Below are positions 1-64,000 of a DNA stretch of 64,000 bases, piece by piece (the stretch's first letter is position 1; each line of letters begins with the position of its first letter). Below the pieces are notes generated by a model that was not told the DNA's origin, ran no database searches, and saw nothing but the letters and a program-made list of their open reading frames with translations. Source of the stretch: Wenyingzhuangia heitensis (GTDB taxonomy: Bacteria; Bacteroidota; Bacteroidia; Flavobacteriales; Flavobacteriaceae); the NCBI RefSeq assembly GCF_011762155.1, contig NZ_JAASQL010000001.1:1178001-1242000 (forward strand), in the 5' to 3' direction. Made by a program: the position numbers and the translations under genes.

Positions 1-53
1 AATCAATTATGATGGGATATTAAAAAGTAAGATAAGTTAGCTATTAACAATTG

Positions 54-2858
54 TTAAAACAGCTGTTGTTTTAAGAATTTTATGATAGGTTGTGCTTTTA
101 GGGTAACTACAAAACGAACGTTGTTTATGTAGTTATCTTGTTGTGTAACAAAGCCTTCCTTGTTGTATATGGGTAAGTAAAATTCTAAAATATTTGGAAT
201 AAAATTCAATCTAACTCCAGTTTCGTAATCAAAAAAAGCAGATGAATTTCGGTTTTTCAACAATGAAACATTGTTAAATACTTCTACCCATCTTATAATT
301 CCGACACTTGTGTTAATACTTGTTAACCATTGGTTTGCAAATCCTGGGTTGTTTTGAGAGACAAATCCTCCTTGAGATTTAAAATACTGCTGACTTAAAA
401 TTCCGCTAGTTTCAGAACGTCCTAAATAGGGAAGTTCAAACAAATAATCGTTTGCTGTGTGTTGATTTATGCTAAAATAATCGCTAGAGGTATTGTTGGT
501 GATAAATGCACCTCCGTAAAATCTAAATTCTATAGGTCTTTTTTGATTGGTTAAGTGTCTGTATCTAAAATCTACATTTAATTTAGAAAATTTGGTAGCA
601 ATCTCAGTATTTACGTTTAATTGATAATTGTGAATTAGCTTATTCATTTTAAATAAATAATCTAATTTGAATAAATGATAATCATCTTCGTCTGTTTTTT
701 GAGTTCCTGCTGCTACTTCTTTGTCAATAACTAAAAAACGAGCGGTTATTTTATTGGTTCCTAACGCTCTAAAATCTTTTTGTTTAAAGCTAATTGAAAA
801 ATAAGGAGCTACGGTATTGTAATTCAATTCAGGAGCGTAATGATAGTTGCTTCCTGTAACTCCAAAATTGGTTTGATAGATAATTGTGTTTTCTGGAAAT
901 ACAGAATAATCAACATTAAAACCACCTGTTAAACTATTACTAGCTGTACTGTAGGTCGGTTTTAATGCATATTCTAAATTTTGATGTAAAAAGGCTTTGT
1001 TCTGTACACTTACTCCTAAAATAAAACCATCGTAATAATTATAATCGCCTTCAGGCTTTAAAAAAACTTGATTTTTTCTGGGGTTATTTAAATCTTTAAG
1101 TAAGCTAATTTGTATAGGTCGTTCAAATAATTTAGGTTTTTTATTGTCCCAGTTGTTACGGTAATTTATTTCTGGATAAATGTTTTCGTAGTTTAAAACT
1201 ATTTTATCTAGACTGTCGTTTTTTATGTTAATTTTTTTGATGTCTTTAAAACCATCAACCCAAGTTTTACTTTTAATTGTTTTGCCTTTTAAACCATAAA
1301 CCAATACAGGGGTGGTAATACTTCTTTTGTTTTTAATGGTAATATCTACGCTGTCTTTTTTAAAATTAGTATCTATAATTTTATGGTCAATTTTCTTTTT
1401 GGTGTTGATCCATTCTTTTTGAAACCAACTAATATCTTTATCTGTATTGCTTTGTAAGGTTGCTAAAAAATCTTTAGAATGAATGCTTTTTCCTCTGTTG
1501 TTACTGATGAATGTATAGATACTATTATCTAATATTTCTTCTCCTATGTATTCTTTTAAGTATAAAAAACCAATTCCAGATTTGTAAGGAGAAACTACTT
1601 TTTTATTGTAGTTAGAGAGCTTGTTGTAGGGAGTGTCTAAATCTTGATCTAAATTTTCTCTGGCAGTAATTTGATTGACCATGTTAAATTTATTATTAAA
1701 ACTCTGTTTGGCAATATTCATAGATTTAATTCCCCAAACGTTAGACAATCTTCCTAATAATTTGGCATTAGGATGGTATAAGTTCATGTATTTTGTAAAC
1801 AAGTAAATTTCTAAACCTTCGGCAAACCAATAATCTTCATTTTTATTTACGTTTACAATTTGCTCTACATATTGACTAACTAAAGCTTTAAAAAATTCAG
1901 CTTCCCATTTAAATTCACTTTTAAAAGGGTGCAGCTGACGAGGTAAATATTTAAGTTCATATATAGGATTTTGATTGTAAATCTTTTGATCAACTATAAT
2001 TTTTGTATGTGGCAAATAACTAAGATGGTCATTTAAAAAAAACATCATTTGTTGCATTCTCATTTTTTGAGTTGCCATGGGGATTTTATTGCTAATAAAG
2101 TTGGTTACTATTTTGGCAGGATAGGTGGGGACTTCTAAATAAGAACGTAGTAAAGCAATGCTTAAGTTGGTGTGTGTAATTCCTTTCCCGTTAAGTAAAT
2201 AAGTGGTGGTGGTATTCCCTGTTGTTTTTTGCTTGTGAAAATTACTGTGAATATTATAACCAATTGGGGTGGTAAATTCTATACTATAATTTGTGGGTAA
2301 TTTGTACTGATAATTTAAATTTTGATGTGAGTCTAATTGCCATTTATCTGTATAAATAGCAGGAGTAATGTGCCAATCTTCTAAATAAAAATCGATTCCC
2401 TTTTTACCACTACCTGTAAATTTAGCATTGGGAATTTTAAGGGTATAATTTAAGTCTAATTTAGTGCTGTCATTTGGGTATAGTGGATGGCTAAGATTCA
2501 CAAAAATTAAATCTTGTAAATGATGTGGAGAATGAAAACTTGTTTCTTGTTGATTGGATTTAATAAAATGAACTATGCTATAACCTCTGTCTTCTTTTTT
2601 TGAGAAATAAAAATCTGTTTTGTAATCTTCTAACAGTCTTTTGGCTAAAGGAGTATTGTCATTTTTATAGCTATTTCCCCAATTCCTAAGTACAATTTGA
2701 TGTAAAGTATCTTTACTGTGATTGTAGTAGGTTATTTTTTGCTGTATTTCTAAAATACTTTTGTCTGGAACTAATTTAGCTTTTATGGTCAATTGGTTAT
2801 TTTGACTATAAAAGCTAAGGCTGATTAAAAAAATAAATAATCGTAAAATTAGTTTCAA
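54..2858 (-). CDS. M1-peptidase-like outer-membrane protein, zinc motif lost
   Basis: The protein has 934 residues and a signal peptide (about residues 1-18, ending FYSQ). The first ~500 residues resemble the gluzincin (M1) aminopeptidase fold. A WFAEGLEIY segment matches the downstream helix that carries the third zinc ligand (WxxEGxxxY). Where HExxHQ(Y/W) should stand about 19 residues earlier, the protein reads KALVSQY, so both histidines and the catalytic glutamate are gone. Residues from about 590 on are rich in alternating aromatic beta-strands, which suggests an outer-membrane barrel, but this is inferred. It lies 2 bases after the LOG-family gene and is the last gene of the uvrA run. 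A binding or scaffold role is more likely than proteolysis. Family assignment is moderate; loss of the motif is read directly. Confidence 0.75.
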   Translation of the reverse strand: MKLILRLFIFLISLSFYSQNNQLTIKAKLVPDKSILEIQQKITYYNHSKDTLHQIVLRNWGNSYKNDNTPLAKRLLEDYKTDFYFSKKEDRGYSIVHFIKSNQQETSFHSPHHLQDLIFVNLSHPLYPNDSTKLDLNYTLKIPNAKFTGSGKKGIDFYLEDWHITPAIYTDKWQLDSHQNLNYQYKLPTNYSIEFTTPIGYNIHSNFHKQKTTGNTTTTYLLNGKGITHTNLSIALLRSYLEVPTYPAKIVTNFISNKIPMATQKMRMQQMMFFLNDHLSYLPHTKIIVDQKIYNQNPIYELKYLPRQLHPFKSEFKWEAEFFKALVSQYVEQIVNVNKNEDYWFAEGLEIYLFTKYMNLYHPNAKLLGRLSNVWGIKSMNIAKQSFNNKFNMVNQITARENLDQDLDTPYNKLSNYNKKVVSPYKSGIGFLYLKEYIGEEILDNSIYTFISNNRGKSIHSKDFLATLQSNTDKDISWFQKEWINTKKKIDHKIIDTNFKKDSVDITIKNKRSITTPVLVYGLKGKTIKSKTWVDGFKDIKKINIKNDSLDKIVLNYENIYPEINYRNNWDNKKPKLFERPIQISLLKDLNNPRKNQVFLKPEGDYNYYDGFILGVSVQNKAFLHQNLEYALKPTYSTASNSLTGGFNVDYSVFPENTIIYQTNFGVTGSNYHYAPELNYNTVAPYFSISFKQKDFRALGTNKITARFLVIDKEVAAGTQKTDEDDYHLFKLDYLFKMNKLIHNYQLNVNTEIATKFSKLNVDFRYRHLTNQKRPIEFRFYGGAFITNNTSSDYFSINQHTANDYLFELPYLGRSETSGILSQQYFKSQGGFVSQNNPGFANQWLTSINTSVGIIRWVEVFNNVSLLKNRNSSAFFDYETGVRLNFIPNILEFYLPIYNKEGFVTQQDNYINNVRFVVTLKAQPIIKFLKQQLF

Positions 2859-2860
2859 TT

Positions 2861-3583
2861 CTAGAAATTTGGTTTTAGTTTATACTTGTTGTAAAAATTA
2901 TTTAAATGTTCAATAGCCTCGTCTGGAGTGTCTACCAATCTAAATAAATTTAAATCATCTGGGCTTACTGTTTTGTATTCTTCTATCAAACGTTCTTTAA
3001 TCCAATCTAACAATCCTTTCCAGTAATTTTTACCGACAAGAACAATTGGAAAACGACCAATTTTTTTAGTTTGTATTAAAGTAATGGCTTCAAAGAGTTC
3101 ATCCAAAGTACCAAATCCTCCTGGCATAACTACAAAACCTTGTGAATATTTTACAAACATTACTTTGCGTACAAAAAAGTAATCAAAGTCTACACTTTTG
3201 TCTCTATCTATCCAAGGGTTGTTGTTTTGTTCAAAAGGCAATTCAATATTTAATCCTACAGAGGTTCCTTTACCTCTATGAGCTCCTTTGTTACCTGCTT
3301 CCATAATTCCGGGACCTCCACCAGTAATAACTCCAAACCCATTTTGTGTTAATTTGTAGGCAATTTCTTCGGCTAGTATGTAGTTAGGGTCGTTAGGTTT
3401 GGTTCTGGCAGATCCAAAAATACTTACGCAAGGTCCTATTTTAGCCATAGTTTCAAAACCATTGACCATTTCAGACATAATTTTAAATACAGCCCAAGAA
3501 TCGTTGCTTTTTATTTCGTTCCAATTCTTTTGACCAAGTTTATTGTATATTTTATCTTCTTCTATTCGTTCCTTTTCTGTCAT
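2861..3583 (-). CDS. LOG-family protein (TIGR00730, Rossmann fold)
   Basis: This 240-residue cytosolic protein has the PGGFGTLDE motif (about residues 154-162) that defines the LOG / 'lysine decarboxylase-like' family, preceded by a glycine-rich GGGPGIMEAGNKGA segment. Characterised members are cytokinin riboside 5'-monophosphate phosphoribohydrolases that release a base from a nucleoside monophosphate; bacterial members outside plant pathogens probably act on AMP or related nucleotides. It is longer than the minimal ~190-residue LOG by an N-terminal helical extension, as is common in Bacteroidota. It sits 53 bases after uvrA and 2 bases before the M1-like gene, all on the minus strand, so the three are probably co-transcribed. 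Old annotations as lysine decarboxylase should not be followed. Confidence 0.9.
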   Translation of the reverse strand: MTEKERIEEDKIYNKLGQKNWNEIKSNDSWAVFKIMSEMVNGFETMAKIGPCVSIFGSARTKPNDPNYILAEEIAYKLTQNGFGVITGGGPGIMEAGNKGAHRGKGTSVGLNIELPFEQNNNPWIDRDKSVDFDYFFVRKVMFVKYSQGFVVMPGGFGTLDELFEAITLIQTKKIGRFPIVLVGKNYWKGLLDWIKERLIEEYKTVSPDDLNLFRLVDTPDEAIEHLNNFYNKYKLKPNF

Positions 3584-3636
3584 AATTACGTGAGTTTTTC
3601 TTTTTTACTTACGTTAATATACAAAAATAACAAAGG

Positions 3637-6456
3637 TTAAAGTTCTTTTTTTAAGAATATAGCAGTGTAACTTTTTTTGTTTTTAGCAACTTCTTCAGGG
3701 GTTCCTTTGCAAACAATAGTTCCTCCACCTTTACCACCTTCGGGACCAATATCAATAATATAATCAGCTAGTTTAATTACATCCATATTGTGTTCTATAA
3801 TTAAAACAGAATTTCCTTTGTCTACCAATTTCTGAATTACATTCATTAAAACTCGAATGTCCTCAAAATGCAATCCTGTGGTAGGTTCGTCTAAAATATA
3901 AAAAGTATTACCGGTATCTCTTTTAGAGAGTTCTGCAGCTAATTTTATTCTTTGTGCCTCACCTCCAGATAGTGTTGTAGATTGTTGTCCGAGTGTAATG
4001 TACCCCAAGCCAACTTCTTTAATTGTTTTTATTTTACGATGTATTTTAGGGATCTGATCAAAAAAGTCAACAGCTTCATTAATGGTCATTTCTAAAATAT
4101 CTGAAATAGATTTTCCTTTGTATCTAATTTCTAATGTTTCTCTGTTAAAACGTTTTCCCTGACAAGTTTCACATTCTACATGTACATCGGGCAAAAAGTT
4201 CATTTCTATCACTCGCATTCCGCCACCTTCACAAGTTTCACATCTACCTCCTTTTACGTTAAAGGAAAAACGACCAGGTTTGTAACCACGAATCATAGCT
4301 TCGGGTGTTTTGGCAAATAAACTTCTTATTTCATCAAATGTTTTGGTATAGGTTGCTGGGTTAGAACGTGGTGTTCTACCAATTGGAGACTGGTCTATAT
4401 CTATAATTTTATCTACATGTTCTAAACCTTCTATGCTCTTATAAGGCTGAGGTTTTTTAACACCATTGTAAATATGTGCATTTAAAATTGGGTACAAAGT
4501 TCCGTTTACCAAGGTAGATTTACCACTACCCGAAACACCTGTTACACAGACCAATTTTCCTAATGGAAAATGAGCAGTTACATTTTTTAAATTGTTTCCT
4601 GTAGCTCCTTTTAAAACGAGTTCTTTCCCGTTTCCTTCTCTACGTTTTTTAGGAACGCTAATTTCTTTTCTACCTGTTAAGTAATCTGCAGTTAGGGTTT
4701 CTACTTTAGAGAATAAATCATAAGAACCTTGACTTACAATTTGCCCACCATGTATTCCTGCACCAGGACCAATATCTATTACGTGGTCGGCACGTTCCAT
4801 AATATCTTTATCGTGTTCAACAACCAAAACAGAGTTTCCCACATCTCTTAATTGCTCTAAAGAGTGAATTAATTTTTCGTTGTCTCGTTGATGTAATCCA
4901 ATACTAGGTTCGTCTAAAATATACAATACACCTACTAATTGAGAACCAATTTGAGTGGCCAAACGGATACGTTGTGCTTCTCCTCCCGATAATGATTTAG
5001 AGGTTCTGTTTAGGGATAAATAATCCAATCCTACGTCTAATAAAAACTGAATTCTAGTTCTTATTTCTTTGGTTATTTCTGATCCAATGATTTTTTGTTT
5101 GTGGCTAAGTTTGTTGTCAATTTTAGAGAACCAATCTGCCAATTCGCTAATATCCATAGCGGTGATGTTCCCTAAATCGTAGCCATCAATTTTAAAATAT
5201 AAAGATTCTTTACGTAAACGACTTCCGTTGCATTCGCTACAAACAACATCATTCATAAAATCTTTTGCCCAACGTTGTATGCTTTTAGAATCTGTGTTTT
5301 GATGTTGACTTTCTATAAAAGAAAGAATTCCTTCAAAGTCTATTTGATAGGTTTTGGTAACTCCTGCAGCTTTTGCTTTTACATTAATAGTTTCTTTTCC
5401 TCCGTTAAGAATTATGTGTAAAGCTTCTTCTGGGATTTTAGAAATAGGATCGTCTAAATTAAATTGATAGGCACTTGCAATACTTTGAATTTGTTTAAAA
5501 ATCCAAGTATTTTTTTGAGCTCCTAAAGGAATAATCCCTCCGTTTTTTATAGAGATACTATCATCGGGAATTACTTTTTTTAATTGAATTTCTGCTACAT
5601 GACCCAAACCGTTACATTTTGGACAAGCTCCCTTAGGAGAGTTAAAAGAAAAAGAGTTAGGTTCTGGTAATGGATAAGAAATTCCGGAAGTAGGACACAT
5701 TAAAGCTCTACTAAAATATCTAGGTTTTTTCTCGTTAAATTTCATCACCATTAACACACCATCACCTGCGTACATGGCTGTCTTTATGGTTTCTTCTAAG
5801 CGTTTTTCTTGTTCAGTGGTAATTACCAATCTATCAATAACAATTTCAATATCGTGTGTTTTGTATCGATCTAGCTTCATGCCTTTGGTAATGTCTACAA
5901 TAGCACCATCTACCCGAACCTTGGTGAATCCTTGTTTGGTAATTTGCTCAAACAATTCTCTGTAATGCCCTTTTCTAGATTTAATAACGGGAGCTAAGAT
6001 AAGTGTTTTTTCACTATCAAAATCCTGTAAAATTAATTCTTTGATTTGTTCATCCGAATAACTTACCATTTTTTCGTTGGTATTGTAAGAATATGCATCG
6101 GCAACACGAGCGTATAACAAACGTAAAAAATCGTAGATCTCTGTAATGGTTCCCACGGTAGAACGTGGACTTTTATTGGTGGTTTTTTGTTCTATGGCAA
6201 TTACGGGAGACAATCCATCAATTTTGTCTACATCAGGTCTTTCCAATCCGCCTAAAAATTGACGAGCATAAGCAGAAAAAGTTTCTATATATCTACGTTG
6301 TCCTTCTGCATAAATAGTATCAAAAGCTAAAGAAGATTTTCCGCTACCACTTAAACCTGTAATTACTACTAGTTTGTCTCGTGGTATTTTAACATCAATG
6401 TCTTTTAGGTTGTGTGCTCTAGCTCCTAATACTTCTATAAATTCGTTGGTTGCCAT
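3637..6456 (-). CDS. uvrA: UvrABC excinuclease subunit A
   Basis: UvrA is the damage-sensing ATPase of nucleotide excision repair. From the start chosen here it has 939 residues, the normal length. Both ABC modules are complete: Walker [10 protein letters not shown] near the N-terminus and GVSGSGKST in the second half, signatures SLSGGEAQR and TLSGGEAQR, and Walker B segments ILDEPSIGL and ILDEPTTGL. The cysteine pairs of its zinc modules are visible (CPKCNG, CSECNG, CETCEG, CETCQG). The ATG at 6456 gives the canonical N-terminus [17 protein letters not shown]; an in-frame ATG at 6484-6486 would add ten atypical residues. No uvrB or uvrC lies in the window. Confidence 0.97.
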
Positions 6457-6528
6457 ATGTTTTTTACAAAAACACGAAGTTACCATTTTTTACTAGGATT
6501 TTAGAAAGGGTAGGTCTAATTTAAATAA

Positions 6529-7125
6529 TTAGAATTGAGGTGTTACTTTGTTTAAAAAAAGGTTGTAATTCTTTAACTCTAAGGGAACATCTGCATTTTT
6601 TTCCATATCGTAAAAATGGTGTGATGCTAGTAATTCCATACCTGCAAAAGCATTCATTTTATGAAAACCGAATAAGATGCCTTGGTCTACACTTTTTTGA
6701 TCAAAAAATTCATTTTTTAATGTAAATGCTGTTTTAGGAGCGTTCCAACTAGTGGTTACAATATATTTTTTAGATTGCATTAAACCACCAGTACCATAGT
6801 TAATTTCTGGATTTTTTCTACTTCTACCATCGCTCTCATAAATTCCGTTTTGATGACCTGCAGTAAATACACGGTCTATGTATTCTTTAAATCCAAAAGG
6901 AATTTGAAACCACCAAATAGGAGTGTGGTATATGATGATGTCTGCCCATTTAAATTTTTCAACTTCCTCCATAGGATCATAAGTATCACCTACTTGAGTT
7001 TTTTTTACTTGAAAATCCTTTAAATTGTTAAAATAAGAGTTGGTTTGCTGAAAAAGAGTTTTGTTAAATTTTCCTCCAGAATGTGCAAAAGGATGTCCTC
7101 CGTTAATGATAAAAATATTTTTCAT
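6529..7125 (-). CDS. mdaB: NADPH:quinone oxidoreductase, MdaB-like flavodoxin fold
   Basis: This 198-residue cytosolic flavoprotein belongs to the MdaB / NAD(P)H:quinone reductase family, which reduces quinones by two electrons and protects against quinone and oxidant stress. Family features are the N-terminal FIINGGHPFAHSGGKFN, the FMN-loop HTPIWWFQIPFGFKEYIDRVFT and the TTSWNAP segment. The ATG at 7125 gives the canonical MKNIFIINGG start; the reading frame extends upstream to 7197, but that extension would run into the shared regulatory region. It is transcribed away from the LysR gene at 7220. A TAATTTTG -7 element lies on the minus strand at 7149-7156. Regulation by the divergent LysR protein is inferred from the shared inverted repeat. 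Confidence 0.88.
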   Translation of the reverse strand: MKNIFIINGGHPFAHSGGKFNKTLFQQTNSYFNNLKDFQVKKTQVGDTYDPMEEVEKFKWADIIIYHTPIWWFQIPFGFKEYIDRVFTAGHQNGIYESDGRSRKNPEINYGTGGLMQSKKYIVTTSWNAPKTAFTLKNEFFDQKSVDQGILFGFHKMNAFAGMELLASHHFYDMEKNADVPLELKNYNLFLNKVTPQF

Positions 7126-7148
7126 TTTTTGTTTGATTAAATTTTTAT

Positions 7149-7156
7149 CAAAATTA
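7149..7156 (-). promoter_or_regulatory. -7 element of mdaB
   Basis: On the minus strand this reads TAATTTTG, a full match to the Bacteroidota -7 consensus TAnnTTTG, 24 bases upstream of the mdaB start codon. I find no TTG at the proper -33 spacing, which would fit a promoter that needs an activator such as the divergent LysR protein. Confidence 0.5.
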
Positions 7157-7171
7157 AAACGATAATAAGTA

Positions 7172-7200
7172 TTGTAAAAATAATACAAATAATACATTTG
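7172..7200 (+). promoter_or_regulatory. Promoter of the LysR-family gene
   Basis: TTG at 7172-7174, an 18-base spacer and TACATTTG at 7193-7200 match the Bacteroidota promoter consensus (TTG-N17-23-TAnnTTTG). The LysR start codon is 20 bases further. The -7 element lies inside the inverted repeat 7181-7205, so protein bound there would block this promoter. Confidence 0.65.
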
Positions 7201-7205
7201 TATTA
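7181..7205. promoter_or_regulatory. Perfect inverted repeat, probable LysR operator
   Basis: TAATACAAAT (7181-7190) and ATTTGTATTA (7196-7205) are perfect 10-base inverted arms around a 5-base spacer. The size and symmetry fit a LysR-type recognition site. It lies in the 94-base gap between divergent mdaB and the LysR gene and covers the LysR -7 element, the usual arrangement for autorepression with activation of the divergent partner. Binding itself is inferred. Confidence 0.7.
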
Positions 7206-7219
7206 TAATATTTATAGCT

Positions 7220-8119
7220 ATGGTGAGTTTAGAATGGTACAGAACTTTTAAAGAAATTTATGAAAATGGAACACTAACCAAAGCAGCTGCTGCTTTGTAC
7301 ACCTCTCAGCCGGGAGTTAGTGTGCATTTAAATGCTTTAGAGGCTTATACAGGACAAAAATTATTTAAACGTACGTCTAGAAAAATGATTCCGACCGAAG
7401 AAGGAAAGTTTTTATATGAATATATTATTGATGCGGTTAAACAATTAGAAATTGCAGAACAACACTTTAAAAAAAGTACCCAAAAAAAGAAGCCCTCTGT
7501 TCATATTGGTATGTGTTCAGAAATGTTTCAGCATGTAATAGAATCAGAAATATCTAAATTAAATTTTAATCTAGTTGCAAAATTTGGAATGCATGGTGAC
7601 TTGATTAAGGATTTAAACAATGGAATTTTAGACTTGGTAATCACTCCAAAAACACAAAGTGATAAAAAATCATTAGTAGAATATATTCCTTTTTCAAAAG
7701 AAAAAATAATTTTAATAGCAGGCATACATACAGATACTACTAGTATTAATCTGTTGCTAAAGCAAAAGAATTGGAAAGGTTTAGAAGAAGAGTTGCAGAA
7801 AAAAACATGGTATAGCGCTTCTAATGAAATGGAACATTTTAGACGTTTTTGGTTTGAAAACTTTAAGAGACGGCCAGCCTTTAAACCTAATTTTATACTG
7901 CCTAATATAAGTTCCATTATAAGATGCTTAAGTAACAAAAGTGGGTACGCTTTGGTTCCAGATTTTTTATGTGATGAAGCGATTAAGAATAATCAGATAA
8001 AGTTAATTTGGGAAGGAACGGTGAATACAGAAAACACGTTGTATTTTGCAACAAGAACAGATTTACAACATAAAGAAGAAGTTGATGTTCTTCAGGAATT
8101 ATTTAAACAGAAAATGTAA
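7220..8119 (+). CDS. LysR-family transcriptional regulator
   Basis: The protein has 299 residues, the usual LTTR length. The N-terminal winged helix-turn-helix is clear (residues ~1-62: GTLTKAAAALYTSQPGVSVHLNALEAYTGQKLFKR), followed by a substrate-binding-like effector domain of moderate divergence. It is divergent from mdaB with a 94-base gap that contains a perfect inverted repeat overlapping this gene's own -7 element. It therefore probably represses itself and controls mdaB in response to a quinone or electrophile; the effector is not visible. It is followed by a strong terminator hairpin. Confidence 0.93.
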   Translation: MVSLEWYRTFKEIYENGTLTKAAAALYTSQPGVSVHLNALEAYTGQKLFKRTSRKMIPTEEGKFLYEYIIDAVKQLEIAEQHFKKSTQKKKPSVHIGMCSEMFQHVIESEISKLNFNLVAKFGMHGDLIKDLNNGILDLVITPKTQSDKKSLVEYIPFSKEKIILIAGIHTDTTSINLLLKQKNWKGLEEELQKKTWYSASNEMEHFRRFWFENFKRRPAFKPNFILPNISSIIRCLSNKSGYALVPDFLCDEAIKNNQIKLIWEGTVNTENTLYFATRTDLQHKEEVDVLQELFKQKM

Positions 8120-8131
8120 CAACTTATAAAA

Positions 8132-8160
8132 AAAGGAGAAACTTATTAAGTTTCTCCTTT
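8132..8160. terminator. Bidirectional terminator
   Basis: A perfect 13-base stem (8132-8144 with 8148-8160) closes a 3-base loop between two convergent genes, the LysR gene and the small secreted protein. A tracts and T tracts flank it on either side, so it can serve both strands. Confidence 0.85.
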
Positions 8161-8185
8161 GGAAATTTACAGTGTAAAATGCAAA

Positions 8186-8482
8186 TTATTTTTTCCAGTA
8201 CTGGTTCATTGCTTTTGTTTTTTCTTTACCAATAGCAGCTCTTAATTTTTTACCAGCTTCTTGTTTAATTTCTTTAACTTTTGCCTTTTTAGCAACAGCA
8301 TCTAAATCACTTTCTTTAACTTCTTTTAAAGCCGTAGTTTTTTCTTTTTGAATTTCCATTGCTTTGGTCATTTCTACTTCGGTCAAATTAGCTGCTTCTA
8401 AAGCTCCTTTAAAAGATTTTTTTTCTTGAGCACTCATTGTTACGGTTAACAATAATGCAAATACAAATAATAATTTTTTCAT
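8186..8482 (-). CDS. Small secreted Lys/Ala-rich protein, unknown function
   Basis: This 98-residue protein has a clear signal peptide (MKKLLFVFALLLTVTMSAQ, cleavage near residue 19). The mature part is predicted all-helical and very rich in Lys, Ala and Glu, with repeated short KxxK/EKxKA patterns. It is probably periplasmic. Its size and composition resemble small CpxP/Spy-like or DUF4890-like helical proteins, but I see no diagnostic motif and give no function. It stands alone on the minus strand, with the shared terminator downstream and no tight neighbour upstream. Confidence 0.8.
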   Translation of the reverse strand: MKKLLFVFALLLTVTMSAQEKKSFKGALEAANLTEVEMTKAMEIQKEKTTALKEVKESDLDAVAKKAKVKEIKQEAGKKLRAAIGKEKTKAMNQYWKK

Positions 8483-8598
8483 TTTATGATGTTTTTATGT
8501 TTGTACTACAACAATAAGTAATTATACTGATAACACCTAGTAGATATGTTTTTAACAAGGAAAATTATGGTTTGTTTAAAATGTTAGAGAGTTGATTT

Positions 8599-9198
8599 TT
8601 AGTTTTTTATGTTTCTAAAGGTAAGATTAATTCTAGGAGATTTTACTAAAGTGGTTACAGGTAGTTTGTGTACCCAATAATTTTGTGTAGTACCTGCCAT
8701 CACTAATAAACTTCCTTTTTCTAATATTATAGATGTTGTTTGTTTGGATATTTTGTGTTTAAAAGAAAATTTTCTATCTGCACCAAAACTAAGAGAAGCA
8801 ATGGTGGGGTTTTGTCCCAAAGCTTTTTCATTGTCAGCATGCCAATTCATGGTTTCACTTCCGTTATGATATAAATTTAACAAACAAGCATTAAAAGAAG
8901 TATTGCATTTTTCTTCGGCTATTTTTTTAAGTTCTAAGAGTTCTTTGGTCCAAGGCAGTGCTTTTTTTATAGTGTTAGAATATCCGTAAAAAAAAGAAGT
9001 ATCTCCGTAAAGGGCAACTTTTCTATTGGTTATAATATGTTTTCCAAAAATAAGAGCTTCGTCGTTTTTCCAAGCAATGGATTTTAATAACGTTTGATAA
9101 TAGCTTTTAGAGTTTGCTAAATTGATAACATTAGGGTAGTAATAAACTTCTCCATCAAAAGGTAAGAGATTTGTAGGTTTGTTGTTAAATAAATCCAT
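8599..9198 (-). CDS. alkB: AlkB-like Fe(II)/2-oxoglutarate dioxygenase
   Basis: AlkB enzymes repair N-alkylated bases such as 1-methyladenine and 3-methylcytosine by oxidative demethylation. From the chosen start the protein has 199 residues. The iron ligands are visible as WHAD (H120, D122) and WVHKLP (H177), and the 2-oxoglutarate arginines in PRINLTFRNI (R189, R195). NLYHNGSETMNWHAD matches the family's NxYxxGxxxMxxHxD block. The ATG at 9196-9198 overlaps the TAA of ada (TAATG), which argues for translational coupling. An in-frame ATG at 9261 would overlap ada by 64 bases and adds a non-conserved tail. Together with ada it forms an alkylation-damage operon. Confidence 0.93.
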   Translation of the reverse strand: MDLFNNKPTNLLPFDGEVYYYPNVINLANSKSYYQTLLKSIAWKNDEALIFGKHIITNRKVALYGDTSFFYGYSNTIKKALPWTKELLELKKIAEEKCNTSFNACLLNLYHNGSETMNWHADNEKALGQNPTIASLSFGADRKFSFKHKISKQTTSIILEKGSLLVMAGTTQNYWVHKLPVTTLVKSPRINLTFRNIKN

Positions 9199-10034
9199 TA
9201 GTCCAAATGAGTTTTTGAAGATTCCCAACCTATAATTGCTGACTTTCTGATGGTTCCCCACATATAATTTCCTATAATTCCGCTAGCTCTAATAACTCTG
9301 TGGCAGGGAATTAAAAATGCAATAGGATTGTTGCCAATGGCAGTTCCTACAGCTCTTGAGGCTTTTGGACTGTTAATTTGATGTGCAATGTTTCCATAAG
9401 TTTCTAATTTTCCTACAGGAATTGTAAGTAAAGCCTCCCATACTTTTAGTTGAAAAGGAGTTCCTTTTAGGTGTAGTAGTAAAGGGGAGTTTTGTTTTTC
9501 TAGGGTGTTAAAAACTTGTAGTGCTTTAATTTGTAAAGGGTGTTCTTTGTCTAAATATGAAGCGTTACTAAAAGTGGTTTTTAGTTTTTTTATAGCATCT
9601 TTAGGCTCATCAATAAAAGAAATACTACAGATTCCTTTTACTGTATTTGCAATAAGTATGGTTCCAAAAAGGGTAGGGTAGTGTTTGTAGTAAATAGTTA
9701 AGTTTTGACCGTTGTTTTTGTATTCACCTGGAGTCATTCCTTCAATATTTACAAATAAATCATGTAGTCTACTAGTACTAGATAATCCAATTTGATGTGC
9801 TGTTGTAAACAATGTTTGTTTGGGTGCCAATAATAATTGTTTGGCATGTTGTATACTAATGTATTGCAAAAACTTTTTAGGACTCACACCTGCCCATTCA
9901 GTAAAAATTTTTTGTAAATGAAACGGACTAATGTTTACAGCCTTAGCCAACTCGTCTAAACTAGGTTGTGTAGTTGCATTTTTTTGCAAATAAGTAATGG
10001 CCTTGGCAATTGAGTGGTAGTGTGTCTGTTCCAT
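9198..10034 (-). CDS. ada: Ada-like regulator/O6-methylguanine-DNA methyltransferase without N-terminal Ada domain
   Basis: The 278-residue protein joins an AraC-type double helix-turn-helix (residues ~10-105, with PSLDELAKAVNISPFHLQKIF) to a methylguanine-DNA methyltransferase domain (~115-270) whose acceptor motif IPCHRVI places the cysteine at residue 244. It lacks the ~75-residue four-cysteine zinc domain at the N-terminus that in E. coli Ada takes methyl groups from phosphotriesters and switches on DNA binding. It can therefore repair O6-methylguanine, but how it would sense damage is unclear. It is the first gene of the ada-alkB pair. A -7 element (TACCTTTG) lies 11 bases upstream of the start codon. 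Confidence 0.93.
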   Translation of the reverse strand: MEQTHYHSIAKAITYLQKNATTQPSLDELAKAVNISPFHLQKIFTEWAGVSPKKFLQYISIQHAKQLLLAPKQTLFTTAHQIGLSSTSRLHDLFVNIEGMTPGEYKNNGQNLTIYYKHYPTLFGTILIANTVKGICSISFIDEPKDAIKKLKTTFSNASYLDKEHPLQIKALQVFNTLEKQNSPLLLHLKGTPFQLKVWEALLTIPVGKLETYGNIAHQINSPKASRAVGTAIGNNPIAFLIPCHRVIRASGIIGNYMWGTIRKSAIIGWESSKTHLD

Positions 10035-10045
10035 AAAATATAGAA

Positions 10046-10053
10046 CAAAGGTA
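10046..10053 (-). promoter_or_regulatory. -7 element of the ada-alkB operon
   Basis: On the minus strand this reads TACCTTTG, a full match to TAnnTTTG, ending 11 bases before the ada start codon, so the leader would be only a few bases. No TTG lies at the -33 spacing, which could mean activation by Ada itself. Confidence 0.5.
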
Positions 10054-10097
10054 GGTTTCCTTTTTTACTTCTAAAATCCGATTCTTGTGAAACTAAA

Positions 10098-10126
10098 AAA
10101 GATGAAACTTTTATAGTTTCATCTTT
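10098..10126 (-). terminator. Terminator of the RimK/GCS2/amidohydrolase operon
   Basis: A 12-base perfect stem (10098-10109 with 10115-10126) and 5-base loop lie just after the amidohydrolase stop codon. On the minus strand a run of T follows the stem. It separates this operon from ada-alkB. Confidence 0.85.
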
Positions 10127-10130
10127 AGGC

Positions 10131-10850
10131 TTATAATTTATATTTATTGTTTTCAATATTTGTTTGTTGCTCTATAATTTGTTTGATAGATTTATAAATC
10201 ACTTTTTTTAAATCTTCATTTATTTTGTTCTGAAATGAAAATTTTTGGTTGATTTCTATTTCTATTCCTACATAGTTTTTAGAAAATTGTTTTCTTAAAG
10301 TTTTAGTAAATCCATCACTAATACCTTTGTACGGATAGTTACAGCGTATATTTAGCTCTGGAGCTCTCTTTTTTAATTCAGCTTTTAATAATTGTGCTAT
10401 TTTTTTTTCGTGTATTGATGAAGGGTCATATAACAAACCAATATCACATTTTCTGGTTACTCCGTTAAAAACAGGAGTAAAACTATGTACGGATATATGA
10501 AAAATACAATGTTTAGAATGTATTAAACTTTCTATTTGCTGAATTACCTTGTCTCTATAAATAAGATAATATTGTTGTATTAAAAGTTGTTTTTCTTTTT
10601 TGTCTAGTTTTTTTGTAAACTCAGAAAACAGCATCGGATGATGTAAAGATCTATTAAGTTCTATAAATAGTCTGCTAATTTCATTGCTTTTATGAAATAC
10701 GGCTAAAGGCCTTAAATACTTAAAAAGATCTAAGGCACCCTTGTCATAAGCTCTATGAGTTTGTAAAACTAATTCTTGACTTAGAAAAAGAGAATCATAG
10801 GCTAATGGAATTTTATTTCCACCGTGTTCGCAAGTTAAAAGTAGTTTCAT
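10131..10850 (-). CDS. N-formylglutamate amidohydrolase-like enzyme
   Basis: The 239-residue protein belongs to the N-formylglutamate amidohydrolase family (zinc-dependent, phosphorylase/hydrolase-like fold). Family blocks are the N-terminal TCEHGGNKIP, SVHSFTP with CDIGLLYD, and GIEIEINQ. Classical members (HutG type) remove formate from N-formylglutamate in histidine breakdown, but no hut genes lie here. Instead it ends a tight operon: 3 bases after the GCS2-type ligase, itself 1 base after the RimK-like ligase. That conserved neighbourhood suggests it hydrolyses an amide in the product of the two ligases, or supplies a substrate. The exact substrate cannot be read from the sequence. Confidence 0.88.
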   Translation of the reverse strand: MKLLLTCEHGGNKIPLAYDSLFLSQELVLQTHRAYDKGALDLFKYLRPLAVFHKSNEISRLFIELNRSLHHPMLFSEFTKKLDKKEKQLLIQQYYLIYRDKVIQQIESLIHSKHCIFHISVHSFTPVFNGVTRKCDIGLLYDPSSIHEKKIAQLLKAELKKRAPELNIRCNYPYKGISDGFTKTLRKQFSKNYVGIEIEINQKFSFQNKINEDLKKVIYKSIKQIIEQQTNIENNKYKL

Positions 10851-10853
10851 GTT

Positions 10854-12080
10854 TTAGGTATCAAATAAAACGTTTTGTTGTAAACAGTCTGCTAATTTTG
10901 TGTAAACTTTTTGAATATTTTTTTCAGAAAGGTCTGACTTTAACGAATTTTCTATACGTGTAGCTAAGGTTCCTTTTTCTAAAATTATTTCAATAGCAGA
11001 TTGGTAGTTTTTAGGAATTTGATTGGCTACTGTTTTGTATAAATATTTCCATACATTTTTAACCGTTTCTGTTTTTGTGATTCCTAATTCTTTTAAATAA
11101 TCTGTATTAGTAATAATTGAATTTTCTCCTTGTTTTATACAAGTGTTTAAAATTGAAGCTAATTCTTTTTCGTGCCATTTTTTTTGAGAAGTTAAAGAGG
11201 TATAAGGTGTTGTTACCAATACTTTTAAAACCTGAGTCACCAATATGGCAATGGCAATATCTGCTTTAGGACATTCTTGAATATCAATAACTCTAATCTC
11301 AATTGCATTTCTATCAAAGCGAGCAATGGCACCTCTAGAGTTTACAAAATAATGATCTAATATTTTTTCTTTATCAAAAGGCTCTATGGCTTTTTTGATG
11401 GGGTCAAAAATAGAAACTTCATACTCATTTCTACTAAAAGCTTGTTCTGGAATTACGCTACCTGCAATAATTGGGATTTCTTTTTGATTGTATTTATAGC
11501 TTTCTAATCTACTGTCTTTAAAACCGGTAAAATTACCGTCTAATACAGGAGAGCTGGCACACAAACCGGGTAAAATAGGTAGTAAAATACGAATAGCTGC
11601 ATGTAGTTTTTCAAACTCAGCATCGTTATAAAAAGGCAGGTTAATGTGCATGCTTTGTAAGTTGCTCCATCCGTGACCTTTGCAGTTAAAAATGGTGTTA
11701 TACAACTCATAAATTTCGTTAGAGCCGTGTTCCCAAAGTTTTGTTTCCGTAAAAGGATCCATTAGCGGGTGACAAGCAGTTCCTAATAATTTACTGTCTG
11801 TTTCTGTTAATAAGTGGTTAATCTCAATAATGTTTTTATGAAAATCAATATCTAATCCTGTTAAATCTGCAACAGGATTTTGAGTTTTAATTTCTACAAC
11901 ATGCGCTACCAATTCGTTACTCCAACCAATGGTTCCGTTGTTAATATCATCAACCAAAGTTCCATTTTTTGCCGTTAATAAATCGGCTACTTTTGGGGCT
12001 ACTTTAAAGGTAGAATTGTTAATTAACATGTATTCAAGTTCAATTCCGTAAACTTCAAATAATTTATATTTTGTTTTCAT
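10854..12080 (-). CDS. GCS2-type carboxylate-amine ligase (glutamate-cysteine ligase-like)
   Basis: The 408-residue protein shows the glutamine-synthetase-like fold of the GCS2 family: YGIELEYML near the N-terminus (metal/ATP glutamates), EIKTQNP, MHINLPF, and AIARFDRNAIEIRVID. Such enzymes join glutamate or a similar acid to an amine through an acyl-phosphate. The nearest known role is gamma-glutamylcysteine synthesis, but members in this genomic setting are of unknown specificity. Neighbours are a RimK-like ATP-grasp ligase 1 base upstream and an N-formylglutamate amidohydrolase-like gene 3 bases downstream. The window has no glutathione synthetase, so I do not call it gshA. Confidence 0.88.
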   Translation of the reverse strand: MKTKYKLFEVYGIELEYMLINNSTFKVAPKVADLLTAKNGTLVDDINNGTIGWSNELVAHVVEIKTQNPVADLTGLDIDFHKNIIEINHLLTETDSKLLGTACHPLMDPFTETKLWEHGSNEIYELYNTIFNCKGHGWSNLQSMHINLPFYNDAEFEKLHAAIRILLPILPGLCASSPVLDGNFTGFKDSRLESYKYNQKEIPIIAGSVIPEQAFSRNEYEVSIFDPIKKAIEPFDKEKILDHYFVNSRGAIARFDRNAIEIRVIDIQECPKADIAIAILVTQVLKVLVTTPYTSLTSQKKWHEKELASILNTCIKQGENSIITNTDYLKELGITKTETVKNVWKYLYKTVANQIPKNYQSAIEIILEKGTLATRIENSLKSDLSEKNIQKVYTKLADCLQQNVLFDT

Positions 12081-12081
12081 C

Positions 12082-13530
12082 TTATGATAAAACTCTAGTT
12101 TTAAAAGCTTCTAATATGGTTGTGTAAATTAAATCTCCGTAATATTCATCTTCTACACCTACATCAATGTTTGGATTGTCATTAATTTCAATCACCATAG
12201 GTTGATTGTTTACTATTTTTATATCGATACCATATAAGCCTAAGCCCATAATTTTGGCAGATTTTAAAGCTATGTTTACTACTTTTTTAGGAACTTTTTC
12301 TATAGGGAAACAATCAGAATCTCCATCTTGTTCTTTCTTTTTTTTAGCATTCCAGTTGTAAATTTGCCAATGGTCTTTAGCCATAAAATACCTGCAAGCA
12401 TAAAATACTTTTCCGTCTAGTACACCAATTCTCCAATCGTAGCTAGAGGGACAAAATTCTTGTGCTATAATCAAATCAGATTCTTGTAACATTAATTGGG
12501 TAAGCTCTTTGTATTCTTGTTCTGTTTTGGCTTTTTTTACACCAAAAGAAAATGTCGAATCGGGAGTTTTTAACACACAAGGCAAACCAATTTCTTGCAA
12601 CACTTCTTCTTGATTGTTAACGTGAATAATACGGGTTTTAGGAGTGTTGATGTTTGCATTTTGCAAAGCTTCTGCCATATACACTTTGTTGCAACATTTT
12701 AAAATTGCATCTGGATAGTCTATAATAGCAATATCTTGCTGTTGTGCTTTGCGGGCAAAGGTATAGGCCTCATTATTCACCTCGGTACTTTGTCTAATAA
12801 ATAAAGCATCAAAAGAGCTTAGTCTAGACAGGTCTTTAGGTTCAATAATTTCGGTATAAATTTTTAGCTTCTCAGCAATTTCCATAAACTTTTTTAAAGC
12901 TTTAGAATTGCTAGGGGGTGCAGGGTCGTTTTTGTTAACTAAAATAGCCAAATCAAAATCGTGTTTAACTTGTTTGGGTTGGTCGTATCTTTTTTTAGAG
13001 AAATATTGACTAGCAAATTCTTGAGCTAACTCTATGTGAGCTGCTGGAATTTCTGCTTCTGTAATAGCTTTGATGTTATGCACATGCCATTTGTAATCAA
13101 AATTAAAAGTGATTCTTAAAAACGGAATCTGAAAATGTTTGTAAAACAAGGCACTAAGTTCTTTGTATTTTTGAGCTACGTTTTGTCCAAAATAAATACT
13201 GAGTGTAAAGTTTTGAGATTTGATGGATTTTAAACTTTGTTGGATAATTTCATCAAACTCATCGGATACTATTTTAACCAATTCTAACTTATCTAAATCT
13301 ACCAAATTTTTAACGGTTGGAGATACACGATGTCCTCTGGCTTCTGCCAATAGAGATACGTAATATCCTTTAGATTGGTAACTGTAATCTTTACATAAAT
13401 TAAAGATTCTTCCTTTTTTTAATAAAGAATAAGTTGGGTTGGTAAGGTAATCTTGCGAAGAAATAACTGTAATGTCATCAGCTAAAAAAAGCCATTTTTC
13501 AGGTTGATTTACAACTAAATACTTGTTCAT
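12082..13530 (-). CDS. RimK-family ATP-grasp ligase with N-terminal RLAN domain
   Basis: The 482-residue protein has a RimK-type ATP-grasp domain in its second half (about 280-480). Visible parts are the CVLKTPDSTFSFGVKKA glycine/serine loop, AQEFCPSSYDWRIGVLDGK, GLGLYGIDIK and the metal-binding end EINDNPNID. The first ~200 residues fit the RLAN extension found on this subfamily. Classical RimK adds glutamates to ribosomal protein S6 and is about 300 residues; this form is longer and always belongs to a cassette. It is the first gene of an operon with the GCS2-type ligase and the amidohydrolase-like gene. It probably forms a peptide or isopeptide bond in a small metabolite or on a protein tail; the substrate is unknown. 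Confidence 0.9.
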   Translation of the reverse strand: MNKYLVVNQPEKWLFLADDITVISSQDYLTNPTYSLLKKGRIFNLCKDYSYQSKGYYVSLLAEARGHRVSPTVKNLVDLDKLELVKIVSDEFDEIIQQSLKSIKSQNFTLSIYFGQNVAQKYKELSALFYKHFQIPFLRITFNFDYKWHVHNIKAITEAEIPAAHIELAQEFASQYFSKKRYDQPKQVKHDFDLAILVNKNDPAPPSNSKALKKFMEIAEKLKIYTEIIEPKDLSRLSSFDALFIRQSTEVNNEAYTFARKAQQQDIAIIDYPDAILKCCNKVYMAEALQNANINTPKTRIIHVNNQEEVLQEIGLPCVLKTPDSTFSFGVKKAKTEQEYKELTQLMLQESDLIIAQEFCPSSYDWRIGVLDGKVFYACRYFMAKDHWQIYNWNAKKKKEQDGDSDCFPIEKVPKKVVNIALKSAKIMGLGLYGIDIKIVNNQPMVIEINDNPNIDVGVEDEYYGDLIYTTILEAFKTRVLS

Positions 13531-13630
13531 TTAAAGGTTTTCATTTGTGTTAAATTTTGGATTAAATGTATATGAAAAATAAATACAAAAATGAAAAATA
13601 ATATTTTTTTTTAGCCTTTAAAAATAATGG

Positions 13631-14830
13631 TTAAGAAGTAATTGTCTGTTTTTTATTTTGAAAGGTTAGTTTAACTGTTGCTCCTTTTGTTTTGTTGTTT
13701 ATTACGGTAATGTCTGCATTGTGTACATCAATAATTAGTTTAACCAAAGCCAAACCAAGTCCTTTGTTATTGTCTACATGCTCTTTTCCCGATGCAAAAA
13801 GTTTGTATAAATTGGCAAGTGCATAATCGCTAAAACCATCACCTTCATCAATTATAGAACAAATAATTTTATCCTCTGTGTTTTCAATGTTAATGGTAAT
13901 GTTTGTGTTTTCGTGCGAGTGTTTTATTGCATTTTCTAAAATATTGTCTAAACAATATAAAATAAGTTGAGGGTCTCCGTGAATATAAGTGTCTGGTTGA
14001 TTTTCGTTAATAAAAAGTTGTTGATTTTTAGCTCTTAACATTTTATCGACTTTAATTTTTAAAATTCCTAAAATTTCTTTTAGTGGAATATTTACTCCTT
14101 TTAAAAACTGGTTGCTTGTTCTTAATTCTGTAATTCTTAAACTTAGTTTAGAAAAAGACAGTAATCTGTTGGCAGAAACATCTAACAAGTTAACAAATTC
14201 AATTAATTCTGATGATTTTAGTTTGTCTTTTAAAACATTAATAAATCCCATAATTCCGTTTAATGGGGTGTTTATTTCATGACTAATAATGGTTAAAAAC
14301 TCATTTTTGGCAATGTCTAAAGTTTCTAGTTCTTTATTTGCTTGTTGTAATTTTTGATTGGCATCTTTTACTTCTAAAGTTCTGCTTTTAATTTCATCTT
14401 CTAGCCAAGTGTTCACATTTTTTAATTGATCTTGACTTTGTTTTAGTTCCAAATGTGTTTTAACTCTTTGTAGTAGCTCTCTAGCGTTAAAAGGTTTGGT
14501 TACATAATCTTGTCCGCCTACTTCAAAACCTTTTATAATTTGGTTTTCTTCTGTCATGGCTGTTAAAAAAATGACGGGTATTTTTTTTAGGTGCTCTATT
14601 TTTCTAATTTCTAAGCAAGCCTCAAATCCATCCATTACAGGCATGTTTACATCTAAAAGAATCAAATCAAAATCTTTTGTTTTTTTTAGAGTGTCTACAG
14701 CTTTTTGGCCATCTGTAGCTACTCCAATAATATAATTTTGATCTTTTAACAAGCTACCTAGCACTTGTATGTTTTTTTGTTGATCGTCAACAATTAATAT
14801 TTTGGGGGTTTTGGGTTTGCAAATAAACAT
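13631..14830 (-). CDS. Response-regulator receiver fused to histidine kinase (REC-HisKA-HATPase)
   Basis: The 399-residue cytosolic protein has a receiver domain first (residues ~8-125: acidic pocket D15/D16, phosphoacceptor D60 in LILLDVNMPVMDG, K112), a coiled coil (~130-175), a dimerisation/phosphoacceptor helix (H184 in ISHEINTPLNG) and an ATP-binding domain (~270-390, GDGFSDYAL and GLGLALVKL). It has no sensor or membrane segment, so its input is probably phosphorylation of its own receiver by another kinase. The obvious source is the large hybrid kinase 36 bases upstream on the same strand. Output partner not visible. Confidence 0.92.
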   Translation of the reverse strand: MFICKPKTPKILIVDDQQKNIQVLGSLLKDQNYIIGVATDGQKAVDTLKKTKDFDLILLDVNMPVMDGFEACLEIRKIEHLKKIPVIFLTAMTEENQIIKGFEVGGQDYVTKPFNARELLQRVKTHLELKQSQDQLKNVNTWLEDEIKSRTLEVKDANQKLQQANKELETLDIAKNEFLTIISHEINTPLNGIMGFINVLKDKLKSSELIEFVNLLDVSANRLLSFSKLSLRITELRTSNQFLKGVNIPLKEILGILKIKVDKMLRAKNQQLFINENQPDTYIHGDPQLILYCLDNILENAIKHSHENTNITINIENTEDKIICSIIDEGDGFSDYALANLYKLFASGKEHVDNNKGLGLALVKLIIDVHNADITVINNKTKGATVKLTFQNKKQTITS

Positions 14831-14866
14831 AGCTTGTCGTAAAAGGGGGTATTAAATTTTTAGTAC

Positions 14867-17800
14867 TTAGTCTATATAAGATTTCAGTTTTTTTATTTTA
14901 TTGGGTAGTTGTTTTAACGTAAAAATTAAATCATCAAATTCAAAATTTTCTGCGTGTAGACAAATCGTTTTAGAAAAATCTATCATCAGTTTATTATTGT
15001 GTTTTTTAGATGTATCAAGAAGCTCTTTTCCAAAATCTTCCATCTCATTTATAATATTGTTCTCTAATAGAGGTGCTAATTGGGGTAAAAGGTTAGACTC
15101 TAATTTTTGTATAAAAATAGGAAGTACTTCTATTTCTTTTTGATTTATTGGATAATCATCCGTTTTGGTGGGTTGAATTACACTTGTGTCTATATATGTT
15201 AAATATTTTTTAGTTTTTGTAAAAAAGAGTTGAATATCTAAAGGCTTTATAATATACTCATCAAAACATTGTTTTAGTTTTTCTTTTTCCAGATCACTTT
15301 TGATAGATGCAGTAATGGCAAATATGGGAATGTTTTTAGTTTTTTTGTTTTGTTTAATAGCCATAGCAGCATCATATCCATTTAAAACAGGCATACGCAA
15401 ATCCATAAAAATAATGTCAGGAATTATTTCTGTAGCAATATCAATAGCTTGTTGTCCGTTTTTAGCTTGATAAAGTTCTAGGTTTGGGGAGTTGTAAAAT
15501 AAATCTAAAATTAAATCTCTATTTTCTTTTACATCATCAACAACTAAAAGTTTTGCGTTGCTAAATAATAAATTTGAACTATCAAAAACGGTTTCTGTTT
15601 CTTCAATATCATCATAAGAAACTTCTATATTGGGTAGTTTAACGGTAAAAGAAGTTCCTTTGTTTAAACTACTTTCTAAGCTAATAACCCCATTCATAGC
15701 TTTGATTAGTTTTGTGGTAATGGATAGTCCTAATCCTGTACCTCCATATTTAATAATGTTCTGACCTCTTTTTTGAATAAAAGGTTGGAATATTAATTTT
15801 TGTTCATTTTCAGGAATTCCAATTCCGGTGTCCTTAACGGTAATATTTAAGGTGATTTGATTTTTGTTTAATGGTTCTTCTGTAGCTGTAATAAATAGTT
15901 GAACCCCTCCTTTTTCTGTGAATTTTATAGCGTTGCTTAATAGATTAAATAGAACTTGCCTTATTCTTACTTTGTCTAAAATTAGTATTGGTGGGAGTTG
16001 TGGACTTGTGATTACGTCAAAGTAGATGTTTTTTTTCTCTATTTTTTGAGAAAAGATATCTTTTATTTGTTGACTAATTTTTCTAAGATTTACAGGGGTT
16101 GAGTTAAACTCTATTTTACCAGCTTCAATTTTAGATAGGTCAAGAATGTCATTAATAATTCTTAATAAGTTTTTACTACTTGAGTGTATCGTTTTTATTT
16201 GAGATAATTGTCTGTTGTCTTTTATAGTCGAAGAAAGTTGTTCTGAAAACCCAATAATAGCATTCATAGGGGTTCTAATTTCATGACTCATATTGGCTAA
16301 AAATTCACTTTTAGCTTTGTTGGCATCTTCGGCAGCATTTTTAGCATTTGTAATTTCTTCTTCAGCTTTTTTTAGTAAAGAAATATCTTGAATAGTTCCT
16401 ATTAGTTTTTTGGGAGTATTCTCATCGGTAAAGCTTTCTATTTTTCCTTTAAGATGAAACCATAAGTATTTATTTTGATGTGTGATTATTCTGCAATTAA
16501 AACTGAATTTTCCTTTTTTATTTGTAAACAGAATGTTTAAATGTTCTCTTACTTTTTTAATATCATCAGAATGTACCTTGCTTAATAACCATTTAAAAGT
16601 ATTTTCTTTTTCGTTAGTTTTATATCCTAATTTTTTATAGAGTAAAGAACTTGCTTTTAGTTTGTCTGTTTTATAATTCCATTCCCACCAAGCATACCCT
16701 CCTGTTAAAAATGCATTTTCTAATCGGTTTTTGCTTTTTTTAAGCTTTTCTCTGTTTTTAGAAATAGCTAGGTTTGCATTTTTAAGCTCTTTAGTTCTTG
16801 CTATTACACGCTGTTCTAGGTCATTATTAAGTGTGATAATTTCTTTTTCTTTTTCTTTTAGATCTGTAATATCTGTTCCAATAAAAATTACTTTTTCAGT
16901 TTTATTGTCTTTTCCAGACAGAATTGGTTTTATGTGAATTGTTTGCCAATTTTCTTTATTAGGAATATAAGAATTGACAACTTCTACCGTTAACTGAGTT
17001 TTGTTTTTAATAGCATTTTCTATTTTAGCAATGGGGTTAAGGGGGTTGTTTTTATCTATAATAGAATCTTTATAATTTTTACCCGTTATTTGAGTTAATG
17101 GTTTTTGTAATAGTTGTTCAAAAGCAGGATTAATCCATTCTATTTTACCATTAAGGTCTGTGATTAACATACAATTGTTACTGTTTTTAACTACAGAAGC
17201 TAGTTTTTTTATTTCTTTCTGTCCTAGCTGTTCTTTTAGTTGTAAATAAGAAAACAACCAGGAACAGCATAAAATAAGTATAAAAAGAACAAAAACAGGA
17301 ATGTAAAAGAGCGATAAAACATCAGTTTTTAAAGCTGTTATTTGTTGATTAGAAATAAAGCTTACAACTTTCCAATAATCATCACTAGCAAAATATTTAG
17401 TACGTTCTCCTTTGCTTATAATTTTATTAAAATTTAATGTAGAAAAAGTAGTAATCCCTTCTTTAGAAATACTTTGTCCTTGCTCTTTGTTGTTTATAAT
17501 TGCCCAAGAATTTGGGTGTTTATTAGAAAATGTTTTATCTAACATATCCGGAAACATAAAGCCCCAATTGTCTTTTTTGTTTGGAGACATTAGAAAAAAT
17601 CCATTTTTGTCTAATAAATAAAACTCCCCTTTATGGGCTTTGTTTAGTTTGGTTATTCGTTTTTCTAAAGGAGTTCCTAGATAGGATGCAATTAAAATTC
17701 CAGAATATTTATTATCACAACCATATATTTTACTTCCTACACGTAAAACTTGTTTGATAGGTTTTTCTATAAGTCCGTTCTCTATGTTTAAATCAAACCT

Positions 17801-18292
17801 AGAAAAATAAATGTCTTCATTTTTTAATTCAGAAATTTCTTTAAAATAATACCTGTCAGATTTATCTTGTAATAAAGAGTCTGGTTTAAATTTAGGAAAT
17901 CCTTTTTTGTAATCACACCTTAAAACTTCATTACCGTTAATATCTAATAATCTAATTTGGTCATATATTTTTTTTCTTTTGATAAATTGATAGATTTCCG
18001 TTTTTAAATTTTCGATTGATTTTTTATTATTACAGGAAGCAAAATTACTAGTAGATATTAAATCACTAAGCAATAAAACATCTCTTTGCACAAAAACAAA
18101 ATCATTTTTAATTTCGTTTACCTGTAGTAAAAGTTTTCCTTCTTCTTTGTTTTTTAATTGATCCATTTCAATAGATACTTTATTGGTGTAAAAGAAGTAA
18201 GAAATAGCAAATAAAATAATTGTAAACAAAAAAGATAATTTGATAAATTTTGAAAACAACAAAGTAGTTTTTAGTTTTCTAGGGGTATTCAT
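14867..18292 (-). CDS. Membrane hybrid histidine kinase with two PAS domains and a receiver
   Basis: This 1141-residue kinase has an N-terminal transmembrane helix (~13-31), a ~300-residue periplasmic sensor that looks like a Cache-type domain (SRFDLNIENGLIEKPIKQVLRVGSKIYG, FYLLDKNGFFLMSP), a second helix (~327-348), PAS (~365-480), a coiled coil, a second PAS with PAC (~525-645), HisKA (MSHEIRTPMNAIIGFSEQL), HATPase (NLLSNAIKFT, GTGLGLSIT) and a receiver (DIIFMDLRMPVLNGYDA). The last ~90 residues are helical and resemble a degenerate HPt domain without a clear phosphohistidine motif. It is the first gene of a pair with the REC-kinase downstream, so a phosphorelay between them is likely. No DNA-binding regulator is adjacent. 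Confidence 0.93.
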   Translation of the reverse strand: MNTPRKLKTTLLFSKFIKLSFLFTIILFAISYFFYTNKVSIEMDQLKNKEEGKLLLQVNEIKNDFVFVQRDVLLLSDLISTSNFASCNNKKSIENLKTEIYQFIKRKKIYDQIRLLDINGNEVLRCDYKKGFPKFKPDSLLQDKSDRYYFKEISELKNEDIYFSRFDLNIENGLIEKPIKQVLRVGSKIYGCDNKYSGILIASYLGTPLEKRITKLNKAHKGEFYLLDKNGFFLMSPNKKDNWGFMFPDMLDKTFSNKHPNSWAIINNKEQGQSISKEGITTFSTLNFNKIISKGERTKYFASDDYWKVVSFISNQQITALKTDVLSLFYIPVFVLFILILCCSWLFSYLQLKEQLGQKEIKKLASVVKNSNNCMLITDLNGKIEWINPAFEQLLQKPLTQITGKNYKDSIIDKNNPLNPIAKIENAIKNKTQLTVEVVNSYIPNKENWQTIHIKPILSGKDNKTEKVIFIGTDITDLKEKEKEIITLNNDLEQRVIARTKELKNANLAISKNREKLKKSKNRLENAFLTGGYAWWEWNYKTDKLKASSLLYKKLGYKTNEKENTFKWLLSKVHSDDIKKVREHLNILFTNKKGKFSFNCRIITHQNKYLWFHLKGKIESFTDENTPKKLIGTIQDISLLKKAEEEITNAKNAAEDANKAKSEFLANMSHEIRTPMNAIIGFSEQLSSTIKDNRQLSQIKTIHSSSKNLLRIINDILDLSKIEAGKIEFNSTPVNLRKISQQIKDIFSQKIEKKNIYFDVITSPQLPPILILDKVRIRQVLFNLLSNAIKFTEKGGVQLFITATEEPLNKNQITLNITVKDTGIGIPENEQKLIFQPFIQKRGQNIIKYGGTGLGLSITTKLIKAMNGVISLESSLNKGTSFTVKLPNIEVSYDDIEETETVFDSSNLLFSNAKLLVVDDVKENRDLILDLFYNSPNLELYQAKNGQQAIDIATEIIPDIIFMDLRMPVLNGYDAAMAIKQNKKTKNIPIFAITASIKSDLEKEKLKQCFDEYIIKPLDIQLFFTKTKKYLTYIDTSVIQPTKTDDYPINQKEIEVLPIFIQKLESNLLPQLAPLLENNIINEMEDFGKELLDTSKKHNNKLMIDFSKTICLHAENFEFDDLIFTLKQLPNKIKKLKSYID

Positions 18293-18457
18293 TAGTGTAA
18301 TTTTAATAGATAGTTTAGTTGTAGCTTTTGAGTAAGGTACAAAAGAAAAAGAGGTTTTTTAAAATTAACAGTGAATTTTAGAACTTAAGAAATTGAAGTT
18401 TTTTTAGAAATATATTTAGACAAGAATTTAATATATTGCATAGATAAAAATATAGAT

Positions 18458-18820
18458 ATGGAGATAGCAATTATTGCTCACGATGGAAAAAAAGCAGATA
18501 TGGTTCAGTTTTTAATGGAACACAAAGATTTATTACAAGCCAAAGGAATTAGCTTAATATCTACAGGAACAACAGGCTCTAAAGTTGAGGCTGCTGGATT
18601 AACGGTTCATAGATTTTTATCGGGGCCTTTAGGAGGAGATGCTCAAATTGCAGCAAGAGTGGCAGAAGGAAAAACAGGAATGGTTATTTTTTTTAGAGAT
18701 CCTTTAGAAAAGCACCCACACGAACCAGATATTTTTATGTTAATGCGTTTGTGTGATGTGTACAATGTGCCTTTGGCAACAAACCCAGCAACAGCTACAT
18801 TGTTAATAAAGTCTGTATAA
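18458..18820 (+). CDS. mgsA: Methylglyoxal synthase
   Basis: MgsA converts dihydroxyacetone phosphate to methylglyoxal and phosphate, a bypass of lower glycolysis under phosphate limitation or carbon overflow. The 120-residue protein is close to the minimal domain. Catalytic residues are visible: D61 in GPLGGDAQI (general base; D71 in E. coli), FFRDPL (D81) and PHEPD (H88, D91). STGTTG (about residues 35-40) is the phosphate-binding loop. It stands alone on the plus strand and is followed by its own terminator. Confidence 0.96.
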
Positions 18821-18840
18821 TAAAGTGTTTATAAAAGATA

Positions 18841-18873
18841 AAAAGACTGCCTAATTGATTTAGGTAGTCTTTT
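18841..18873. terminator. Terminator after mgsA
   Basis: A 14-base stem with one G-T pair (18841-18854 with 18860-18873) and a 5-base loop lies 20 bases after mgsA. A and T tracts on the two sides let it work for the convergent GH16 gene too. Confidence 0.85.
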
Positions 18874-18916
18874 AGTTTTAGCGTTTTAATTTTTTGAATA
18901 TAAAATTAGAATATAT

Positions 18917-19786
18917 TTATTTCAGTTTCCAAGTTCTAACCCAATCATACTGCGTTGTTCTTTGTTCCCAGGTACCACTTTCTACCAATCCACCATCGTC
19001 TGGTAAAGGATTCCAATCATACGTTTCTATAGCCATTTGTAAAAAAGCAGGCATGTCCCATTCTACAGTTGGGTTTAGGGTGTATTTATATTCACCGTCT
19101 AAAAAACATAAAATTTCTGTAGGACTTTTCCACCATGCTCCGTATACATAAAAACGTTCATGATTTTTTGTAGGTGTGTAGACCATTTTTTGATCTCTTT
19201 CACTTTTAGGGTGACAGTTTGTTTTTCTGTGAATTGCATTAGAATGGAAAATACCATCCCAGTTTTTAGCCCATGAGTGTGTTTTTTCGGTCAATCTACC
19301 CACACATTCTTGTATGTCTAATTCTTCTTTTTTCTCACAGTCGTATTTAGACATTAACCAAAAAGTAGAAGACATAACTGTTGCGTTGGCTTTCATTTTT
19401 GTTTCAAAATACCATCCTACTTTACCAGGATATAAAGATCTTACAATAGCTCCTTGGTGTGTAAATGTTTTTCCTTTTTTACGAACTACTTTGTCTAGCT
19501 TGCTAACGGTTACATTCATTTTACCGTCTTTAACCACTACATTTTCTGCTCTAAATAATGCAGGTGCACGACCGTCCCAATTCCAATCATTTCCAATAGG
19601 GTTGTCTTGCCATTTTTTATGATTTAATTTGGAACCTTTAAATTCATCAGACATATTTTTAACCTTTACCCATTTTTTTTCAGTAGGTTTTGGGTCTTGT
19701 CCGTTGGTAAAATAAGGAGTTTTTTGAGCAAAATTGTTTAGCGTAATTAGCAAACAAATAAGAAAAGTTGTTTTAAAGTGCTTCAT
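18917..19786 (-). CDS. Secreted GH16 glycoside hydrolase, agarase/porphyranase-like
   Basis: The 289-residue protein has a signal peptide (to about residue 21, FAQ) and one GH16 domain. The catalytic block is EELDIQE: nucleophile E155, D157 and acid/base E160, matching ExDxxE. FETKMKANATVMSSTFWL upstream and the PxxGNDWNWDGRAP segment are typical of the beta-agarase/beta-porphyranase branch rather than laminarinases. It should cut agar-type or porphyran-type red-algal galactans outside the cytoplasm. It has no lipobox, no carbohydrate-binding module and no T9SS tail. No SusCD pair, sulfatase or other glycosidase is nearby, so it is not in a polysaccharide utilisation locus here. The ATG at 19786 is preferred over 19831 because it starts the signal peptide. 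Confidence 0.88.
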   Translation of the reverse strand: MKHFKTTFLICLLITLNNFAQKTPYFTNGQDPKPTEKKWVKVKNMSDEFKGSKLNHKKWQDNPIGNDWNWDGRAPALFRAENVVVKDGKMNVTVSKLDKVVRKKGKTFTHQGAIVRSLYPGKVGWYFETKMKANATVMSSTFWLMSKYDCEKKEELDIQECVGRLTEKTHSWAKNWDGIFHSNAIHRKTNCHPKSERDQKMVYTPTKNHERFYVYGAWWKSPTEILCFLDGEYKYTLNPTVEWDMPAFLQMAIETYDWNPLPDDGGLVESGTWEQRTTQYDWVRTWKLK

Positions 19787-19911
19787 GTTAGTTCTTAAAA
19801 AAGTTATAAGACTAAAATAAGAGAGATACATTTTAAAGCAGGGGTTAAATGTTTTATAAAGTATTATAAATGATGAATATAGGATGTGTACAGTAATTGT
19901 TGATATCTAAA

Positions 19912-22182
19912 CTATTCAATACTGTCTTTGTCTTTTTTTCTTCCAAACAAACGAGTAAAAAAGTTTCCTTTTTTCTTTTTGGTTTTTTCGTTTTTATCAA
20001 AAATGTCAAAGAATTTCTCTATGGTGTTTTCTTCTCTGTAAAACTCACAATCACAGTCTTTTATAATATCGTCATCAAACTTAGGGAATTTAGCAGCTAA
20101 GGTTCTGTTTACTTTTTTGTCTATGTATTTGTGACTTGCTATTTTACCGACGATAGGCAAGGCTGCAACTGAACCTCCTCCAATTCTAGAAGGTAAATGT
20201 ATGCTAGGATATTTGCATCCCACCCAAGCACCAATAACAATATCTGCATTAAAACCAATAAACCAAGAATCGCTATAGTCTTGAGAAGTTCCTGTTTTTC
20301 CTGCCCAATCTCCGTGGGTAGTATAACTTGTTTTTAATCGAATAGCAGTTCCGTTGTCTACCACACCTTTTAACAAATATTGCATGGTTTCTAAAGTTTT
20401 ATGACTTAAAACAGGTTCTTGCTTTTTGTTTGTTGCTTTGTGTTGGTAGATAATGTTACCCTGATGATCTTTTATAGTACTAATATAATAAGGCTCTACA
20501 TTGTTAGATCTGGTAGCAAAAGGAACATAAGCATGCACCATTTTTTGCAAAGAAAAACTGTTGGTTCCTAAAGCTGTAGATGGGTTTGGATTCAACTCTT
20601 TGTCTAACCCTAAAGCATTTGCGGTTTCTTGCAATTTGCTATGTCCCACATCAAAATAAGTAGCTACCGTAGGAATGTTTACACTTTTAGCCAAAGCACC
20701 TACCATACTGTAATACCCACCGTTGGTATGATCGTAATTTTGTGGTTTCCAGTTATCGTAATCTGTATATGTTTTTTCTTCGTTGTTAATCCAATCACAA
20801 GGTTTGTTTCCTTTTTCTAAAGCAGCCGCATATACAATGGGTTTAAAGGTAGAAGCAGATTGATGTTCACTGGTGATTAAATTATAAGGTAAATATTCAA
20901 AATTATTTCCTCCTACATATATTTGAATAGCTCCAGTTTTAGGACTTACTCCATAAATTGCAGCGTTGATCATTTTTAAATAATGACTAATAGAGTCTAA
21001 AGCAGAATATTTGTGCTCTTTCTCTTCCCAATCAAACACAGCGGTTAATCGTTTTTCTTTAGAACGTAATTTTAAATCGTTCTCCGAAATTCCTTTGTTT
21101 TTTAACGTTTTGTATTCTTTAGTTTGATGCCATTCTGACTGTATTAATTGCTGAATCTCTTTTTTGTGTTTTAAAATGTTCCAATAAGAATCCATTGATT
21201 TTTGCAGCTTTTTTAAATGCTCTTCTCTAGCCTTTAAAGCTTGCGTTTGCAATTCCGCATGCAGTGTGGTTTCTATTATCAATCCATCTTTTTCTACATT
21301 CCAAGCAGTTCCGTCTTCTTTTAGAGTGTTGTTAAGCAATTCTGTGGCTTTGTTTTTTACATGGTATAAAAAATAACCGTTAGGATTGTGGTTGATAATG
21401 TTGGTATAAGCCGTACTGATGTCTTTTCTGCTAGAGGTGTCATATTCTTCTTCAGAAATAAAATCAGCTTTTAACATCTGATGTAAAACAACATTTCTTC
21501 TACGCAATGCATTTTCTGGATGCTTGTTAGGGTTGTAGTATGAATTTGCTTTTAACATTCCTACCAAAATAGCAGATTGCTCTAAAGAAAGTTTATCTGT
21601 AGAAACAGAAAAATAACGTTGAGCGGCAGATTCTATTCCGTATACATTTTCACCAAAAGGAACGGTGTTAAAATACAATGTTAAAATTTCGCTTTTAGAG
21701 TAAATGTTTTCTAATCTGTTGGCTAAAATGGCTTCTTTGGTTTTGTTGACCGGCATAGAAAGCACAGAAAAATCTTTTCTTTTAAAGATGTTTTTAGCCA
21801 ATTGTTGTGATATGGTACTACCGCCACCTGCAGATTGATTTCCTAGAATAATTGTTTTTACAATAACTCTAAGCAAAGCTGTTTTATCAATTCCTTTGTG
21901 CTGATAAAAACGACTGTCTTCTGTAGCTATTAAAGCATTGATTAAATGTTTGGGAAGTTGATTGTAGGTAACATTGGTTCTATTGGTTAAAAAGAATTTC
22001 CCAATAATTTTAGCATCGCTACTATAAACTACACTGGCTTGTGCTTGTTTTATTTCTGTTAATTCTTTTTTGTTGGCAATAGGGCCAAAACCTCCTATGT
22101 AGACCAGTCCAATAAACAAGCCAAGTAATACAACTCCAAGAATACCAAGTTTAAATAGAAAACGAAAAAGCCAACGGATCAT
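19912..22182 (-). CDS. Class A penicillin-binding protein (bifunctional glycosyltransferase/transpeptidase)
   Basis: The 756-residue protein has a membrane anchor (~8-30), a GT51 domain (ATEDSRFYQHKGIDK, E88; GGGSTISQQLAKN) and a transpeptidase domain with all three motifs: SASTFKP (SxxK), KSVN (SxN) and AGKTGTSQDY (KTG). It polymerises lipid II and cross-links peptidoglycan on the periplasmic side. A short basic tail (KNEKTKKKKGNFFTRLFGRKK) ends the protein. It is the last gene of a run with truA, the ABC exporter and ridA (9 bases after ridA). It is PBP1A-like, somewhat shorter than the E. coli enzyme. Confidence 0.95.
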   Translation of the reverse strand: MIRWLFRFLFKLGILGVVLLGLFIGLVYIGGFGPIANKKELTEIKQAQASVVYSSDAKIIGKFFLTNRTNVTYNQLPKHLINALIATEDSRFYQHKGIDKTALLRVIVKTIILGNQSAGGGSTISQQLAKNIFKRKDFSVLSMPVNKTKEAILANRLENIYSKSEILTLYFNTVPFGENVYGIESAAQRYFSVSTDKLSLEQSAILVGMLKANSYYNPNKHPENALRRRNVVLHQMLKADFISEEEYDTSSRKDISTAYTNIINHNPNGYFLYHVKNKATELLNNTLKEDGTAWNVEKDGLIIETTLHAELQTQALKAREEHLKKLQKSMDSYWNILKHKKEIQQLIQSEWHQTKEYKTLKNKGISENDLKLRSKEKRLTAVFDWEEKEHKYSALDSISHYLKMINAAIYGVSPKTGAIQIYVGGNNFEYLPYNLITSEHQSASTFKPIVYAAALEKGNKPCDWINNEEKTYTDYDNWKPQNYDHTNGGYYSMVGALAKSVNIPTVATYFDVGHSKLQETANALGLDKELNPNPSTALGTNSFSLQKMVHAYVPFATRSNNVEPYYISTIKDHQGNIIYQHKATNKKQEPVLSHKTLETMQYLLKGVVDNGTAIRLKTSYTTHGDWAGKTGTSQDYSDSWFIGFNADIVIGAWVGCKYPSIHLPSRIGGGSVAALPIVGKIASHKYIDKKVNRTLAAKFPKFDDDIIKDCDCEFYREENTIEKFFDIFDKNEKTKKKKGNFFTRLFGRKKDKDSIE

Positions 22183-22191
22183 GTGTTAGTT

Positions 22192-22572
22192 TTATAAATG
22201 AGCAATGATAGAAATTTCGATGTTTACATTTTTAGGTAGCTTGGCTACTTGTACACATTCGCGAGCAGGAGCCGTATCTTCGTTAAAATAACTGGCGTAT
22301 ACTTTATTGATTTCTGCAAAATCATCCATATTTGTTATAAAGATAGAGGCTTTAATTACGTTTTCAAAAGTAGCACCAGCTTCTAACAAAATGGCATGAA
22401 TGTTTTTCATTACCTGATGAGTTTCATCAACAATATTGTTGGTCACAACATCACCCGTTTTTGGATTGATAGCTATTTGTCCAGAAGCATATAAAATTCC
22501 GTTTACAGAAATGGCTTGGTTGTAAGGCCCTAAAGGAGCAGGTGCATTGGTTGTTTGGTAAATCTTTTTCAT
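22192..22572 (-). CDS. ridA: RidA family enamine/imine deaminase
   Basis: RidA hydrolyses reactive 2-aminoacrylate and related enamines released by PLP enzymes, which protects other PLP enzymes. The 126-residue protein has the family's usual length and motifs: N-APAPLGPYNQAI, LYASGQIA, the IKASIFITNMDDF segment and the catalytic arginine in PARECVQVAKLP. It lies 3 bases after the ABC exporter and 9 before the penicillin-binding protein, so it is part of the same operon, although no functional link is evident. Confidence 0.96.
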   Translation of the reverse strand: MKKIYQTTNAPAPLGPYNQAISVNGILYASGQIAINPKTGDVVTNNIVDETHQVMKNIHAILLEAGATFENVIKASIFITNMDDFAEINKVYASYFNEDTAPARECVQVAKLPKNVNIEISIIAHL

Positions 22573-22575
22573 AAA

Positions 22576-24345
22576 TTAAGCTATTTGTTGATTCGAAAAT
22601 TGTTTGTCGTGTAAGTTTTTGTAATACCCATCTGCAATGTGTATCAATTCCTGATGTGTACCTTGTTCAACAATATTCCCTTTGTCTAATACAATAATTT
22701 TATCGGCATTTTTTATGGTTGCTAACCTGTGTGCAATAACAATACTCGTTCTTCCTTCGGTAATTTTATCAATAGCAAACTGAATCATTTGTTCTGAATG
22801 TGAATCTATAGAGGAAGTAGCTTCGTCTAAAATTAAAATACTTGGGTTAGATACATAGGCTCTTAAAAAGGCAATCAACTGTCTTTGTCCAGAAGAAAGC
22901 ATAATACCACGTTCTTTAACATTGTATTCAAAACCACCAGGCAAACTTTCAATAAACTTAGAAATACCTATTTGAGAAGCAGCATCTTTTATCTCATCCA
23001 TAGAAATTTCTTCTTTTTGTAAACCAATATTATTGTAAATACTGTCTGAAAACAAAAATACATCTTGTAGCACAATGGCAATTTCATTTCTCAAAAAGTT
23101 TAAATCGTATTCCTTTACAGAAGTTCCGTCTACTTTAATAGAACCACTATCTACATCATAAAAACGATTGATTAAATTGATAATGGTAGATTTTCCTGCT
23201 CCTGTAGCACCAACAATAGCTACGGTTTCTCCTTGTTTTACTTCAAAAGAAACACCATTTAAAATAGGTTCGTTTTTAATATAACTAAAAACTACATTTT
23301 TAAAACTAATGGCTCCTTTTATGGCTTTAGGCTGGTGGGTTCCTTGTGTGTCTATATGGCTTTGGGTATCCATAATTTCAAAGACTCTGTCTCCGGCAAC
23401 CATTCCCATTTGTAAAGTTGTAAACTTATCGGCAATTTGTCTTAGGGGTCTAAATAACATTTCTGTCATCATAATAAAACCTACAATTTCTCCTTGAGTC
23501 ACATTTCCGTCAATGGCTAATTCTTTACCCCCAAACCAAACTAATAAACCAATCGCTATAGAGGATAAAACTTCGGCAACAGGATAAAAAATAGAAAAAT
23601 ACCAAACTGTTTTTATGTGAGCAGATCTATGTTTTTTATTGATTTCTTGAAATTTATCATGTTCAATTCTTTCTCTATTAAAGAGTTGAACAATTTTCAT
23701 TCCTGTAACTCTTTCTTGTACAAAACCATTTAGGTTAGCTACTTGAACTCTAACTTCTTGAAAAGCGGTTTTAATTGCTTTTTGAAAAATTTTGGTAGCA
23801 TAAATTAAAATGGGCAAAACAACAAAGGCAATTAAGGCCAATTTCCAGTTAATGTAAAGCATCATTATAGCGACAAAAATCATTTTTAGAATGTCGTTTA
23901 CAATCATAAACAAACCTTGGCTAAAAAACTGAGCTATGGTTTCAACATCAGAAACCACTCTAGTTACCATTTTACCTACCGATGAATTGTTGAAATAAGC
24001 CATGTTAAAAGAGAGTACATGTTTAAACAATTTGGTTCTAATATCTTTAATTACATTTTGCCCCAATAAATTGGCTAGATAGATAAAGATAAGTTGAAAG
24101 AAAACTTCGGCAATTAAGGCTGCCAAAATAATAATAACAAGAGTTAAAAAACCTTCTTCTGTTTTGGTGTACACATAATTATCTATGGCATTAATAATTA
24201 AATAAGGTCGTAAAGCACCTATTCCTGCTAATAGAACAGAAGAGATTCCAGAAAAAATAAATAAAGATTTGTACGCTGAGGCATAGCTCATAATACGACT
24301 AAAGACAGAAAGGTCGAATACGTTTGTTTTTTTATTTGATGCCAT
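22576..24345 (-). CDS. ABC exporter, fused membrane and ATPase domains
   Basis: The 589-residue half-transporter has six transmembrane helices (about residues 20-310) and a nucleotide-binding domain (~345-580) with Walker A GATGAGKST, Q-loop, signature LSSGQRQ, Walker B ILILDEATSS and the switch histidine (VIAHRLAT). It should work as a homodimer. The MsbA/LmrA-type architecture exports lipids, peptides or drugs; the substrate cannot be told. Its first 14 bases overlap the end of truA, which suggests coupled translation. The following penicillin-binding protein hints at an envelope role, but that is inference. Confidence 0.93.
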   Translation of the reverse strand: MASNKKTNVFDLSVFSRIMSYASAYKSLFIFSGISSVLLAGIGALRPYLIINAIDNYVYTKTEEGFLTLVIIILAALIAEVFFQLIFIYLANLLGQNVIKDIRTKLFKHVLSFNMAYFNNSSVGKMVTRVVSDVETIAQFFSQGLFMIVNDILKMIFVAIMMLYINWKLALIAFVVLPILIYATKIFQKAIKTAFQEVRVQVANLNGFVQERVTGMKIVQLFNRERIEHDKFQEINKKHRSAHIKTVWYFSIFYPVAEVLSSIAIGLLVWFGGKELAIDGNVTQGEIVGFIMMTEMLFRPLRQIADKFTTLQMGMVAGDRVFEIMDTQSHIDTQGTHQPKAIKGAISFKNVVFSYIKNEPILNGVSFEVKQGETVAIVGATGAGKSTIINLINRFYDVDSGSIKVDGTSVKEYDLNFLRNEIAIVLQDVFLFSDSIYNNIGLQKEEISMDEIKDAASQIGISKFIESLPGGFEYNVKERGIMLSSGQRQLIAFLRAYVSNPSILILDEATSSIDSHSEQMIQFAIDKITEGRTSIVIAHRLATIKNADKIIVLDKGNIVEQGTHQELIHIADGYYKNLHDKQFSNQQIA

Positions 24346-25084
24346 TTTTTATAGTGTCTGGGTATGTTATTTCGGTTAAAAAAAGTCCGTGTGCAGGTGC
24401 CGAAGCTCCAGCATTTGTTCTGTTTTTACTTTCTATAATTGTTTTAATTTCTTCGGAGTTTATTTTTCCTAAGCCTACATTAAATAAAGTACCTACAATA
24501 GCTCTAACCATGTTACGCAAAAAACGATCTGCAGAAATGTGAAAAACCAATTGGTTTCCATTTAAAATCCATTCTGCTTTGTAAATGTCGCAGTTGTATG
24601 TTCTTACATCTGTTTTAGATCTAGAAAAACATTTAAAATCAGTATAGTCTAGCAAATAACTTGCCGATTTGTTCATCGCATCAATATTTAATTTTTTATT
24701 GATTTGCCACTCAATATCCGTCGTAAAAGGACTTTTTCCTAACAATATTTTGTACTCGTAACTTCTTTTGGTTGCATCAAAACGGGTGTGTGCATCTTTG
24801 TGTACTTTAAATAATTGATGAAACACAATATCATCTGGCAATAAAGAATTGATTTTGTAACAATAAACTTCTGAAACTAAATCTAAATCAATATCAAAAT
24901 GAATAAACATTTGAGAGGCATGAACACCTGCATCTGTTCTACCTGCAGCCACTACTTCTGTAGGGGTTCTTAAAATGGTAGTTAGTGTTTTTTGTACCAC
25001 TTCTTGCACACTAATTGCATTGGGTTGAATTTGCCATCCGTGGTAATTTTTCCCTAAATAAGAAAGTTCTGCAAAGTACCTCAA
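24332..25084 (-). CDS. truA: tRNA pseudouridine synthase A
   Basis: TruA makes pseudouridine at positions 38-40 in the anticodon arm of tRNAs. The 250-residue protein has the catalytic motif AGRTDAGVHA (catalytic aspartate near residue 50), plus RSYEYKIL and FLRNMVRAIVG typical of the family. It is the first gene of a minus-strand operon that continues into the ABC exporter (14-base overlap), ridA and the penicillin-binding protein. Confidence 0.97.
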   Translation of the reverse strand: MRYFAELSYLGKNYHGWQIQPNAISVQEVVQKTLTTILRTPTEVVAAGRTDAGVHASQMFIHFDIDLDLVSEVYCYKINSLLPDDIVFHQLFKVHKDAHTRFDATKRSYEYKILLGKSPFTTDIEWQINKKLNIDAMNKSASYLLDYTDFKCFSRSKTDVRTYNCDIYKAEWILNGNQLVFHISADRFLRNMVRAIVGTLFNVGLGKINSEEIKTIIESKNRTNAGASAPAHGLFLTEITYPDTIKNGIK

Positions 25085-25310
25085 TTGCTCGTTTTTTTAG
25101 AATATAAAGGTATTGAATTAAGAGATTACAATCAACACAATATGTGGTTGATGTTGATGTAGGTTTTAAAGAGAATTGTTAGGAAATTTATGTAGATTTT
25201 AAAATAGATAAATACATTATATTTAGCTTTAAAACAGACTAAATATTTTTATTAGTTTGTTTTGGGAGGGTTGTAACTAGTTTTAATGATATAAAAATTA
25301 AAGAAAAATT

Positions 25311-25889
25311 ATGGAAAATACTTTGGTAGAATTAATGTCAAATTTTATTAATCTTACGGATGATGAAAAACAAGGAATTAAAGAGGCTTTTCCTATTAAA
25401 ACATTTGCTAAAGATATTTTTTTGTTAAAAGAAGGACAGGTAGCAAAAGATGCTTTTTTGGTTATTAAAGGATGTGTGAGGGAATATTCTATTGAAGATG
25501 GAGAAGAGGTTACCTCTGGTTTTTATACAGAGTTTCAGTCTGCTGTTAATTTTGATAGTATGGCAAATAGCAAACCCTCAAAATATTGCTTTGCTTGTAC
25601 AGAAGATACAATTGTTGCTGTTATGAATGCTGAAAAAGAAAATGCTTTGTATAAAAAATTTCCTCGTTTTGGAGAAGTATGTAGAGTAGAAATGGAAAAA
25701 ATGCTAGGAGCAAGTCAAGAAGAATTTTTAACGTTTAAAAAAGCCACCCCAAAAGAACGTTACTTGAATTTATTAAAAAATAGACCCGATTTAATAAACA
25801 GAGTACCTCAATACCAATTAGCAAGTTATCTTGGGGTAAAGCCTGAAACACTTAGTAGAATTCGAAAAAGAGTTTCTATGAGTGATTAA
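25311..25889 (+). CDS. Crp/Fnr-family transcriptional regulator
   Basis: The 192-residue protein has a cyclic-nucleotide-binding-type beta-roll (about 10-115) and a C-terminal helix-turn-helix in the Bacteroidota form ATPKERYLNLLKNRPDLINRVPQYQLASYLGVKPETLSRIRKR. No cysteine cluster for an Fe-S sensor is present, so it is not an Fnr oxygen sensor. The ligand is unknown, since many Bacteroidota homologues lack the cAMP residues. It stands alone; its stop codon overlaps that of the convergent outer-membrane protein gene. Its targets are unknown. Confidence 0.92.
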   Translation: MENTLVELMSNFINLTDDEKQGIKEAFPIKTFAKDIFLLKEGQVAKDAFLVIKGCVREYSIEDGEEVTSGFYTEFQSAVNFDSMANSKPSKYCFACTEDTIVAVMNAEKENALYKKFPRFGEVCRVEMEKMLGASQEEFLTFKKATPKERYLNLLKNRPDLINRVPQYQLASYLGVKPETLSRIRKRVSMSD

Positions 25890-26500
25890 AAATTGAATCC
25901 GAAGTTAAGACTCGGTTCAAAAATATGCTTTGGAGCACCATTTTCTATAGCTGAAAAATCTGTAGGATAATTCGTGTCTATAGGCCAGTATTTTAAAGCC
26001 AATGCAGGTTCTAAATACCAACGTTTGTTAAAAAACTCTAAACGATAACCTGCTGCTAATTGAAGGTATAATTGAAATCCTTTTTGAATTTGATCGTTAT
26101 CACTATTGTAATATTGTTTTACAAAAGGAGTTGCTTGTACAGTGGTAAATGCTCCTTTCCAAATAAAACGTTGGTATCCAAAACCAATTCCCAAAGCTCT
26201 TACGTAGCCAGGGTAAAATTCTTTGGAATTTCCATAAGTTCCTAAGGGTTCCGAATATTTCCAAGTATTAAACTCTATAAAAATTCTATCTTTTTTGGTC
26301 AATCTATTTCCATAGGTTAGCAAGTAGTAATTAGGAGAGTCTTCTAATAAATTACCCAACATAAAAAAAGAGGATCCTATACTGTGTTTGTATTTAATTG
26401 GAGCCTCTATATGCGGCAATGTATTTTTTGTAGAGTTTTTGTTTTGAGCTTTAACTAATGCAAAAGTTAGCAGTACTGTAATTAATAAAGTAGTTTTCAT
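25886..26500 (-). CDS. Predicted outer-membrane beta-barrel protein, unknown function
   Basis: The 204-residue protein has a signal peptide (MKTTLLITVLLTFALVKAQ). The rest consists of alternating aromatic strands and ends in NFGFNF, a terminal phenylalanine typical of outer-membrane barrels. About eight strands are plausible. I do not recognise the family. It converges on the Crp-like gene with a 4-base overlap at the stop codons. Confidence 0.75.
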   Translation of the reverse strand: MKTTLLITVLLTFALVKAQNKNSTKNTLPHIEAPIKYKHSIGSSFFMLGNLLEDSPNYYLLTYGNRLTKKDRIFIEFNTWKYSEPLGTYGNSKEFYPGYVRALGIGFGYQRFIWKGAFTTVQATPFVKQYYNSDNDQIQKGFQLYLQLAAGYRLEFFNKRWYLEPALALKYWPIDTNYPTDFSAIENGAPKHIFEPSLNFGFNF

Positions 26501-26670
26501 ATTTATAGTTAGATGATTTTATATGACAAATTTATGTTCTTACTAAAACTTGTTCATTGACTATCGTCAAGAAATAAAAACACTGGGGTTATAGTATTAA
26601 AAACTTATTTTTCTAGTTATTAGAGTGCGATACAAGTGTTAAATACAGGAAAATTATCGATTTTTGTACT

Positions 26671-27165
26671 ATGAAAATATTATTACTTTCTGATACCCAT
26701 AGTTATATAGATGAAGCTGTTTTAAAATATGTACAACAAGCCGATGAGGTTTGGCATGTGGGAGATATTGGATCCATTGCAGTTACCGATAAAATTAAAG
26801 AATTAAAACCTTTAAGGGCTGTATATGGCAATATTGACGGGACGGAGGCAAGGGCAGAGTTTCCTTTAGACAACAGGTTTACGGTTGCGGGCTTAGATGT
26901 TTGGATGACTCATATTGGAGGATATCCTAATAAGTACAATGTTAGAATTAAAATGCAGATAAAAGAAAACCCACCAAAATTATTTATTAGTGGGCATTCA
27001 CATATTTTAAAAGTACAATATGACCATAAGTTGAGTTTACTACATATGAATCCTGGTGCAGTGGGTAAGCATGGTTTTCATCAAGTAAGAACTATGCTAA
27101 GGTTCCAAATTATTAAAGGAGAGGTTTCTAATCTAGAAGTAGTAGAACTAGGAAAAAGAGCTTAA
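26671..27165 (+). CDS. YfcE/MJ0936-type metallophosphoesterase
   Basis: The 164-residue calcineurin-like phosphoesterase has the metal-binding motifs SDTHS (D7, H9), VGDIG, YGNID and the late SGHSH with HMNPGA. YfcE-type enzymes hydrolyse small phosphodiesters in vitro with two metal ions; the natural substrate is unsettled. It is cytosolic. Its stop codon overlaps that of the convergent acyl-CoA synthetase by 4 bases. Confidence 0.93.
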   Translation: MKILLLSDTHSYIDEAVLKYVQQADEVWHVGDIGSIAVTDKIKELKPLRAVYGNIDGTEARAEFPLDNRFTVAGLDVWMTHIGGYPNKYNVRIKMQIKENPPKLFISGHSHILKVQYDHKLSLLHMNPGAVGKHGFHQVRTMLRFQIIKGEVSNLEVVELGKRA

Positions 27166-28937
27166 TTATTTCTATATATTTTATCATATAAATCTTTGTA
27201 AATCTCTAAGATAATTTTTCGTTTTACTTTCATAGTAGGTGTTAAATGACCTCCATTTATACTCCATTCATCAGGAGTAAGTTCAAATCTTTTTATTTGT
27301 TCCCATTTTCCAAATTTGGTGTTACAGAGTGTAATTTCTTGTTGTATTCTGTCTATTACTTGTGGACAATTTACCAAATCTTTGTGTGTTTTTATATTTG
27401 GGATTCCTTTAATAGCACACCAGTCTCTAACGTAGTCAAAGTTTATTTGTATTAGAGCAGCAGGCATTTTCTCGCCTTCACCAATTACCATTATTTGATC
27501 TATAAAGCGAGATAATTTTAGTTCACTCTCTAATAAATTAGGAACAATATATTTACCTCCAGAGGTTTTAAAAATTTCTTTTTTACGATCGGTTATTTTT
27601 AAAAATCCATCAGCATCTATTTCTCCAATATCTCCTGTGCAAAAATAATCACCAATCATTACCTCTTTGGTTTTTTCAGGATCTTTATAATACCCCATCA
27701 TTACGTTAGGTCCTTTTACTAATATTTCTCCGTCTTCGGCAATTTTAATTTCTACATTTTTTATAGGTTTTCCTACTGTGCCAGCCTTAAACTCTTTGTT
27801 TATAATTTCGTTTACAGCAATTACAGGAGAAGTCTCGGTAAGCCCATATCCTTCTAAAATAGGCATTTTGGCAGCTGCAAAAACTCTAGCTATTCTAGGT
27901 TGCAAAGCAGCACTCCCCGATACCATAAAATCTAAATTACCTCCTAAAGCTTCTTTCCATTTATTTAAAATTAATTTTTGTGCAATTTTTAATTGTAAAG
28001 TAAAGAACCAACTTTCGTTTGTATAAGGTTCGTGTTTTAAAGCTATGTTTATTGCCCAGTAAAACAAAGCTTTTTTAAGACCTGTTAGTTCACCTCCTTT
28101 GGCATAAATCTTATCGTAAATTTTTTCAAATAACCTAGGTACTCCAGTAATAATATTAGGTTTAATTTCTTTTAGATTATCGCTAATAGTATCCATAGAT
28201 TCTGCAAAGTAGATTTGAATACTGTTACGCTGGTATAGGTATAAAATCATACGTTCAAAAACATGGCAAACTGGTAAAAAACTCAGAGCTTTGGTACCTA
28301 TGTTAGACTTTGGTAGTCTGTCAGAGCTGTCTATGGTATTGGATATTAGGTTGTTGTGACTTAGCATTACTCCCTTAGGTCTTCCTGTGGTTCCAGAGGT
28401 GTATATAATGGTTGCTAAGTCAGTACTTTTAATACTTTTTTTAATATTTTCTAGTTGTTCATCATTGGTTGCTTTTTCTCCAATACTTAAAAGTTCTTTC
28501 CAGTTTTTAACGGTATCAATTTCGTCAAAACTATAAACCTCTTGTAATTTAGTATTGGCTTTAATAGCGTTTATTTTGTCTAAAACTTCTTGATCAGAAA
28601 CAAAACAGTAAATAGCTCCTGAATGATTTAAAATATATTCATAATCTTTGGCAGATATAGTAGGGTATACAGGTACATTTTGAGCTCCTGTTTGTAATAT
28701 AGCGATATCTAAAATATTCCATTCTGTTCTGTTGGTGGTCGATATAATTGCTATTTTATCATCCTTTTTTATACCAAGCTCTAACAAACCTTTAGACACA
28801 AGAGTATATTTTTTTATATATTCTTGTGTAGATGTAGAAACCCATTTTCCTTTATATTTAGTGTTAAAAGCCTTTTCTAAGGGTTGATTTTCTAATTGAT
28901 AAAGAGGGAAATCAAATATTCTAGTAACTGATTGCAT
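27162..28937 (-). CDS. Long-chain fatty acid--CoA ligase (AMP-forming)
   Basis: The 591-residue enzyme belongs to the ANL superfamily and activates fatty acids to acyl-CoA through an acyl-AMP. Motifs are the P-loop TIIYTSGTTGRPKGVMLSH, GYGLTETSPV, YFCTGDIGEID and the hinge DRKKEIFKTSGGKY. The length and the Ala-lacking KLKI-free tail resemble the eukaryote-like FadD15/ACSL type common in Bacteroidota. It acts at the inner face of the membrane on exogenous or recycled fatty acids. It lies 56 bases downstream of oxyR on the same strand. Confidence 0.93.
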   Translation of the reverse strand: MQSVTRIFDFPLYQLENQPLEKAFNTKYKGKWVSTSTQEYIKKYTLVSKGLLELGIKKDDKIAIISTTNRTEWNILDIAILQTGAQNVPVYPTISAKDYEYILNHSGAIYCFVSDQEVLDKINAIKANTKLQEVYSFDEIDTVKNWKELLSIGEKATNDEQLENIKKSIKSTDLATIIYTSGTTGRPKGVMLSHNNLISNTIDSSDRLPKSNIGTKALSFLPVCHVFERMILYLYQRNSIQIYFAESMDTISDNLKEIKPNIITGVPRLFEKIYDKIYAKGGELTGLKKALFYWAINIALKHEPYTNESWFFTLQLKIAQKLILNKWKEALGGNLDFMVSGSAALQPRIARVFAAAKMPILEGYGLTETSPVIAVNEIINKEFKAGTVGKPIKNVEIKIAEDGEILVKGPNVMMGYYKDPEKTKEVMIGDYFCTGDIGEIDADGFLKITDRKKEIFKTSGGKYIVPNLLESELKLSRFIDQIMVIGEGEKMPAALIQINFDYVRDWCAIKGIPNIKTHKDLVNCPQVIDRIQQEITLCNTKFGKWEQIKRFELTPDEWSINGGHLTPTMKVKRKIILEIYKDLYDKIYRNN

Positions 28938-28993
28938 ACAAATAATTTTGGTATCTATTAAATTAGTGATTTTATTTTAGTTTTTTAGCAACG

Positions 28994-29938
28994 TTATTTC
29001 TTTAATTTTAAAGGACTGATAATATCTACATTACTAAAAGCAATTACACCACGTAAAATTCCTGAAATTTCATCTTTTAAAGCGTTGATGATTTGTAGTT
29101 TTAATCCTGATTTATGATAAATAAGACTCACTTCTCTTGCAGGATGAGGTTGTTCAAATTCACGAATTAATTTTTTATCCTCTTCTTTTAAATCTAAAGA
29201 ATGCAAATAGGGTAACAATGTCATCCCTAATCCTTCTTTAGTAAGTTTTATTAAAGTATCAAAACTACCGCTTTGCAAAGCGAATTTCTTTTTGTTTTTA
29301 TGTCCTAATGTGCTACAAATATTTAAGACACTTTCTTTAAAACAATGCCCATCTTCTAACAATAGCAAATCTTCAATATTTAAGTCATTAGGGTGTAAAA
29401 ATTTTTGTTCATACAATCTATGATTTTTATTTACCAATCCAATAAAAGGTTCGTAATAAATGGGAGCTTCAATAATAGCATCGTTATTTAGTGGAGTGGC
29501 AGCTATGGCAGCATCCAAATGGCCGTCAGATAATTTTTGAACAATTTCTGCCGTGGTTAATTCGTAAATAACCAACTCTACTTTTGGATATCTTTTATTA
29601 AAGTTTTTTAAAAACAAGGGAAGTAAACTAGGCATAATAGTGGGGATAATTCCTAGTTTAAACTCTCCACCAATATATCCTTTTTCTTGTTCTACAATAT
29701 CGTTAATACGATTGCTTTCGTTTACAATTGTTTTGGATTGAGCTACAATTTTTTTACCAACTTCAGTTAATTCTATGGGTTTTTTATTTCTGTTAAATAT
29801 TTGTACCCCAAGTTGTTCTTCTAGCTTGTGTATTTGCATACTTAATGTTGGCTGAGTAACAAAACAATACTCAGATGCTGTGGTAAAATTTTTGTGTTCA
29901 GCAACTGCTAAAACGTACTTTAATTGGGTGATTGTCAT
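28994..29938 (-). CDS. oxyR: OxyR, hydrogen-peroxide-sensing LysR regulator
   Basis: The 314-residue LysR-type protein carries the OxyR redox pair at the E. coli positions: C199 and C208 in LLEDGHCFKESVLNIC. Peroxide forms the disulfide and turns on catalase, peroxiredoxin and iron-sequestration genes. The winged helix (residues 1-60, NFTTASEYCFVTQPTLSMQIHKLEEQ) is standard. It is divergent from dps with 116 bases between the coding regions, which contain two symmetrical sequences suited to OxyR binding. Coregulation is inferred. Confidence 0.95.
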   Translation of the reverse strand: MTITQLKYVLAVAEHKNFTTASEYCFVTQPTLSMQIHKLEEQLGVQIFNRNKKPIELTEVGKKIVAQSKTIVNESNRINDIVEQEKGYIGGEFKLGIIPTIMPSLLPLFLKNFNKRYPKVELVIYELTTAEIVQKLSDGHLDAAIAATPLNNDAIIEAPIYYEPFIGLVNKNHRLYEQKFLHPNDLNIEDLLLLEDGHCFKESVLNICSTLGHKNKKKFALQSGSFDTLIKLTKEGLGMTLLPYLHSLDLKEEDKKLIREFEQPHPAREVSLIYHKSGLKLQIINALKDEISGILRGVIAFSNVDIISPLKLKK

Positions 29939-29951
29939 TGTTAATTTTTTT

Positions 29952-29965
29952 TAGTATCAATACTA
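29952..29965. promoter_or_regulatory. Candidate OxyR site, palindrome near oxyR
   Basis: TAGTAT and ATACTA form a perfect 6-base inverted repeat around CA, 14 bases upstream of oxyR. The TAG...CTA arms resemble half of the known OxyR motif (ATAG-N7-CTAT). Role inferred from place and shape. Confidence 0.5.
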
Positions 29966-29986
29966 TCTATAAAGATATTAAATTAA

Positions 29987-30003
29987 TCAATTATAGTTAT
30001 TGA
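29987..30003. promoter_or_regulatory. Second symmetrical site in the oxyR-dps gap
   Basis: TCAAT (29987-29991) and ATTGA (29999-30003) are inverted arms around TATAGTT. Together with the palindrome at 29952-29965 it could form the long four-contact OxyR site, but the spacing does not follow the E. coli pattern exactly. It overlaps the -33 TTG of dps. Confidence 0.4.
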
Positions 30004-30031
30004 GATGTGTTATAAATTCTAGATATCTTTA
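30000..30031 (+). promoter_or_regulatory. Promoter of dps
   Basis: TTG (30000-30002), 21 bases and TATCTTTA (30024-30031) match the Bacteroidota consensus with one mismatch in the last base. Transcription would start near 30038, which rules out the ATG at 30034 and supports 30055 as the dps start. Confidence 0.55.
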
Positions 30032-30054
30032 TAATGGATTTAAAAATCAATAAC

Positions 30055-30525
30055 ATGAAAAATACAGTAGTAGGAGTAGACAATGCTAATTCGGTTAAAG
30101 TTGCAGAGAAATTAAATGAACTATTGGCAAATTATCAAATACATTATCAAAATTTAAGAGGTTTGCATTGGAATATCAAAGGGAAAAACTTTTTTCAATT
30201 GCATGTGAAATTTGAAGAGTATTATGTGGATTCTCAACTTAAAATAGATGAGATTGCAGAAAGAATTTTAACATTAGCTGGTGTGCCATTACATACATTT
30301 ACTGATTATTTAGAGGTTTCTAAAATTGAAGTTGGAAAAAATATATCTAATGATGTAGAGGCTGTAAAATTAGTAGTAGCAGGATATAATCAATTGTTAG
30401 AGTTAGAAAGAGAAATTTTAAATCTATCGGATGATGTAGATGATGAAGGAACTAACTCTATGATGAGTGACTTTATTAGCGAGCAAGAAAAAACACTATG
30501 GATGTTAAACTCTTGGTTAGGATAA
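30055..30525 (+). CDS. dps: Dps family DNA-binding/ferroxidase protein
   Basis: Dps forms a 12-subunit cage that oxidises and stores iron with hydrogen peroxide and shields DNA. From the chosen start it has 156 residues. The ferroxidase motif is visible as LRGLHWNIKGKNFFQLHVKFEEYYVDSQLKIDEIAER (H, H, D, E ligands across two subunits). It is divergent from oxyR, which fits peroxide induction. The upstream in-frame ATG at 30034 lies before the predicted transcription start and is not used here. Confidence 0.94.
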   Translation: MKNTVVGVDNANSVKVAEKLNELLANYQIHYQNLRGLHWNIKGKNFFQLHVKFEEYYVDSQLKIDEIAERILTLAGVPLHTFTDYLEVSKIEVGKNISNDVEAVKLVVAGYNQLLELEREILNLSDDVDDEGTNSMMSDFISEQEKTLWMLNSWLG

Positions 30526-30547
30526 TAAGACATAGTTTTACATAAAT

Positions 30548-30580
30548 AAAAAAGGCTTCTGAATTTCAGAAGCCTTTTTT
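30548..30580. terminator. Bidirectional terminator between dps and transketolase
   Basis: A perfect 15-base stem (30548-30562 with 30566-30580) carries an A run on the left and a T run on the right, so it serves dps and the convergent transketolase gene alike. Confidence 0.9.
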
Positions 30581-30599
30581 AATTGTATGTTTTTAAGAA

Positions 30600-31571
30600 C
30601 TAGGTTCTTTTAATTGCTTTTTGAGCAGCAGCAACTATGGCAGCAGCGTTTAATCCGTACTTGTCCATTAATTGAGCAGGAGTTCCAGATTCTCCAAAAG
30701 TATCGTTGGTTGCCACAAATTCTTGTGGAGCAGGGTTGTTTAAAGCTAATGTTCTAGCAACACTTTCTCCTAAACCTCCTAAAAAGTTATGTTCTTCAGC
30801 GGTAACAACACATCCTGTTTTACCAACAGATTTTAAAATTAACTCTTCGTCTAAAGGTTTAATTGTATGTATGTTAATTACTTCAGCAGAAATTCCTAAT
30901 TCTTCTAATTGTTCTGATGCTTGTAAAGCTTCCCAAACTAAGTGACCTGTAGCAACAATTGTTACGTCAGTTCCCTCTGTCATTTGAATACCTTTACCTA
31001 TCACAAATTTATTTTCGTGTTCTGTGTCTGTAAACTTAGGCATGTAAATAGGCACTACTGGTCTACCAAAACGTAAATATACAGGACCTTCATACTCTGC
31101 AATAGCAACAGTAGCTGCTTCTGTTTGGTTGTAATCACAAGTGTTAATTACGGTCATACCAGGTAACATTTTCATCAAACCTAAATCTTCTAAAATTTGG
31201 TGAGTTGCTCCATCTTCTCCTAAGGTTAATCCTGCGTGAGAAGCACATATTTTTACATTCTTATCAGAATAAGCAATAGATTGTCTAATTTGATCGTATA
31301 CACGACCTGTAGAGAAACCAGCAAAAGTTCCTGTAAAAGGAATTTTTCCACCAATAGTTAAACCAGCAGCAATTCCCATCATGTTAGCTTCTGCAATACC
31401 AATTTGGAAAAATCTTTCAGGGTTTTCTTTAATAAATTCATTCATTTTTAATGAACCAATTAAATCAGCACATAGGGCAACAACATTAGGATTTGTTCTT
31501 CCTAAATGCGCTAATCCAGCACCAAAACCTGAACGGGTATCTTTTTTTTCTGTGTAAGTGTATTTTTTCAT
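30600..31571 (-). CDS. Transketolase, C-terminal subunit
   Basis: The 323-residue protein is the second half of a split transketolase: the pyrimidine-binding domain (IGIAEANMMGIAAGLTIGGKIPF, with the catalytic glutamate) and the C-terminal domain. It needs the N-terminal half, which binds the thiamine diphosphate pyrophosphate through GDG...N. That half, usually the adjacent gene, is not next to it: upstream is maf after 64 bases. With its partner it exchanges two-carbon units in the pentose phosphate pathway. The gene ends the minus-strand run of the OMP, smpB, the prenyltransferase and maf. Confidence 0.92.
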   Translation of the reverse strand: MKKYTYTEKKDTRSGFGAGLAHLGRTNPNVVALCADLIGSLKMNEFIKENPERFFQIGIAEANMMGIAAGLTIGGKIPFTGTFAGFSTGRVYDQIRQSIAYSDKNVKICASHAGLTLGEDGATHQILEDLGLMKMLPGMTVINTCDYNQTEAATVAIAEYEGPVYLRFGRPVVPIYMPKFTDTEHENKFVIGKGIQMTEGTDVTIVATGHLVWEALQASEQLEELGISAEVINIHTIKPLDEELILKSVGKTGCVVTAEEHNFLGGLGESVARTLALNNPAPQEFVATNDTFGESGTPAQLMDKYGLNAAAIVAAAQKAIKRT

Positions 31572-31635
31572 TTTACAGTTCTAACATTAATTGTGGGCAA
31601 AAGTAATAATTTTATATGGTTGAAAGTATATAAAA

Positions 31636-32211
31636 CTAGAAGTTTTTAAGTTCCTTATATAACTTCTGTACAGGTAGTCCTACTACATTGGCATAACTCC
31701 CCTCAATTTTAGCAACTCCTATCAATCCTATCCACTCTTGAATTCCGTAACTTCCTGCTTTATCAAAAGGTTTGTAGTTGTTTACGTAAAAATTAATTTC
31801 GTCTTTTGATAATTTGCTAAAATAGACTTGAGTTTTGTCTGTAATTATTTTTGTTTTTTTTGTGGTAGCCAAACAAATAGAGGTAATTACTTGATGATTG
31901 TTGTTAGAAAGTTCCTCTAACATTTTAACAGCTTCTGCTTTGTCTTTGGGTTTTTCTAAAGCTTTGTTGTTAGACCACACTATGGTGTCTGCTGTTATTA
32001 ACAGCTCATTATCTTTTAGTTGTATAGCATTAGATTTAAACTCTGCTAAAAACTCTGTAATTTGTTCTGCTTTAAAATGATGAGGGTAAATTTCTTGACT
32101 ATCAATAAATTTAACCTCAAAAGGGATGTTTAATTCTTTTAAAAACTGTTGTCTTCTAGGGGATTTAGATCCTAATATAATTTTGTATTTGTTTAATATA
32201 TCTGTAAGCAT
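31636..32211 (-). CDS. maf: Maf-family nucleoside triphosphate pyrophosphatase
   Basis: Maf proteins hydrolyse dTTP, UTP or modified nucleotides to monophosphates and so clean the nucleotide pool; some inhibit cell division. The 191-residue protein shows ILGSKSPRRQQFLKEL at the N-terminus, TADTIVW with the catalytic aspartate, LEKPKDKAEA and the AGSYGIQEW segment, which places it near the YhdE (dTTP/UTP) branch. It lies 10 bases after the prenyltransferase and 64 bases before the transketolase subunit, in the same run. Confidence 0.95.
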   Translation of the reverse strand: MLTDILNKYKIILGSKSPRRQQFLKELNIPFEVKFIDSQEIYPHHFKAEQITEFLAEFKSNAIQLKDNELLITADTIVWSNNKALEKPKDKAEAVKMLEELSNNNHQVITSICLATTKKTKIITDKTQVYFSKLSKDEINFYVNNYKPFDKAGSYGIQEWIGLIGVAKIEGSYANVVGLPVQKLYKELKNF

Positions 32212-32221
32212 ATAGTTTTGT

Positions 32222-33070
32222 TTATGTAAAAAATACTGCTAAAATTCCACAAGCTATAATTAATTTAAGAATTCTACTAATTTTAGAAATTTGATTTTTT
32301 TTATAGGGAAATTTAAGCTGTTGATAGCAGTAGGCAAGGGGAATGATTAAGAAAAAGGAAATGAATATTTTTAAATAAATAGAGTTAGATAAATATAAAA
32401 CAATAAGTAAAGAGCTAAACGTAATTCCCATAAGGAATTTGCAAAGTAAGACTGTATATTTGGTTCCTATTGCGATAGGTAATGTGTTTAATTTTGCTTT
32501 TTTATCGCCTTTTACATCTTCTATATCTTTTACTACTTCTCTTATTAAATTTAAGATAAAAGCAAAATAAGATAGAGCATATATGGTTTGTGTTTGGTAT
32601 TTGTTGCTTGGTATAATCAATAAAAAAAAGAGAATTGAAAATCCGGTTAAACTTGCAATTAAAAAATTGCCAAGAAAAGGAATCCCTTTTGCTTTTTTAC
32701 TATAGATGTATAATAGTAAAATTGAAAAAATACCATAACAAAATAATGCAATATTTTGTAAATAATAACATGCAAATGTTCCAAATAATAAACCAAGTGT
32801 ATTAAAAACAATATAAAGTAAAAAGGAGTTTTTAGCAGAAATTATTTTACTTACAATTTGTTTGTTGGGTTTGTTTATTTGATCTGTGGTAATGTCAAAA
32901 TAATCATTAATAATATTACCAGCTGCAGCCAAACAAAAAGTGCATATAATATAAAGAAATACAGTAAAAGATAATTGAGCGTAGGAGTACAATAAGCAAA
33001 CAATAAAAACTTGACTAATGCTTATTAGTAATAAGTTTTTAATCCTGATTAATTGAAAACCTACCCACAT
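32222..33070 (-). CDS. UbiA-type membrane prenyltransferase
   Basis: The 282-residue protein has about eight transmembrane helices and both aspartate motifs of the UbiA family: NIINDYFDITTDQINKP (NDxxDxxxD) and REVVKDIEDVKGD. These bind magnesium and the prenyl diphosphate. In Bacteroidota this branch is often named geranylgeranylglycerol-phosphate geranylgeranyltransferase, but the acceptor is not proven; a quinone or other aromatic is possible. Its ATG overlaps the smpB stop by one base (TAATG), so translation is probably coupled. Confidence 0.88.
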   Translation of the reverse strand: MWVGFQLIRIKNLLLISISQVFIVCLLYSYAQLSFTVFLYIICTFCLAAAGNIINDYFDITTDQINKPNKQIVSKIISAKNSFLLYIVFNTLGLLFGTFACYYLQNIALFCYGIFSILLLYIYSKKAKGIPFLGNFLIASLTGFSILFFLLIIPSNKYQTQTIYALSYFAFILNLIREVVKDIEDVKGDKKAKLNTLPIAIGTKYTVLLCKFLMGITFSSLLIVLYLSNSIYLKIFISFFLIIPLAYCYQQLKFPYKKNQISKISRILKLIIACGILAVFFT

Positions 33071-33525
33071 TAGTAACTTTTCTTTATTCTATCTAAAGAA
33101 ATTTTGTTGTCACGGTCTTTAATAGTTTGTCTTTTATCGTACAGTTTTTTACCCTTACAAAGACCAATTTCTAATTTAGCATAACCTTTGTCTGTTAAAA
33201 ACATTTTTAAAGGAATAATAGTTAAACCAGCATTGTTTACTTCCTTGTTTAGCTTTTTTAGTTCTTTTTTGTTTAATAAAAGCTTTCTAGAGCTTTTGGG
33301 CTTGTGGTTGTATGCATTCCCATATAAGTATTCTTCAATAAACATATTAATGGCAAATAGCTCTCCATTATCGTTAAATTCACAAAAGCTATCTGTAATT
33401 CTAGCTTTGCTTAATCTAATCGATTTAATTTCGGTTCCTGTCAATACAATTCCAGCAACATATTTGTCTAGAATCTCATATTCAAACCTAGCTCTTTTGT
33501 TTTGTATGTTTATTCTCTTTTGCAT
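33070..33525 (-). CDS. smpB: SsrA-binding protein
   Basis: SmpB carries tmRNA to stalled ribosomes for trans-translation. The 151-residue protein has the family's start NKRARFEYEILDKYVAGIVLTGTEIKSIR and the C-terminal basic tail (KKLYDKRQTIKDRDNK) that enters the mRNA channel. It lies 9 bases after the outer-membrane protein gene and overlaps the prenyltransferase by one base. The tmRNA gene itself is not in the window as far as I can see. Confidence 0.97.
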   Translation of the reverse strand: MQKRINIQNKRARFEYEILDKYVAGIVLTGTEIKSIRLSKARITDSFCEFNDNGELFAINMFIEEYLYGNAYNHKPKSSRKLLLNKKELKKLNKEVNNAGLTIIPLKMFLTDKGYAKLEIGLCKGKKLYDKRQTIKDRDNKISLDRIKKSY

Positions 33526-33534
33526 AAATAGCTG

Positions 33535-33975
33535 TTATAATTCGTTAATTCTGTAACGAATATTAAAACCAAACTGAAGAATCTCTAAAGATGTTTTGGT
33601 GATTATGTTTACTTGTGGTCTCCAATCTAATCCTAGAGTAATAGGGGCTTTTTTGAATAAATATTCAATACCAGCTTCTCCGTTAACTCCTAGTATAAAA
33701 GGATCTCCTACAAAGGTAGACAAACCAGTTCCAAAATAATATTGAAAATTTAAATTTGCTAATTTTATGTCATCTATTTTAAAATCATATAATAAATTAG
33801 CACCAATACCTTCTCCAAAAGTAATATCTCCGTGTAATCGGGTATGATCTTCAAAATTTACAATACCATCAATGGCTACACTATTGTCTCCAAAACTCCC
33901 CAAACGAATTCCTATTTCTTGTGCACTAGCTGTAGTTGCTATAATAAATAGAAGTATTGCGGTTATTTTTTTCAT
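33535..33975 (-). CDS. Predicted outer-membrane or periplasmic beta protein
   Basis: This 146-residue protein has a signal peptide (MKKITAILLFIIATTASAQ). The mature chain is glycine-rich with regular beta-strands (IGIRLGSFGDNSVAIDGIV, YFGTGLSTFVGDPFILGVNGEAGIEY) and ends in FNIRYRINEL, which fits a small eight-strand barrel. No precise family is recognised. It heads the smpB run, 9 bases upstream of smpB. Confidence 0.75.
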   Translation of the reverse strand: MKKITAILLFIIATTASAQEIGIRLGSFGDNSVAIDGIVNFEDHTRLHGDITFGEGIGANLLYDFKIDDIKLANLNFQYYFGTGLSTFVGDPFILGVNGEAGIEYLFKKAPITLGLDWRPQVNIITKTSLEILQFGFNIRYRINEL

Positions 33976-34013
33976 TTCCTAAATTTTTTAGTCAAGCAAA
34001 AATACAAAGAATA

Positions 34014-34652
34014 CTATATATTTATAAAACTTGAGTAGTCTTTATTTTCACCCTGTTTGTTTCTCCATGCTCCTGTTACTTGTTTTGTGTTTTCTGTGTT
34101 TATGTCTTTAAACAAAAAGATACTACCTAATAGTTGTTCTGAGGTTGGAATGTGTAAAAGTTTTTTAAAATCATCATTTCTTAACGTTCCCCCGCTAGAC
34201 CAATAATTTTCAAATTCTTTTTCTGTGGCAGCCAATAATAAATTCTGAATAGCAGCACTTGTGGCAGCAATATGTTCTATGTTTTTTTGATTAAATTCTA
34301 GTTCCTTGTTTTCAGAAGGTTCTGGAATCCAGGTTGCTTGTATCAAAGCGGTAGCGCTATGTAGCATTTGTATAATTTTTCCACCTTCTATATTATTATC
34401 TGTATAATATTTAGCCAAATCTCTACAGGCTTTAGTATTTAAAATATAAAACCTCCATGGAGCTAAAGATTTTAATGTGTGATTTTTTAAGGATGAAGCG
34501 TTTGCTGGGTAGTGAAAAGGAGCTTTTCCGGCTAAAGTGATCATTTCCTCAATATCTTTATTTAATTCTTCTGATAACGTTATCTCTAATGGAGTGTCGC
34601 TTAATATTTTTAAGGTTCTGCGTTTTAATAGGATGTTTTTAAATAAGCTCAT
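34014..34652 (-). CDS. Nitroreductase-family flavoprotein
   Basis: The 212-residue protein shows the FMN-binding nitroreductase fold: an N-terminal RRTLK segment, APWRFYIL (the usual QPWxF block), and a C-terminal GSIFLF and WRNKQG. Members reduce nitroaromatics, quinones or flavins with NAD(P)H. Motifs are weaker than in NfsB, so the substrate is unclear. The ATG at 34652 is chosen because it begins the conserved region; the frame extends upstream to 34664. It is divergent from narK, with 264 bases between. Confidence 0.82.
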   Translation of the reverse strand: MSLFKNILLKRRTLKILSDTPLEITLSEELNKDIEEMITLAGKAPFHYPANASSLKNHTLKSLAPWRFYILNTKACRDLAKYYTDNNIEGGKIIQMLHSATALIQATWIPEPSENKELEFNQKNIEHIAATSAAIQNLLLAATEKEFENYWSSGGTLRNDDFKKLLHIPTSEQLLGSIFLFKDINTENTKQVTGAWRNKQGENKDYSSFINI

Positions 34653-34847
34653 GGTATAAAACAATTTTTTTAATGTGATATAGGATGTGTTTTTTTATGA
34701 AATTATACAGTAATCAATAAAACTGCCAAACTACAGTTTTTAATAGGTTTAAAAGCAGTTATTTTTTTGACATTTAGCATGATTTGATTTTTATTTTATT
34801 TTTTGATTAAAAATAAATCAAAAACATAGTTTCTATTTGTTAAATAC

Positions 34848-34886
34848 ACGTATTTTTGCACGTATAAATACGTAGTTATGTACGTA
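34848..34886. promoter_or_regulatory. Four ACGTA motifs in the narK promoter
   Basis: ACGTA begins at 34848, 34860, 34870 and 34882, with spacings of 12, 10 and 12 bases, about one DNA turn each. Two of them are full TACGTA palindromes within the direct repeat TACGTAGTT (34869-34877 and 34881-34889). They flank the -7 element and the presumed transcription start, a layout that suggests a protein binding on one face of the helix. Confidence 0.5.
34851..34858 (+). promoter_or_regulatory. -7 element of narK
   Basis: TATTTTTG matches TAnnTTTG; the start codon is 58 bases further. No TTG stands at the -33 spacing, so an activator is likely. It lies between the first two ACGTA motifs. Confidence 0.5.
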
Positions 34887-34916
34887 GTTTTAAAATTGAA
34901 TTAAAAAGATAAAAAT

Positions 34917-36305
34917 ATGTCAACTTCACAGAAAGCTACAAAGTTAGAATTATTCAATTTAAAGAGTAAACCTATTCAAACATTTTGGATAACTTCAATT
35001 GCTTTTTTTATGTGTTTTTTCTCTTGGTTTGGTATCGTTCCTTTTATGCCTCAAGTAGTAAAAGAATTGGGATTAACTCCAGATCAAAAATGGAATTCGA
35101 TTATTTTAGCAGTAACAGGTACTGTTTTTGCACGATTATTAATAGGTAAGTTGTGTGATAAATACGGGCCTAGATTGTGTTATACCTGGTTGCTTGCTGT
35201 AGGTTCTATTCCTGTTATATGTATAGGTTTGGTACAAACACCTTTGCAGTTTTTAATATGTAGATTGTTTATTGGTTTTATTGGAGCCTCTTTTGTTATT
35301 ACCCAATTTCATACCTCTATTATGTTTGCTCCAAACATTGTAGGAACCGCCAACGCAACATCTGCTGGTTGGGGTAATTTAGGAGGTGGGGCTAACCGTT
35401 TAGGAATGCCTTTAATTGCAGCAGCAGTAATAAGTTTTGGTGTTGCAGAAACAGAAGCATGGAGGTATTCTATGATTGTTGCTGGTGTTGTCTGTTTCTT
35501 AATGGGGATTGTATATTACTATTGTACGCAAGATACCCCTCAAGGAAATTTTAAAGAATTAAAGGCCTCTGGTAAAATGCCTGAGTTAAAAAAGGATGAA
35601 GCAGGGTTTGGTGCAGCTGTTAAAGATTACAGAGTTTGGATCTTATTTTTAGTATATGCCGCATGTTTTGGAATGGAATTAACGGTATATGGTACAATGG
35701 ATGATTATTTACAAAACACCTTTCAGTTAGAACGTGTTACTGCAGGTAACTTGGTTTTGTCTTTTGCTTTAATGAATATATTTGCAAGAACTTTAGGAGG
35801 CTTTTTTGGAGATAAGTTTGGAAAATTAAAAGGACTTAAAGGCCGTGTATTGTTTTTGACAGTTATACTTACTATAGAAGGGTTAATGTTAGCAACATTT
35901 TCTACAGTAGATAATTTTATAGTTGCATTTATATTTTTAATTTGTTTCAGCTTGTCAGTTCAAATGGCAGAAGGAGCAACGTTTTCGGTTGTTCCGTTTA
36001 TCAATAAAAAAGCTATAGGTTCTATTAGCGGAATTGTAGGGGCAGGGGGAAATGTAGGTGCTTTTTTAGCAGCAATTCTTTTAAAATCAAAATCTGCAGT
36101 AGCAGAAAAAGAGGCCATTGCAGGTACATCAGGAGCAAGTGAAGAAATAATTAAAGCAGCCCAGTCAGCAGCATCATCAGAGGCTGTAGCTAGTGGGTAT
36201 TTTATAATAGGAATATTAGTTGTTATAACAGCAATCGTTTCGTTAACCATTAAGTTTTCAGAGGAAGATGAAAAAGCTGTTGTTTTAGAGGCTAAAACGG
36301 TATAA
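34917..36305 (+). CDS. narK: Nitrate/nitrite transporter, NarK/NNP family of MFS
   Basis: The 462-residue inner-membrane protein has about twelve transmembrane helices. Both nitrate-signature loops of the NNP family are visible: SAGWGNLGGGANRLG in the fifth helix and GIVGAGGNVGAFLA in the eleventh. The loop arginines needed for the anion are likely R102-R116 in the second helix region and the matching one in the second half, but I did not align them. It imports nitrate or exports nitrite. No nitrate or nitrite reductase gene lies in the window. A set of ACGTA sites surrounds its promoter, and a terminator follows at 36335. Confidence 0.9.
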   Translation: MSTSQKATKLELFNLKSKPIQTFWITSIAFFMCFFSWFGIVPFMPQVVKELGLTPDQKWNSIILAVTGTVFARLLIGKLCDKYGPRLCYTWLLAVGSIPVICIGLVQTPLQFLICRLFIGFIGASFVITQFHTSIMFAPNIVGTANATSAGWGNLGGGANRLGMPLIAAAVISFGVAETEAWRYSMIVAGVVCFLMGIVYYYCTQDTPQGNFKELKASGKMPELKKDEAGFGAAVKDYRVWILFLVYAACFGMELTVYGTMDDYLQNTFQLERVTAGNLVLSFALMNIFARTLGGFFGDKFGKLKGLKGRVLFLTVILTIEGLMLATFSTVDNFIVAFIFLICFSLSVQMAEGATFSVVPFINKKAIGSISGIVGAGGNVGAFLAAILLKSKSAVAEKEAIAGTSGASEEIIKAAQSAASSEAVASGYFIIGILVVITAIVSLTIKFSEEDEKAVVLEAKTV

Positions 36306-36334
36306 TTTAATTACGTATTTTTAAAACCATCACT

Positions 36335-36360
36335 CCCCTTAATAATAAATTGTTAAGGGG
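36335..36360 (+). terminator. Terminator after narK
   Basis: CCCCTTAA (36335-36342) pairs with TTAAGGGG (36353-36360) 30 bases after narK. The following T tract is weak. Confidence 0.6.
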
Positions 36361-36457
36361 ATTTGTTATAAAATCATACTGTATATTAAGTTTGTTTTGT
36401 TTCTGTTAATCAGTGAATTGTGTTTTTAAAATAAATTTAAAAAATACGTTTATAACT

Positions 36458-36488
36458 TTGGTTTGAATATAATTATTACGTAGTTTTG
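36458..36488 (+). promoter_or_regulatory. Promoter of an unannotated transcript
   Basis: TTG (36458-36460), 20 bases and TAGTTTTG (36481-36488) match the Bacteroidota consensus. TACGTA sites at 36477, 36499 and 36512 overlap and follow the -7 element, as at narK. A second -7-like element, TAACTTTG, lies at 36453-36460. No known gene starts here; a terminator at 36689 suggests a short transcript. Confidence 0.5.
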
Positions 36489-36597
36489 TGATTAAGTATA
36501 CGTAGTTTGTTTACGTATATTCAAAGGTTCTGCAAAACGTAGTGTTTTCTAATAATTGACAAAGTCATAATATAAGAATTGGGAGGTTTTTTAAAAG

Positions 36598-36660
36598 ATG
36601 TTTGTTATGCTAATTGTAAGTGTACTATTATGTTTTAATAGTATTATTAGGTTGAAATAA
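36598..36660 (+). CDS. Possible 20-residue hydrophobic peptide
   Basis: A 20-codon frame (MFVMLIVSVLLCFNSIIRLK) starts at ATG 36598 and stops at 36658-36660. GGGAGG at 36581-36586, a Shine-Dalgarno-like sequence unusual for this AT-rich genome, lies 11 bases before it. The peptide would be a single membrane helix with a basic end. It sits inside the possible small transcript. Very short frames like this occur by chance, so this is tentative. Confidence 0.25.
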   Translation: MFVMLIVSVLLCFNSIIRLK

Positions 36661-36688
36661 TTTTTAGAATTGGCATTTATAAGTTTTA

Positions 36689-36729
36689 TCTACATATGAA
36701 AGTACTTTCGAATTGTAGAATCTTTTTTT
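36689..36729 (+). terminator. Intrinsic terminator in the narK-ABC-F gap
   Basis: TCTACA (36689-36694) pairs with TGTAGA (36714-36719), and inside lies the 12-base palindrome GAAAGTACTTTC (36698-36709). A run of seven T follows at once (36723-36729). No known plus-strand gene ends nearby, so it probably ends the small transcript. Confidence 0.6.
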
Positions 36730-36786
36730 AGTATGTATTATTTTATCTCTTGGGTAAGGAGATAGTTTTAATAGTTTCTAGTTATT

Positions 36787-36822
36787 ACTTGCCATTTCAT
36801 TAGTCAGTTATGGCAAGTTTTT
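36787..36822 (+). terminator. Second hairpin in the narK-ABC-F gap
   Basis: ACTTGCCAT (36787-36795) pairs with ATGGCAAGT (36810-36818), followed by TTTT. It could back up the terminator at 36689. Confidence 0.5.
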
Positions 36823-36845
36823 AAATTGTTTTACGTATAAAATTG

Positions 36846-36881
36846 AGGTTCTCTAAACGGTTGTTAAGGGAACCTTTTTTT
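36846..36881 (+). terminator. Hairpin just before the ABC-F gene
   Basis: An 8-base stem (AGGTTCTC with GGGAACCT, one G-T pair; 36846-36853 with 36868-36875) is followed by a run of T. It lies upstream of the predicted ABC-F transcription start, so it would stop incoming transcripts and is not a leader attenuator. Confidence 0.55.
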
Positions 36882-36890
36882 GTATTTTTG
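36861..36890 (+). promoter_or_regulatory. Promoter of the ABC-F gene
   Basis: TTG (36861-36863), 19 bases and TATTTTTG (36883-36890) match the consensus fully. Transcription would begin near 36897, 13 bases before the ATG at 36910, which excludes the in-frame ATG at 36880. Confidence 0.65.
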
Positions 36891-36909
36891 TGCTTTTAAA
36901 AAAACTTTT

Positions 36910-38541
36910 ATGATTTCTGTAGATAATTTAGCAGTAGAGTTTAGTGGACATACACTTTTTAGTGATGTTTCTTTTGTGATAAATGAAAATGATAAAATTG
37001 CCTTAATGGGTAAAAATGGAGCAGGAAAGTCTACTATGATGAAAATTATAGCAGGAATGCAAACTCCTACTCGTGGTGCAATACGTTGTCCTAAAGATAC
37101 GGTGATTGCTTATTTGCCACAGCATTTGCTAATGGATGATGATTGTACTGTGTTGCAAGAGGCTTCTAAAGCTTTTGATGAGGTTTTTTCTATGAAAGCA
37201 GAAATGGAATCGTTAAACAAGCAATTAGAAATAAGAACTGATTATGAGTCTGATGAGTACATGAAAATTATTGAACGTGTTTCAGATTTAGGAGAAAAAT
37301 TTTATGCGTTAGAAGATGTTAATTATGAAGCAGAAGTAGAGGTTGCTTTAAAGGGGTTAGGTTTTACTAAACAAGATTTTACTAGACCTACATCTGAATT
37401 TAGTGGAGGTTGGAGAATGCGTATTGAACTGGCTAAAATTTTATTAAAAAAGCCAGATTTAATATTGCTAGATGAACCTACCAACCACGTAGATATTGAG
37501 TCTGTTATTTGGCTAGAAGATTTTTTATTAAACAAAGCAAAAGCAGTAATTGTAATTTCTCACGATAAAGCTTTTGTAGATAATATTACCAATAGAACAT
37601 TAGAGGTTTCTATGGGGAAAGTATACGATTACAAAGCAAATTATTCTCATTATTTAGAGCTGCGTAAAGAACGTAGAGCCAATCAGCAAAAAGCTTATGA
37701 CGAGCAACAAAAAACAATTGCAGATAACAAATTGTATATAGAACGTTTTAAGGGAACTTATTCTAAGGCATCTTCTGTAGCTTCAAGAAAGCGAATGCTA
37801 GAAAAAATGGAAATTATAGAGGTTGATGAAGTAGATACTTCGTCACTTAGATTGCGTTTTCCACCTTCACCACGTTCGGGAGATTATCCTGTTAAGGTAG
37901 AAAATATGAGTAAATCTTACGGAGATCATGTTATTTTTAAAGAGGCTAATATGGCTATTGCCAGAGGAGAAAAAGTAAGTTTTGTGGGACAAAACGGACA
38001 AGGGAAATCTACCATGATTAAAGCAATTATGGGGCAAATAGATTTTGAGGGTTCTTGTGGATTAGGTCACAATGCAAAAGTTGGATATTTTGCACAAAAC
38101 GAAGCTTCGTTATTAGATAACGATATCTCTATTTTTGAAACAGTAGATAATGTTGCTGTGGGGGATATTAGAACTCAAATAAAAAATATCTTAGGAGCTT
38201 TTATGTTTAAAGGTGATGATATTGAGAAAAAAGTAGGAGTGTTATCTGGGGGAGAAAAAACTCGTTTGGCAATGGTGAAACTTTTACTAGAACCAGTAAA
38301 TGTTTTAATATTAGATGAGCCTACTAACCACTTAGATTTACGATCAAAAGATGTAATTAAAGAAGCATTACAAAACTTTGATGGAACTTTAATTTTAGTT
38401 TCTCACGATAGAGATTTCTTAAAAGGATTGTCAGAAAAAGTGTACGAGTTTAAAGAACAAAGAGTAGTAGAGCATTTTGAAACTATTGATGCTTTTTTAG
38501 AAAGAAATAAAGTAGAGAATTTAAAAGAAATGAATTCTTAA
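36910..38541 (+). CDS. ABC-F family translation factor
   Basis: The 543-residue protein has two ABC ATPase domains and no membrane part. Walker A motifs are GKNGAGKST and GQNGQGKST, signatures FSGGWRMR and LSGGEKTR, and Walker B LILLDEPTNHVD and VLILDEPTNHLD. A charged linker (~240-310, ERRANQQKAYDEQQKTIADNK) joins them. ABC-F proteins bind the ribosomal E site and rescue stalled or antibiotic-blocked ribosomes. This form resembles housekeeping YbiT/YkpA-like members rather than resistance types. The start at 36910 follows the promoter; 36880 would lie before the transcription start. A strong terminator follows. Confidence 0.93.
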   Translation: MISVDNLAVEFSGHTLFSDVSFVINENDKIALMGKNGAGKSTMMKIIAGMQTPTRGAIRCPKDTVIAYLPQHLLMDDDCTVLQEASKAFDEVFSMKAEMESLNKQLEIRTDYESDEYMKIIERVSDLGEKFYALEDVNYEAEVEVALKGLGFTKQDFTRPTSEFSGGWRMRIELAKILLKKPDLILLDEPTNHVDIESVIWLEDFLLNKAKAVIVISHDKAFVDNITNRTLEVSMGKVYDYKANYSHYLELRKERRANQQKAYDEQQKTIADNKLYIERFKGTYSKASSVASRKRMLEKMEIIEVDEVDTSSLRLRFPPSPRSGDYPVKVENMSKSYGDHVIFKEANMAIARGEKVSFVGQNGQGKSTMIKAIMGQIDFEGSCGLGHNAKVGYFAQNEASLLDNDISIFETVDNVAVGDIRTQIKNILGAFMFKGDDIEKKVGVLSGGEKTRLAMVKLLLEPVNVLILDEPTNHLDLRSKDVIKEALQNFDGTLILVSHDRDFLKGLSEKVYEFKEQRVVEHFETIDAFLERNKVENLKEMNS

Positions 38542-38561
38542 ATCCTTTTACAATGTAAAAT

Positions 38562-38589
38562 AAAAAAGCTCCCAATTGGGAGCTTTTTT
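38562..38589. terminator. Bidirectional terminator
   Basis: A near-perfect palindrome (AAAAAAGCTCCCAA with its complement) with A and T runs lies between the convergent ABC-F and T9SS-protein genes and can serve both. Confidence 0.9.
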
Positions 38590-38603
38590 TATGTCTTTAT
38601 TAT

Positions 38604-41600
38604 TTATTTAAGAAATAACTTTCTAGTAAGTATTCCTTGATCCGTTTTTATTTGAAGTATATAAATACTGCTAGGAATATTATCTGTAGCTAGATTAATA
38701 TCTTGTGGATTGTTAATAACATTCCAATTTTCTAATTTTTGTCCAACCAAATTATACAATTCAACAGATTCTATAATTAAGCTACTTTGGTTTTTAATAT
38801 TAATTTGATGATTGTCGCTAGTTATAAGAATAGATTTTCCTTCTTGCTCTGTAACACTTAAGTTTTCAGCTTCTTTAAACACTAAAGAAAATCTATCTGT
38901 ATAAACTTGTGGTGTTAAGTTTAAAACTGCTTTCCCGTTAGTTAGGCTTTGTGTTGTGTTAGTCTCTTTGTCTAATAAATAAACTTCTCTATCCACATTT
39001 TGCCATTCATCCATATCAATAGTTACGGTACCTGTATATCCTAATTCTAATTGAATAGGAACTTCTAGGTTTTCATTAATACTAGGTACACCAGCAATCA
39101 CATATTTGTTATTGTCGTTAGGAAATTTCCAGCTTATATCAGTAGAACCTTCGTTGTAAGATATAGCATCGTATCCTGGTTCATAAGCAAAAGTTGTGTT
39201 TTTGTCAAAAGAAACTCCAATCTGTCTGTGTAATTTTATTTTTTCTTCGTTTTCAAAATCCATTCCTAGTTTTATAATAGGCTTGTTGCTAATTTCGTTG
39301 TCACTAGCTGTATTGGTTTGAGACAAATATTGTTGAGAATTTGTTCTGAAAAATACAGAGTTTGCTCCTTCTGTAATATATTCTCTCTGGCTATTGTTAA
39401 ATGTTATGGTTCCACCATTACTGTCACCTGACACAAAAAATCCTTGACCTACAGTGATATAGGGTTTAGGTTCTTTGTATAATCCATCTCCTACGTGAGG
39501 AGTATCAGCACCAGTATCGTTTGCTGAATAATTATCTGCAGAAACTCCTAAGTCTATAGTTCTAGTTGCGTAACCTCCAACGTATCCACCGTAATAATGC
39601 CCGTTAGTACCTGTTTCGTCTTCACCAACATGTTCCCAAAAATATAAAGTACCATCAATAGAGTTGATATTATCCTCAATAAACTTTTTTACGCTAATAG
39701 CTGACGGGTAAGGGTTCCCTACCAAATAGGTTTCTTGACCACCAACAGAAGTTGTTAATGTACCGTCATTTGGAACACCAACAAAGGTGTAGTTTTGGAC
39801 AATACCAGGACCTTTAAACGTGTACCCATCTGTTTGTTTTATAGTTCCCTTAGCCCCTTTAGTTACATAGTTTGATACGTTAGCCTCGTTACTTGCATAG
39901 GTGTAGATCCATTCCTGAGCAATACTTATAGGAGTGGTTGCACTTCCATCTTCTTCATTAATAAAGTTAATGTTTAATGGGGTAGAGTCTGCAGATGTTG
40001 GTGTTGTACCATCTTTCATAACACCGCTTACTGTGTAGGTTGTTCCTCCAGAATTGGTTACCGGTGATGAAAAATAATTAAATCTATATACACTTGCAGT
40101 TGTAGAATTTTGGTCAACATACATTTTACCGGACCCACTAACTTTTTTCGCATTAGTGTGGGTTTGTATTAATTGAGAGTTCCCTTTTAACCTAATTTCA
40201 GCACCTGAGTTTAGGGTTAAGTTGTTGGTAATAATTAAAGCATTGTTGTCTATAGTTAATTTATTACCAGTTTCAACAGTTAATGTTTTTGCAGTAAAAT
40301 TAGAGCTTGAATACTCGTAGTTTTCGTTAATGGTTACGGTTCTAGATTTGTCTGGAAACCCATTACTCCATGCATTACCAGTTCTACTAGTTGATCCAAA
40401 ATTATGAACTCCTAATCTAATATTGCTTGTTGCATTGGCATTGTCAATTTCAGATCTTATAGGTGCATTAGGATGCCTTTGTGGACCTCCAGTAGCTAAT
40501 ACCTGATAAGGGTTTAAAGCATCATCTACAAACTTTGTCCATTCACTAGCGGTATAAGTGGAATTATAGGTTGCTATGTTGTCATTTCTTACGTAAGAAG
40601 TATTGTCTAGCATTCCAGAAATTACATCAAATCTATTCTCCCATGCAATGGTTCCTGTTTCACTAGTTATAATTAGAATATCGTTCCCATTATTAAAATC
40701 TGTAATATCGTTATTTGTAATAGGTGTTTCGTTAATATTTCCTAATACGGAGTTACTACTTTTAATAATTACAGATTGTCCTGTGTTTAATGCTCTGTTA
40801 ACTGTATAGGTTGCAGCAGGAGCTATTCCTGTTTGATTTCCACTTGTGTTTTTATATAGCGCTACTATAATTGTATTAGAGCTAATTTTATTGATACTGT
40901 TGTTGGTTATTTCTATCCATCTTTCTGTAGTTGAGTTATGATAAACTTGCGTAATCATTGCAGATTCAAAATCAGCAACATCTCTAGGGTTTATAAAAAC
41001 ATCATAATCTTCAATTTCACCATTACTATATAGAAAATCACAAGCAGATGTAGGTAAACTTTCGTTTTGAAGCATTGCTACACGCATTCTACTTTTACCG
41101 GTAGCCGCATTGGTAGGAATAGGTACATTGCTGAAAGTTTCTGTAACCGTAGTACTAGAACTACTTGTTATTGTTTTACTAAAGATAAGTTCTGTAGTAT
41201 TGTCAAAAACACCATCACTATTATAATCTATCCATATAATACATCCTGTATCTGTACCATCTGCCTTTCTTTTGTAGGTTAAAGAACCAGATAAAGTACC
41301 GCCAGCCTCTATAGTAAGCGTAGTGTTAGCGTAATGAGTGTAATAATCTACAGAACTATTAGTGTTTTGGTTTATATCTCCAATATTTACATTACTAATA
41401 TAGTAGGTAGAGCTGTTACTAAGGTTAACATCAGAAGTACAGTAAATAAGTGCAACTGTTGTAAATGTTACAGAGCTAGAGTAGGTTGCACAAGAAGCAT
41501 CTGTGCTAACTTGCACTTCATATTCTGTATTATTGTCTAAGTTAGATAGGGTTACATTTGTGTTTTCGGTAGTTGTTTCTAGCCAAGACCCAGTACCATT

Positions 41601-43910
41601 ATACCTATATCTAATTTTAAAAGGACCAGAGTCTGCAGAGTTCCAATCTATTTTAGCAGTTGTTTTAGTCACATTTGTTATAGATATGTTTGTGGGAACA
41701 GACGGAATTGTAATGTTAACTGTTTGTGTGCTTGAAACGATACTTTCCCCGTTGTCAAATGACCAAGTAATGGTGTAAGTACCTGGATAGTAGAATGTAG
41801 TGTTGTCTGATGTTGTAGCTGTTATTTCTTGATTACATGAATAGTTCATGATAGGTGTGGTTGCTGTGTAAGAGCAATATGCATTTATATCGTTTAATAC
41901 TGGGGCCTCAAAAGAGCCAGCATATCCACTTATATTTACAGTTGTAGTACATGTGTCAGTTAATCCATCAGAATCTGTTACGGTTAAGGTAACTGTGTTA
42001 GGTCCCAAATTATCACATGTAAAAGTAGTGGTGTCTAAAGATAAAGTTAAATCTCCAGGAGTGTCATAATCATCAAAAGAGTTGTTGTTTATTTGAGCAG
42101 GTGTAATTATTGCATTACCAGATACGTCTAAATTGATATTTAATGAACCGATACAAGAAGCGGTTGGAGCAGTAGCAAGAGGTTTGATGTTAATTGTATA
42201 ATCTTCAATCTCTCCAGATTGATATTTATCAGAACAAGGATCTGCATCACTACGTGCTATTAATACTCTCATTCTTGTAGAGGTGGCTACAGCATTATTA
42301 GGAACGGTAAATGTAACGGTTCTATTATATGCTTCAGCAGGTTGATCTCCTGAGTATGAGGCAATTTCTTCATTACTTCCTGAGAATTGTCCATCATTGT
42401 TATAGTCTATCCATACCTTAAATACATGTTCATTATTGGCTGGTACGTGATATCCTAAAACTAAGGTATAAGTGTTCCCTGCTCTTAAGGTAGTGGATTG
42501 TGTATCATAATATGTGTATTGATTAGCGTAATCACTTTGTGCTGTTGTATTGTCTATGTCACCTAATGTAACGTTGGTAATATAGTGCACGTTGTTATTA
42601 TAGTTAGCTGGGTTACAAAATACAATTTCATCAGTTTCAAAAGTAATTGATGAAGTATAGTCAACTGTACAATCTTGATTTACTTTTACTTGAACCTCGT
42701 AAAGGGTGTTGTCGTCTAAACCTGTTAGAGTAATACTTTTGTTACTAGTTGTTTTTTCTGCCCAATTATTGGTTGTTCCTGATATTCTATATCTTACTTT
42801 GTAATTCTCGGTTCCTGAATAGTTCCAGCTAATGGTAGCAGAATCTGTTGTTGCATTAGAATACGTTACGTTGGTAGGCAAAGTAGGAGAGATTATTTTA
42901 ACATTTTGATTGCTATATACAGTTTCTCCATTATTGGTAAATGCCCATAAAATCACATAATCTCCAGCAGAATTAAAATAAGTAGGATTGCTTGTAGTAC
43001 CTGTTATTGTGGTTCCGCATTGGTAATTCATTACAGGGGCAATTGCAGTATATTCACAATATGCTTCAACATCTTCTAAAACTGGGGGTTGGTAAACACC
43101 GCTATAAGTATTTACAGTAACAGTTGCAGTACATGTATCTGTTAGTCCCGCACTATCTGTTACTGTTAGTGTTACTGTGTTAGCCCCTAAGTCATCACAA
43201 TTAAAAGTTGTTTTGTTTAAACTATAATTTAAAGGTATGCTATTGTTGTCGTCTTCTGTATCTATAGAGTTATTGTTTATTTGACTAGGAGTAATGGTTG
43301 CGTTACCACCTGAGTCTAAATTTACAGTTATGTTTTGACAATTAGCTACGGGGGCAGTATTGGGATTTGTAATATTGATATTATAATCTTCATATTCACC
43401 AGCTCTGTAATCATCGACTCCTTGTGGTGTTGGAACGACTTCGGGATCTGGGTTGTTATCACCTGGTAAAGCATGAGAAACTACTACTCTCATTCTAGAA
43501 GAGGCAATTGTAGCTCCATTAGGTACAGTAAAAGTAAAAGACGAGGTATATGGGTTTGTATTGTTATTAGTACTCTTGTAGGAATAAACTTCTTCAAGAT
43601 TATCTTCAAAATCCCCGTCATTGTTATAGTCAACCCAAACCTTTACATAATACTCATTCCATTCAGCTATATAGGTTACATACCCTGTATAAGTAGCTCC
43701 TTGATTTAAGTCAGTAGATTGATTATAATATGTATATGACCCTGTAGTACCATTAGAGCTATTATTAATATCCTCCAATTCAAGATTAGTAATGTGATAA
43801 ATACCATAGGCGTTTGGGGGACTAGGGTCTGTATAAGTCTGTGAATATCCTTTTTGAAACATACAGAATGTAAGAACTGTAAGTAACAATATATAGTAGT
43901 TTTGTTTCAT
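38604..43910 (-). CDS. Large secreted multidomain adhesin-like protein with T9SS sorting domain
   Basis: The 1768-residue protein has a signal peptide (to about residue 24, GYSQ) and a C-terminal T9SS type A sorting domain (about 1685-1768, ending GILTRKLFLK). Between them a super-module repeats: a GEVED domain (each with an acid calcium-binding-like WxDYNNDGxF and ending GExEDYxI, at about 40-180, 435-575 and 830-985), a HYR-like or Ig-like segment with LTDTCTATV, and a fibronectin III domain (~345-430 and ~735-815). Then come a lamin-tail-like segment (~985-1140) and a beta-rich stretch. It should be carried to the cell surface or released. No catalytic domain is seen, so adhesion is likely; ligands are unknown. 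Confidence 0.9.
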   Translation of the reverse strand: MKQNYYILLLTVLTFCMFQKGYSQTYTDPSPPNAYGIYHITNLELEDINNSSNGTTGSYTYYNQSTDLNQGATYTGYVTYIAEWNEYYVKVWVDYNNDGDFEDNLEEVYSYKSTNNNTNPYTSSFTFTVPNGATIASSRMRVVVSHALPGDNNPDPEVVPTPQGVDDYRAGEYEDYNINITNPNTAPVANCQNITVNLDSGGNATITPSQINNNSIDTEDDNNSIPLNYSLNKTTFNCDDLGANTVTLTVTDSAGLTDTCTATVTVNTYSGVYQPPVLEDVEAYCEYTAIAPVMNYQCGTTITGTTSNPTYFNSAGDYVILWAFTNNGETVYSNQNVKIISPTLPTNVTYSNATTDSATISWNYSGTENYKVRYRISGTTNNWAEKTTSNKSITLTGLDDNTLYEVQVKVNQDCTVDYTSSITFETDEIVFCNPANYNNNVHYITNVTLGDIDNTTAQSDYANQYTYYDTQSTTLRAGNTYTLVLGYHVPANNEHVFKVWIDYNNDGQFSGSNEEIASYSGDQPAEAYNRTVTFTVPNNAVATSTRMRVLIARSDADPCSDKYQSGEIEDYTINIKPLATAPTASCIGSLNINLDVSGNAIITPAQINNNSFDDYDTPGDLTLSLDTTTFTCDNLGPNTVTLTVTDSDGLTDTCTTTVNISGYAGSFEAPVLNDINAYCSYTATTPIMNYSCNQEITATTSDNTTFYYPGTYTITWSFDNGESIVSSTQTVNITIPSVPTNISITNVTKTTAKIDWNSADSGPFKIRYRYNGTGSWLETTTENTNVTLSNLDNNTEYEVQVSTDASCATYSSSVTFTTVALIYCTSDVNLSNSSTYYISNVNIGDINQNTNSSVDYYTHYANTTLTIEAGGTLSGSLTYKRKADGTDTGCIIWIDYNSDGVFDNTTELIFSKTITSSSSTTVTETFSNVPIPTNAATGKSRMRVAMLQNESLPTSACDFLYSNGEIEDYDVFINPRDVADFESAMITQVYHNSTTERWIEITNNSINKISSNTIIVALYKNTSGNQTGIAPAATYTVNRALNTGQSVIIKSSNSVLGNINETPITNNDITDFNNGNDILIITSETGTIAWENRFDVISGMLDNTSYVRNDNIATYNSTYTASEWTKFVDDALNPYQVLATGGPQRHPNAPIRSEIDNANATSNIRLGVHNFGSTSRTGNAWSNGFPDKSRTVTINENYEYSSSNFTAKTLTVETGNKLTIDNNALIITNNLTLNSGAEIRLKGNSQLIQTHTNAKKVSGSGKMYVDQNSTTASVYRFNYFSSPVTNSGGTTYTVSGVMKDGTTPTSADSTPLNINFINEEDGSATTPISIAQEWIYTYASNEANVSNYVTKGAKGTIKQTDGYTFKGPGIVQNYTFVGVPNDGTLTTSVGGQETYLVGNPYPSAISVKKFIEDNINSIDGTLYFWEHVGEDETGTNGHYYGGYVGGYATRTIDLGVSADNYSANDTGADTPHVGDGLYKEPKPYITVGQGFFVSGDSNGGTITFNNSQREYITEGANSVFFRTNSQQYLSQTNTASDNEISNKPIIKLGMDFENEEKIKLHRQIGVSFDKNTTFAYEPGYDAISYNEGSTDISWKFPNDNNKYVIAGVPSINENLEVPIQLELGYTGTVTIDMDEWQNVDREVYLLDKETNTTQSLTNGKAVLNLTPQVYTDRFSLVFKEAENLSVTEQEGKSILITSDNHQINIKNQSSLIIESVELYNLVGQKLENWNVINNPQDINLATDNIPSSIYILQIKTDQGILTRKLFLK

Positions 43911-44093
43911 ATTATCAATAATTTTTTAATCTAAATAGTTTAAAATAAATTATATACGTAAATTATTCTATTGTGGTTTTTTACAAATAATTTTTTGCAA
44001 AATTACAAATAGAAATTTTATATCTATGGTTTAAATAGACAAAGCAAAGATAAATTATTGTTACATAACAAATGTTAAAATTCGATAAATAGC

Positions 44094-44127
44094 AACCCTC
44101 ATATTTAATTTTATAAATATGAGGGTT
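44094..44127 (+). terminator. Hairpin with T run on the plus strand
   Basis: AACCCTCATATTTA (44094-44107) pairs perfectly with 44114-44127 around a 6-base loop, and T bases follow on the plus strand. Both flanking genes run on the minus strand. The 351-base gap otherwise holds only the start region of the adhesin gene and the flotillin 3' end. Confidence 0.6.
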
Positions 44128-44261
44128 TTTAGAGGTGAACTGGACTTGAAGTTAAGTCTAAGTTGTGCTTATCAACAAAGCTTTGTAAGTTGTAAAACTA
44201 CAATAGGTTTAAGTTGTATAGAAATTAAAATTTAGGTTTTAATGTTTTCTTAAAAGGAGTC

Positions 44262-45764
44262 TTACTCTTTTGATAAATTCGCATCATTATTGGTGTTTTC
44301 TTTGTCTTTTTTTAAATAATCAGGTAAATCTAGTCCAGCCATATTAAATAATTCATTTAAAGGAGGGACAGATTTCATCATTCCAGACACAAAATTAGCA
44401 GTAGATCCGTTTCCATCGGCATTATTTCCTGAATCCCAAACTGTTATTTTATCAATTTTAATATTCTTAACAGCCTCAACTTGGGTCTTTACCAATTCGG
44501 GCAGTTTTTCGATTAATAGTAGTTGAAATGCCTTTGATGGGTCTCCTCCGGCAGCACTTACTACTTCTTTATATCCTTCTGCTTGTTTGGTAAGTATTTC
44601 AAATAAACCTTTAGCTTCTGCTTCCATTTTAGCATAAATGGCATCAGCCTCACCTTTGGCTTGTTCTCTAATGGTTTCTGCTTGTGCTTGTGCTTCAATA
44701 ATAGCTCTTTTTTTAGCAATTTCTGCGGGTACCAATATGTTTGCGTTTTGAGTAGATCTTTCTCTTTCGGCACGAGCTGTTTCTGCTTGTTGTTCTGCTA
44801 CATAAGATTCTTCTAAGGCTTTGGCAGATTGTACTTTTTCTGAAGCTGATGCAATACGTAATGCTTCTGCTTCTTTTTCTCTTCTTGATGCTTCGGATTG
44901 TGCGATAGAAATTCTAGCTTCATTTTCTCCTTTTATAGCAATCGCATTTGCTTCAGATGTTTTTACACGAGTATCTCTTTCTGCTTCTGCTCTACCAATA
45001 GATTCGTCTTTAGAGGCAGATGCAATGCTAATTTCTTTGTCTTTTTTAGTGATGGCAATTTTAACATCTCTGTCTCTATGGGTTTCTGCAATCTGAGTAT
45101 CTTTTTCTCTATCAGCTAATGCTTTTCCTGTAGCTCCTATCTTTTCTTGTTCTGCAACACTAATAATAGCTTCGTTTATTGCTTTAGCAGCAGCTTCTTT
45201 TCCTAGAGCTTCAATATACCCAGATTCATCTTTAATATCTGTAACGTTAACGTTGATTAGTTTTAAACCAATTTTCTTTAATTCACTATCTACGTTTTTA
45301 GATATGTTCTCTAAAAATTTATCTCTATCAGAGTTGATTTCCTCAATAGACATGGTTGCAATTACCAAACGCAATTGTCCAAATAAAATATCTTTTGCTA
45401 ATTCCTGAATTTGATCATGTGTTAAGCCAAGTAATCTTTCTGCAGCCGTATTCATGCTATCTGTTTCTGTAGAAATAGCAATAGTAAATCTACAAGGAAC
45501 GTCTACTCTAATGTTTTGTTTGCTTAATGCGTTGGTTAAATTTGCCTCTATAGAAATAGGTTTTAAGTCTAAATAGGCATAGTCTTGTATTACGGGCCAA
45601 ATAAATGCACCACCACCATGTACACACTTAGCAGAGGTTCCTCCAGTTCTACCATAAATAACTAAAATTTTGTCCGATGGACATCTTTTGTATCTAGCAA
45701 TTAAGGCTGTAATAGTTACAAATAATACAACTGCAGCTACAATAAAAATAAAAATAGGTTCCAT
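44262..45764 (-). CDS. Flotillin-like SPFH/band 7 protein
   Basis: The 500-residue protein has an N-terminal membrane segment (residues ~4-24), an SPFH domain (~30-200, with KCVHGGGAFIWPVIQDYAYL) and a long Ala/Glu-rich coiled coil (~200-410) with many short repeats of AEAxxxREKxA type. Flotillins form membrane scaffolds and ordered lipid domains. Its C-terminus is acidic and polar. The NfeD-like gene lies 4 bases upstream, the same pairing as yuaF-yuaG of Bacillus, so the two probably work as a complex. Confidence 0.94.
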   Translation of the reverse strand: MEPIFIFIVAAVVLFVTITALIARYKRCPSDKILVIYGRTGGTSAKCVHGGGAFIWPVIQDYAYLDLKPISIEANLTNALSKQNIRVDVPCRFTIAISTETDSMNTAAERLLGLTHDQIQELAKDILFGQLRLVIATMSIEEINSDRDKFLENISKNVDSELKKIGLKLINVNVTDIKDESGYIEALGKEAAAKAINEAIISVAEQEKIGATGKALADREKDTQIAETHRDRDVKIAITKKDKEISIASASKDESIGRAEAERDTRVKTSEANAIAIKGENEARISIAQSEASRREKEAEALRIASASEKVQSAKALEESYVAEQQAETARAERERSTQNANILVPAEIAKKRAIIEAQAQAETIREQAKGEADAIYAKMEAEAKGLFEILTKQAEGYKEVVSAAGGDPSKAFQLLLIEKLPELVKTQVEAVKNIKIDKITVWDSGNNADGNGSTANFVSGMMKSVPPLNELFNMAGLDLPDYLKKDKENTNNDANLSKE

Positions 45765-45768
45765 AAAG

Positions 45769-46335
45769 TTAAATTGATTCGACGATTAAAATGTTTTGAT
45801 TGATAATTTGAGTTATTTTAACAGTACTACCACTGTTAATCCTTTCTTGGTAAGTCATAGCTTCTAACTCTCTGTAAGAACCATTTACACTAATTAATAC
45901 TTTTCCTTTTCCTGTTTTTTTTTCAGGTATGGGAGTATATACTTCTGCCGTTTTGTTAAGTGTTTGTGTAATTTTAAAAGTATTGTCTTCGGCTAATTTT
46001 GTAATTTGTTTGATGACAATAAAGAATAAAAACACAAAAAACAAGCCAACAGTTACACTTAAAATATAGAGATAATTTGTGTTTGTAATTTGTTTAAAAA
46101 AAGAGATTCCTGTCCAGCTAAACCCTAGTAAAAAGTTGATTAAGTTTCTAAAAGAAAAGAATTGAAATGGAGCGTTAGTACCATCTAGGTCTCCATCAAA
46201 ATCAGTATCAATTCCATCAGATGCATCAGTACCCATAAACGTTAGAATTGTTTGTATAATAAATACAATACTTGTGGGAATTGCGATGTACCAAAATAGT
46301 TGTAGTACAGGATCTAAGCTTTTTAAAAACTCCAT
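45769..46335 (-). CDS. NfeD/YuaF-like membrane protein, flotillin partner
   Basis: The 188-residue protein has two or three transmembrane helices (about 12-34, 65-85, 92-116) and a C-terminal OB-fold-like domain (~135-188: GKGKVLISVNGSYRELEA, SGSTVKITQIINQNILIV) of the NfeD family. NfeD proteins occur next to flotillin or SPFH genes and bind them at the membrane. An acid segment DASDGIDTDFDGDLDGT lies between the first helices and could bind calcium, but this is only a guess. It is the first gene of the flotillin operon. Confidence 0.87.
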   Translation of the reverse strand: MEFLKSLDPVLQLFWYIAIPTSIVFIIQTILTFMGTDASDGIDTDFDGDLDGTNAPFQFFSFRNLINFLLGFSWTGISFFKQITNTNYLYILSVTVGLFFVFLFFIVIKQITKLAEDNTFKITQTLNKTAEVYTPIPEKKTGKGKVLISVNGSYRELEAMTYQERINSGSTVKITQIINQNILIVESI

Positions 46336-46418
46336 AACATATTTTTTTGAAATATATGTTATTCATCAATTATTTAGGTGCTGGCTTTACTGCGTTTATA
46401 CGTAGTTTTTAAAAAATA

Positions 46419-46448
46419 AAAAATCCTTGTATTTCTACAAGGATTTTT
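46419..46448. terminator. Terminator after the molybdoenzyme gene
   Basis: A perfect 13-base stem (46419-46431 with 46436-46448) with A and T runs on both sides, 100 bases after the YdeP-like gene and before the NfeD gene. Confidence 0.85.
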
Positions 46449-46547
46449 CGGGGTCAAACTAAAACTTCAAAAATGATTAACTTACTATTGTAAATATAAT
46501 TCTATTCTTTAATAATAAGTTGATTAGGTTACTGTGTGTTTCCGTAG

Positions 46548-48800
46548 TTATTTTTTTATTTTTACTTTAATAGATTTTGAAGAAGGTGTATGGCTAGAAT
46601 GTGCTATTAAATCAATAGGAACTAGTGGATTAGATTCTGGATAATAAGTCGCAACACACCCTTTAGGAATATCATAAGGAACTACAGAAAAACCATCAAC
46701 TTGTCTGTTCATATTATTGTAGTTGTTGTACAGTGTTACCTTATCTCCTTTTTTTAAGTTGTTTTTAGCAACATCTTCTCTGTTCATAAAAACAACCATT
46801 CTGCCGTTATATATTCCACGGTATCTATCATCTAAACCGTAAATAGTGGTGTTAAATTGATCGTGGCTTCTGGTGGTCATCATAATATATTCATCAGAAG
46901 CAGGAGCTATATTTCCTAATTGGTTTACTGTAAAGTTTGCTTTTTTGTTAGGAGTGGTAAAATTTCCTGTTCTAGATCCGTTAGGCAATTCAAAACCAAT
47001 AGGTTGTTTTACTCGCTCGTTAAAGTTTTCAAAACCTTCAATAGTTTTGTCTATTAAGTCTCTAATATTATTATAATCATCCGTTAAAAAGTCCCAATCT
47101 ACCTTACTGTTTTTTAACGTAGCTTTGGCAATATTGGCAACAATAACGGGTTCACTTTCTACTTCTTTAGAGGGAGGAGTTAATACTCCTTTGCTACTGT
47201 GTACAACTCCCATAGAGTTTTCTACGGTAATAAATTGAGCTTTACCGTTTTTTTCAAATTTATCTGTTCTACCCATAGATGGCAGAATTAAAGCTGTTTT
47301 TCCAGGGGTTAAGTGAGATCTATTTAATTTGGTAGAAATATGAGCGGTAAGATTACAGTTTTGCAAAGCCTGTGTGGTGTAATTCGTATCTGGTGCTGCC
47401 GATAAAAAGTTACCTCCCATACCAATAAACACTTTTACATTTTTATGATACATGGCAGTAATAGCTTCTACTACAGAGTATCCGTGTTCTTTTGGAGGAG
47501 TAAAACCAAAATTCTCACTAATTTTATCTAATAAGGCTTTGCTAGGTTTTTCTGCAATTCCCATAGTTCTGTCTCCTTGTACATTACTATGTCCACGTAC
47601 TGGGCATGTACCGGCTCCTTCTTTGGCAATACTACCTTTCATTAAAAGCAGGTTTACAACTTCCTGAATATTATCAACACCGTTTACATGCTGTGTTAAT
47701 CCCATTCCCCAACAAGCAATAATTTTTTGATTGTTGGCTAATAGTTCTACAACTGCATCAATTTCTTGTGTTGTAATTCCTGTTTTGTTGATAAGACTCT
47801 CTAAGTTATAGCTTAAAATTTCTTCTTTAAATTCTTTAAATCCAGCGGTTTTATTGTTGATAAAATCTTGATCTAAAATTTCAGGCTTATTTTCTGATAA
47901 TTTAAAAAGTTTGAACATAATGGCTTTTAGCAAAGCCACATCTTCATTAATTTTTATTTGTAAATAATAATCAGCAATATCTACACCACTACCAATAACA
48001 CCTGTAGCGTTTTGTGGATTTTTAAAATTGATTAGTCCAGCTTCTTTTAGTGGGTTGATAGCTATAACCTTGGCACCGTTCTTTTTTGCTTTTTCTAAAC
48101 AAGCCAACATTCTAGGGTGATTGGTTGCAGGGTTTTGACCAAAAATTAAAATAACTTCAGCCTTGTATAAATCATCTAAAGTAACAGAGCCTTTACCAAT
48201 TCCTACGGTTTTAGACAAAGCCACTCCGCTAGATTCGTGACACATATTAGAGCAGTCTGGTAAATTATTAGTACCATACATTCTAACAAATAACTGGTAT
48301 AAAAAAGCGGCCTCATTACTCGTTCTACCCGAAGTGTAAAAAGCTGCTTCGTTTGGATTGTTTAGATTGTTTAATTCTTGCCCAATAATTTTATTAGCCT
48401 CTTTCCAAGAAATAGGAGAGTAATGAGTGTCATTTTCTCTAAGAATCATAGGATGTGTTAATCGACCCTGTTGTCCTAGCCAATAATCACTTTGGTTTTG
48501 TAGATCTTGTACACTATGTTTTGCGAAAAAAGCAGGATCTGCTTTTTTTTCCATTGCTTCTTCTGCAATTGCCTTTACACCGTTTTCACAAAACTCTCCT
48601 AATTTAGATCTGTGAGATGGATCTGGCCAAGCACATCCAGGACAATCAATTCCTTCTTTTTGATTTAATTTACTTAATACGTTTAAAGAATTTTTAACAG
48701 ACATTCTGCTAAAAATTTGTTGTAAAGAAATAAAAACGGCTTTTACACCAGCAGCACTTTTAGCTTGTTCCTTTATGGTTACTTCTTTTTGTTGTTTCAT
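46548..48800 (-). CDS. YdeP/FdhF-family molybdopterin oxidoreductase
   Basis: The 750-residue protein fits the YdeP branch (TIGR01701) of the molybdopterin oxidoreductase superfamily. Motifs are CPGCAWPDPSHR near residue 54, YTSGRTSNEAAFLYQ, the CGMGLTQHVNGVDNIQEV-type segment, GAGTCPVRGHSNVQGDRTMG and the C-terminal molydopterin-binding domain (MMTTRSHDQFNTTIYG). It has no classical N-terminal 4Fe-4S CxxC set for formate dehydrogenase, although C54/C57 remain. YdeP has been linked with acid resistance in E. coli but the substrate is unknown. It stands alone; no cofactor-biosynthesis genes are nearby. A nitrate reductase role is not supported. Confidence 0.88.
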   Translation of the reverse strand: MKQQKEVTIKEQAKSAAGVKAVFISLQQIFSRMSVKNSLNVLSKLNQKEGIDCPGCAWPDPSHRSKLGEFCENGVKAIAEEAMEKKADPAFFAKHSVQDLQNQSDYWLGQQGRLTHPMILRENDTHYSPISWKEANKIIGQELNNLNNPNEAAFYTSGRTSNEAAFLYQLFVRMYGTNNLPDCSNMCHESSGVALSKTVGIGKGSVTLDDLYKAEVILIFGQNPATNHPRMLACLEKAKKNGAKVIAINPLKEAGLINFKNPQNATGVIGSGVDIADYYLQIKINEDVALLKAIMFKLFKLSENKPEILDQDFINNKTAGFKEFKEEILSYNLESLINKTGITTQEIDAVVELLANNQKIIACWGMGLTQHVNGVDNIQEVVNLLLMKGSIAKEGAGTCPVRGHSNVQGDRTMGIAEKPSKALLDKISENFGFTPPKEHGYSVVEAITAMYHKNVKVFIGMGGNFLSAAPDTNYTTQALQNCNLTAHISTKLNRSHLTPGKTALILPSMGRTDKFEKNGKAQFITVENSMGVVHSSKGVLTPPSKEVESEPVIVANIAKATLKNSKVDWDFLTDDYNNIRDLIDKTIEGFENFNERVKQPIGFELPNGSRTGNFTTPNKKANFTVNQLGNIAPASDEYIMMTTRSHDQFNTTIYGLDDRYRGIYNGRMVVFMNREDVAKNNLKKGDKVTLYNNYNNMNRQVDGFSVVPYDIPKGCVATYYPESNPLVPIDLIAHSSHTPSSKSIKVKIKK

Positions 48801-48960
48801 TAGGTTGTTTTAAAGTAAATTAATCTTTAGGGAAGATTAAAAATGAAGATACAATTTTAAGACTATTTATGAATATCTATTTATACGCTATTGATTAAAT
48901 ATTAAACAGAGTTAACTTTTTTAAGTGATGGAATGATTTTTTATTTAAAGGTTCAAATTA

Positions 48961-48989
48961 AAAAAAGGGACTGTGAAAGTCCCTTTTTT
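48961..48989 (-). terminator. Terminator of the 624-residue protein operon
   Basis: A 12-base stem (48961-48972 with 48978-48989) with an A run on the plus strand (T run on the minus strand) lies 20 bases after the stop codon at 49009. Confidence 0.85.
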
Positions 48990-49008
48990 ACTAAGTTTTA
49001 TTTTGATC

Positions 49009-50883
49009 TTAACTCTTAGGAGTGTGAATATAATCAAAATAATCTGTAAGTAGTTTCACTTTTCCAGGAGACATATCTCTGGTAATAGGCATTAATAATG
49101 TTGTGTTTTCATAAGGCTTAGAAACACGTTGTTTAATTACTTGATATACTTGTTGACTTATTAAAACTTCATTGTTTAAAGGTAAACGCATAGACATAGC
49201 AGGAAAAACAATATAATAATAACGTAAGACTTCTGAGTATACAAAATCCCAAGTGAATTTTTGAGTTTCTGGTAGTGTAGAATAATCATCATTAGGATAC
49301 GTTCTAACAACCATGTAGTAATTGGCAGACTCTGCTCCGTTTATTGTTAAAGAAACCTGTTTTAAACCTGCCTGAATCCAGTTGGTGTTTAATTGAAAGG
49401 CTTTAGCTTCTGATGCTTTAATTATTGTTGAGCCTTTGTATGTATTGGTGTTTGCATCTAAAAGTGTGAAATTAATGGGGTTCCCAGATTTATCGCTAAA
49501 ACCAACATTCATTTCTGTGTATTGGTTAAATGCAGCAGCCAGTTGTCCACTGTCAGAAAAAACAATATCAACATGTAAATCTTCTGTAACTTGTTGTCCT
49601 TGTTTGGTAATGTTAAAATTTAGGTTTTTAGTTTCGTTAGGATTTATATAAATTCCTCTATCATCACTAATAATTCTATAGGTTTGCTCACAAGCATACG
49701 TAGCTGTTATAGAGTTATCTGTGTTTAATGCTACCAATAACAAATCCCCTTGATGGAATTGCTCAATTTGAGTGTCATTTAGAACAATATCAACCAAACC
49801 ACCACTAGTGTAATAGGTTGTATGGTTGTATGGAATTTTACATATTACAGAAGTTTTTCCACTGTTTTTAACGGCTAAATATAAATTACCAGGATCAGCT
49901 GTAGGACTCATCGTACTTAAATCATCTCTTTTAGCTCTTGGTTTTGGCTTTATAAAAGTACTCGCCATGTTTAAAGATAAAACTTTATCTGTTAATTGTA
50001 CATAAGTGTCTGCTGAGCAAATATTAGAATTGTTACTAGCATCAGATTTTAATATTCTCCCTGGTAAACAAGTAGCAGCTTCATCATCATTCCAAATCCC
50101 TATAGAACCAATAGTGTAACCTAATACGGGATTTATAGGTGCATTTCCTTGTTCATACTCTGATATAATTGCCTGTCTTGAATAAATGGTCATCACTTCA
50201 AACATGGTAAATACAACGGTAATTCCTTTTGCTTTTTTAGCTTCTTCTACAAGTGCTGTAATTTGTGGGTTTGATGTATCGTATTCCCAATCTTGATTGT
50301 ATTCAAAAGAGAGTTGCCAGCAGGTATTTGCAATTCCAAAACCAGGCGGTTGTATGTTTATAGATTTTGCTTGAAAATTTCCTTCTTGTGTGGCTGTATT
50401 AATGGTTTGTAAAGATCTAGTATAACATTTTGTGTTTTCGTGAATTCTTAGAATAGGATTTTCGTTACCTCCAATTTGCAAGCCTCCTACTAGAATTTGA
50501 GTGCAAGATGTTCCTGTAGCATCTACATCAACCATAATTGGAGAACCTACTGGAGTTTTACTTTGATTGGCAGGATCTAAGGAACCCAATAAATAAATTC
50601 CTTGATCTATAATGTTTCCTGTTTCTTGAATATTGTTAGGAGTTCCAAAAGAAGAAATTTTAGCGTTGTTGAACTTGGTCACATAATCTCCATAATAATT
50701 CCATCCAGGATTTGCTTTTAAGTTTTGAACAGCTTGTTCATCTGTAAGGTTGCTTAATAATGGAGATAACATTGCTTTAACAGGATCTACCATAAATTGA
50801 TTCACATCATCATTATTAGCGGTACAAACATTGGTAGAGATTCCTCCCCAAAAGTTAATTCTATAACTGTTTAAATAAGACAT
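49009..50883 (-). CDS. Uncharacterised 624-residue protein beside a c-type haem protein
   Basis: I do not recognise this protein. It has no signal peptide or membrane segment and starts MSYLNSYRINFWGGISTNVC. Predicted beta-strands dominate. Residues ~115-215 hold a conserved-looking region with a CYTRSLQTINTATQEGNFQ segment and several cysteines (C18, C127, C155, about C187). The middle (~390-500) is beta-rich with Ig-like character, and the end is aromatic and helical (FVYSEVLRYYYIVFPAMSMRLPLNNEVL). It lies 20 bases after a secreted protein with one CxxCH haem site and so is very probably its functional partner. It could be a redox enzyme that uses or lacks a cofactor, or a structural protein; no function is claimed. 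Confidence 0.85.
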   Translation of the reverse strand: MSYLNSYRINFWGGISTNVCTANNDDVNQFMVDPVKAMLSPLLSNLTDEQAVQNLKANPGWNYYGDYVTKFNNAKISSFGTPNNIQETGNIIDQGIYLLGSLDPANQSKTPVGSPIMVDVDATGTSCTQILVGGLQIGGNENPILRIHENTKCYTRSLQTINTATQEGNFQAKSINIQPPGFGIANTCWQLSFEYNQDWEYDTSNPQITALVEEAKKAKGITVVFTMFEVMTIYSRQAIISEYEQGNAPINPVLGYTIGSIGIWNDDEAATCLPGRILKSDASNNSNICSADTYVQLTDKVLSLNMASTFIKPKPRAKRDDLSTMSPTADPGNLYLAVKNSGKTSVICKIPYNHTTYYTSGGLVDIVLNDTQIEQFHQGDLLLVALNTDNSITATYACEQTYRIISDDRGIYINPNETKNLNFNITKQGQQVTEDLHVDIVFSDSGQLAAAFNQYTEMNVGFSDKSGNPINFTLLDANTNTYKGSTIIKASEAKAFQLNTNWIQAGLKQVSLTINGAESANYYMVVRTYPNDDYSTLPETQKFTWDFVYSEVLRYYYIVFPAMSMRLPLNNEVLISQQVYQVIKQRVSKPYENTTLLMPITRDMSPGKVKLLTDYFDYIHTPKS

Positions 50884-50903
50884 ATTGCAATTTTTTAGAT
50901 TAA

Positions 50904-52103
50904 TTAGTTAGAACTTTGCGCTTCTAAGAATAAGAAACTATAATCAGTTTTTATGTTGTTAAAGCTAGCAGTGCTATGGCAACCCATACAGCTACTATTT
51001 TGCTGAATGTAAGTTTCCATGGTGGTGTTTGCAGAAATATTTGGTGTGGGTGTTCCTTGTGGATTTCCTGGGTCGTTAGGATCGGCAGGCCATTGCATTG
51101 TAATTAATTGATAGTTTTTCCAAACAGTTCCTTGTAGTAGTTTTTGCCATTTTGTATTTGTGTTTTGTGCAGATACAGGTATGGGAGTTGTTCTTACAAC
51201 TTGAGAAGCAAAATTAGGTTTAGCACTGTTTGCTGGCTGTTCTTTGTTTTCGGGGCATTTATTTGTTGGACATTCTGGGTTGTAATACGAAAAGTGTTTG
51301 CTTTGATTTGTTGTATTAACTGTAGGAGCATTGTTTGTGTGTTCAAAAGTAGCCCATACCCACTGAGGAGAATTTTTAGATTTGTAAATAATATGCAAGC
51401 CAACAAGTCCTACTGTAGCTGTTCCTATATTTTCAATATCTGCCTCGCAGGTAAAAAACTCTGACTGGGTATCGTTATTCCCCATAATTTTCCATGCTGA
51501 TTTTACTTCCATGCTTTCAGAATCCATATTCATGTTAGTGTTTAGCTTAGCAAGGTTGGCAGCATCATAATATTGATGATTATATATAAAATCAAATTCT
51601 GTTTGATTCATATATTTTTCATAATAGGTGTATTGCAAATTTTGATCTACCAAAGGTCCACCTACTGCTTGAGCAGTTGAAGACAAACGTTCTTTTATGG
51701 TAGGATCAACTTTAGAAATTGTTGATAATTTTAATTTTTTAGTATAATCCGTATTCCATGGAGCTGGTTTTTGCCCATTGGGAAGAAAAATACTTTCTGA
51801 GGTTCTAAAGGTTTGCCACACTACAGTTCCTGAATCACCTATTTTTTTAGAAGAATTTGCAACCCCTCTTTTTGAGGTGTCTGCAGGCCAGTTAAGAGCT
51901 ACAAACATTTGCCAGGCATAATTGTCAAAATTAGCTTGAGTTCTTGTTTTAGGATCGTTAGTAGGAAAGGTAGCTTGTAATTCTACATTTGTACTTGTTT
52001 TTTCTGAGAGTTCAGAATATCGGGCTGGTTCTTCAGAAATAGCCTTGGAGGCCATAAATATAAATACGGCACATCCTAAGATCATAAAGCTTAACTTTTT
52101 CAT
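50904..52103 (-). CDS. Secreted mono-haem cytochrome c family protein
   Basis: The 399-residue protein has a signal peptide (about 1-23, hydrophobic MILGCAVFIFMASKA) and a single covalent haem motif CMGCH near the C-terminus (about residue 373). The main domain contains the FDNYAWQMFVALNWPAD and VVWQTFRTSESIF segments that I know from a widespread group annotated as cytochrome c family or hypothetical proteins. It is exported to the periplasm or attached to the outside, where it could hand electrons to or from a partner. The next gene 20 bases downstream is the unknown 624-residue protein, which has no export signal. The upstream amine oxidase lies some 500 bases away. Confidence 0.85.
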   Translation of the reverse strand: MKKLSFMILGCAVFIFMASKAISEEPARYSELSEKTSTNVELQATFPTNDPKTRTQANFDNYAWQMFVALNWPADTSKRGVANSSKKIGDSGTVVWQTFRTSESIFLPNGQKPAPWNTDYTKKLKLSTISKVDPTIKERLSSTAQAVGGPLVDQNLQYTYYEKYMNQTEFDFIYNHQYYDAANLAKLNTNMNMDSESMEVKSAWKIMGNNDTQSEFFTCEADIENIGTATVGLVGLHIIYKSKNSPQWVWATFEHTNNAPTVNTTNQSKHFSYYNPECPTNKCPENKEQPANSAKPNFASQVVRTTPIPVSAQNTNTKWQKLLQGTVWKNYQLITMQWPADPNDPGNPQGTPTPNISANTTMETYIQQNSSCMGCHSTASFNNIKTDYSFLFLEAQSSN

Positions 52104-52153
52104 AGTTTTTTTAGTTTTTGTTATTGGTGTTTAGGTCATTGTTGTTTTTAGGA

Positions 52154-52417
52154 CTAAAAGCAATCTTTATTTTTTGCGAAAAGAGATTGCTTTTTGATGA
52201 TATACGATATTGGCTGTTTTGTAAAAAAAAACAACCAATAAAAAATGTGTAAGGGAAAATAATAGGAGAGAAGATACCAATTACTAGAGGAGCTAGTATT
52301 GTTATGGTAATCTGTTTTAAAAAGAGTGTTTATATTTTTAAATAATATAAATACCATCAGTATAGACACTAATGACATAACATGCCAAATTAGTGTAGTT
52401 AGAATTTCTTTTATCAT
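52154..52417 (-). CDS. Possible small membrane protein
   Basis: An 87-residue frame with two hydrophobic segments (about residues 5-25 and 48-66) fills the gap between the cytochrome c-like gene and the amine oxidase. The tail is basic. It shows no family motif, and AT-rich intergenic DNA can give such frames by chance. It could be real, as its codons resemble its neighbours, but the evidence is weak. Confidence 0.3.
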   Translation of the reverse strand: MIKEILTTLIWHVMSLVSILMVFILFKNINTLFKTDYHNNTSSSSNWYLLSYYFPLHIFYWLFFFTKQPISYIIKKQSLFAKNKDCF

Positions 52418-52607
52418 AGCAACATAAATATAATATTAAAAAATTATATGAAGCTAAATAATTAAAGATATTAAAACTAGTCTCTTAGGTTGTGTGTTTT
52501 AATTGGTGTAGTTGATAAAGAAAGGCTTTTAAATACTTGTATTTAGTCAAAACAACAACATTTTTTTTGTTTTATTGATGGTTTTTGGAATTTAAATTGT
52601 TGTTGGT

Positions 52608-53669
52608 TTAGGTGGTTAATAATTCAAAAATTCTTTGAGCACTTCTCACAGCACCTTCCATATAGCCAAAATAACTTATAGAGGTTTCTGTACCTGCAAT
52701 CCACAATTTATGATTGTAATAAGATTTTTGAAAAGCATGATCACCATTGTTTTGATGAGGTAATACCAAATCATCATATTCCGTAGAAGTGTATTTTTCA
52801 CTTTTCCAAACCATTTCTTCATAGGTAAGAAAATCTCTTACTTGTTTTCCATAATACTTTTCTAACTGTAATAAAGCCAATTCACAACGTTCTTCTTTGG
52901 TTGTTTTGTGATATACTCCGTTAAAAAAACCTTTTAAGGCGTAAAGATTGTCTTGTTGGTTTGAGTGATCGTACATTTCTGGTATAGGGCCAACATTGCT
53001 AAAAATAGTTCCGCTTAAATTATGCTCTCTCCAAAAGGGAGTTTTAAAAGTGAATCCAATTTTTATGGATTCTCCCATCCAGGTATGTGTGTTTTTGGCT
53101 GTTTGATAAAAATTATTTTCTAATTTAGGATCAAAAGTAATGGTGTTTGTTAGTAAGTGAGGAGGAAGGGTTGATATTACTACATTACCAATATAATTTT
53201 GATTGGTTGTTTTTACAATCACTCGATCATCTTCATGTAGAATGGTAGTAACTTCTTGATCTATAATTAGATCATCCTTGTTAATGTGTTGTGCTAGTTT
53301 TTGAATTAATTGTTCTGTTCCTCCGGTTAGCCTATAGCTAGGTTCTTGATTTTTAGGGAGCTGTACAATTTGTGGGGGACTTGTAGAAATGGGTTCGTAA
53401 ACGGCAGTTGTTCCTAAAACTTGTTCAAACAAAGTAAGGTTTAGTTCTTTTAATAAACTTAAAACGTTTGTATGTTGTTTGGCAAACCAAGTGGCTCCTA
53501 ATTCTATAGGAGCATTGTTAGGCGTTTCTTTTGTGTAAATTCTTCCTCCGATACGATTTTGAGCTTCAATAATTTTAAACTTACAATTTGTTTTGCTTAA
53601 GTAGTAGCCAAGTGTTAGCCCTGTTAAACCTGCTCCAATAATTATAATTTCTTTATTGCTGTTATTCAT
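52608..53669 (-). CDS. Flavin monoamine oxidase-family protein
   Basis: The 353-residue FAD enzyme has the N-terminal Rossmann motif IIGAGLTGLTLGYYL, the GGR block RIGGRIYT, ELGATWF, and the C-terminal FAD segment WIAGTETSISYFGYMEGAVRSAQR. It is shorter than typical monoamine oxidases (about 450), so parts of the substrate domain are reduced. No signal peptide is seen; the enzyme is probably cytosolic. The substrate could be an amine or an amino acid. It lies before the cytochrome c-like gene with a 504-base gap (which holds the small frame at 52154), so a common operon is uncertain. Confidence 0.88.
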   Translation of the reverse strand: MNNSNKEIIIIGAGLTGLTLGYYLSKTNCKFKIIEAQNRIGGRIYTKETPNNAPIELGATWFAKQHTNVLSLLKELNLTLFEQVLGTTAVYEPISTSPPQIVQLPKNQEPSYRLTGGTEQLIQKLAQHINKDDLIIDQEVTTILHEDDRVIVKTTNQNYIGNVVISTLPPHLLTNTITFDPKLENNFYQTAKNTHTWMGESIKIGFTFKTPFWREHNLSGTIFSNVGPIPEMYDHSNQQDNLYALKGFFNGVYHKTTKEERCELALLQLEKYYGKQVRDFLTYEEMVWKSEKYTSTEYDDLVLPHQNNGDHAFQKSYYNHKLWIAGTETSISYFGYMEGAVRSAQRIFELLTT

Positions 53670-53722
53670 CTTATTTGTTTCTAGTAAATAGGTCTACAAA
53701 CTATTATTTTCTTACAGAAGAA

Positions 53723-53757
53723 CAAAACTCCATGAAGTATAAATTCATGGAGTTTTG
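53723..53757 (-). terminator. Terminator after the peroxiredoxin gene
   Basis: A perfect 14-base stem (53723-53736 with 53744-53757) with a 7-base loop lies 20 bases after the peroxiredoxin stop. It separates that operon from the amine oxidase. Confidence 0.85.
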
Positions 53758-53776
53758 TTTTTTAAGGAAATACTTA

Positions 53777-54415
53777 TTATAAGTTTGGTTGTGGAGTCAT
53801 TCTTAAATAAGGTTTAACCTCTTTGTGTCCTTTAGGAAATAACTCAGGAATGTCTTCGTTTTTAACTGCAGGAGTTATTACGACATCCTCTCCATTTTTC
53901 CAGTTAGCTGGAGTAGCAACTTTATGGTAAGCTGTTAATTGTAAAGAATCAATAACTCTTAATATTTCGTCAAAGTTTCTTCCTGTTGATGCAGGGTATA
54001 CAATAATCAATTTTACTTTTTTGTCTGGATCAATAATAAATACAGAACGTACTGTTAATGTGCTATCTGCGTTTGGATGAATCATATCGTATAAGTCAGA
54101 TACTTTTTTGTCCTCATCTGCAATAATTGGAAAATTAACAATTGTATTTTGAGTTTCGTTAATGTCTTTAATCCATCCGTGATGAGATTCTACACCATCT
54201 ACACTTAATGCTGCTACTTTTACATTTCTTTTAGAAAACTCTTCGGTGTATTTTGCCACAGTTCCTAATTCTGTAGTACAAACAGGAGTGTAGTCTGATG
54301 GATGTGAAAATAAAACACCCCAACTGTCTCCTAACCATTCGTGAAAATTAATATCACCTTCTGTTGTTTGTGCTGTAAAGTCTGGTGCAATGTCACCTAA
54401 TCTTAATGTGCTCAT
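53777..54415 (-). CDS. 1-Cys peroxiredoxin, Prx6 type
   Basis: The 212-residue peroxiredoxin has the active-site block FSHPSDYTPVCTTELG, with the peroxidatic cysteine at C46, and the long C-terminal domain of the Prx6 group (PANWKNGEDVVITPAV). No resolving cysteine stands in the usual 2-Cys position; residues after C46 lack a VCP motif. It reduces hydrogen peroxide and organic hydroperoxides in the cytosol, with a thiol from outside as donor. It lies 22 bases after the gamma-glutamylcyclotransferase-like gene. Confidence 0.95.
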   Translation of the reverse strand: MSTLRLGDIAPDFTAQTTEGDINFHEWLGDSWGVLFSHPSDYTPVCTTELGTVAKYTEEFSKRNVKVAALSVDGVESHHGWIKDINETQNTIVNFPIIADEDKKVSDLYDMIHPNADSTLTVRSVFIIDPDKKVKLIIVYPASTGRNFDEILRVIDSLQLTAYHKVATPANWKNGEDVVITPAVKNEDIPELFPKGHKEVKPYLRMTPQPNL

Positions 54416-54437
54416 AATTCTTTTTTTATTAATTGTT

Positions 54438-54773
54438 TTATGTATTGGCTACATATATCCAAGCTTTTTTACCTGAATTAAATGTAGCTTCTATTCTTTT
54501 GTAATCAGACACTTCATAAGCATCTGCTTGTTGTAATTCTTCGTCAGTGATTTCAAAAATCATACCTTTTATTTCATCAATTGTGTTGCTGGAAATTTTA
54601 GCTATGGGATGGTATTCTTTTCCACTTTTAGTAATAACATCTATGTCGGTAATTTGTAGTTTGCCTAACACATATCCTTTTAAAGAGTCATTATATCCTG
54701 TTAAAAGTCGTCCAAAAGATTCTAGCTGTACCTTTTTAAATTGTAGTGTTCCGTAAGAAAATAATAAGTGCAT
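54438..54773 (-). CDS. Gamma-glutamylcyclotransferase-like (GGCT/AIG2) protein
   Basis: The 111-residue protein begins LLFSYGTLQFKKVQ, the substrate-binding YGTL(x) motif of the GGCT fold, and has the catalytic glutamate in FEITDEELQQADAYEV. Related enzymes release 5-oxoproline from gamma-glutamyl amines or peptides. It is co-directional with the Prx6-type gene (22-base gap), which suggests a thiol or gamma-glutamyl link, but this is inference. Confidence 0.9.
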   Translation of the reverse strand: MHLLFSYGTLQFKKVQLESFGRLLTGYNDSLKGYVLGKLQITDIDVITKSGKEYHPIAKISSNTIDEIKGMIFEITDEELQQADAYEVSDYKRIEATFNSGKKAWIYVANT

Positions 54774-54841
54774 TCTTTTTATTTAATAGGATTAAAGTTA
54801 ATGTTTTAATTGCTTTTTTGGATTGATTTTTATCAATAAAA

Positions 54842-54874
54842 AAAGGGGAGTTAGATGTTTTCTAACTCCCCTTT
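54842..54874 (-). terminator. Terminator of clpB
   Basis: A perfect 14-base stem (54842-54855 with 54861-54874) ends 5 bases after the clpB stop; an A run on the plus strand gives the T run for minus-strand transcripts. Confidence 0.9.
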
Positions 54875-54878
54875 AGAA

Positions 54879-57467
54879 TTATAAATTCTTAAAAAATAAT
54901 TTGTCATCAATAGCATCTAATTCTACAGAACTTTGATTACTGATGTTTCCAGCTAAAATCTCTTTAGACAAAAGATTTAAGACTTCTTTTTGAATTACAC
55001 GTTTTACAGGTCTAGCACCAAATTCAGGATCATATCCTTTTTGTGCCAATGCTAATTTTGCATGATCTGTAGCGGTTAATGTAATTTCTTTGTTGGCTAA
55101 CAAATGTGTTAATCCTTTTAAGTGAATTTCTACAATTTGAGAAATTTCTTTTAGGTTTAACGGAGTAAACATTACAATTTCATCAATACGGTTGATAAAT
55201 TCGGGTCTTACAATTTGTTTTAAATTTTGTAAAACATCTACTTTTGCTTGTTCTGCAATAGTTTCTCTGTTTTGTTCTGTTGCTTTTTCAAAACGGTCTT
55301 TAATAATTTCTGCTCCCATATTAGAAGTCATAATTATAATCGTGTTTTTAAAATCTGCAATACGTCCTTTATTGTCTGTCAATCTACCATCATCTAACAC
55401 TTGTAATAAAATATTAAAAGTATCAGGGTGTGCTTTTTCAATCTCATCTAATAATACAACAGAATATGGCTTACGTCTTACGGCTTCGGTTAATTGTCCA
55501 CCTTCATCATAACCTACATATCCTGGAGGTGCCCCCACTAATCTACTTACAGAATGACGTTCTTGGTATTCACTCATGTCTATACGAGTTAATGCGTTTT
55601 CGTCATCAAATAAATATTCAGCCAAGGCTTTTGCTAATTCGGTTTTACCTACTCCAGTTGTTCCTAAAAACAAGAAACTTCCCAAAGGTTTTTTAACATC
55701 TTGCAATCCAGCTCTAGAACGTCTAACGGCATCAGAAACAGCTTCAATAGCATCTTGTTGTCCCACAACTCTTAAATGCAGCTCGTCTTCTAGTTTTAAT
55801 AATTTTTCACGTTCGCTTTGTAGCATTTTTAGCACCGGTACTCCTGTCCATTTGGCTACAATTTCTGCAATATCATCTTCAGTAACTTCTTCTTTAACCA
55901 AAGAGTTTCCTTGGTTGTTAGCCAATTCTTTTTGTGCTTTTTCTAATCTTTCTTGAGCTTCTTTAATTTTACCATAACGCAATTCTGCCACCAAACCATA
56001 GTTTCCGTCTCGTTCTGCCTGACTTGCTTCTTGTTTGTATTGATCAATTTCATCTTTTACGGTTTGCACATTATCTACAATGTCTTTTTCCGATTTCCAT
56101 TGCGTATAAATACTATCTCTTTTTTCTTTAATATTGGCTAATTCTTTACGTAAAATGGCTAGTTTTTTTTCGTCTTTTTCACGTTTAATAGCTTCAATTT
56201 CAATTTCTAATTGCATTACTTTTCTGTCTAAAGCATCTAGTTCTTCGGGTTTAGAGTTGATTTCCATACGCATTTTTGCAGCAGCCTCATCCATTAAATC
56301 GATGGCTTTGTCTGGTAAAAAACGAGAAGTAATATAACGCTGACTTAATTCTACAGCGGCAATAATTGCACTGTCTTTAATTTGAATTTTATGATGAGCT
56401 TCGTACTTTTCTTTAATACCACGCAAAATTGAAATAGCACTTTCGGTATCGGGTTCATTAACAACTACTTTTTGAAAACGTCTTTCTAAAGCTTTGTCTT
56501 TTTCAAAGTATTTTTGATACTCGTCTAACGTTGTTGCACCAATTGCTCTTAACTCTCCACGAGCCAAAGCGGGTTTTAAAATATTTGCAGCATCCATAGC
56601 ACCTTCACCACCACCAGCACCTACTAAGGTGTGAATTTCATCAATAAACAAAACAATGTCTCCTTCTGCAGAAGTTACTTCTTTTACCACAGATTTTAAA
56701 CGTTCTTCAAATTCACCTTTGTATTTTGCTCCAGCAATTAAAGCACCCATGTCTAAAGAAAACACATGTTTGTCTTTTAAGTTTTCGGGAACATCTCCTT
56801 TTACAATACGTTGAGCCAAACCTTCGGCAATTGCAGTTTTACCTACTCCGGGTTCTCCAACTAACATAGGGTTGTTTTTGGTTCTACGTGATAAAATTTG
56901 TAAAATTCTACGAATCTCCTCATCACGACCAATTACAGGATCTAATTTACCCGTACTAGCTAGTTTGTTTAAATCTTTTGCATATTTGTTTAAGGCATTG
57001 TAAGTTTCTTCTGCACTTTGAGAAGTTACTTTCTGACCTTTTCTAATTTCATCAATAGCAGATTTTAGGCCTTTTTCGGTAACACCTTGGTCTTTTAAAA
57101 GTTGACTAACGGTGTCTTTATTATTTAACAGAGCCAATAATAAATGTTCTATAGATACGTATTCATCGCTCATTTTTTTAGCAATAATATTTGCATCTGC
57201 TAGTGTTTTTGCACTTGTTGAAGACAATCCAATTTGTCCGCCCGTTACTTTTGGGAAACTTTGTAATGTGTTGTCTAATATTTGTGGTAATAAAGAAACA
57301 TTAACTTGTAATTTTTTTAATATAAAAGGAGTTACATGCTCATCTACTTCTAAAATGGCTTTAAAAATATGAGTGTTCTCTATTTGTTGGTGTTCCAATC
57401 CTTGTGCAATTTGTTGTGCTTGTTGTACAACTTCTTGCGACTTTATGGTGTAATTGTTAAAGTTCAT
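54879..57467 (-). CDS. clpB: ClpB disaggregase
   Basis: ClpB is the Hsp100 ring ATPase that, with DnaK, pulls proteins out of aggregates after heat or other stress. The 862-residue protein has the N-terminal repeat domain (1-150), NBD1 (Walker A GEPGVGKT, Walker [11 protein letters not shown]), the coiled-coil M domain (~405-525, rich in [23 protein letters not shown]) and NBD2 ([28 protein letters not shown]). It has no ClpP-binding loop. No CIRCE or sigma-32-like element is evident upstream. Confidence 0.97.
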
Positions 57468-57679
57468 AATTGTTGGTTTTAAGGATTTTTAAATTCTTTT
57501 TTGCTAGCTTTTATTTATGAGGTTATAGCAATTGTTATTCCTTTGGTTTGAAACGGAATAATTGTCTTGTAATTAGACAGTTTGTCTGTGTATATTGATG
57601 GTTTTAAGACTTTTTGTCTTGTTTGTAAGCTGTTTGTATTACAACGACTGATTTTACTAATAAATAGTAAAAGAAGCAA

Positions 57680-57687
57680 TATATTTG
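57680..57687 (+). promoter_or_regulatory. -7 element of ytxJ
   Basis: TATATTTG matches TAnnTTTG, 30 bases before the ytxJ start codon. I find no TTG at the proper distance upstream. Confidence 0.45.
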
Positions 57688-57717
57688 CTTTAGTATATAA
57701 TTATAATAAGATAGTGT

Positions 57718-58089
57718 ATGGGATTTTTTGACAAAATATTGGGAAGTAAATCAGAAGGTGGAGAAAAAGCATCAAAAGTAAATTGGAATGAATTAACAAC
57801 AGTCGATCAATTGAACGATGTTGTAGAGGCTTCTAAGCAGAATAAAGTTGTTATTTTTAAACACAGTACACGTTGTAGTATTAGTGCAAGTGTGTTAAAT
57901 AAGTTTGAAAAACAAATAGGAGAGGAGTATACGTTGTACTTTTTAGATTTAATAGCACACAGAGACATTTCTGCTGCAATAGCAGATAAATTCAAAGTTG
58001 TTCACCAATCTCCACAAGCAATTGTGTTAGAAAACGGTGAAGTAACTCAGCAAGATTCACATTACGGAATTTTAGAATTAACATTGTAA
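57718..58089 (+). CDS. ytxJ: YtxJ-like bacillithiol-system thioredoxin-fold protein
   Basis: The 123-residue protein has the FKHSTRCSISASVLNKFEK motif with one active cysteine (C53), as in the YtxJ/BrxC group, which reverses mixed disulfides with bacillithiol. This suggests the organism makes bacillithiol rather than glutathione, which also bears on the GCS2-like ligase at 10854. It is cytosolic. It is transcribed away from clpB. No bshA, bshB or bshC lies in the window. Confidence 0.9.
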   Translation: MGFFDKILGSKSEGGEKASKVNWNELTTVDQLNDVVEASKQNKVVIFKHSTRCSISASVLNKFEKQIGEEYTLYFLDLIAHRDISAAIADKFKVVHQSPQAIVLENGEVTQQDSHYGILELTL

Positions 58090-58127
58090 TGTGTTTTAAA
58101 TCAGTTTTTTAGCTGTTTTTAGGTTTC

Positions 58128-58157
58128 TAATGTTAATTTAATGTTAATTTAATGTTG
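58128..58157 (+). repeat. Three direct repeats before the MORN-protein promoter
   Basis: TAATGTTAATT repeats at 58128 and 58139, and a partial copy at 58150 (TAATGTTG). The 11-base period keeps them on one face of the helix. The last copy contains the -33 TTG of the following promoter, so a regulator might bind here. Confidence 0.6.
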
Positions 58158-58184
58158 TTCAATTGTAAAATAGTTGTATCTTTG
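58155..58184 (+). promoter_or_regulatory. Promoter of the MORN-repeat protein gene
   Basis: TTG (58155-58157), 19 bases and TATCTTTG (58177-58184) match the consensus fully. The start codon at 58210 is 25 bases after the -7 element, which supports that start over the ATG at 58174. Confidence 0.7.
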
Positions 58185-58209
58185 TCTTATCAACATAAAT
58201 ACAACTATT

Positions 58210-58581
58210 ATGAAAACTACATTATTAATATTATCATTATTCGTTGGACTGGTTACATACGGTCAAAAAGACAATGTAAAAGTTCAAAAACAAGGAGATT
58301 TATATGAAGTAACACTTTTCCATGAAAATGGATTGGTATCACAAACTGGATTTATTACTGCGGATAAAAAATTACATGGAACATGGAAGTCTTTTGACAA
58401 TAAAGGTCAAAAAGTATCTATGGGACATTACGAGAATGGAAAAAAAGCTGGAAGATGGTTTTTCTGGAAAAACAATACAGAAGCTTTAACACAAGTAGAC
58501 TTTGGATCTGATTACAGAATTGCAAGTGTTTATGAGTGGAAAGGAAATTCTCAGTTAGCAGACAATGAAAGCGAAGACTAA
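58210..58581 (+). CDS. Secreted YwqK-type (MORN-repeat) protein
   Basis: The 123-residue protein has a signal peptide (MKTTLLILSLFVGLVTYGQ) and MORN-variant repeats: FHENGLVSQTGFI, HGTWKSFDNKGQKVSMGHYENGKKAGRWFFW. Similar proteins are annotated as YwqK-family antitoxins, but here the signal peptide and lack of a toxin partner argue against that; a periplasmic or surface role is more likely. The start at 58210 follows the promoter and gives the signal peptide. Confidence 0.82.
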   Translation: MKTTLLILSLFVGLVTYGQKDNVKVQKQGDLYEVTLFHENGLVSQTGFITADKKLHGTWKSFDNKGQKVSMGHYENGKKAGRWFFWKNNTEALTQVDFGSDYRIASVYEWKGNSQLADNESED

Positions 58582-58600
58582 AAATTTTCTTAAATAAAAT

Positions 58601-58627
58601 AAAAGCCACTCAATTGAGTGGCTTTTT
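58601..58627. terminator. Bidirectional terminator
   Basis: A perfect palindrome with A and T runs (AAAAGCCACTCAA and its complement) lies between the MORN protein gene and the convergent zinc-ribbon gene and touches the latter's stop codon. Confidence 0.9.
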
Positions 58628-58831
58628 TTATGCAACACTTTCTGTAGTGTTTTCTTCTGAAACTCCTGGGGTAATGCAAACTGTTTTGTCTAGTCCTTTT
58701 AAATAGGCATAAAAGGTACTACATCTTGCACAGTTTAATAATTCAACAAAAAACAATAGTTTCAGAAACTTCTTTTTGCGTTTTTTAGAACGCAGTGTTG
58801 AGTTACAACACGGACAGATTCTTTTTTTCAT
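58628..58831 (-). CDS. Small zinc-ribbon-like protein
   Basis: The 67-residue protein has CPCC near the start (C6, C8, C9) and CARC at residues 34-37, the two knuckles of a zinc ribbon, joined by a very basic and then hydrophobic linker (RSKKRKKKFLKLLFFVELLN). Function is unknown; it could bind nucleic acid or a membrane. It converges with the MORN gene through a shared terminator. The coding call rests on the cysteine pattern. Confidence 0.65.
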   Translation of the reverse strand: MKKRICPCCNSTLRSKKRKKKFLKLLFFVELLNCARCSTFYAYLKGLDKTVCITPGVSEENTTESVA

Positions 58832-58877
58832 CGTATTCGTTTTTTGATTTATAGTTTATAAAATTATGTAAAAAAAT

Positions 58878-58908
58878 AGCCAATCAACTTGATTTTAGTT
58901 AATTGGCT
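58878..58908 (-). terminator. Terminator of the HAD-lipoprotein operon
   Basis: A 12-base stem with one G-T pair (AGCCAAT on one side and ATTGGCT on the other) lies 24 bases after the HAD gene; T bases follow on the minus strand. Confidence 0.8.
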
Positions 58909-58932
58909 GTCAGTTTTGTTGTTTTTTAGGTA

Positions 58933-59733
58933 CTATAAAATATATTTTTCTATTACTTCTGCCACTCCATCATTATTGTTAGAGGCTACAATAACATCTG
59001 CTTTGTGTCTTAATTCAGGAGTAACATTTTCTACCCAAACACCTAGGCCGGCAAATTCAACCATGGTTAAATCATTACCTGCGTTCCCTACCGCAATAGT
59101 TTCTTCTTGTTTAATTCCTAATTGTTGTATTAGTCTGTTTAGCGTTGCTGCTTTGTCTATTCCTTGGGGCATAACTTCTAAAAAGAAAGGTTTAGATCTA
59201 GCAATACTAAGATCTGGTCTTACTTTTTTTAGGTTAGTTTCTATTGTTTTTAAATAAGTAGGTTCTTCTAATAATAAACATTTTACACAGTTTTGGGTAA
59301 CGCTTTCTTTTAAATTAGTGACCTTATGATACGGCATACCTGTTAAGTTTTTTTCTACATCTATGTATTCAGAATCTTGAGTTCCTATAATAGCTCCGTT
59401 ATAGTATGTAATAAAAGCAGTATTGTTAGCCTGGCTGTAGTCATATAGTTGATGAATGTCTTTAACTTTTAGCGTTTGTTCAAAAATACACTCTTCTGTA
59501 GTCATATTTATAATTTGACCTCCGTTAAAAGAGATAATATAAGAATTGTATTTATCTAGCTCTAATTCTTTTGCAAAGTTAGTCATAGCAGGAGTTGGTC
59601 TTCCTGAAGCTAAAACTACATATACACCTTTTTCTTGTGCAGCTTTAATGGCTTTTTTATTTCTGATTGATATAGTGTGATCATCCGTTAGCAAGGTGTC
59701 GTCCATATCCAATACAATCATTTTGTAGTTCAT
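58933..59733 (-). CDS. Cof-type HAD-IIB phosphatase
   Basis: The 266-residue protein has the HAD motifs: motif I LDMDDTLLT (D9, D11), motif II SGR, motif III lysine region and motif IV VGNAGNDLTMVEF, and a C2B cap. It should dephosphorylate a sugar phosphate, flavin mononucleotide or similar small phosphate. The exact substrate is not readable. It lies 19 bases after the lipoprotein gene, so the two are co-transcribed. Confidence 0.93.
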   Translation of the reverse strand: MNYKMIVLDMDDTLLTDDHTISIRNKKAIKAAQEKGVYVVLASGRPTPAMTNFAKELELDKYNSYIISFNGGQIINMTTEECIFEQTLKVKDIHQLYDYSQANNTAFITYYNGAIIGTQDSEYIDVEKNLTGMPYHKVTNLKESVTQNCVKCLLLEEPTYLKTIETNLKKVRPDLSIARSKPFFLEVMPQGIDKAATLNRLIQQLGIKQEETIAVGNAGNDLTMVEFAGLGVWVENVTPELRHKADVIVASNNNDGVAEVIEKYIL

Positions 59734-59752
59734 TTATTATAGTTTAAAAGAA

Positions 59753-60916
59753 TTAGAAGTTTTGGTTTGTAATAATACTTTGTAATTGACGTTTTACATC
59801 ATTACTAGTGTCTAAAATCATTTGATTATTTGTAGGAAACGGAATTTTTTTATTAGAAAGCCAGTTTAAATGTATGTCTGTTAATGCTCTTTGATCTCCT
59901 TTTTGACTTGCATAATAATGCTCAAAAATAAATTCACTATTTAAAGGAATACTAGACAATGTTTGTTGATTGTCAAACCTTAAAAAACGAGCTGTTGCTT
60001 TAATAGTACAATTTTTGCTTTGTAAAAACTGATGAAAAGTACTTGTTACTTTTACCAATTTGTCTTTTTTAACATCGTTTCCGTCTTTGTCCTTTTTTAC
60101 ATTTCCCTTTTCATCTAAAACATATTCTTTACCATCTACTATTTCTTTTTCTTGTACCAATAAGGTTTCTTTAATACGTTCTGGACTCAAGTTTATTTGA
60201 TTATAGGTTACTTCCATCACATAATCATAAGTGGTGTTTTCGTCAAAAGAGTTTAGATAATTAATCCAATAATTATCTAAATTGTAGTCGCTTAAATCTA
60301 AAATAGTATTAGCTAATTGTTTAGGAATTACTTTTCCAGTTTTGTTTTTAAATGCTACCAGCACATAATCTGTTCCTTTGGTTTTTGAGTTGTTTATAAG
60401 TTGCGGAACATCTTTGTAGTTAGAGTTAATACTTTGTAGGTACTTAAAATCTTCATGAGCTTCTCTAATAAATTGCTTGTTTTTACTGATTAGTTTATCA
60501 TTGGCTTTGTAATACAAATAATCAGATAAGCTGTCTCTTACGCTTAAAGTCTGATTTGTATAATTATCAAATTTAAAAGTAAATCCATCTATAGGCATTA
60601 ACGGACGAATTTTGTTTTGTCTATTTTCTAAATGTAACAACGTATTAAACTTTTGTTCTAAACTTTCAGGATTTGTGTCTTGACTTAAATAATCAAGAGT
60701 ACGTTTGTCTTTTGCAACAGCTTTTTGATAAGATTCAAATAATAACTGATGAAAATCAGGAGCTTTTTTTCCGTATCTGTTACTTTGTAAATAAGTTAAA
60801 GCCTGTTCAATAGCTTGGTCATAGTTTCCTTGAGCTAAATGTTTTTGAGAAGTTTTTAATCCTGAGCAGCTTACTATAAAAAGGAATAGAAAAAAATAAG
60901 GTAGTTTTTTTATCAT
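59753..60916 (-). CDS. Predicted lipoprotein, unknown function
   Basis: The 387-residue protein has a lipoprotein signal (LFLFIVSC|SGLKTS, lipid on C17). The first ~100 residues have a TPR-like helix pair (HLAQGNYDQAIEQALTYLQSNRYGKKAPDFHQLL). A highly charged segment (VLDEKGNVKKDKDGNDVKKDK) lies near 255-285. Residues 180-340 are beta-rich. I do not recognise the family. A -7 element (TACTTTTG on the minus strand) lies about 90 bases upstream. It is the first gene of the HAD operon. Confidence 0.82.
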   Translation of the reverse strand: MIKKLPYFFLFLFIVSCSGLKTSQKHLAQGNYDQAIEQALTYLQSNRYGKKAPDFHQLLFESYQKAVAKDKRTLDYLSQDTNPESLEQKFNTLLHLENRQNKIRPLMPIDGFTFKFDNYTNQTLSVRDSLSDYLYYKANDKLISKNKQFIREAHEDFKYLQSINSNYKDVPQLINNSKTKGTDYVLVAFKNKTGKVIPKQLANTILDLSDYNLDNYWINYLNSFDENTTYDYVMEVTYNQINLSPERIKETLLVQEKEIVDGKEYVLDEKGNVKKDKDGNDVKKDKLVKVTSTFHQFLQSKNCTIKATARFLRFDNQQTLSSIPLNSEFIFEHYYASQKGDQRALTDIHLNWLSNKKIPFPTNNQMILDTSNDVKRQLQSIITNQNF

Positions 60917-61002
60917 AGGAATGTTTTTTTTAGATAAGCCAAATTTTGAGCCAAACTTTATACGTGGACTTTTAGCGGTAATTGTTTCTTTGTTAACGAA
61001 TG

Positions 61003-61010
61003 CAAAAGTA
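61003..61010 (-). promoter_or_regulatory. -7 element of the lipoprotein-HAD operon
   Basis: On the minus strand this reads TACTTTTG, matching TAnnTTTG, 86 bases upstream of the lipoprotein start codon. No -33 TTG is at the right spacing. Confidence 0.4.
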
Positions 61011-61124
61011 AAATTTTCTGTTTTGTATTGATAAAAAAATAGAATAAAGGATAGCTTTCTGAATAGAAGAATTTTATAGTAATATATTCTTAGTACTTTT
61101 AGTAAAGCATGAATAAATATTTCT

Positions 61125-61132
61125 TATTTTTG
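61125..61132 (+). promoter_or_regulatory. -7 element of glyA
   Basis: TATTTTTG matches the consensus 33 bases before the glyA start. I see no -33 TTG at the usual spacing. Confidence 0.5.
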
Positions 61133-61165
61133 CAATTCATTTTCAACCTCAAAAACACCTAGAAT

Positions 61166-62440
61166 ATGAAACGTGATCAAATCATTTTTGATTTAATTCA
61201 AGACGAAAAAGAAAGACAATTAAAAGGAATTGAATTGATTGCTTCTGAAAACTTTGTTAGTGAACAAGTGATGGAAGCGCAAGGTTCTGTTTTAACAAAT
61301 AAATATGCTGAAGGATATCCAGGTAAAAGATACTATGGAGGATGTGAAGTAGTAGATATTGTTGAACAATTAGCTATAGATAGAGCAAAAGAATTATATG
61401 GAGCAGCATACGTAAACGTACAGCCTCACTCAGGTTCACAAGCAAATGCAGCGGTTTATTTTTCTGTATTAGAGCCAGGAGATAAAATTTTAGGTTTTGA
61501 TTTATCTCACGGTGGTCACTTAACACACGGTTCTCCGGTAAACTTTTCAGGAAAAATTTACAAAGCAGTTCATTATGGTGTAGATAAAGAAACGGAGGTT
61601 TTAAACTACGATAACATTATGGAAATCGCAAAAGCGGAAAAACCAAAAATGATTATTGCAGGAGCATCATCTTACTCTAGAGATATTGATTTTGCTAAGT
61701 TTAGAGAAATTGCAGATGCCGTTGGAGCTTATTTGTTAGCAGATATTTCTCACCCATCCGGAATGATTGCAAAAGGAATCTTAAACGATCCAATGCCTCA
61801 CTGTCACTTTGTAACAACAACGACTCACAAGACTTTAAGAGGTCCTAGAGGAGGAATGATTATGATGGGTCAGGATTTTGACAACAAAGACGGTATTACT
61901 TTAAAAAACGGAAGTTTAAAGAAAATGTCTGCTATTATTAACAGTTCTGTATTCCCAGGAATGCAAGGTGGACCGTTAGAGCATGTTATTGCTGCCAAAG
62001 CTATCGCTTTAGGAGAAGCATTACAAGATGAATATTTACACTACCAAGTTCAGGTTAAAAAGAACGCAGCTAGATTGGCAAAAGAATTAGTGGCTAAAGA
62101 TTATAAAATTATTTCTGGAGGTACAGACAATCACTGTATGTTAATAGATTTAAGAAATAAAAATCTATCTGGTAAAGATGCTGAGCAAGCATTGGTAAAA
62201 GCAGATATTACAGTGAACAAGAACATGGTTCCTTATGATACTCGTTCTCCATTTGTAACTTCTGGTATCCGTTTAGGAGCTTCTGCAGTAACTACTCGTG
62301 GTTTAAAAGAAGACGATATGGCCGTGGTTGCCAACTTTATTGATGAAGTAATTAACAACTTTGAAAACGAAGAAGTTTTAGAAGGAATTGCTAATAAAGT
62401 AAACGACTTTATGCAAGACAGACCTTTGTTTCAATGGTAA
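61166..62440 (+). CDS. glyA: Serine hydroxymethyltransferase
   Basis: GlyA interconverts serine and glycine with tetrahydrofolate and supplies one-carbon units. The 424-residue PLP enzyme has [24 protein letters not shown], the HGSPVNFSG region and the PLP lysine in [13 protein letters not shown]. It has a normal length and its own promoter and terminator; it is not in an operon. Confidence 0.98.
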
Positions 62441-62483
62441 TTCATAAAGAATAAAAATACATCTATGTAAATAGGTATATTCA

Positions 62484-62513
62484 AAACCAGAGAAGTAAAC
62501 TTCTCTGGTTTTT
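62484..62513 (+). terminator. Terminator after glyA
   Basis: A perfect 13-base stem (62484-62496 with 62501-62513) and 4-base loop, followed by T bases, lies 43 bases after glyA. Confidence 0.9.
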
Positions 62514-62550
62514 TGTTTTTTAATGAAAACTACTAAATCAATTTAAATAA

Positions 62551-63678
62551 ATGATAAAGAAAATAATGATAACAATCTTACTAATTATAGGTTTCCTAAT
62601 TGTAGCATATATAGCATTTAATAAATTTTATCCAAGTTTTGGAGGAGATGTTTCTGAAGAAGCACAATTGATTTATAAACAATCAAAACAATTTAAAGAT
62701 GGAAAATTTCAGAATACAAATCCAGTTCCTGAAAAATTAAGTTTTTCTGAAAACATAAAATTAGCCTATACTTTTTTTACCACAAAAGTACCTAACAGTC
62801 GTCCTGCTAAAAATTTAAAAGTTGATAAATTAGAAGCAAATGAAGTGGCAAATTACAAAGGAGAAACAAGATTGGTTTGGTTTGGACATTCTGCTTTTTT
62901 ATTGCAAATAGATGGGAAAAATATATTAATAGACCCTATGTTTGGAAAAGTAGCAGCCCCACATCCGTTGTTGGGAGGAGATCGTTTTAATAGCGATTTT
63001 CCTTTAGATATTGATAAATTACCAGAGATAGATGCTGTTGTTTTTTCTCATGATCATTACGATCATTTAGATTATGAATCGGTTTTAAAAATAAAACACA
63101 AAACAAATCATTTTTATACACCTTTAGGAGTGGGCACACACTTAAAAGCTTGGGGAATTGATGAAACCAAAATAACTGAAATGGATTGGTGGCAAGAAGT
63201 TAATTTTAAAGAATTGAATTTAGTTTGTACCCCTGCACAACATTTTTCTGGAAGAAAACTGAGTAACGGACAAAGTACTTTGTGGAGCTCTTGGGTAATT
63301 CAATCAAAAAAAGAGAATATTTATTTTAGTGGAGATAGTGGTTATGCCAATCATTTTAAAGAAATAGGAAATAAGTATGGTCCTTTTGATTTGGCGATGA
63401 TGGAATGTGGACAGTATAATGAGATGTGGTCAGACATTCATATGATGCCCGAAGAAACTGCACAGGCAGGAATAGATGTGCAAGCAAAAAAAATAATACC
63501 AATTCATTGGGCAGGTTTTAAATTAGCATTACACACATGGACAGATCCTGTAGAGCGTGTTCAATTAAAAGCCAAAGAGTTAAACCTAAAAGTGATTACT
63601 CCCAAAATAGGAGAGCCAATTATAGTAAAAGATTCAATTAGTAAATATGCCAATTGGTGGAAAAATATTGAAGAATAA
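62551..63678 (+). CDS. Membrane-anchored metallo-beta-lactamase-fold hydrolase, NAPE-PLD/UlaG-like
   Basis: The 375-residue protein has an N-terminal membrane anchor (residues ~3-25) and a metallo-beta-lactamase fold with the zinc motif SHDHYDHLD, then PAQHFSGR, FSGDSGY and IPIHWAGF. The order and the (W)FGHSAFLLQIDGKNILIDPMFG start fit the NAPE-PLD/UlaG branch, which includes phospholipase D-type and lactonase enzymes. The active site should face the periplasm. The natural substrate is unknown; a phospholipid or N-acyl amine is possible. Confidence 0.9.
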   Translation: MIKKIMITILLIIGFLIVAYIAFNKFYPSFGGDVSEEAQLIYKQSKQFKDGKFQNTNPVPEKLSFSENIKLAYTFFTTKVPNSRPAKNLKVDKLEANEVANYKGETRLVWFGHSAFLLQIDGKNILIDPMFGKVAAPHPLLGGDRFNSDFPLDIDKLPEIDAVVFSHDHYDHLDYESVLKIKHKTNHFYTPLGVGTHLKAWGIDETKITEMDWWQEVNFKELNLVCTPAQHFSGRKLSNGQSTLWSSWVIQSKKENIYFSGDSGYANHFKEIGNKYGPFDLAMMECGQYNEMWSDIHMMPEETAQAGIDVQAKKIIPIHWAGFKLALHTWTDPVERVQLKAKELNLKVITPKIGEPIIVKDSISKYANWWKNIEE

Positions 63679-63715
63679 AAAAAGAGGTTCATTTTGTAAA
63701 ATGAACCTCTTTTTT
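63677..63715. terminator. Strong bidirectional terminator
   Basis: An 18-base perfect stem (63677-63694 with 63698-63715) with A and T runs overlaps the end of the hydrolase gene and serves the convergent T9SS gene as well. Confidence 0.9.
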
Positions 63716-63761
63716 TAAGTTATGTCTTGTCTTAATATATTGATAGGCTTACCTATTAGGA

Positions 63762-64000
63762 TTAGTTTTTAAAAATTTTAGCAGCTTGGGTTATATATGA
63801 GTTTTGACAAAAAATAATATAGACTCCTTTTTGCAAATTAGGAATGGTAAAATTTACCTGATTATTTATTAGAGAGTGTGTTTGGTTGTAGATTAAAGCT
63901 CCTACTGTAGAATGTATTTTTACTTCTAAAGAATCATCATTATTGCTGTTGGGTAACGCAATGTTTATTGTATTTACAAACGGATTAGGCGAAATAGTAA
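63762..64000 (-). CDS. C-terminal end of a T9SS-secreted protein (cut by the window edge)
   Basis: Reading the minus strand from the right edge gives an open frame of 78 codons with the stop at 63762-63764. It starts ISPNPFVNTINIALPN and ends AAKIFKN. ISPNPF followed by an IHSTVGALIYN segment and a GVYIIFCQN strand is the type IX secretion type A sorting domain (TIGR04183), so the full protein is exported through T9SS. The start and all functional domains lie beyond the window. The upstream domains cannot be told. Confidence 0.85.
   Translation of the reverse strand, partial: TISPNPFVNTINIALPNSNNDDSLEVKIHSTVGALIYNQTHSLINNQVNFTIPNLQKGVYIIFCQNSYITQAAKIFKN

Follow-up and report, generated by a model that had tools for sequence, protein, structure and literature searches.

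A conserved operon of Wenyingzhuangia heitensis encodes two predicted amide ligases and an amide hydrolase and may direct synthesis of a small glutamyl peptide

The window, a 64,000-nucleotide stretch of the Wenyingzhuangia heitensis genome, contains three consecutive minus-strand genes separated by gaps of 1 and 3 bases, as read from the sequence and its list of open reading frames. The first gene of the operon (12082..13530, 482 aa) encodes RLAN-RimK, which combines an N-terminal RLAN domain (residues 26-170, 13021..13455, minus strand) with a RimK/LysX-type ATP-grasp amide ligase whose RimK-like domain spans residues 281-456 (12163..12690, minus strand). It is followed by a GCS2-type carboxylate-amine ligase (10854..12080, 408 aa) and by a 239 aa amide hydrolase of the N-formylglutamate amidohydrolase family (FGase; 10131..10850). 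All Pfam matches were above their cut-offs: PF14401 (158.4 bits, cut-off 25) and PF08443 (47.7 bits, cut-off 21) for RLAN-RimK, PF04107 (84.7 bits, cut-off 21) for GCS2 and PF05013 (69.2 bits, cut-off 28.9) for FGase. PF05013, PF04107 and PF14401 each matched once in the whole W. heitensis genome, indicating a single copy of each. A terminator-like hairpin lies 3' of the operon on the minus strand (10098..10126), with 12 pairs, 3 of them G-C, followed by a U-rich tail. It folds at -13.5 kcal/mol as compared to a shuffle mean of -3.45 (z -5.1, 0/200 shuffles equal or better). A hairpin scan found three such sites in the region, as compared to 1.8 (sd 1.5) in shuffles, and this was the only one ending the operon. 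The layout, the pairing of two amide-bond-forming enzymes with one amide hydrolase and the dedicated terminator had all been described in an earlier note made from the sequence, and all three were borne out. The minus-strand intergenic gap 5' of the operon (13531..13630) is the presumed promoter site. In a search 5' of the operon at 79 loci of relatives, a Bacteroidota promoter consensus was found once (0.54 expected), which is not above chance.

The AF2 model of RLAN-RimK (pLDDT 84.4, pTM 0.70) was closest among solved structures to RimK (5zct/5zk6), D-Ala ligases and ArgX/LysX, and its best matches covered about 310 aligned columns, which corresponds in size to an ATP-grasp enzyme that lacks RLAN. 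The E-x-N motifs paired in the alignment with RimK chains, EIND in RLAN-RimK with EVNS/EVNA. K282, K321, R367, D436, E448 and N450 were invariant in 113/113 alignment rows and E358 was kept in 98/113; by analogy these are probably residues of nucleotide- and metal-binding type. Scores were far below the cut-offs of the NCBI RimK equivalog NF007764 (32.3 bits, cut-off 331) and of the glutathione synthase family (20.2, cut-off 272). The GCS2 model (pLDDT 90.7) was closest to YbdK (1tt4/1r8g) and to plant glutamate-cysteine ligase (2gwc), and shows a glutamate-cysteine ligase fold. Ten conserved polar residues were each present in at least 103 of the 103 or 104 readable rows. GCS2 also fell short of the known families with this fold, scoring 36.4 against TIGR02048 (cyanobacterial GshA, cut-off 249.05) and 46.1 against TIGR02050 (YbdK family, cut-off 176.4). 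A sequence profile search of solved chains with GCS2 gave no match at E 0.01, and the pocket was therefore not readable by homology.

The FGase profile matched 2odf (E 3.7e-35), and a search of NCBIfam with the FGase-type protein returned no match at E 0.01. H9, D36, N66, R67, H118 and H122 were present in 93/93 rows and E197 and E199 in 92/92. Urocanase was absent from the W. heitensis genome; it was present in 12/16 FGase-bearing cassette genomes and in all seven tested of the eight FGase-less ones. The FGase of W. heitensis is not tied to histidine breakdown and did not identify as HutG.

Cassette-type GCS2 was found in 24/296 sampled Bacteroidota genomes and RLAN-RimK adjoined it in all 24. 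Among genomes collected at one per species, at least 569 stretches encoded a GCS2 relative, and the cassette was confirmed for the best 80 named loci, which held the ligase pair in 80/80 cases and the FGase-type hydrolase in 78/80; 79 of these 80 came from records not labelled as another phylum. Pairwise distances among 77 loci were correlated between RLAN and GCS2 (0.88), GCS2 and FGase (0.77) and RLAN and FGase (0.72), demonstrating co-inheritance. GCS2-FGase spacing was typical of an operon, between -47 and +6 bases in 73/77 loci, 44 of which had a 4-base overlap. The neighbourhood comparison for a fixed trio that the earlier note had proposed thus came out in its favour. Its description of the system as widespread appears to hold only within Bacteroidota. 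Among 398 sampled genomes from the phylum of one outlying genome (presumed Pseudomonadota) GCS2 was found only in that genome, the chosen centre; Legionella adelaidensis carries the trio by annotation. The cassette looks rare outside Bacteroidota. GCS2 relatives were found in none of 37 pattern-matching viral stretches, and 15 phage records matched RLAN-RimK in the ATP-grasp part only. A search of PADLOC-DB with the trio and one C39 protein returned 0 families at E 0.01 and gave no sign of anti-phage defence.

The earlier note's three genes were kept together, but as a unit the trio was incomplete: most sampled cassettes have a fourth gene. A gene for a C39-like cysteine peptidase lies upstream of RLAN-RimK in 21/24 cassette genomes of the phylum sample, and it is missing from the cassettes in the family of W. 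heitensis, including the gap 5' of the operon described here. Both hydrolases were present in 13 of the 24 sampled cassettes, C39 only in eight and FGase only in three; none had neither, and each sampled cassette therefore carries at least one. Among 79 named cassettes with a readable third slot, Brumimicrobium (L076) had neither FGase nor C39 beside the ligases at that locus. FGase is an accessory cassette gene (16/24 genomes), the core being RLAN-RimK and GCS2, and two genomes had FGase without either ligase. With the window set aside, FGase was present in 70/71 scorable C39-less rows of the tree set as compared to 22/29 rows with C39. The C39 state changed just once on the cassette tree. 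This tree was made from 112 rows and omitted L125, whose RLAN is truncated at the start of the contig, L066, and G179 (L033), whose GCS2 match is split in two between different frames. Around RLAN, GNAT domains turn up repeatedly, either fused to RLAN or to C39 or as part of a neighbouring GNAT-nitrilase. Iyer et al. in 2009 reportedly predicted amidoligase neighbourhoods with RLAN, GNAT, papain-like peptidases and GCS2-type ligases, and both the quartet and its C39-less form may already lie within those predictions.

We favour, at a little under an even chance, a dedicated pathway that makes a small glutamyl peptide and also recycles it. GCS2 would use ATP to activate glutamate at its side-chain carboxylate and join this to an amine, so that a gamma-glutamyl amide is formed. 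RLAN-RimK would then activate a carboxylate of this amide and add an amino acid, most likely glutamate, as with RimK and LysX. In glutathione synthesis a glutamate-cysteine ligase likewise acts first and an ATP-grasp ligase second. The FGase-type hydrolase would cleave at the glutamate end of an acyl-glutamate amide, whereas the C39-like peptidase of relatives would cut the product at another place; we propose that the two cleavages would control the level or length of a product that is probably a free metabolite. One point against the small-peptide reading is that a di- or tripeptide is a less fitting substrate for a C39-like peptidase than a longer peptide or a protein.

The main rival is reversible protein tagging, a possible but rather doubtful explanation in which RLAN-RimK and GCS2 add glutamyl residues to a protein end or side chain and the hydrolases remove them, FGase from the glutamate end and C39 by cutting within the tag or the protein. 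RimK lengthens ribosomal protein S6, and in vitro the residues it adds are cut by RimB (PMC12239564). The cassette resembles this Pseudomonas RimK-RimB system in encoding a RimK-type ATP-grasp ligase with an amide-bond-cutting enzyme, and all 24 sampled cassettes combine ligases with a hydrolase. The cassette differs in its RLAN domain, in a second, unrelated ligase and in having FGase and C39-like hydrolases in place of a retropepsin. The higher frequency of FGase in C39-less rows looks as if the two hydrolases had overlapping roles, but because C39 changed only once on the tree this argument rests on one event. The S6 C-terminus of W. heitensis is basic (ADKRKSNLKSAK) rather than acidic, as it is in 15 cassette-free family members (30 rows compared, the G211 row unused), and S6, the obvious target, is unlikely to be modified here. 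Acidic S6 tails do occur in cassette genomes of other Bacteroidota families, where the comparison covered cassette-positive genomes and is weak; in those families S6 may be a target. No fixed neighbour suggested another target, as the 156 immediate flanking genes were spread over 77 families. In a neighbour scan of 103 loci the commonest neighbours held a near-constant position and look like shared synteny. We regard as unlikely a related scheme, a reversible glutamyl-tagging cycle in which the ligases, unrelated to each other, attach a mixed gamma/alpha-glutamyl tag to a protein or another molecule, FGase (at the glutamate end) and the C39-like peptidase act as partly interchangeable erasers and GNAT domains cap the tag in some lineages.

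Synthesis of a glutathione-like thiol, with gamma-glutamylcysteine made by GCS2 and the final residue added by RLAN-RimK, is improbable. The nearest structures of the GCS2 model, YbdK and plant glutamate-cysteine ligase, are consistent with it, and glutathione synthesis (GshA and GshB) likewise combines an ATP-grasp ligase with a ligase of the glutamate-cysteine ligase fold. However, GCS2 and RLAN-RimK both score far under the cut-offs for GshA, YbdK and glutathione synthase, and the operon carries amide hydrolases, neither an FGase nor a C39 peptidase being required to make glutathione.

Very unlikely is a RiPP-type system in which the ligases act on a ribosomally produced peptide, cross-linking or extending it, and C39 takes off a leader. 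The cassette C39 profile does match the peptidase domains of ComA and PCAT1, which cut leaders. Graspetides are made by ATP-grasp ligases (PMC8939145). However, C39 is missing in the family of W. heitensis, and no precursor-like small ORF beside the ligases recurred across lineages in the flanks of the operon. When ORFs of 15-80 aa starting with ATG were grouped, taken from the 300 bases upstream at 79 loci and from the 400 bases downstream, no group exceeded 6 loci. By eye the groups were either antisense or frame shadows cast by adjoining genes or genes confined to one clade, for instance one for a 58-aa membrane protein that four Psychroflexus share. A carrier protein is a further kind of partner: LysX/ArgX, which share the RimK-family fold and work with the carrier LysW, couple an amino acid to a terminal glutamate (PMC4490483). 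In contrast, no carrier-protein gene was recognised in the W. heitensis operon, which has only its three genes.

That hutG, gshA and rimK lie together by chance is barely credible, although automatic annotation uses similar names, as in Legionella adelaidensis. The conservation of the cassette in other genomes rules out chance adjacency, and the widely missed family cut-offs and the lack of urocanase reject ordinary versions of these genes.

A BCCT transporter was present in 12/24 cassette genomes as compared to 26/272 others in the 296-genome sample, although kinship confounds this comparison and the marker is indirect. At genus level the counts were 6/15 and 13/125 (p 0.007; p 0.026 without one weak match). 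This association hints at a salt link, and a role of the cassette in salt or osmotic physiology is a guess. A good part of the cassette-bearing Bacteroidota genera are marine or salt-loving. The Rlo operon of Pseudomonas aeruginosa (RloA protease, RloB and the ATP-grasp protein RloC) has been linked to osmotic stress (PMC12239564) and likewise joins an ATP-grasp protein to a protease. Unlike the cassette it has a secreted protease of a different kind, RloA, and a membrane protein, RloB, and neither GCS2 nor FGase appears in the Rlo operon as described there.

Our search of the open-access literature found, among the papers listed, no experimental work on this gene set and no study naming its product. 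That two ligases are kept together with hydrolases of their own suggests that many Bacteroidota make a particular metabolite or tag, and in so compact an operon the question of the product is approachable by a few deletions and an untargeted metabolome.

The cassette in the window was read as three ORFs on the minus strand, an RLAN-RimK ATP-grasp ligase gene (13530-12082, 482 aa, Pfam RLAN plus RimK), a GCS2-type ligase gene (12080-10854, 408 aa, Pfam GCS2) and an FGase-type amide hydrolase gene (10850-10131, 239 aa, Pfam FGase), and all four domains exceeded their curated Pfam cut-offs. Spacing inside the trio was 1 base and then 3 bases, as described in the earlier note, and the terminator it had assigned to the operon was borne out by a hairpin of 12 pairs with a U-rich tail after the FGase gene (10126-10098, fold z -5.1). 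Whole-genome searches of the window's genome found FGase, GCS2 and RLAN in single copy, all at the cassette. Among the matches listed, the nearest named loci were from Wenyingzhuangia aestuarii (GCS2 82%, RLAN-RimK 95% identity). The downstream neighbours in the window are an AraC-type/methylguanine methyltransferase fusion and a 2OG-Fe(II) oxygenase, and two histidine kinase genes lie upstream (13631-18292). At L069, a locus of a Wenyingzhuangia relative, a protein downstream of the cassette starts like the larger window kinase when compared by eye, so a histidine kinase may be linked to the cassette in this genus only.

Conservation was assessed in 296 genomes evenly drawn from the Bacteroidota. 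RLAN was present in 35, one of which (G155) reaches just 29 bits, and the cassette GCS2 profile matched in 24, all within these 35 and all with the GCS2 match adjoining the RLAN match. The FGase profile was found in 18 genomes, adjoining the cassette GCS2 in 16 and solitary in 2. The solitary cases (G081 and G151, loci L147 and L148) have a cassette-like FGase with neither ligase present. The earlier note had proposed comparing homologue neighbourhoods for a fixed trio, and among named loci, the best 80 of at least 569 GCS2 matches, RLAN-RimK and GCS2 were together in 80/80 and FGase was present in 78/80; at L103 the contig stops after GCS2, L076 shows no FGase beside the ligases, and at L125 RLAN is truncated by the start of its contig. 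In 73 of 77 loci GCS2 and FGase are separated by -47 to +6 bases (a 4-base overlap in 44), and the RLAN-GCS2 gap was -11 to +9 bases in 69 of 77. The genes directly flanking the cassettes, 156 with a length of 100 aa or more, fell into 77 families. With fixed adjacency, tight gaps and diverse flanks, the cassette is therefore retained as a unit while its genomic surroundings vary. At one locus (L033, genome G179) GCS2 matched as two overlapping pieces in different frames, from either decay or sequencing error, and clustering left the RLAN gene apart from the other cassette genes.

Directly upstream of RLAN-RimK, genomes of the phylum sample were found to encode a C39-like cysteine peptidase (~235 aa). 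The C39 profile matched 21 of the 296 genomes, every one among the 24 cassette genomes, and the three without it were the window's genome and two others of its family. The trio described earlier was kept (FGase beside GCS2 in 16/24), but C39 had been missed as a fourth partner (21/24). Pfam assigned Peptidase_C39_2 in both cases tested, the cassette C39 profile matches the peptidase domains of ComA and PCAT1, and Cys15, His174 and Asp192 were invariant in 17/17. Most of the translations start no more than about ten to twenty residues before the domain, a few starting longer, and because most begin this close the peptidase would likely be cytosolic. C39 occurred in 9 of the named loci (best 80 of at least 569), none titled Flavobacteriaceae, though the C39-less L076, L083 and L143 are also without that title. 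On the 112-row RLAN tree there was 1 change for C39 presence and 7 for FGase presence.

The 24 phylum-sample cassettes carried FGase and C39 in 13 cases, C39 only in 8, FGase only in 3 and neither in 0. Leaving the window aside, 70 of 71 scorable C39-less tree rows kept FGase, as did 22 of 29 C39-bearing ones (Fisher p 0.0006, for related rows in which C39 changed once). Since no cassette in the phylum sample lacked both and FGase was kept where C39 was absent, these data suggest that a hydrolase of some kind is required alongside the ligases, with FGase and C39 perhaps overlapping in role. L076, with neither FGase nor C39 beside its ligases, is the exception to this pattern.

Several neighbours recurred near relatives' cassettes. 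A fusion of GNAT and carbon-nitrogen hydrolase (nitrilase) domains of ~508 aa (Pfam run on 2 of 8) was found in 8 of 103 loci (L083, L085, L087, L090, L097, L100, L101 and L129), within 6 genes on the same strand (5 upstream, 3 downstream). Explaining its presence takes 5 changes on the RLAN tree, and it may therefore have partnered the cassette repeatedly; the 64-kb window lacks it. A divergent M19 dipeptidase gene lies upstream in 17 loci of Christiangramia, Salegentibacter and Gillisia (L091, on which Pfam was run, and 16 others), and 16 loci have an OsmC-like gene on the downstream side, 13 of which also have the dipeptidase. Both probably reflect shared synteny.

RLAN also occurs in other settings. 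In the phylum sample 11 of the 35 RLAN genomes were without cassette GCS2, and in 10 of these the RLAN ORF is 642-718 aa. The single long ORF tested with Pfam (L061) is a GNAT-RLAN-RimK fusion, and the translations of L049, L055 and L064 are similar to it at the start by eye. At L066, the last of the 11, the ATP-grasp ORF is shortened and adjoins a fusion of GNAT with C39 (DUF3335); DUF3335 is frequently fused to GNAT according to PMC10318531. A C39-like ORF adjoins an Azospirillum RLAN gene. Cassette GCS2 was found in 1 of 398 genomes from the phylum of G296, a sample given without kinship in which small clades could be missed, and this was G296 itself, which includes a contig with the title Gammaproteobacteria MAG. 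Among 72,556 plasmid records the sole GCS2 match was a trio annotated in Legionella adelaidensis. The earlier description of the system as widespread seems to hold in that it is recurrent in Bacteroidota (24/296), but elsewhere cassette GCS2 looks rare (1/398). A Pseudomonas aeruginosa plasmid record (L150), without cassette GCS2, carries an RLAN-type ligase near gamma-glutamyltransferase and glutamate/aspartate transporter genes.

The GCS2 model (pLDDT 90.7) best matched YbdK and plant glutamate-cysteine ligase, and the RLAN-RimK model (pLDDT 84.4, pTM 0.70) matched RimK, D-Ala ligases and ArgX/LysX across ~310 alignment columns. The FGase profile matched 2odf, and 2q7s weakly. For FGase a carboxypeptidase/aspartoacylase-like fold is presumed, with the substrate recognized by its carboxylate end. 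Catalytic-type residues, selected from invariant columns and by analogy, were retained in GCS2 (103 or 104 rows, out of at most 104), in FGase (93/93 rows at six positions and 92/92 at two) and in RLAN (113/113 rows, with the exception of E358, 98/113).

Ribosomal protein S6, the target of RimK, ends in lysines in the window's genome; as a target it was set aside as unlikely for the window's family alone, because cassette genomes of other families of the phylum have acidic S6 tails. That the trio is ordinary hutG, gshA and rimK, the reading the earlier note had set against its own, was contradicted by scores far below the cut-offs (RLAN-RimK as NCBI RimK, 32.3 vs 331; GCS2 as GshA, 36.4 vs 249, and as YbdK, 46.1 vs 176), by no NCBI family match for FGase at E 0.01, and by urocanase not being found in the window's genome or three more FGase-bearing cassette genomes. 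Urocanase was present in 7/7 FGase-less cassette genomes tested and also in 12/16 FGase-bearing ones.

Many named cassette hosts belong to marine, saline or alkaline genera, and an association with BCCT, a transporter used as a salt marker, hints the same way, both being confounded by kinship. No experimental study of this gene set was among the open-access papers listed. A 2009 amidoligase survey may have drawn this neighbourhood, and we therefore cautiously regard the cassette as a variant of a predicted kind of system. That survey is cited in PMC4431377 and PMC10318531. The cassette members belong to recognizable enzyme classes and are inherited together, and from these we infer substrates and an order of action. 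Most likely, GCS2 would form a gamma-glutamyl amide, RLAN-RimK would add an amino acid to a carboxylate, as the RimK-like LysX/ArgX ligases join glutamate to a terminal glutamate (PMC4490483), and FGase, together with C39 where present, would cut the product back, resembling the pairing of ligase and hydrolase in RimK/RimB (PMC12239564).
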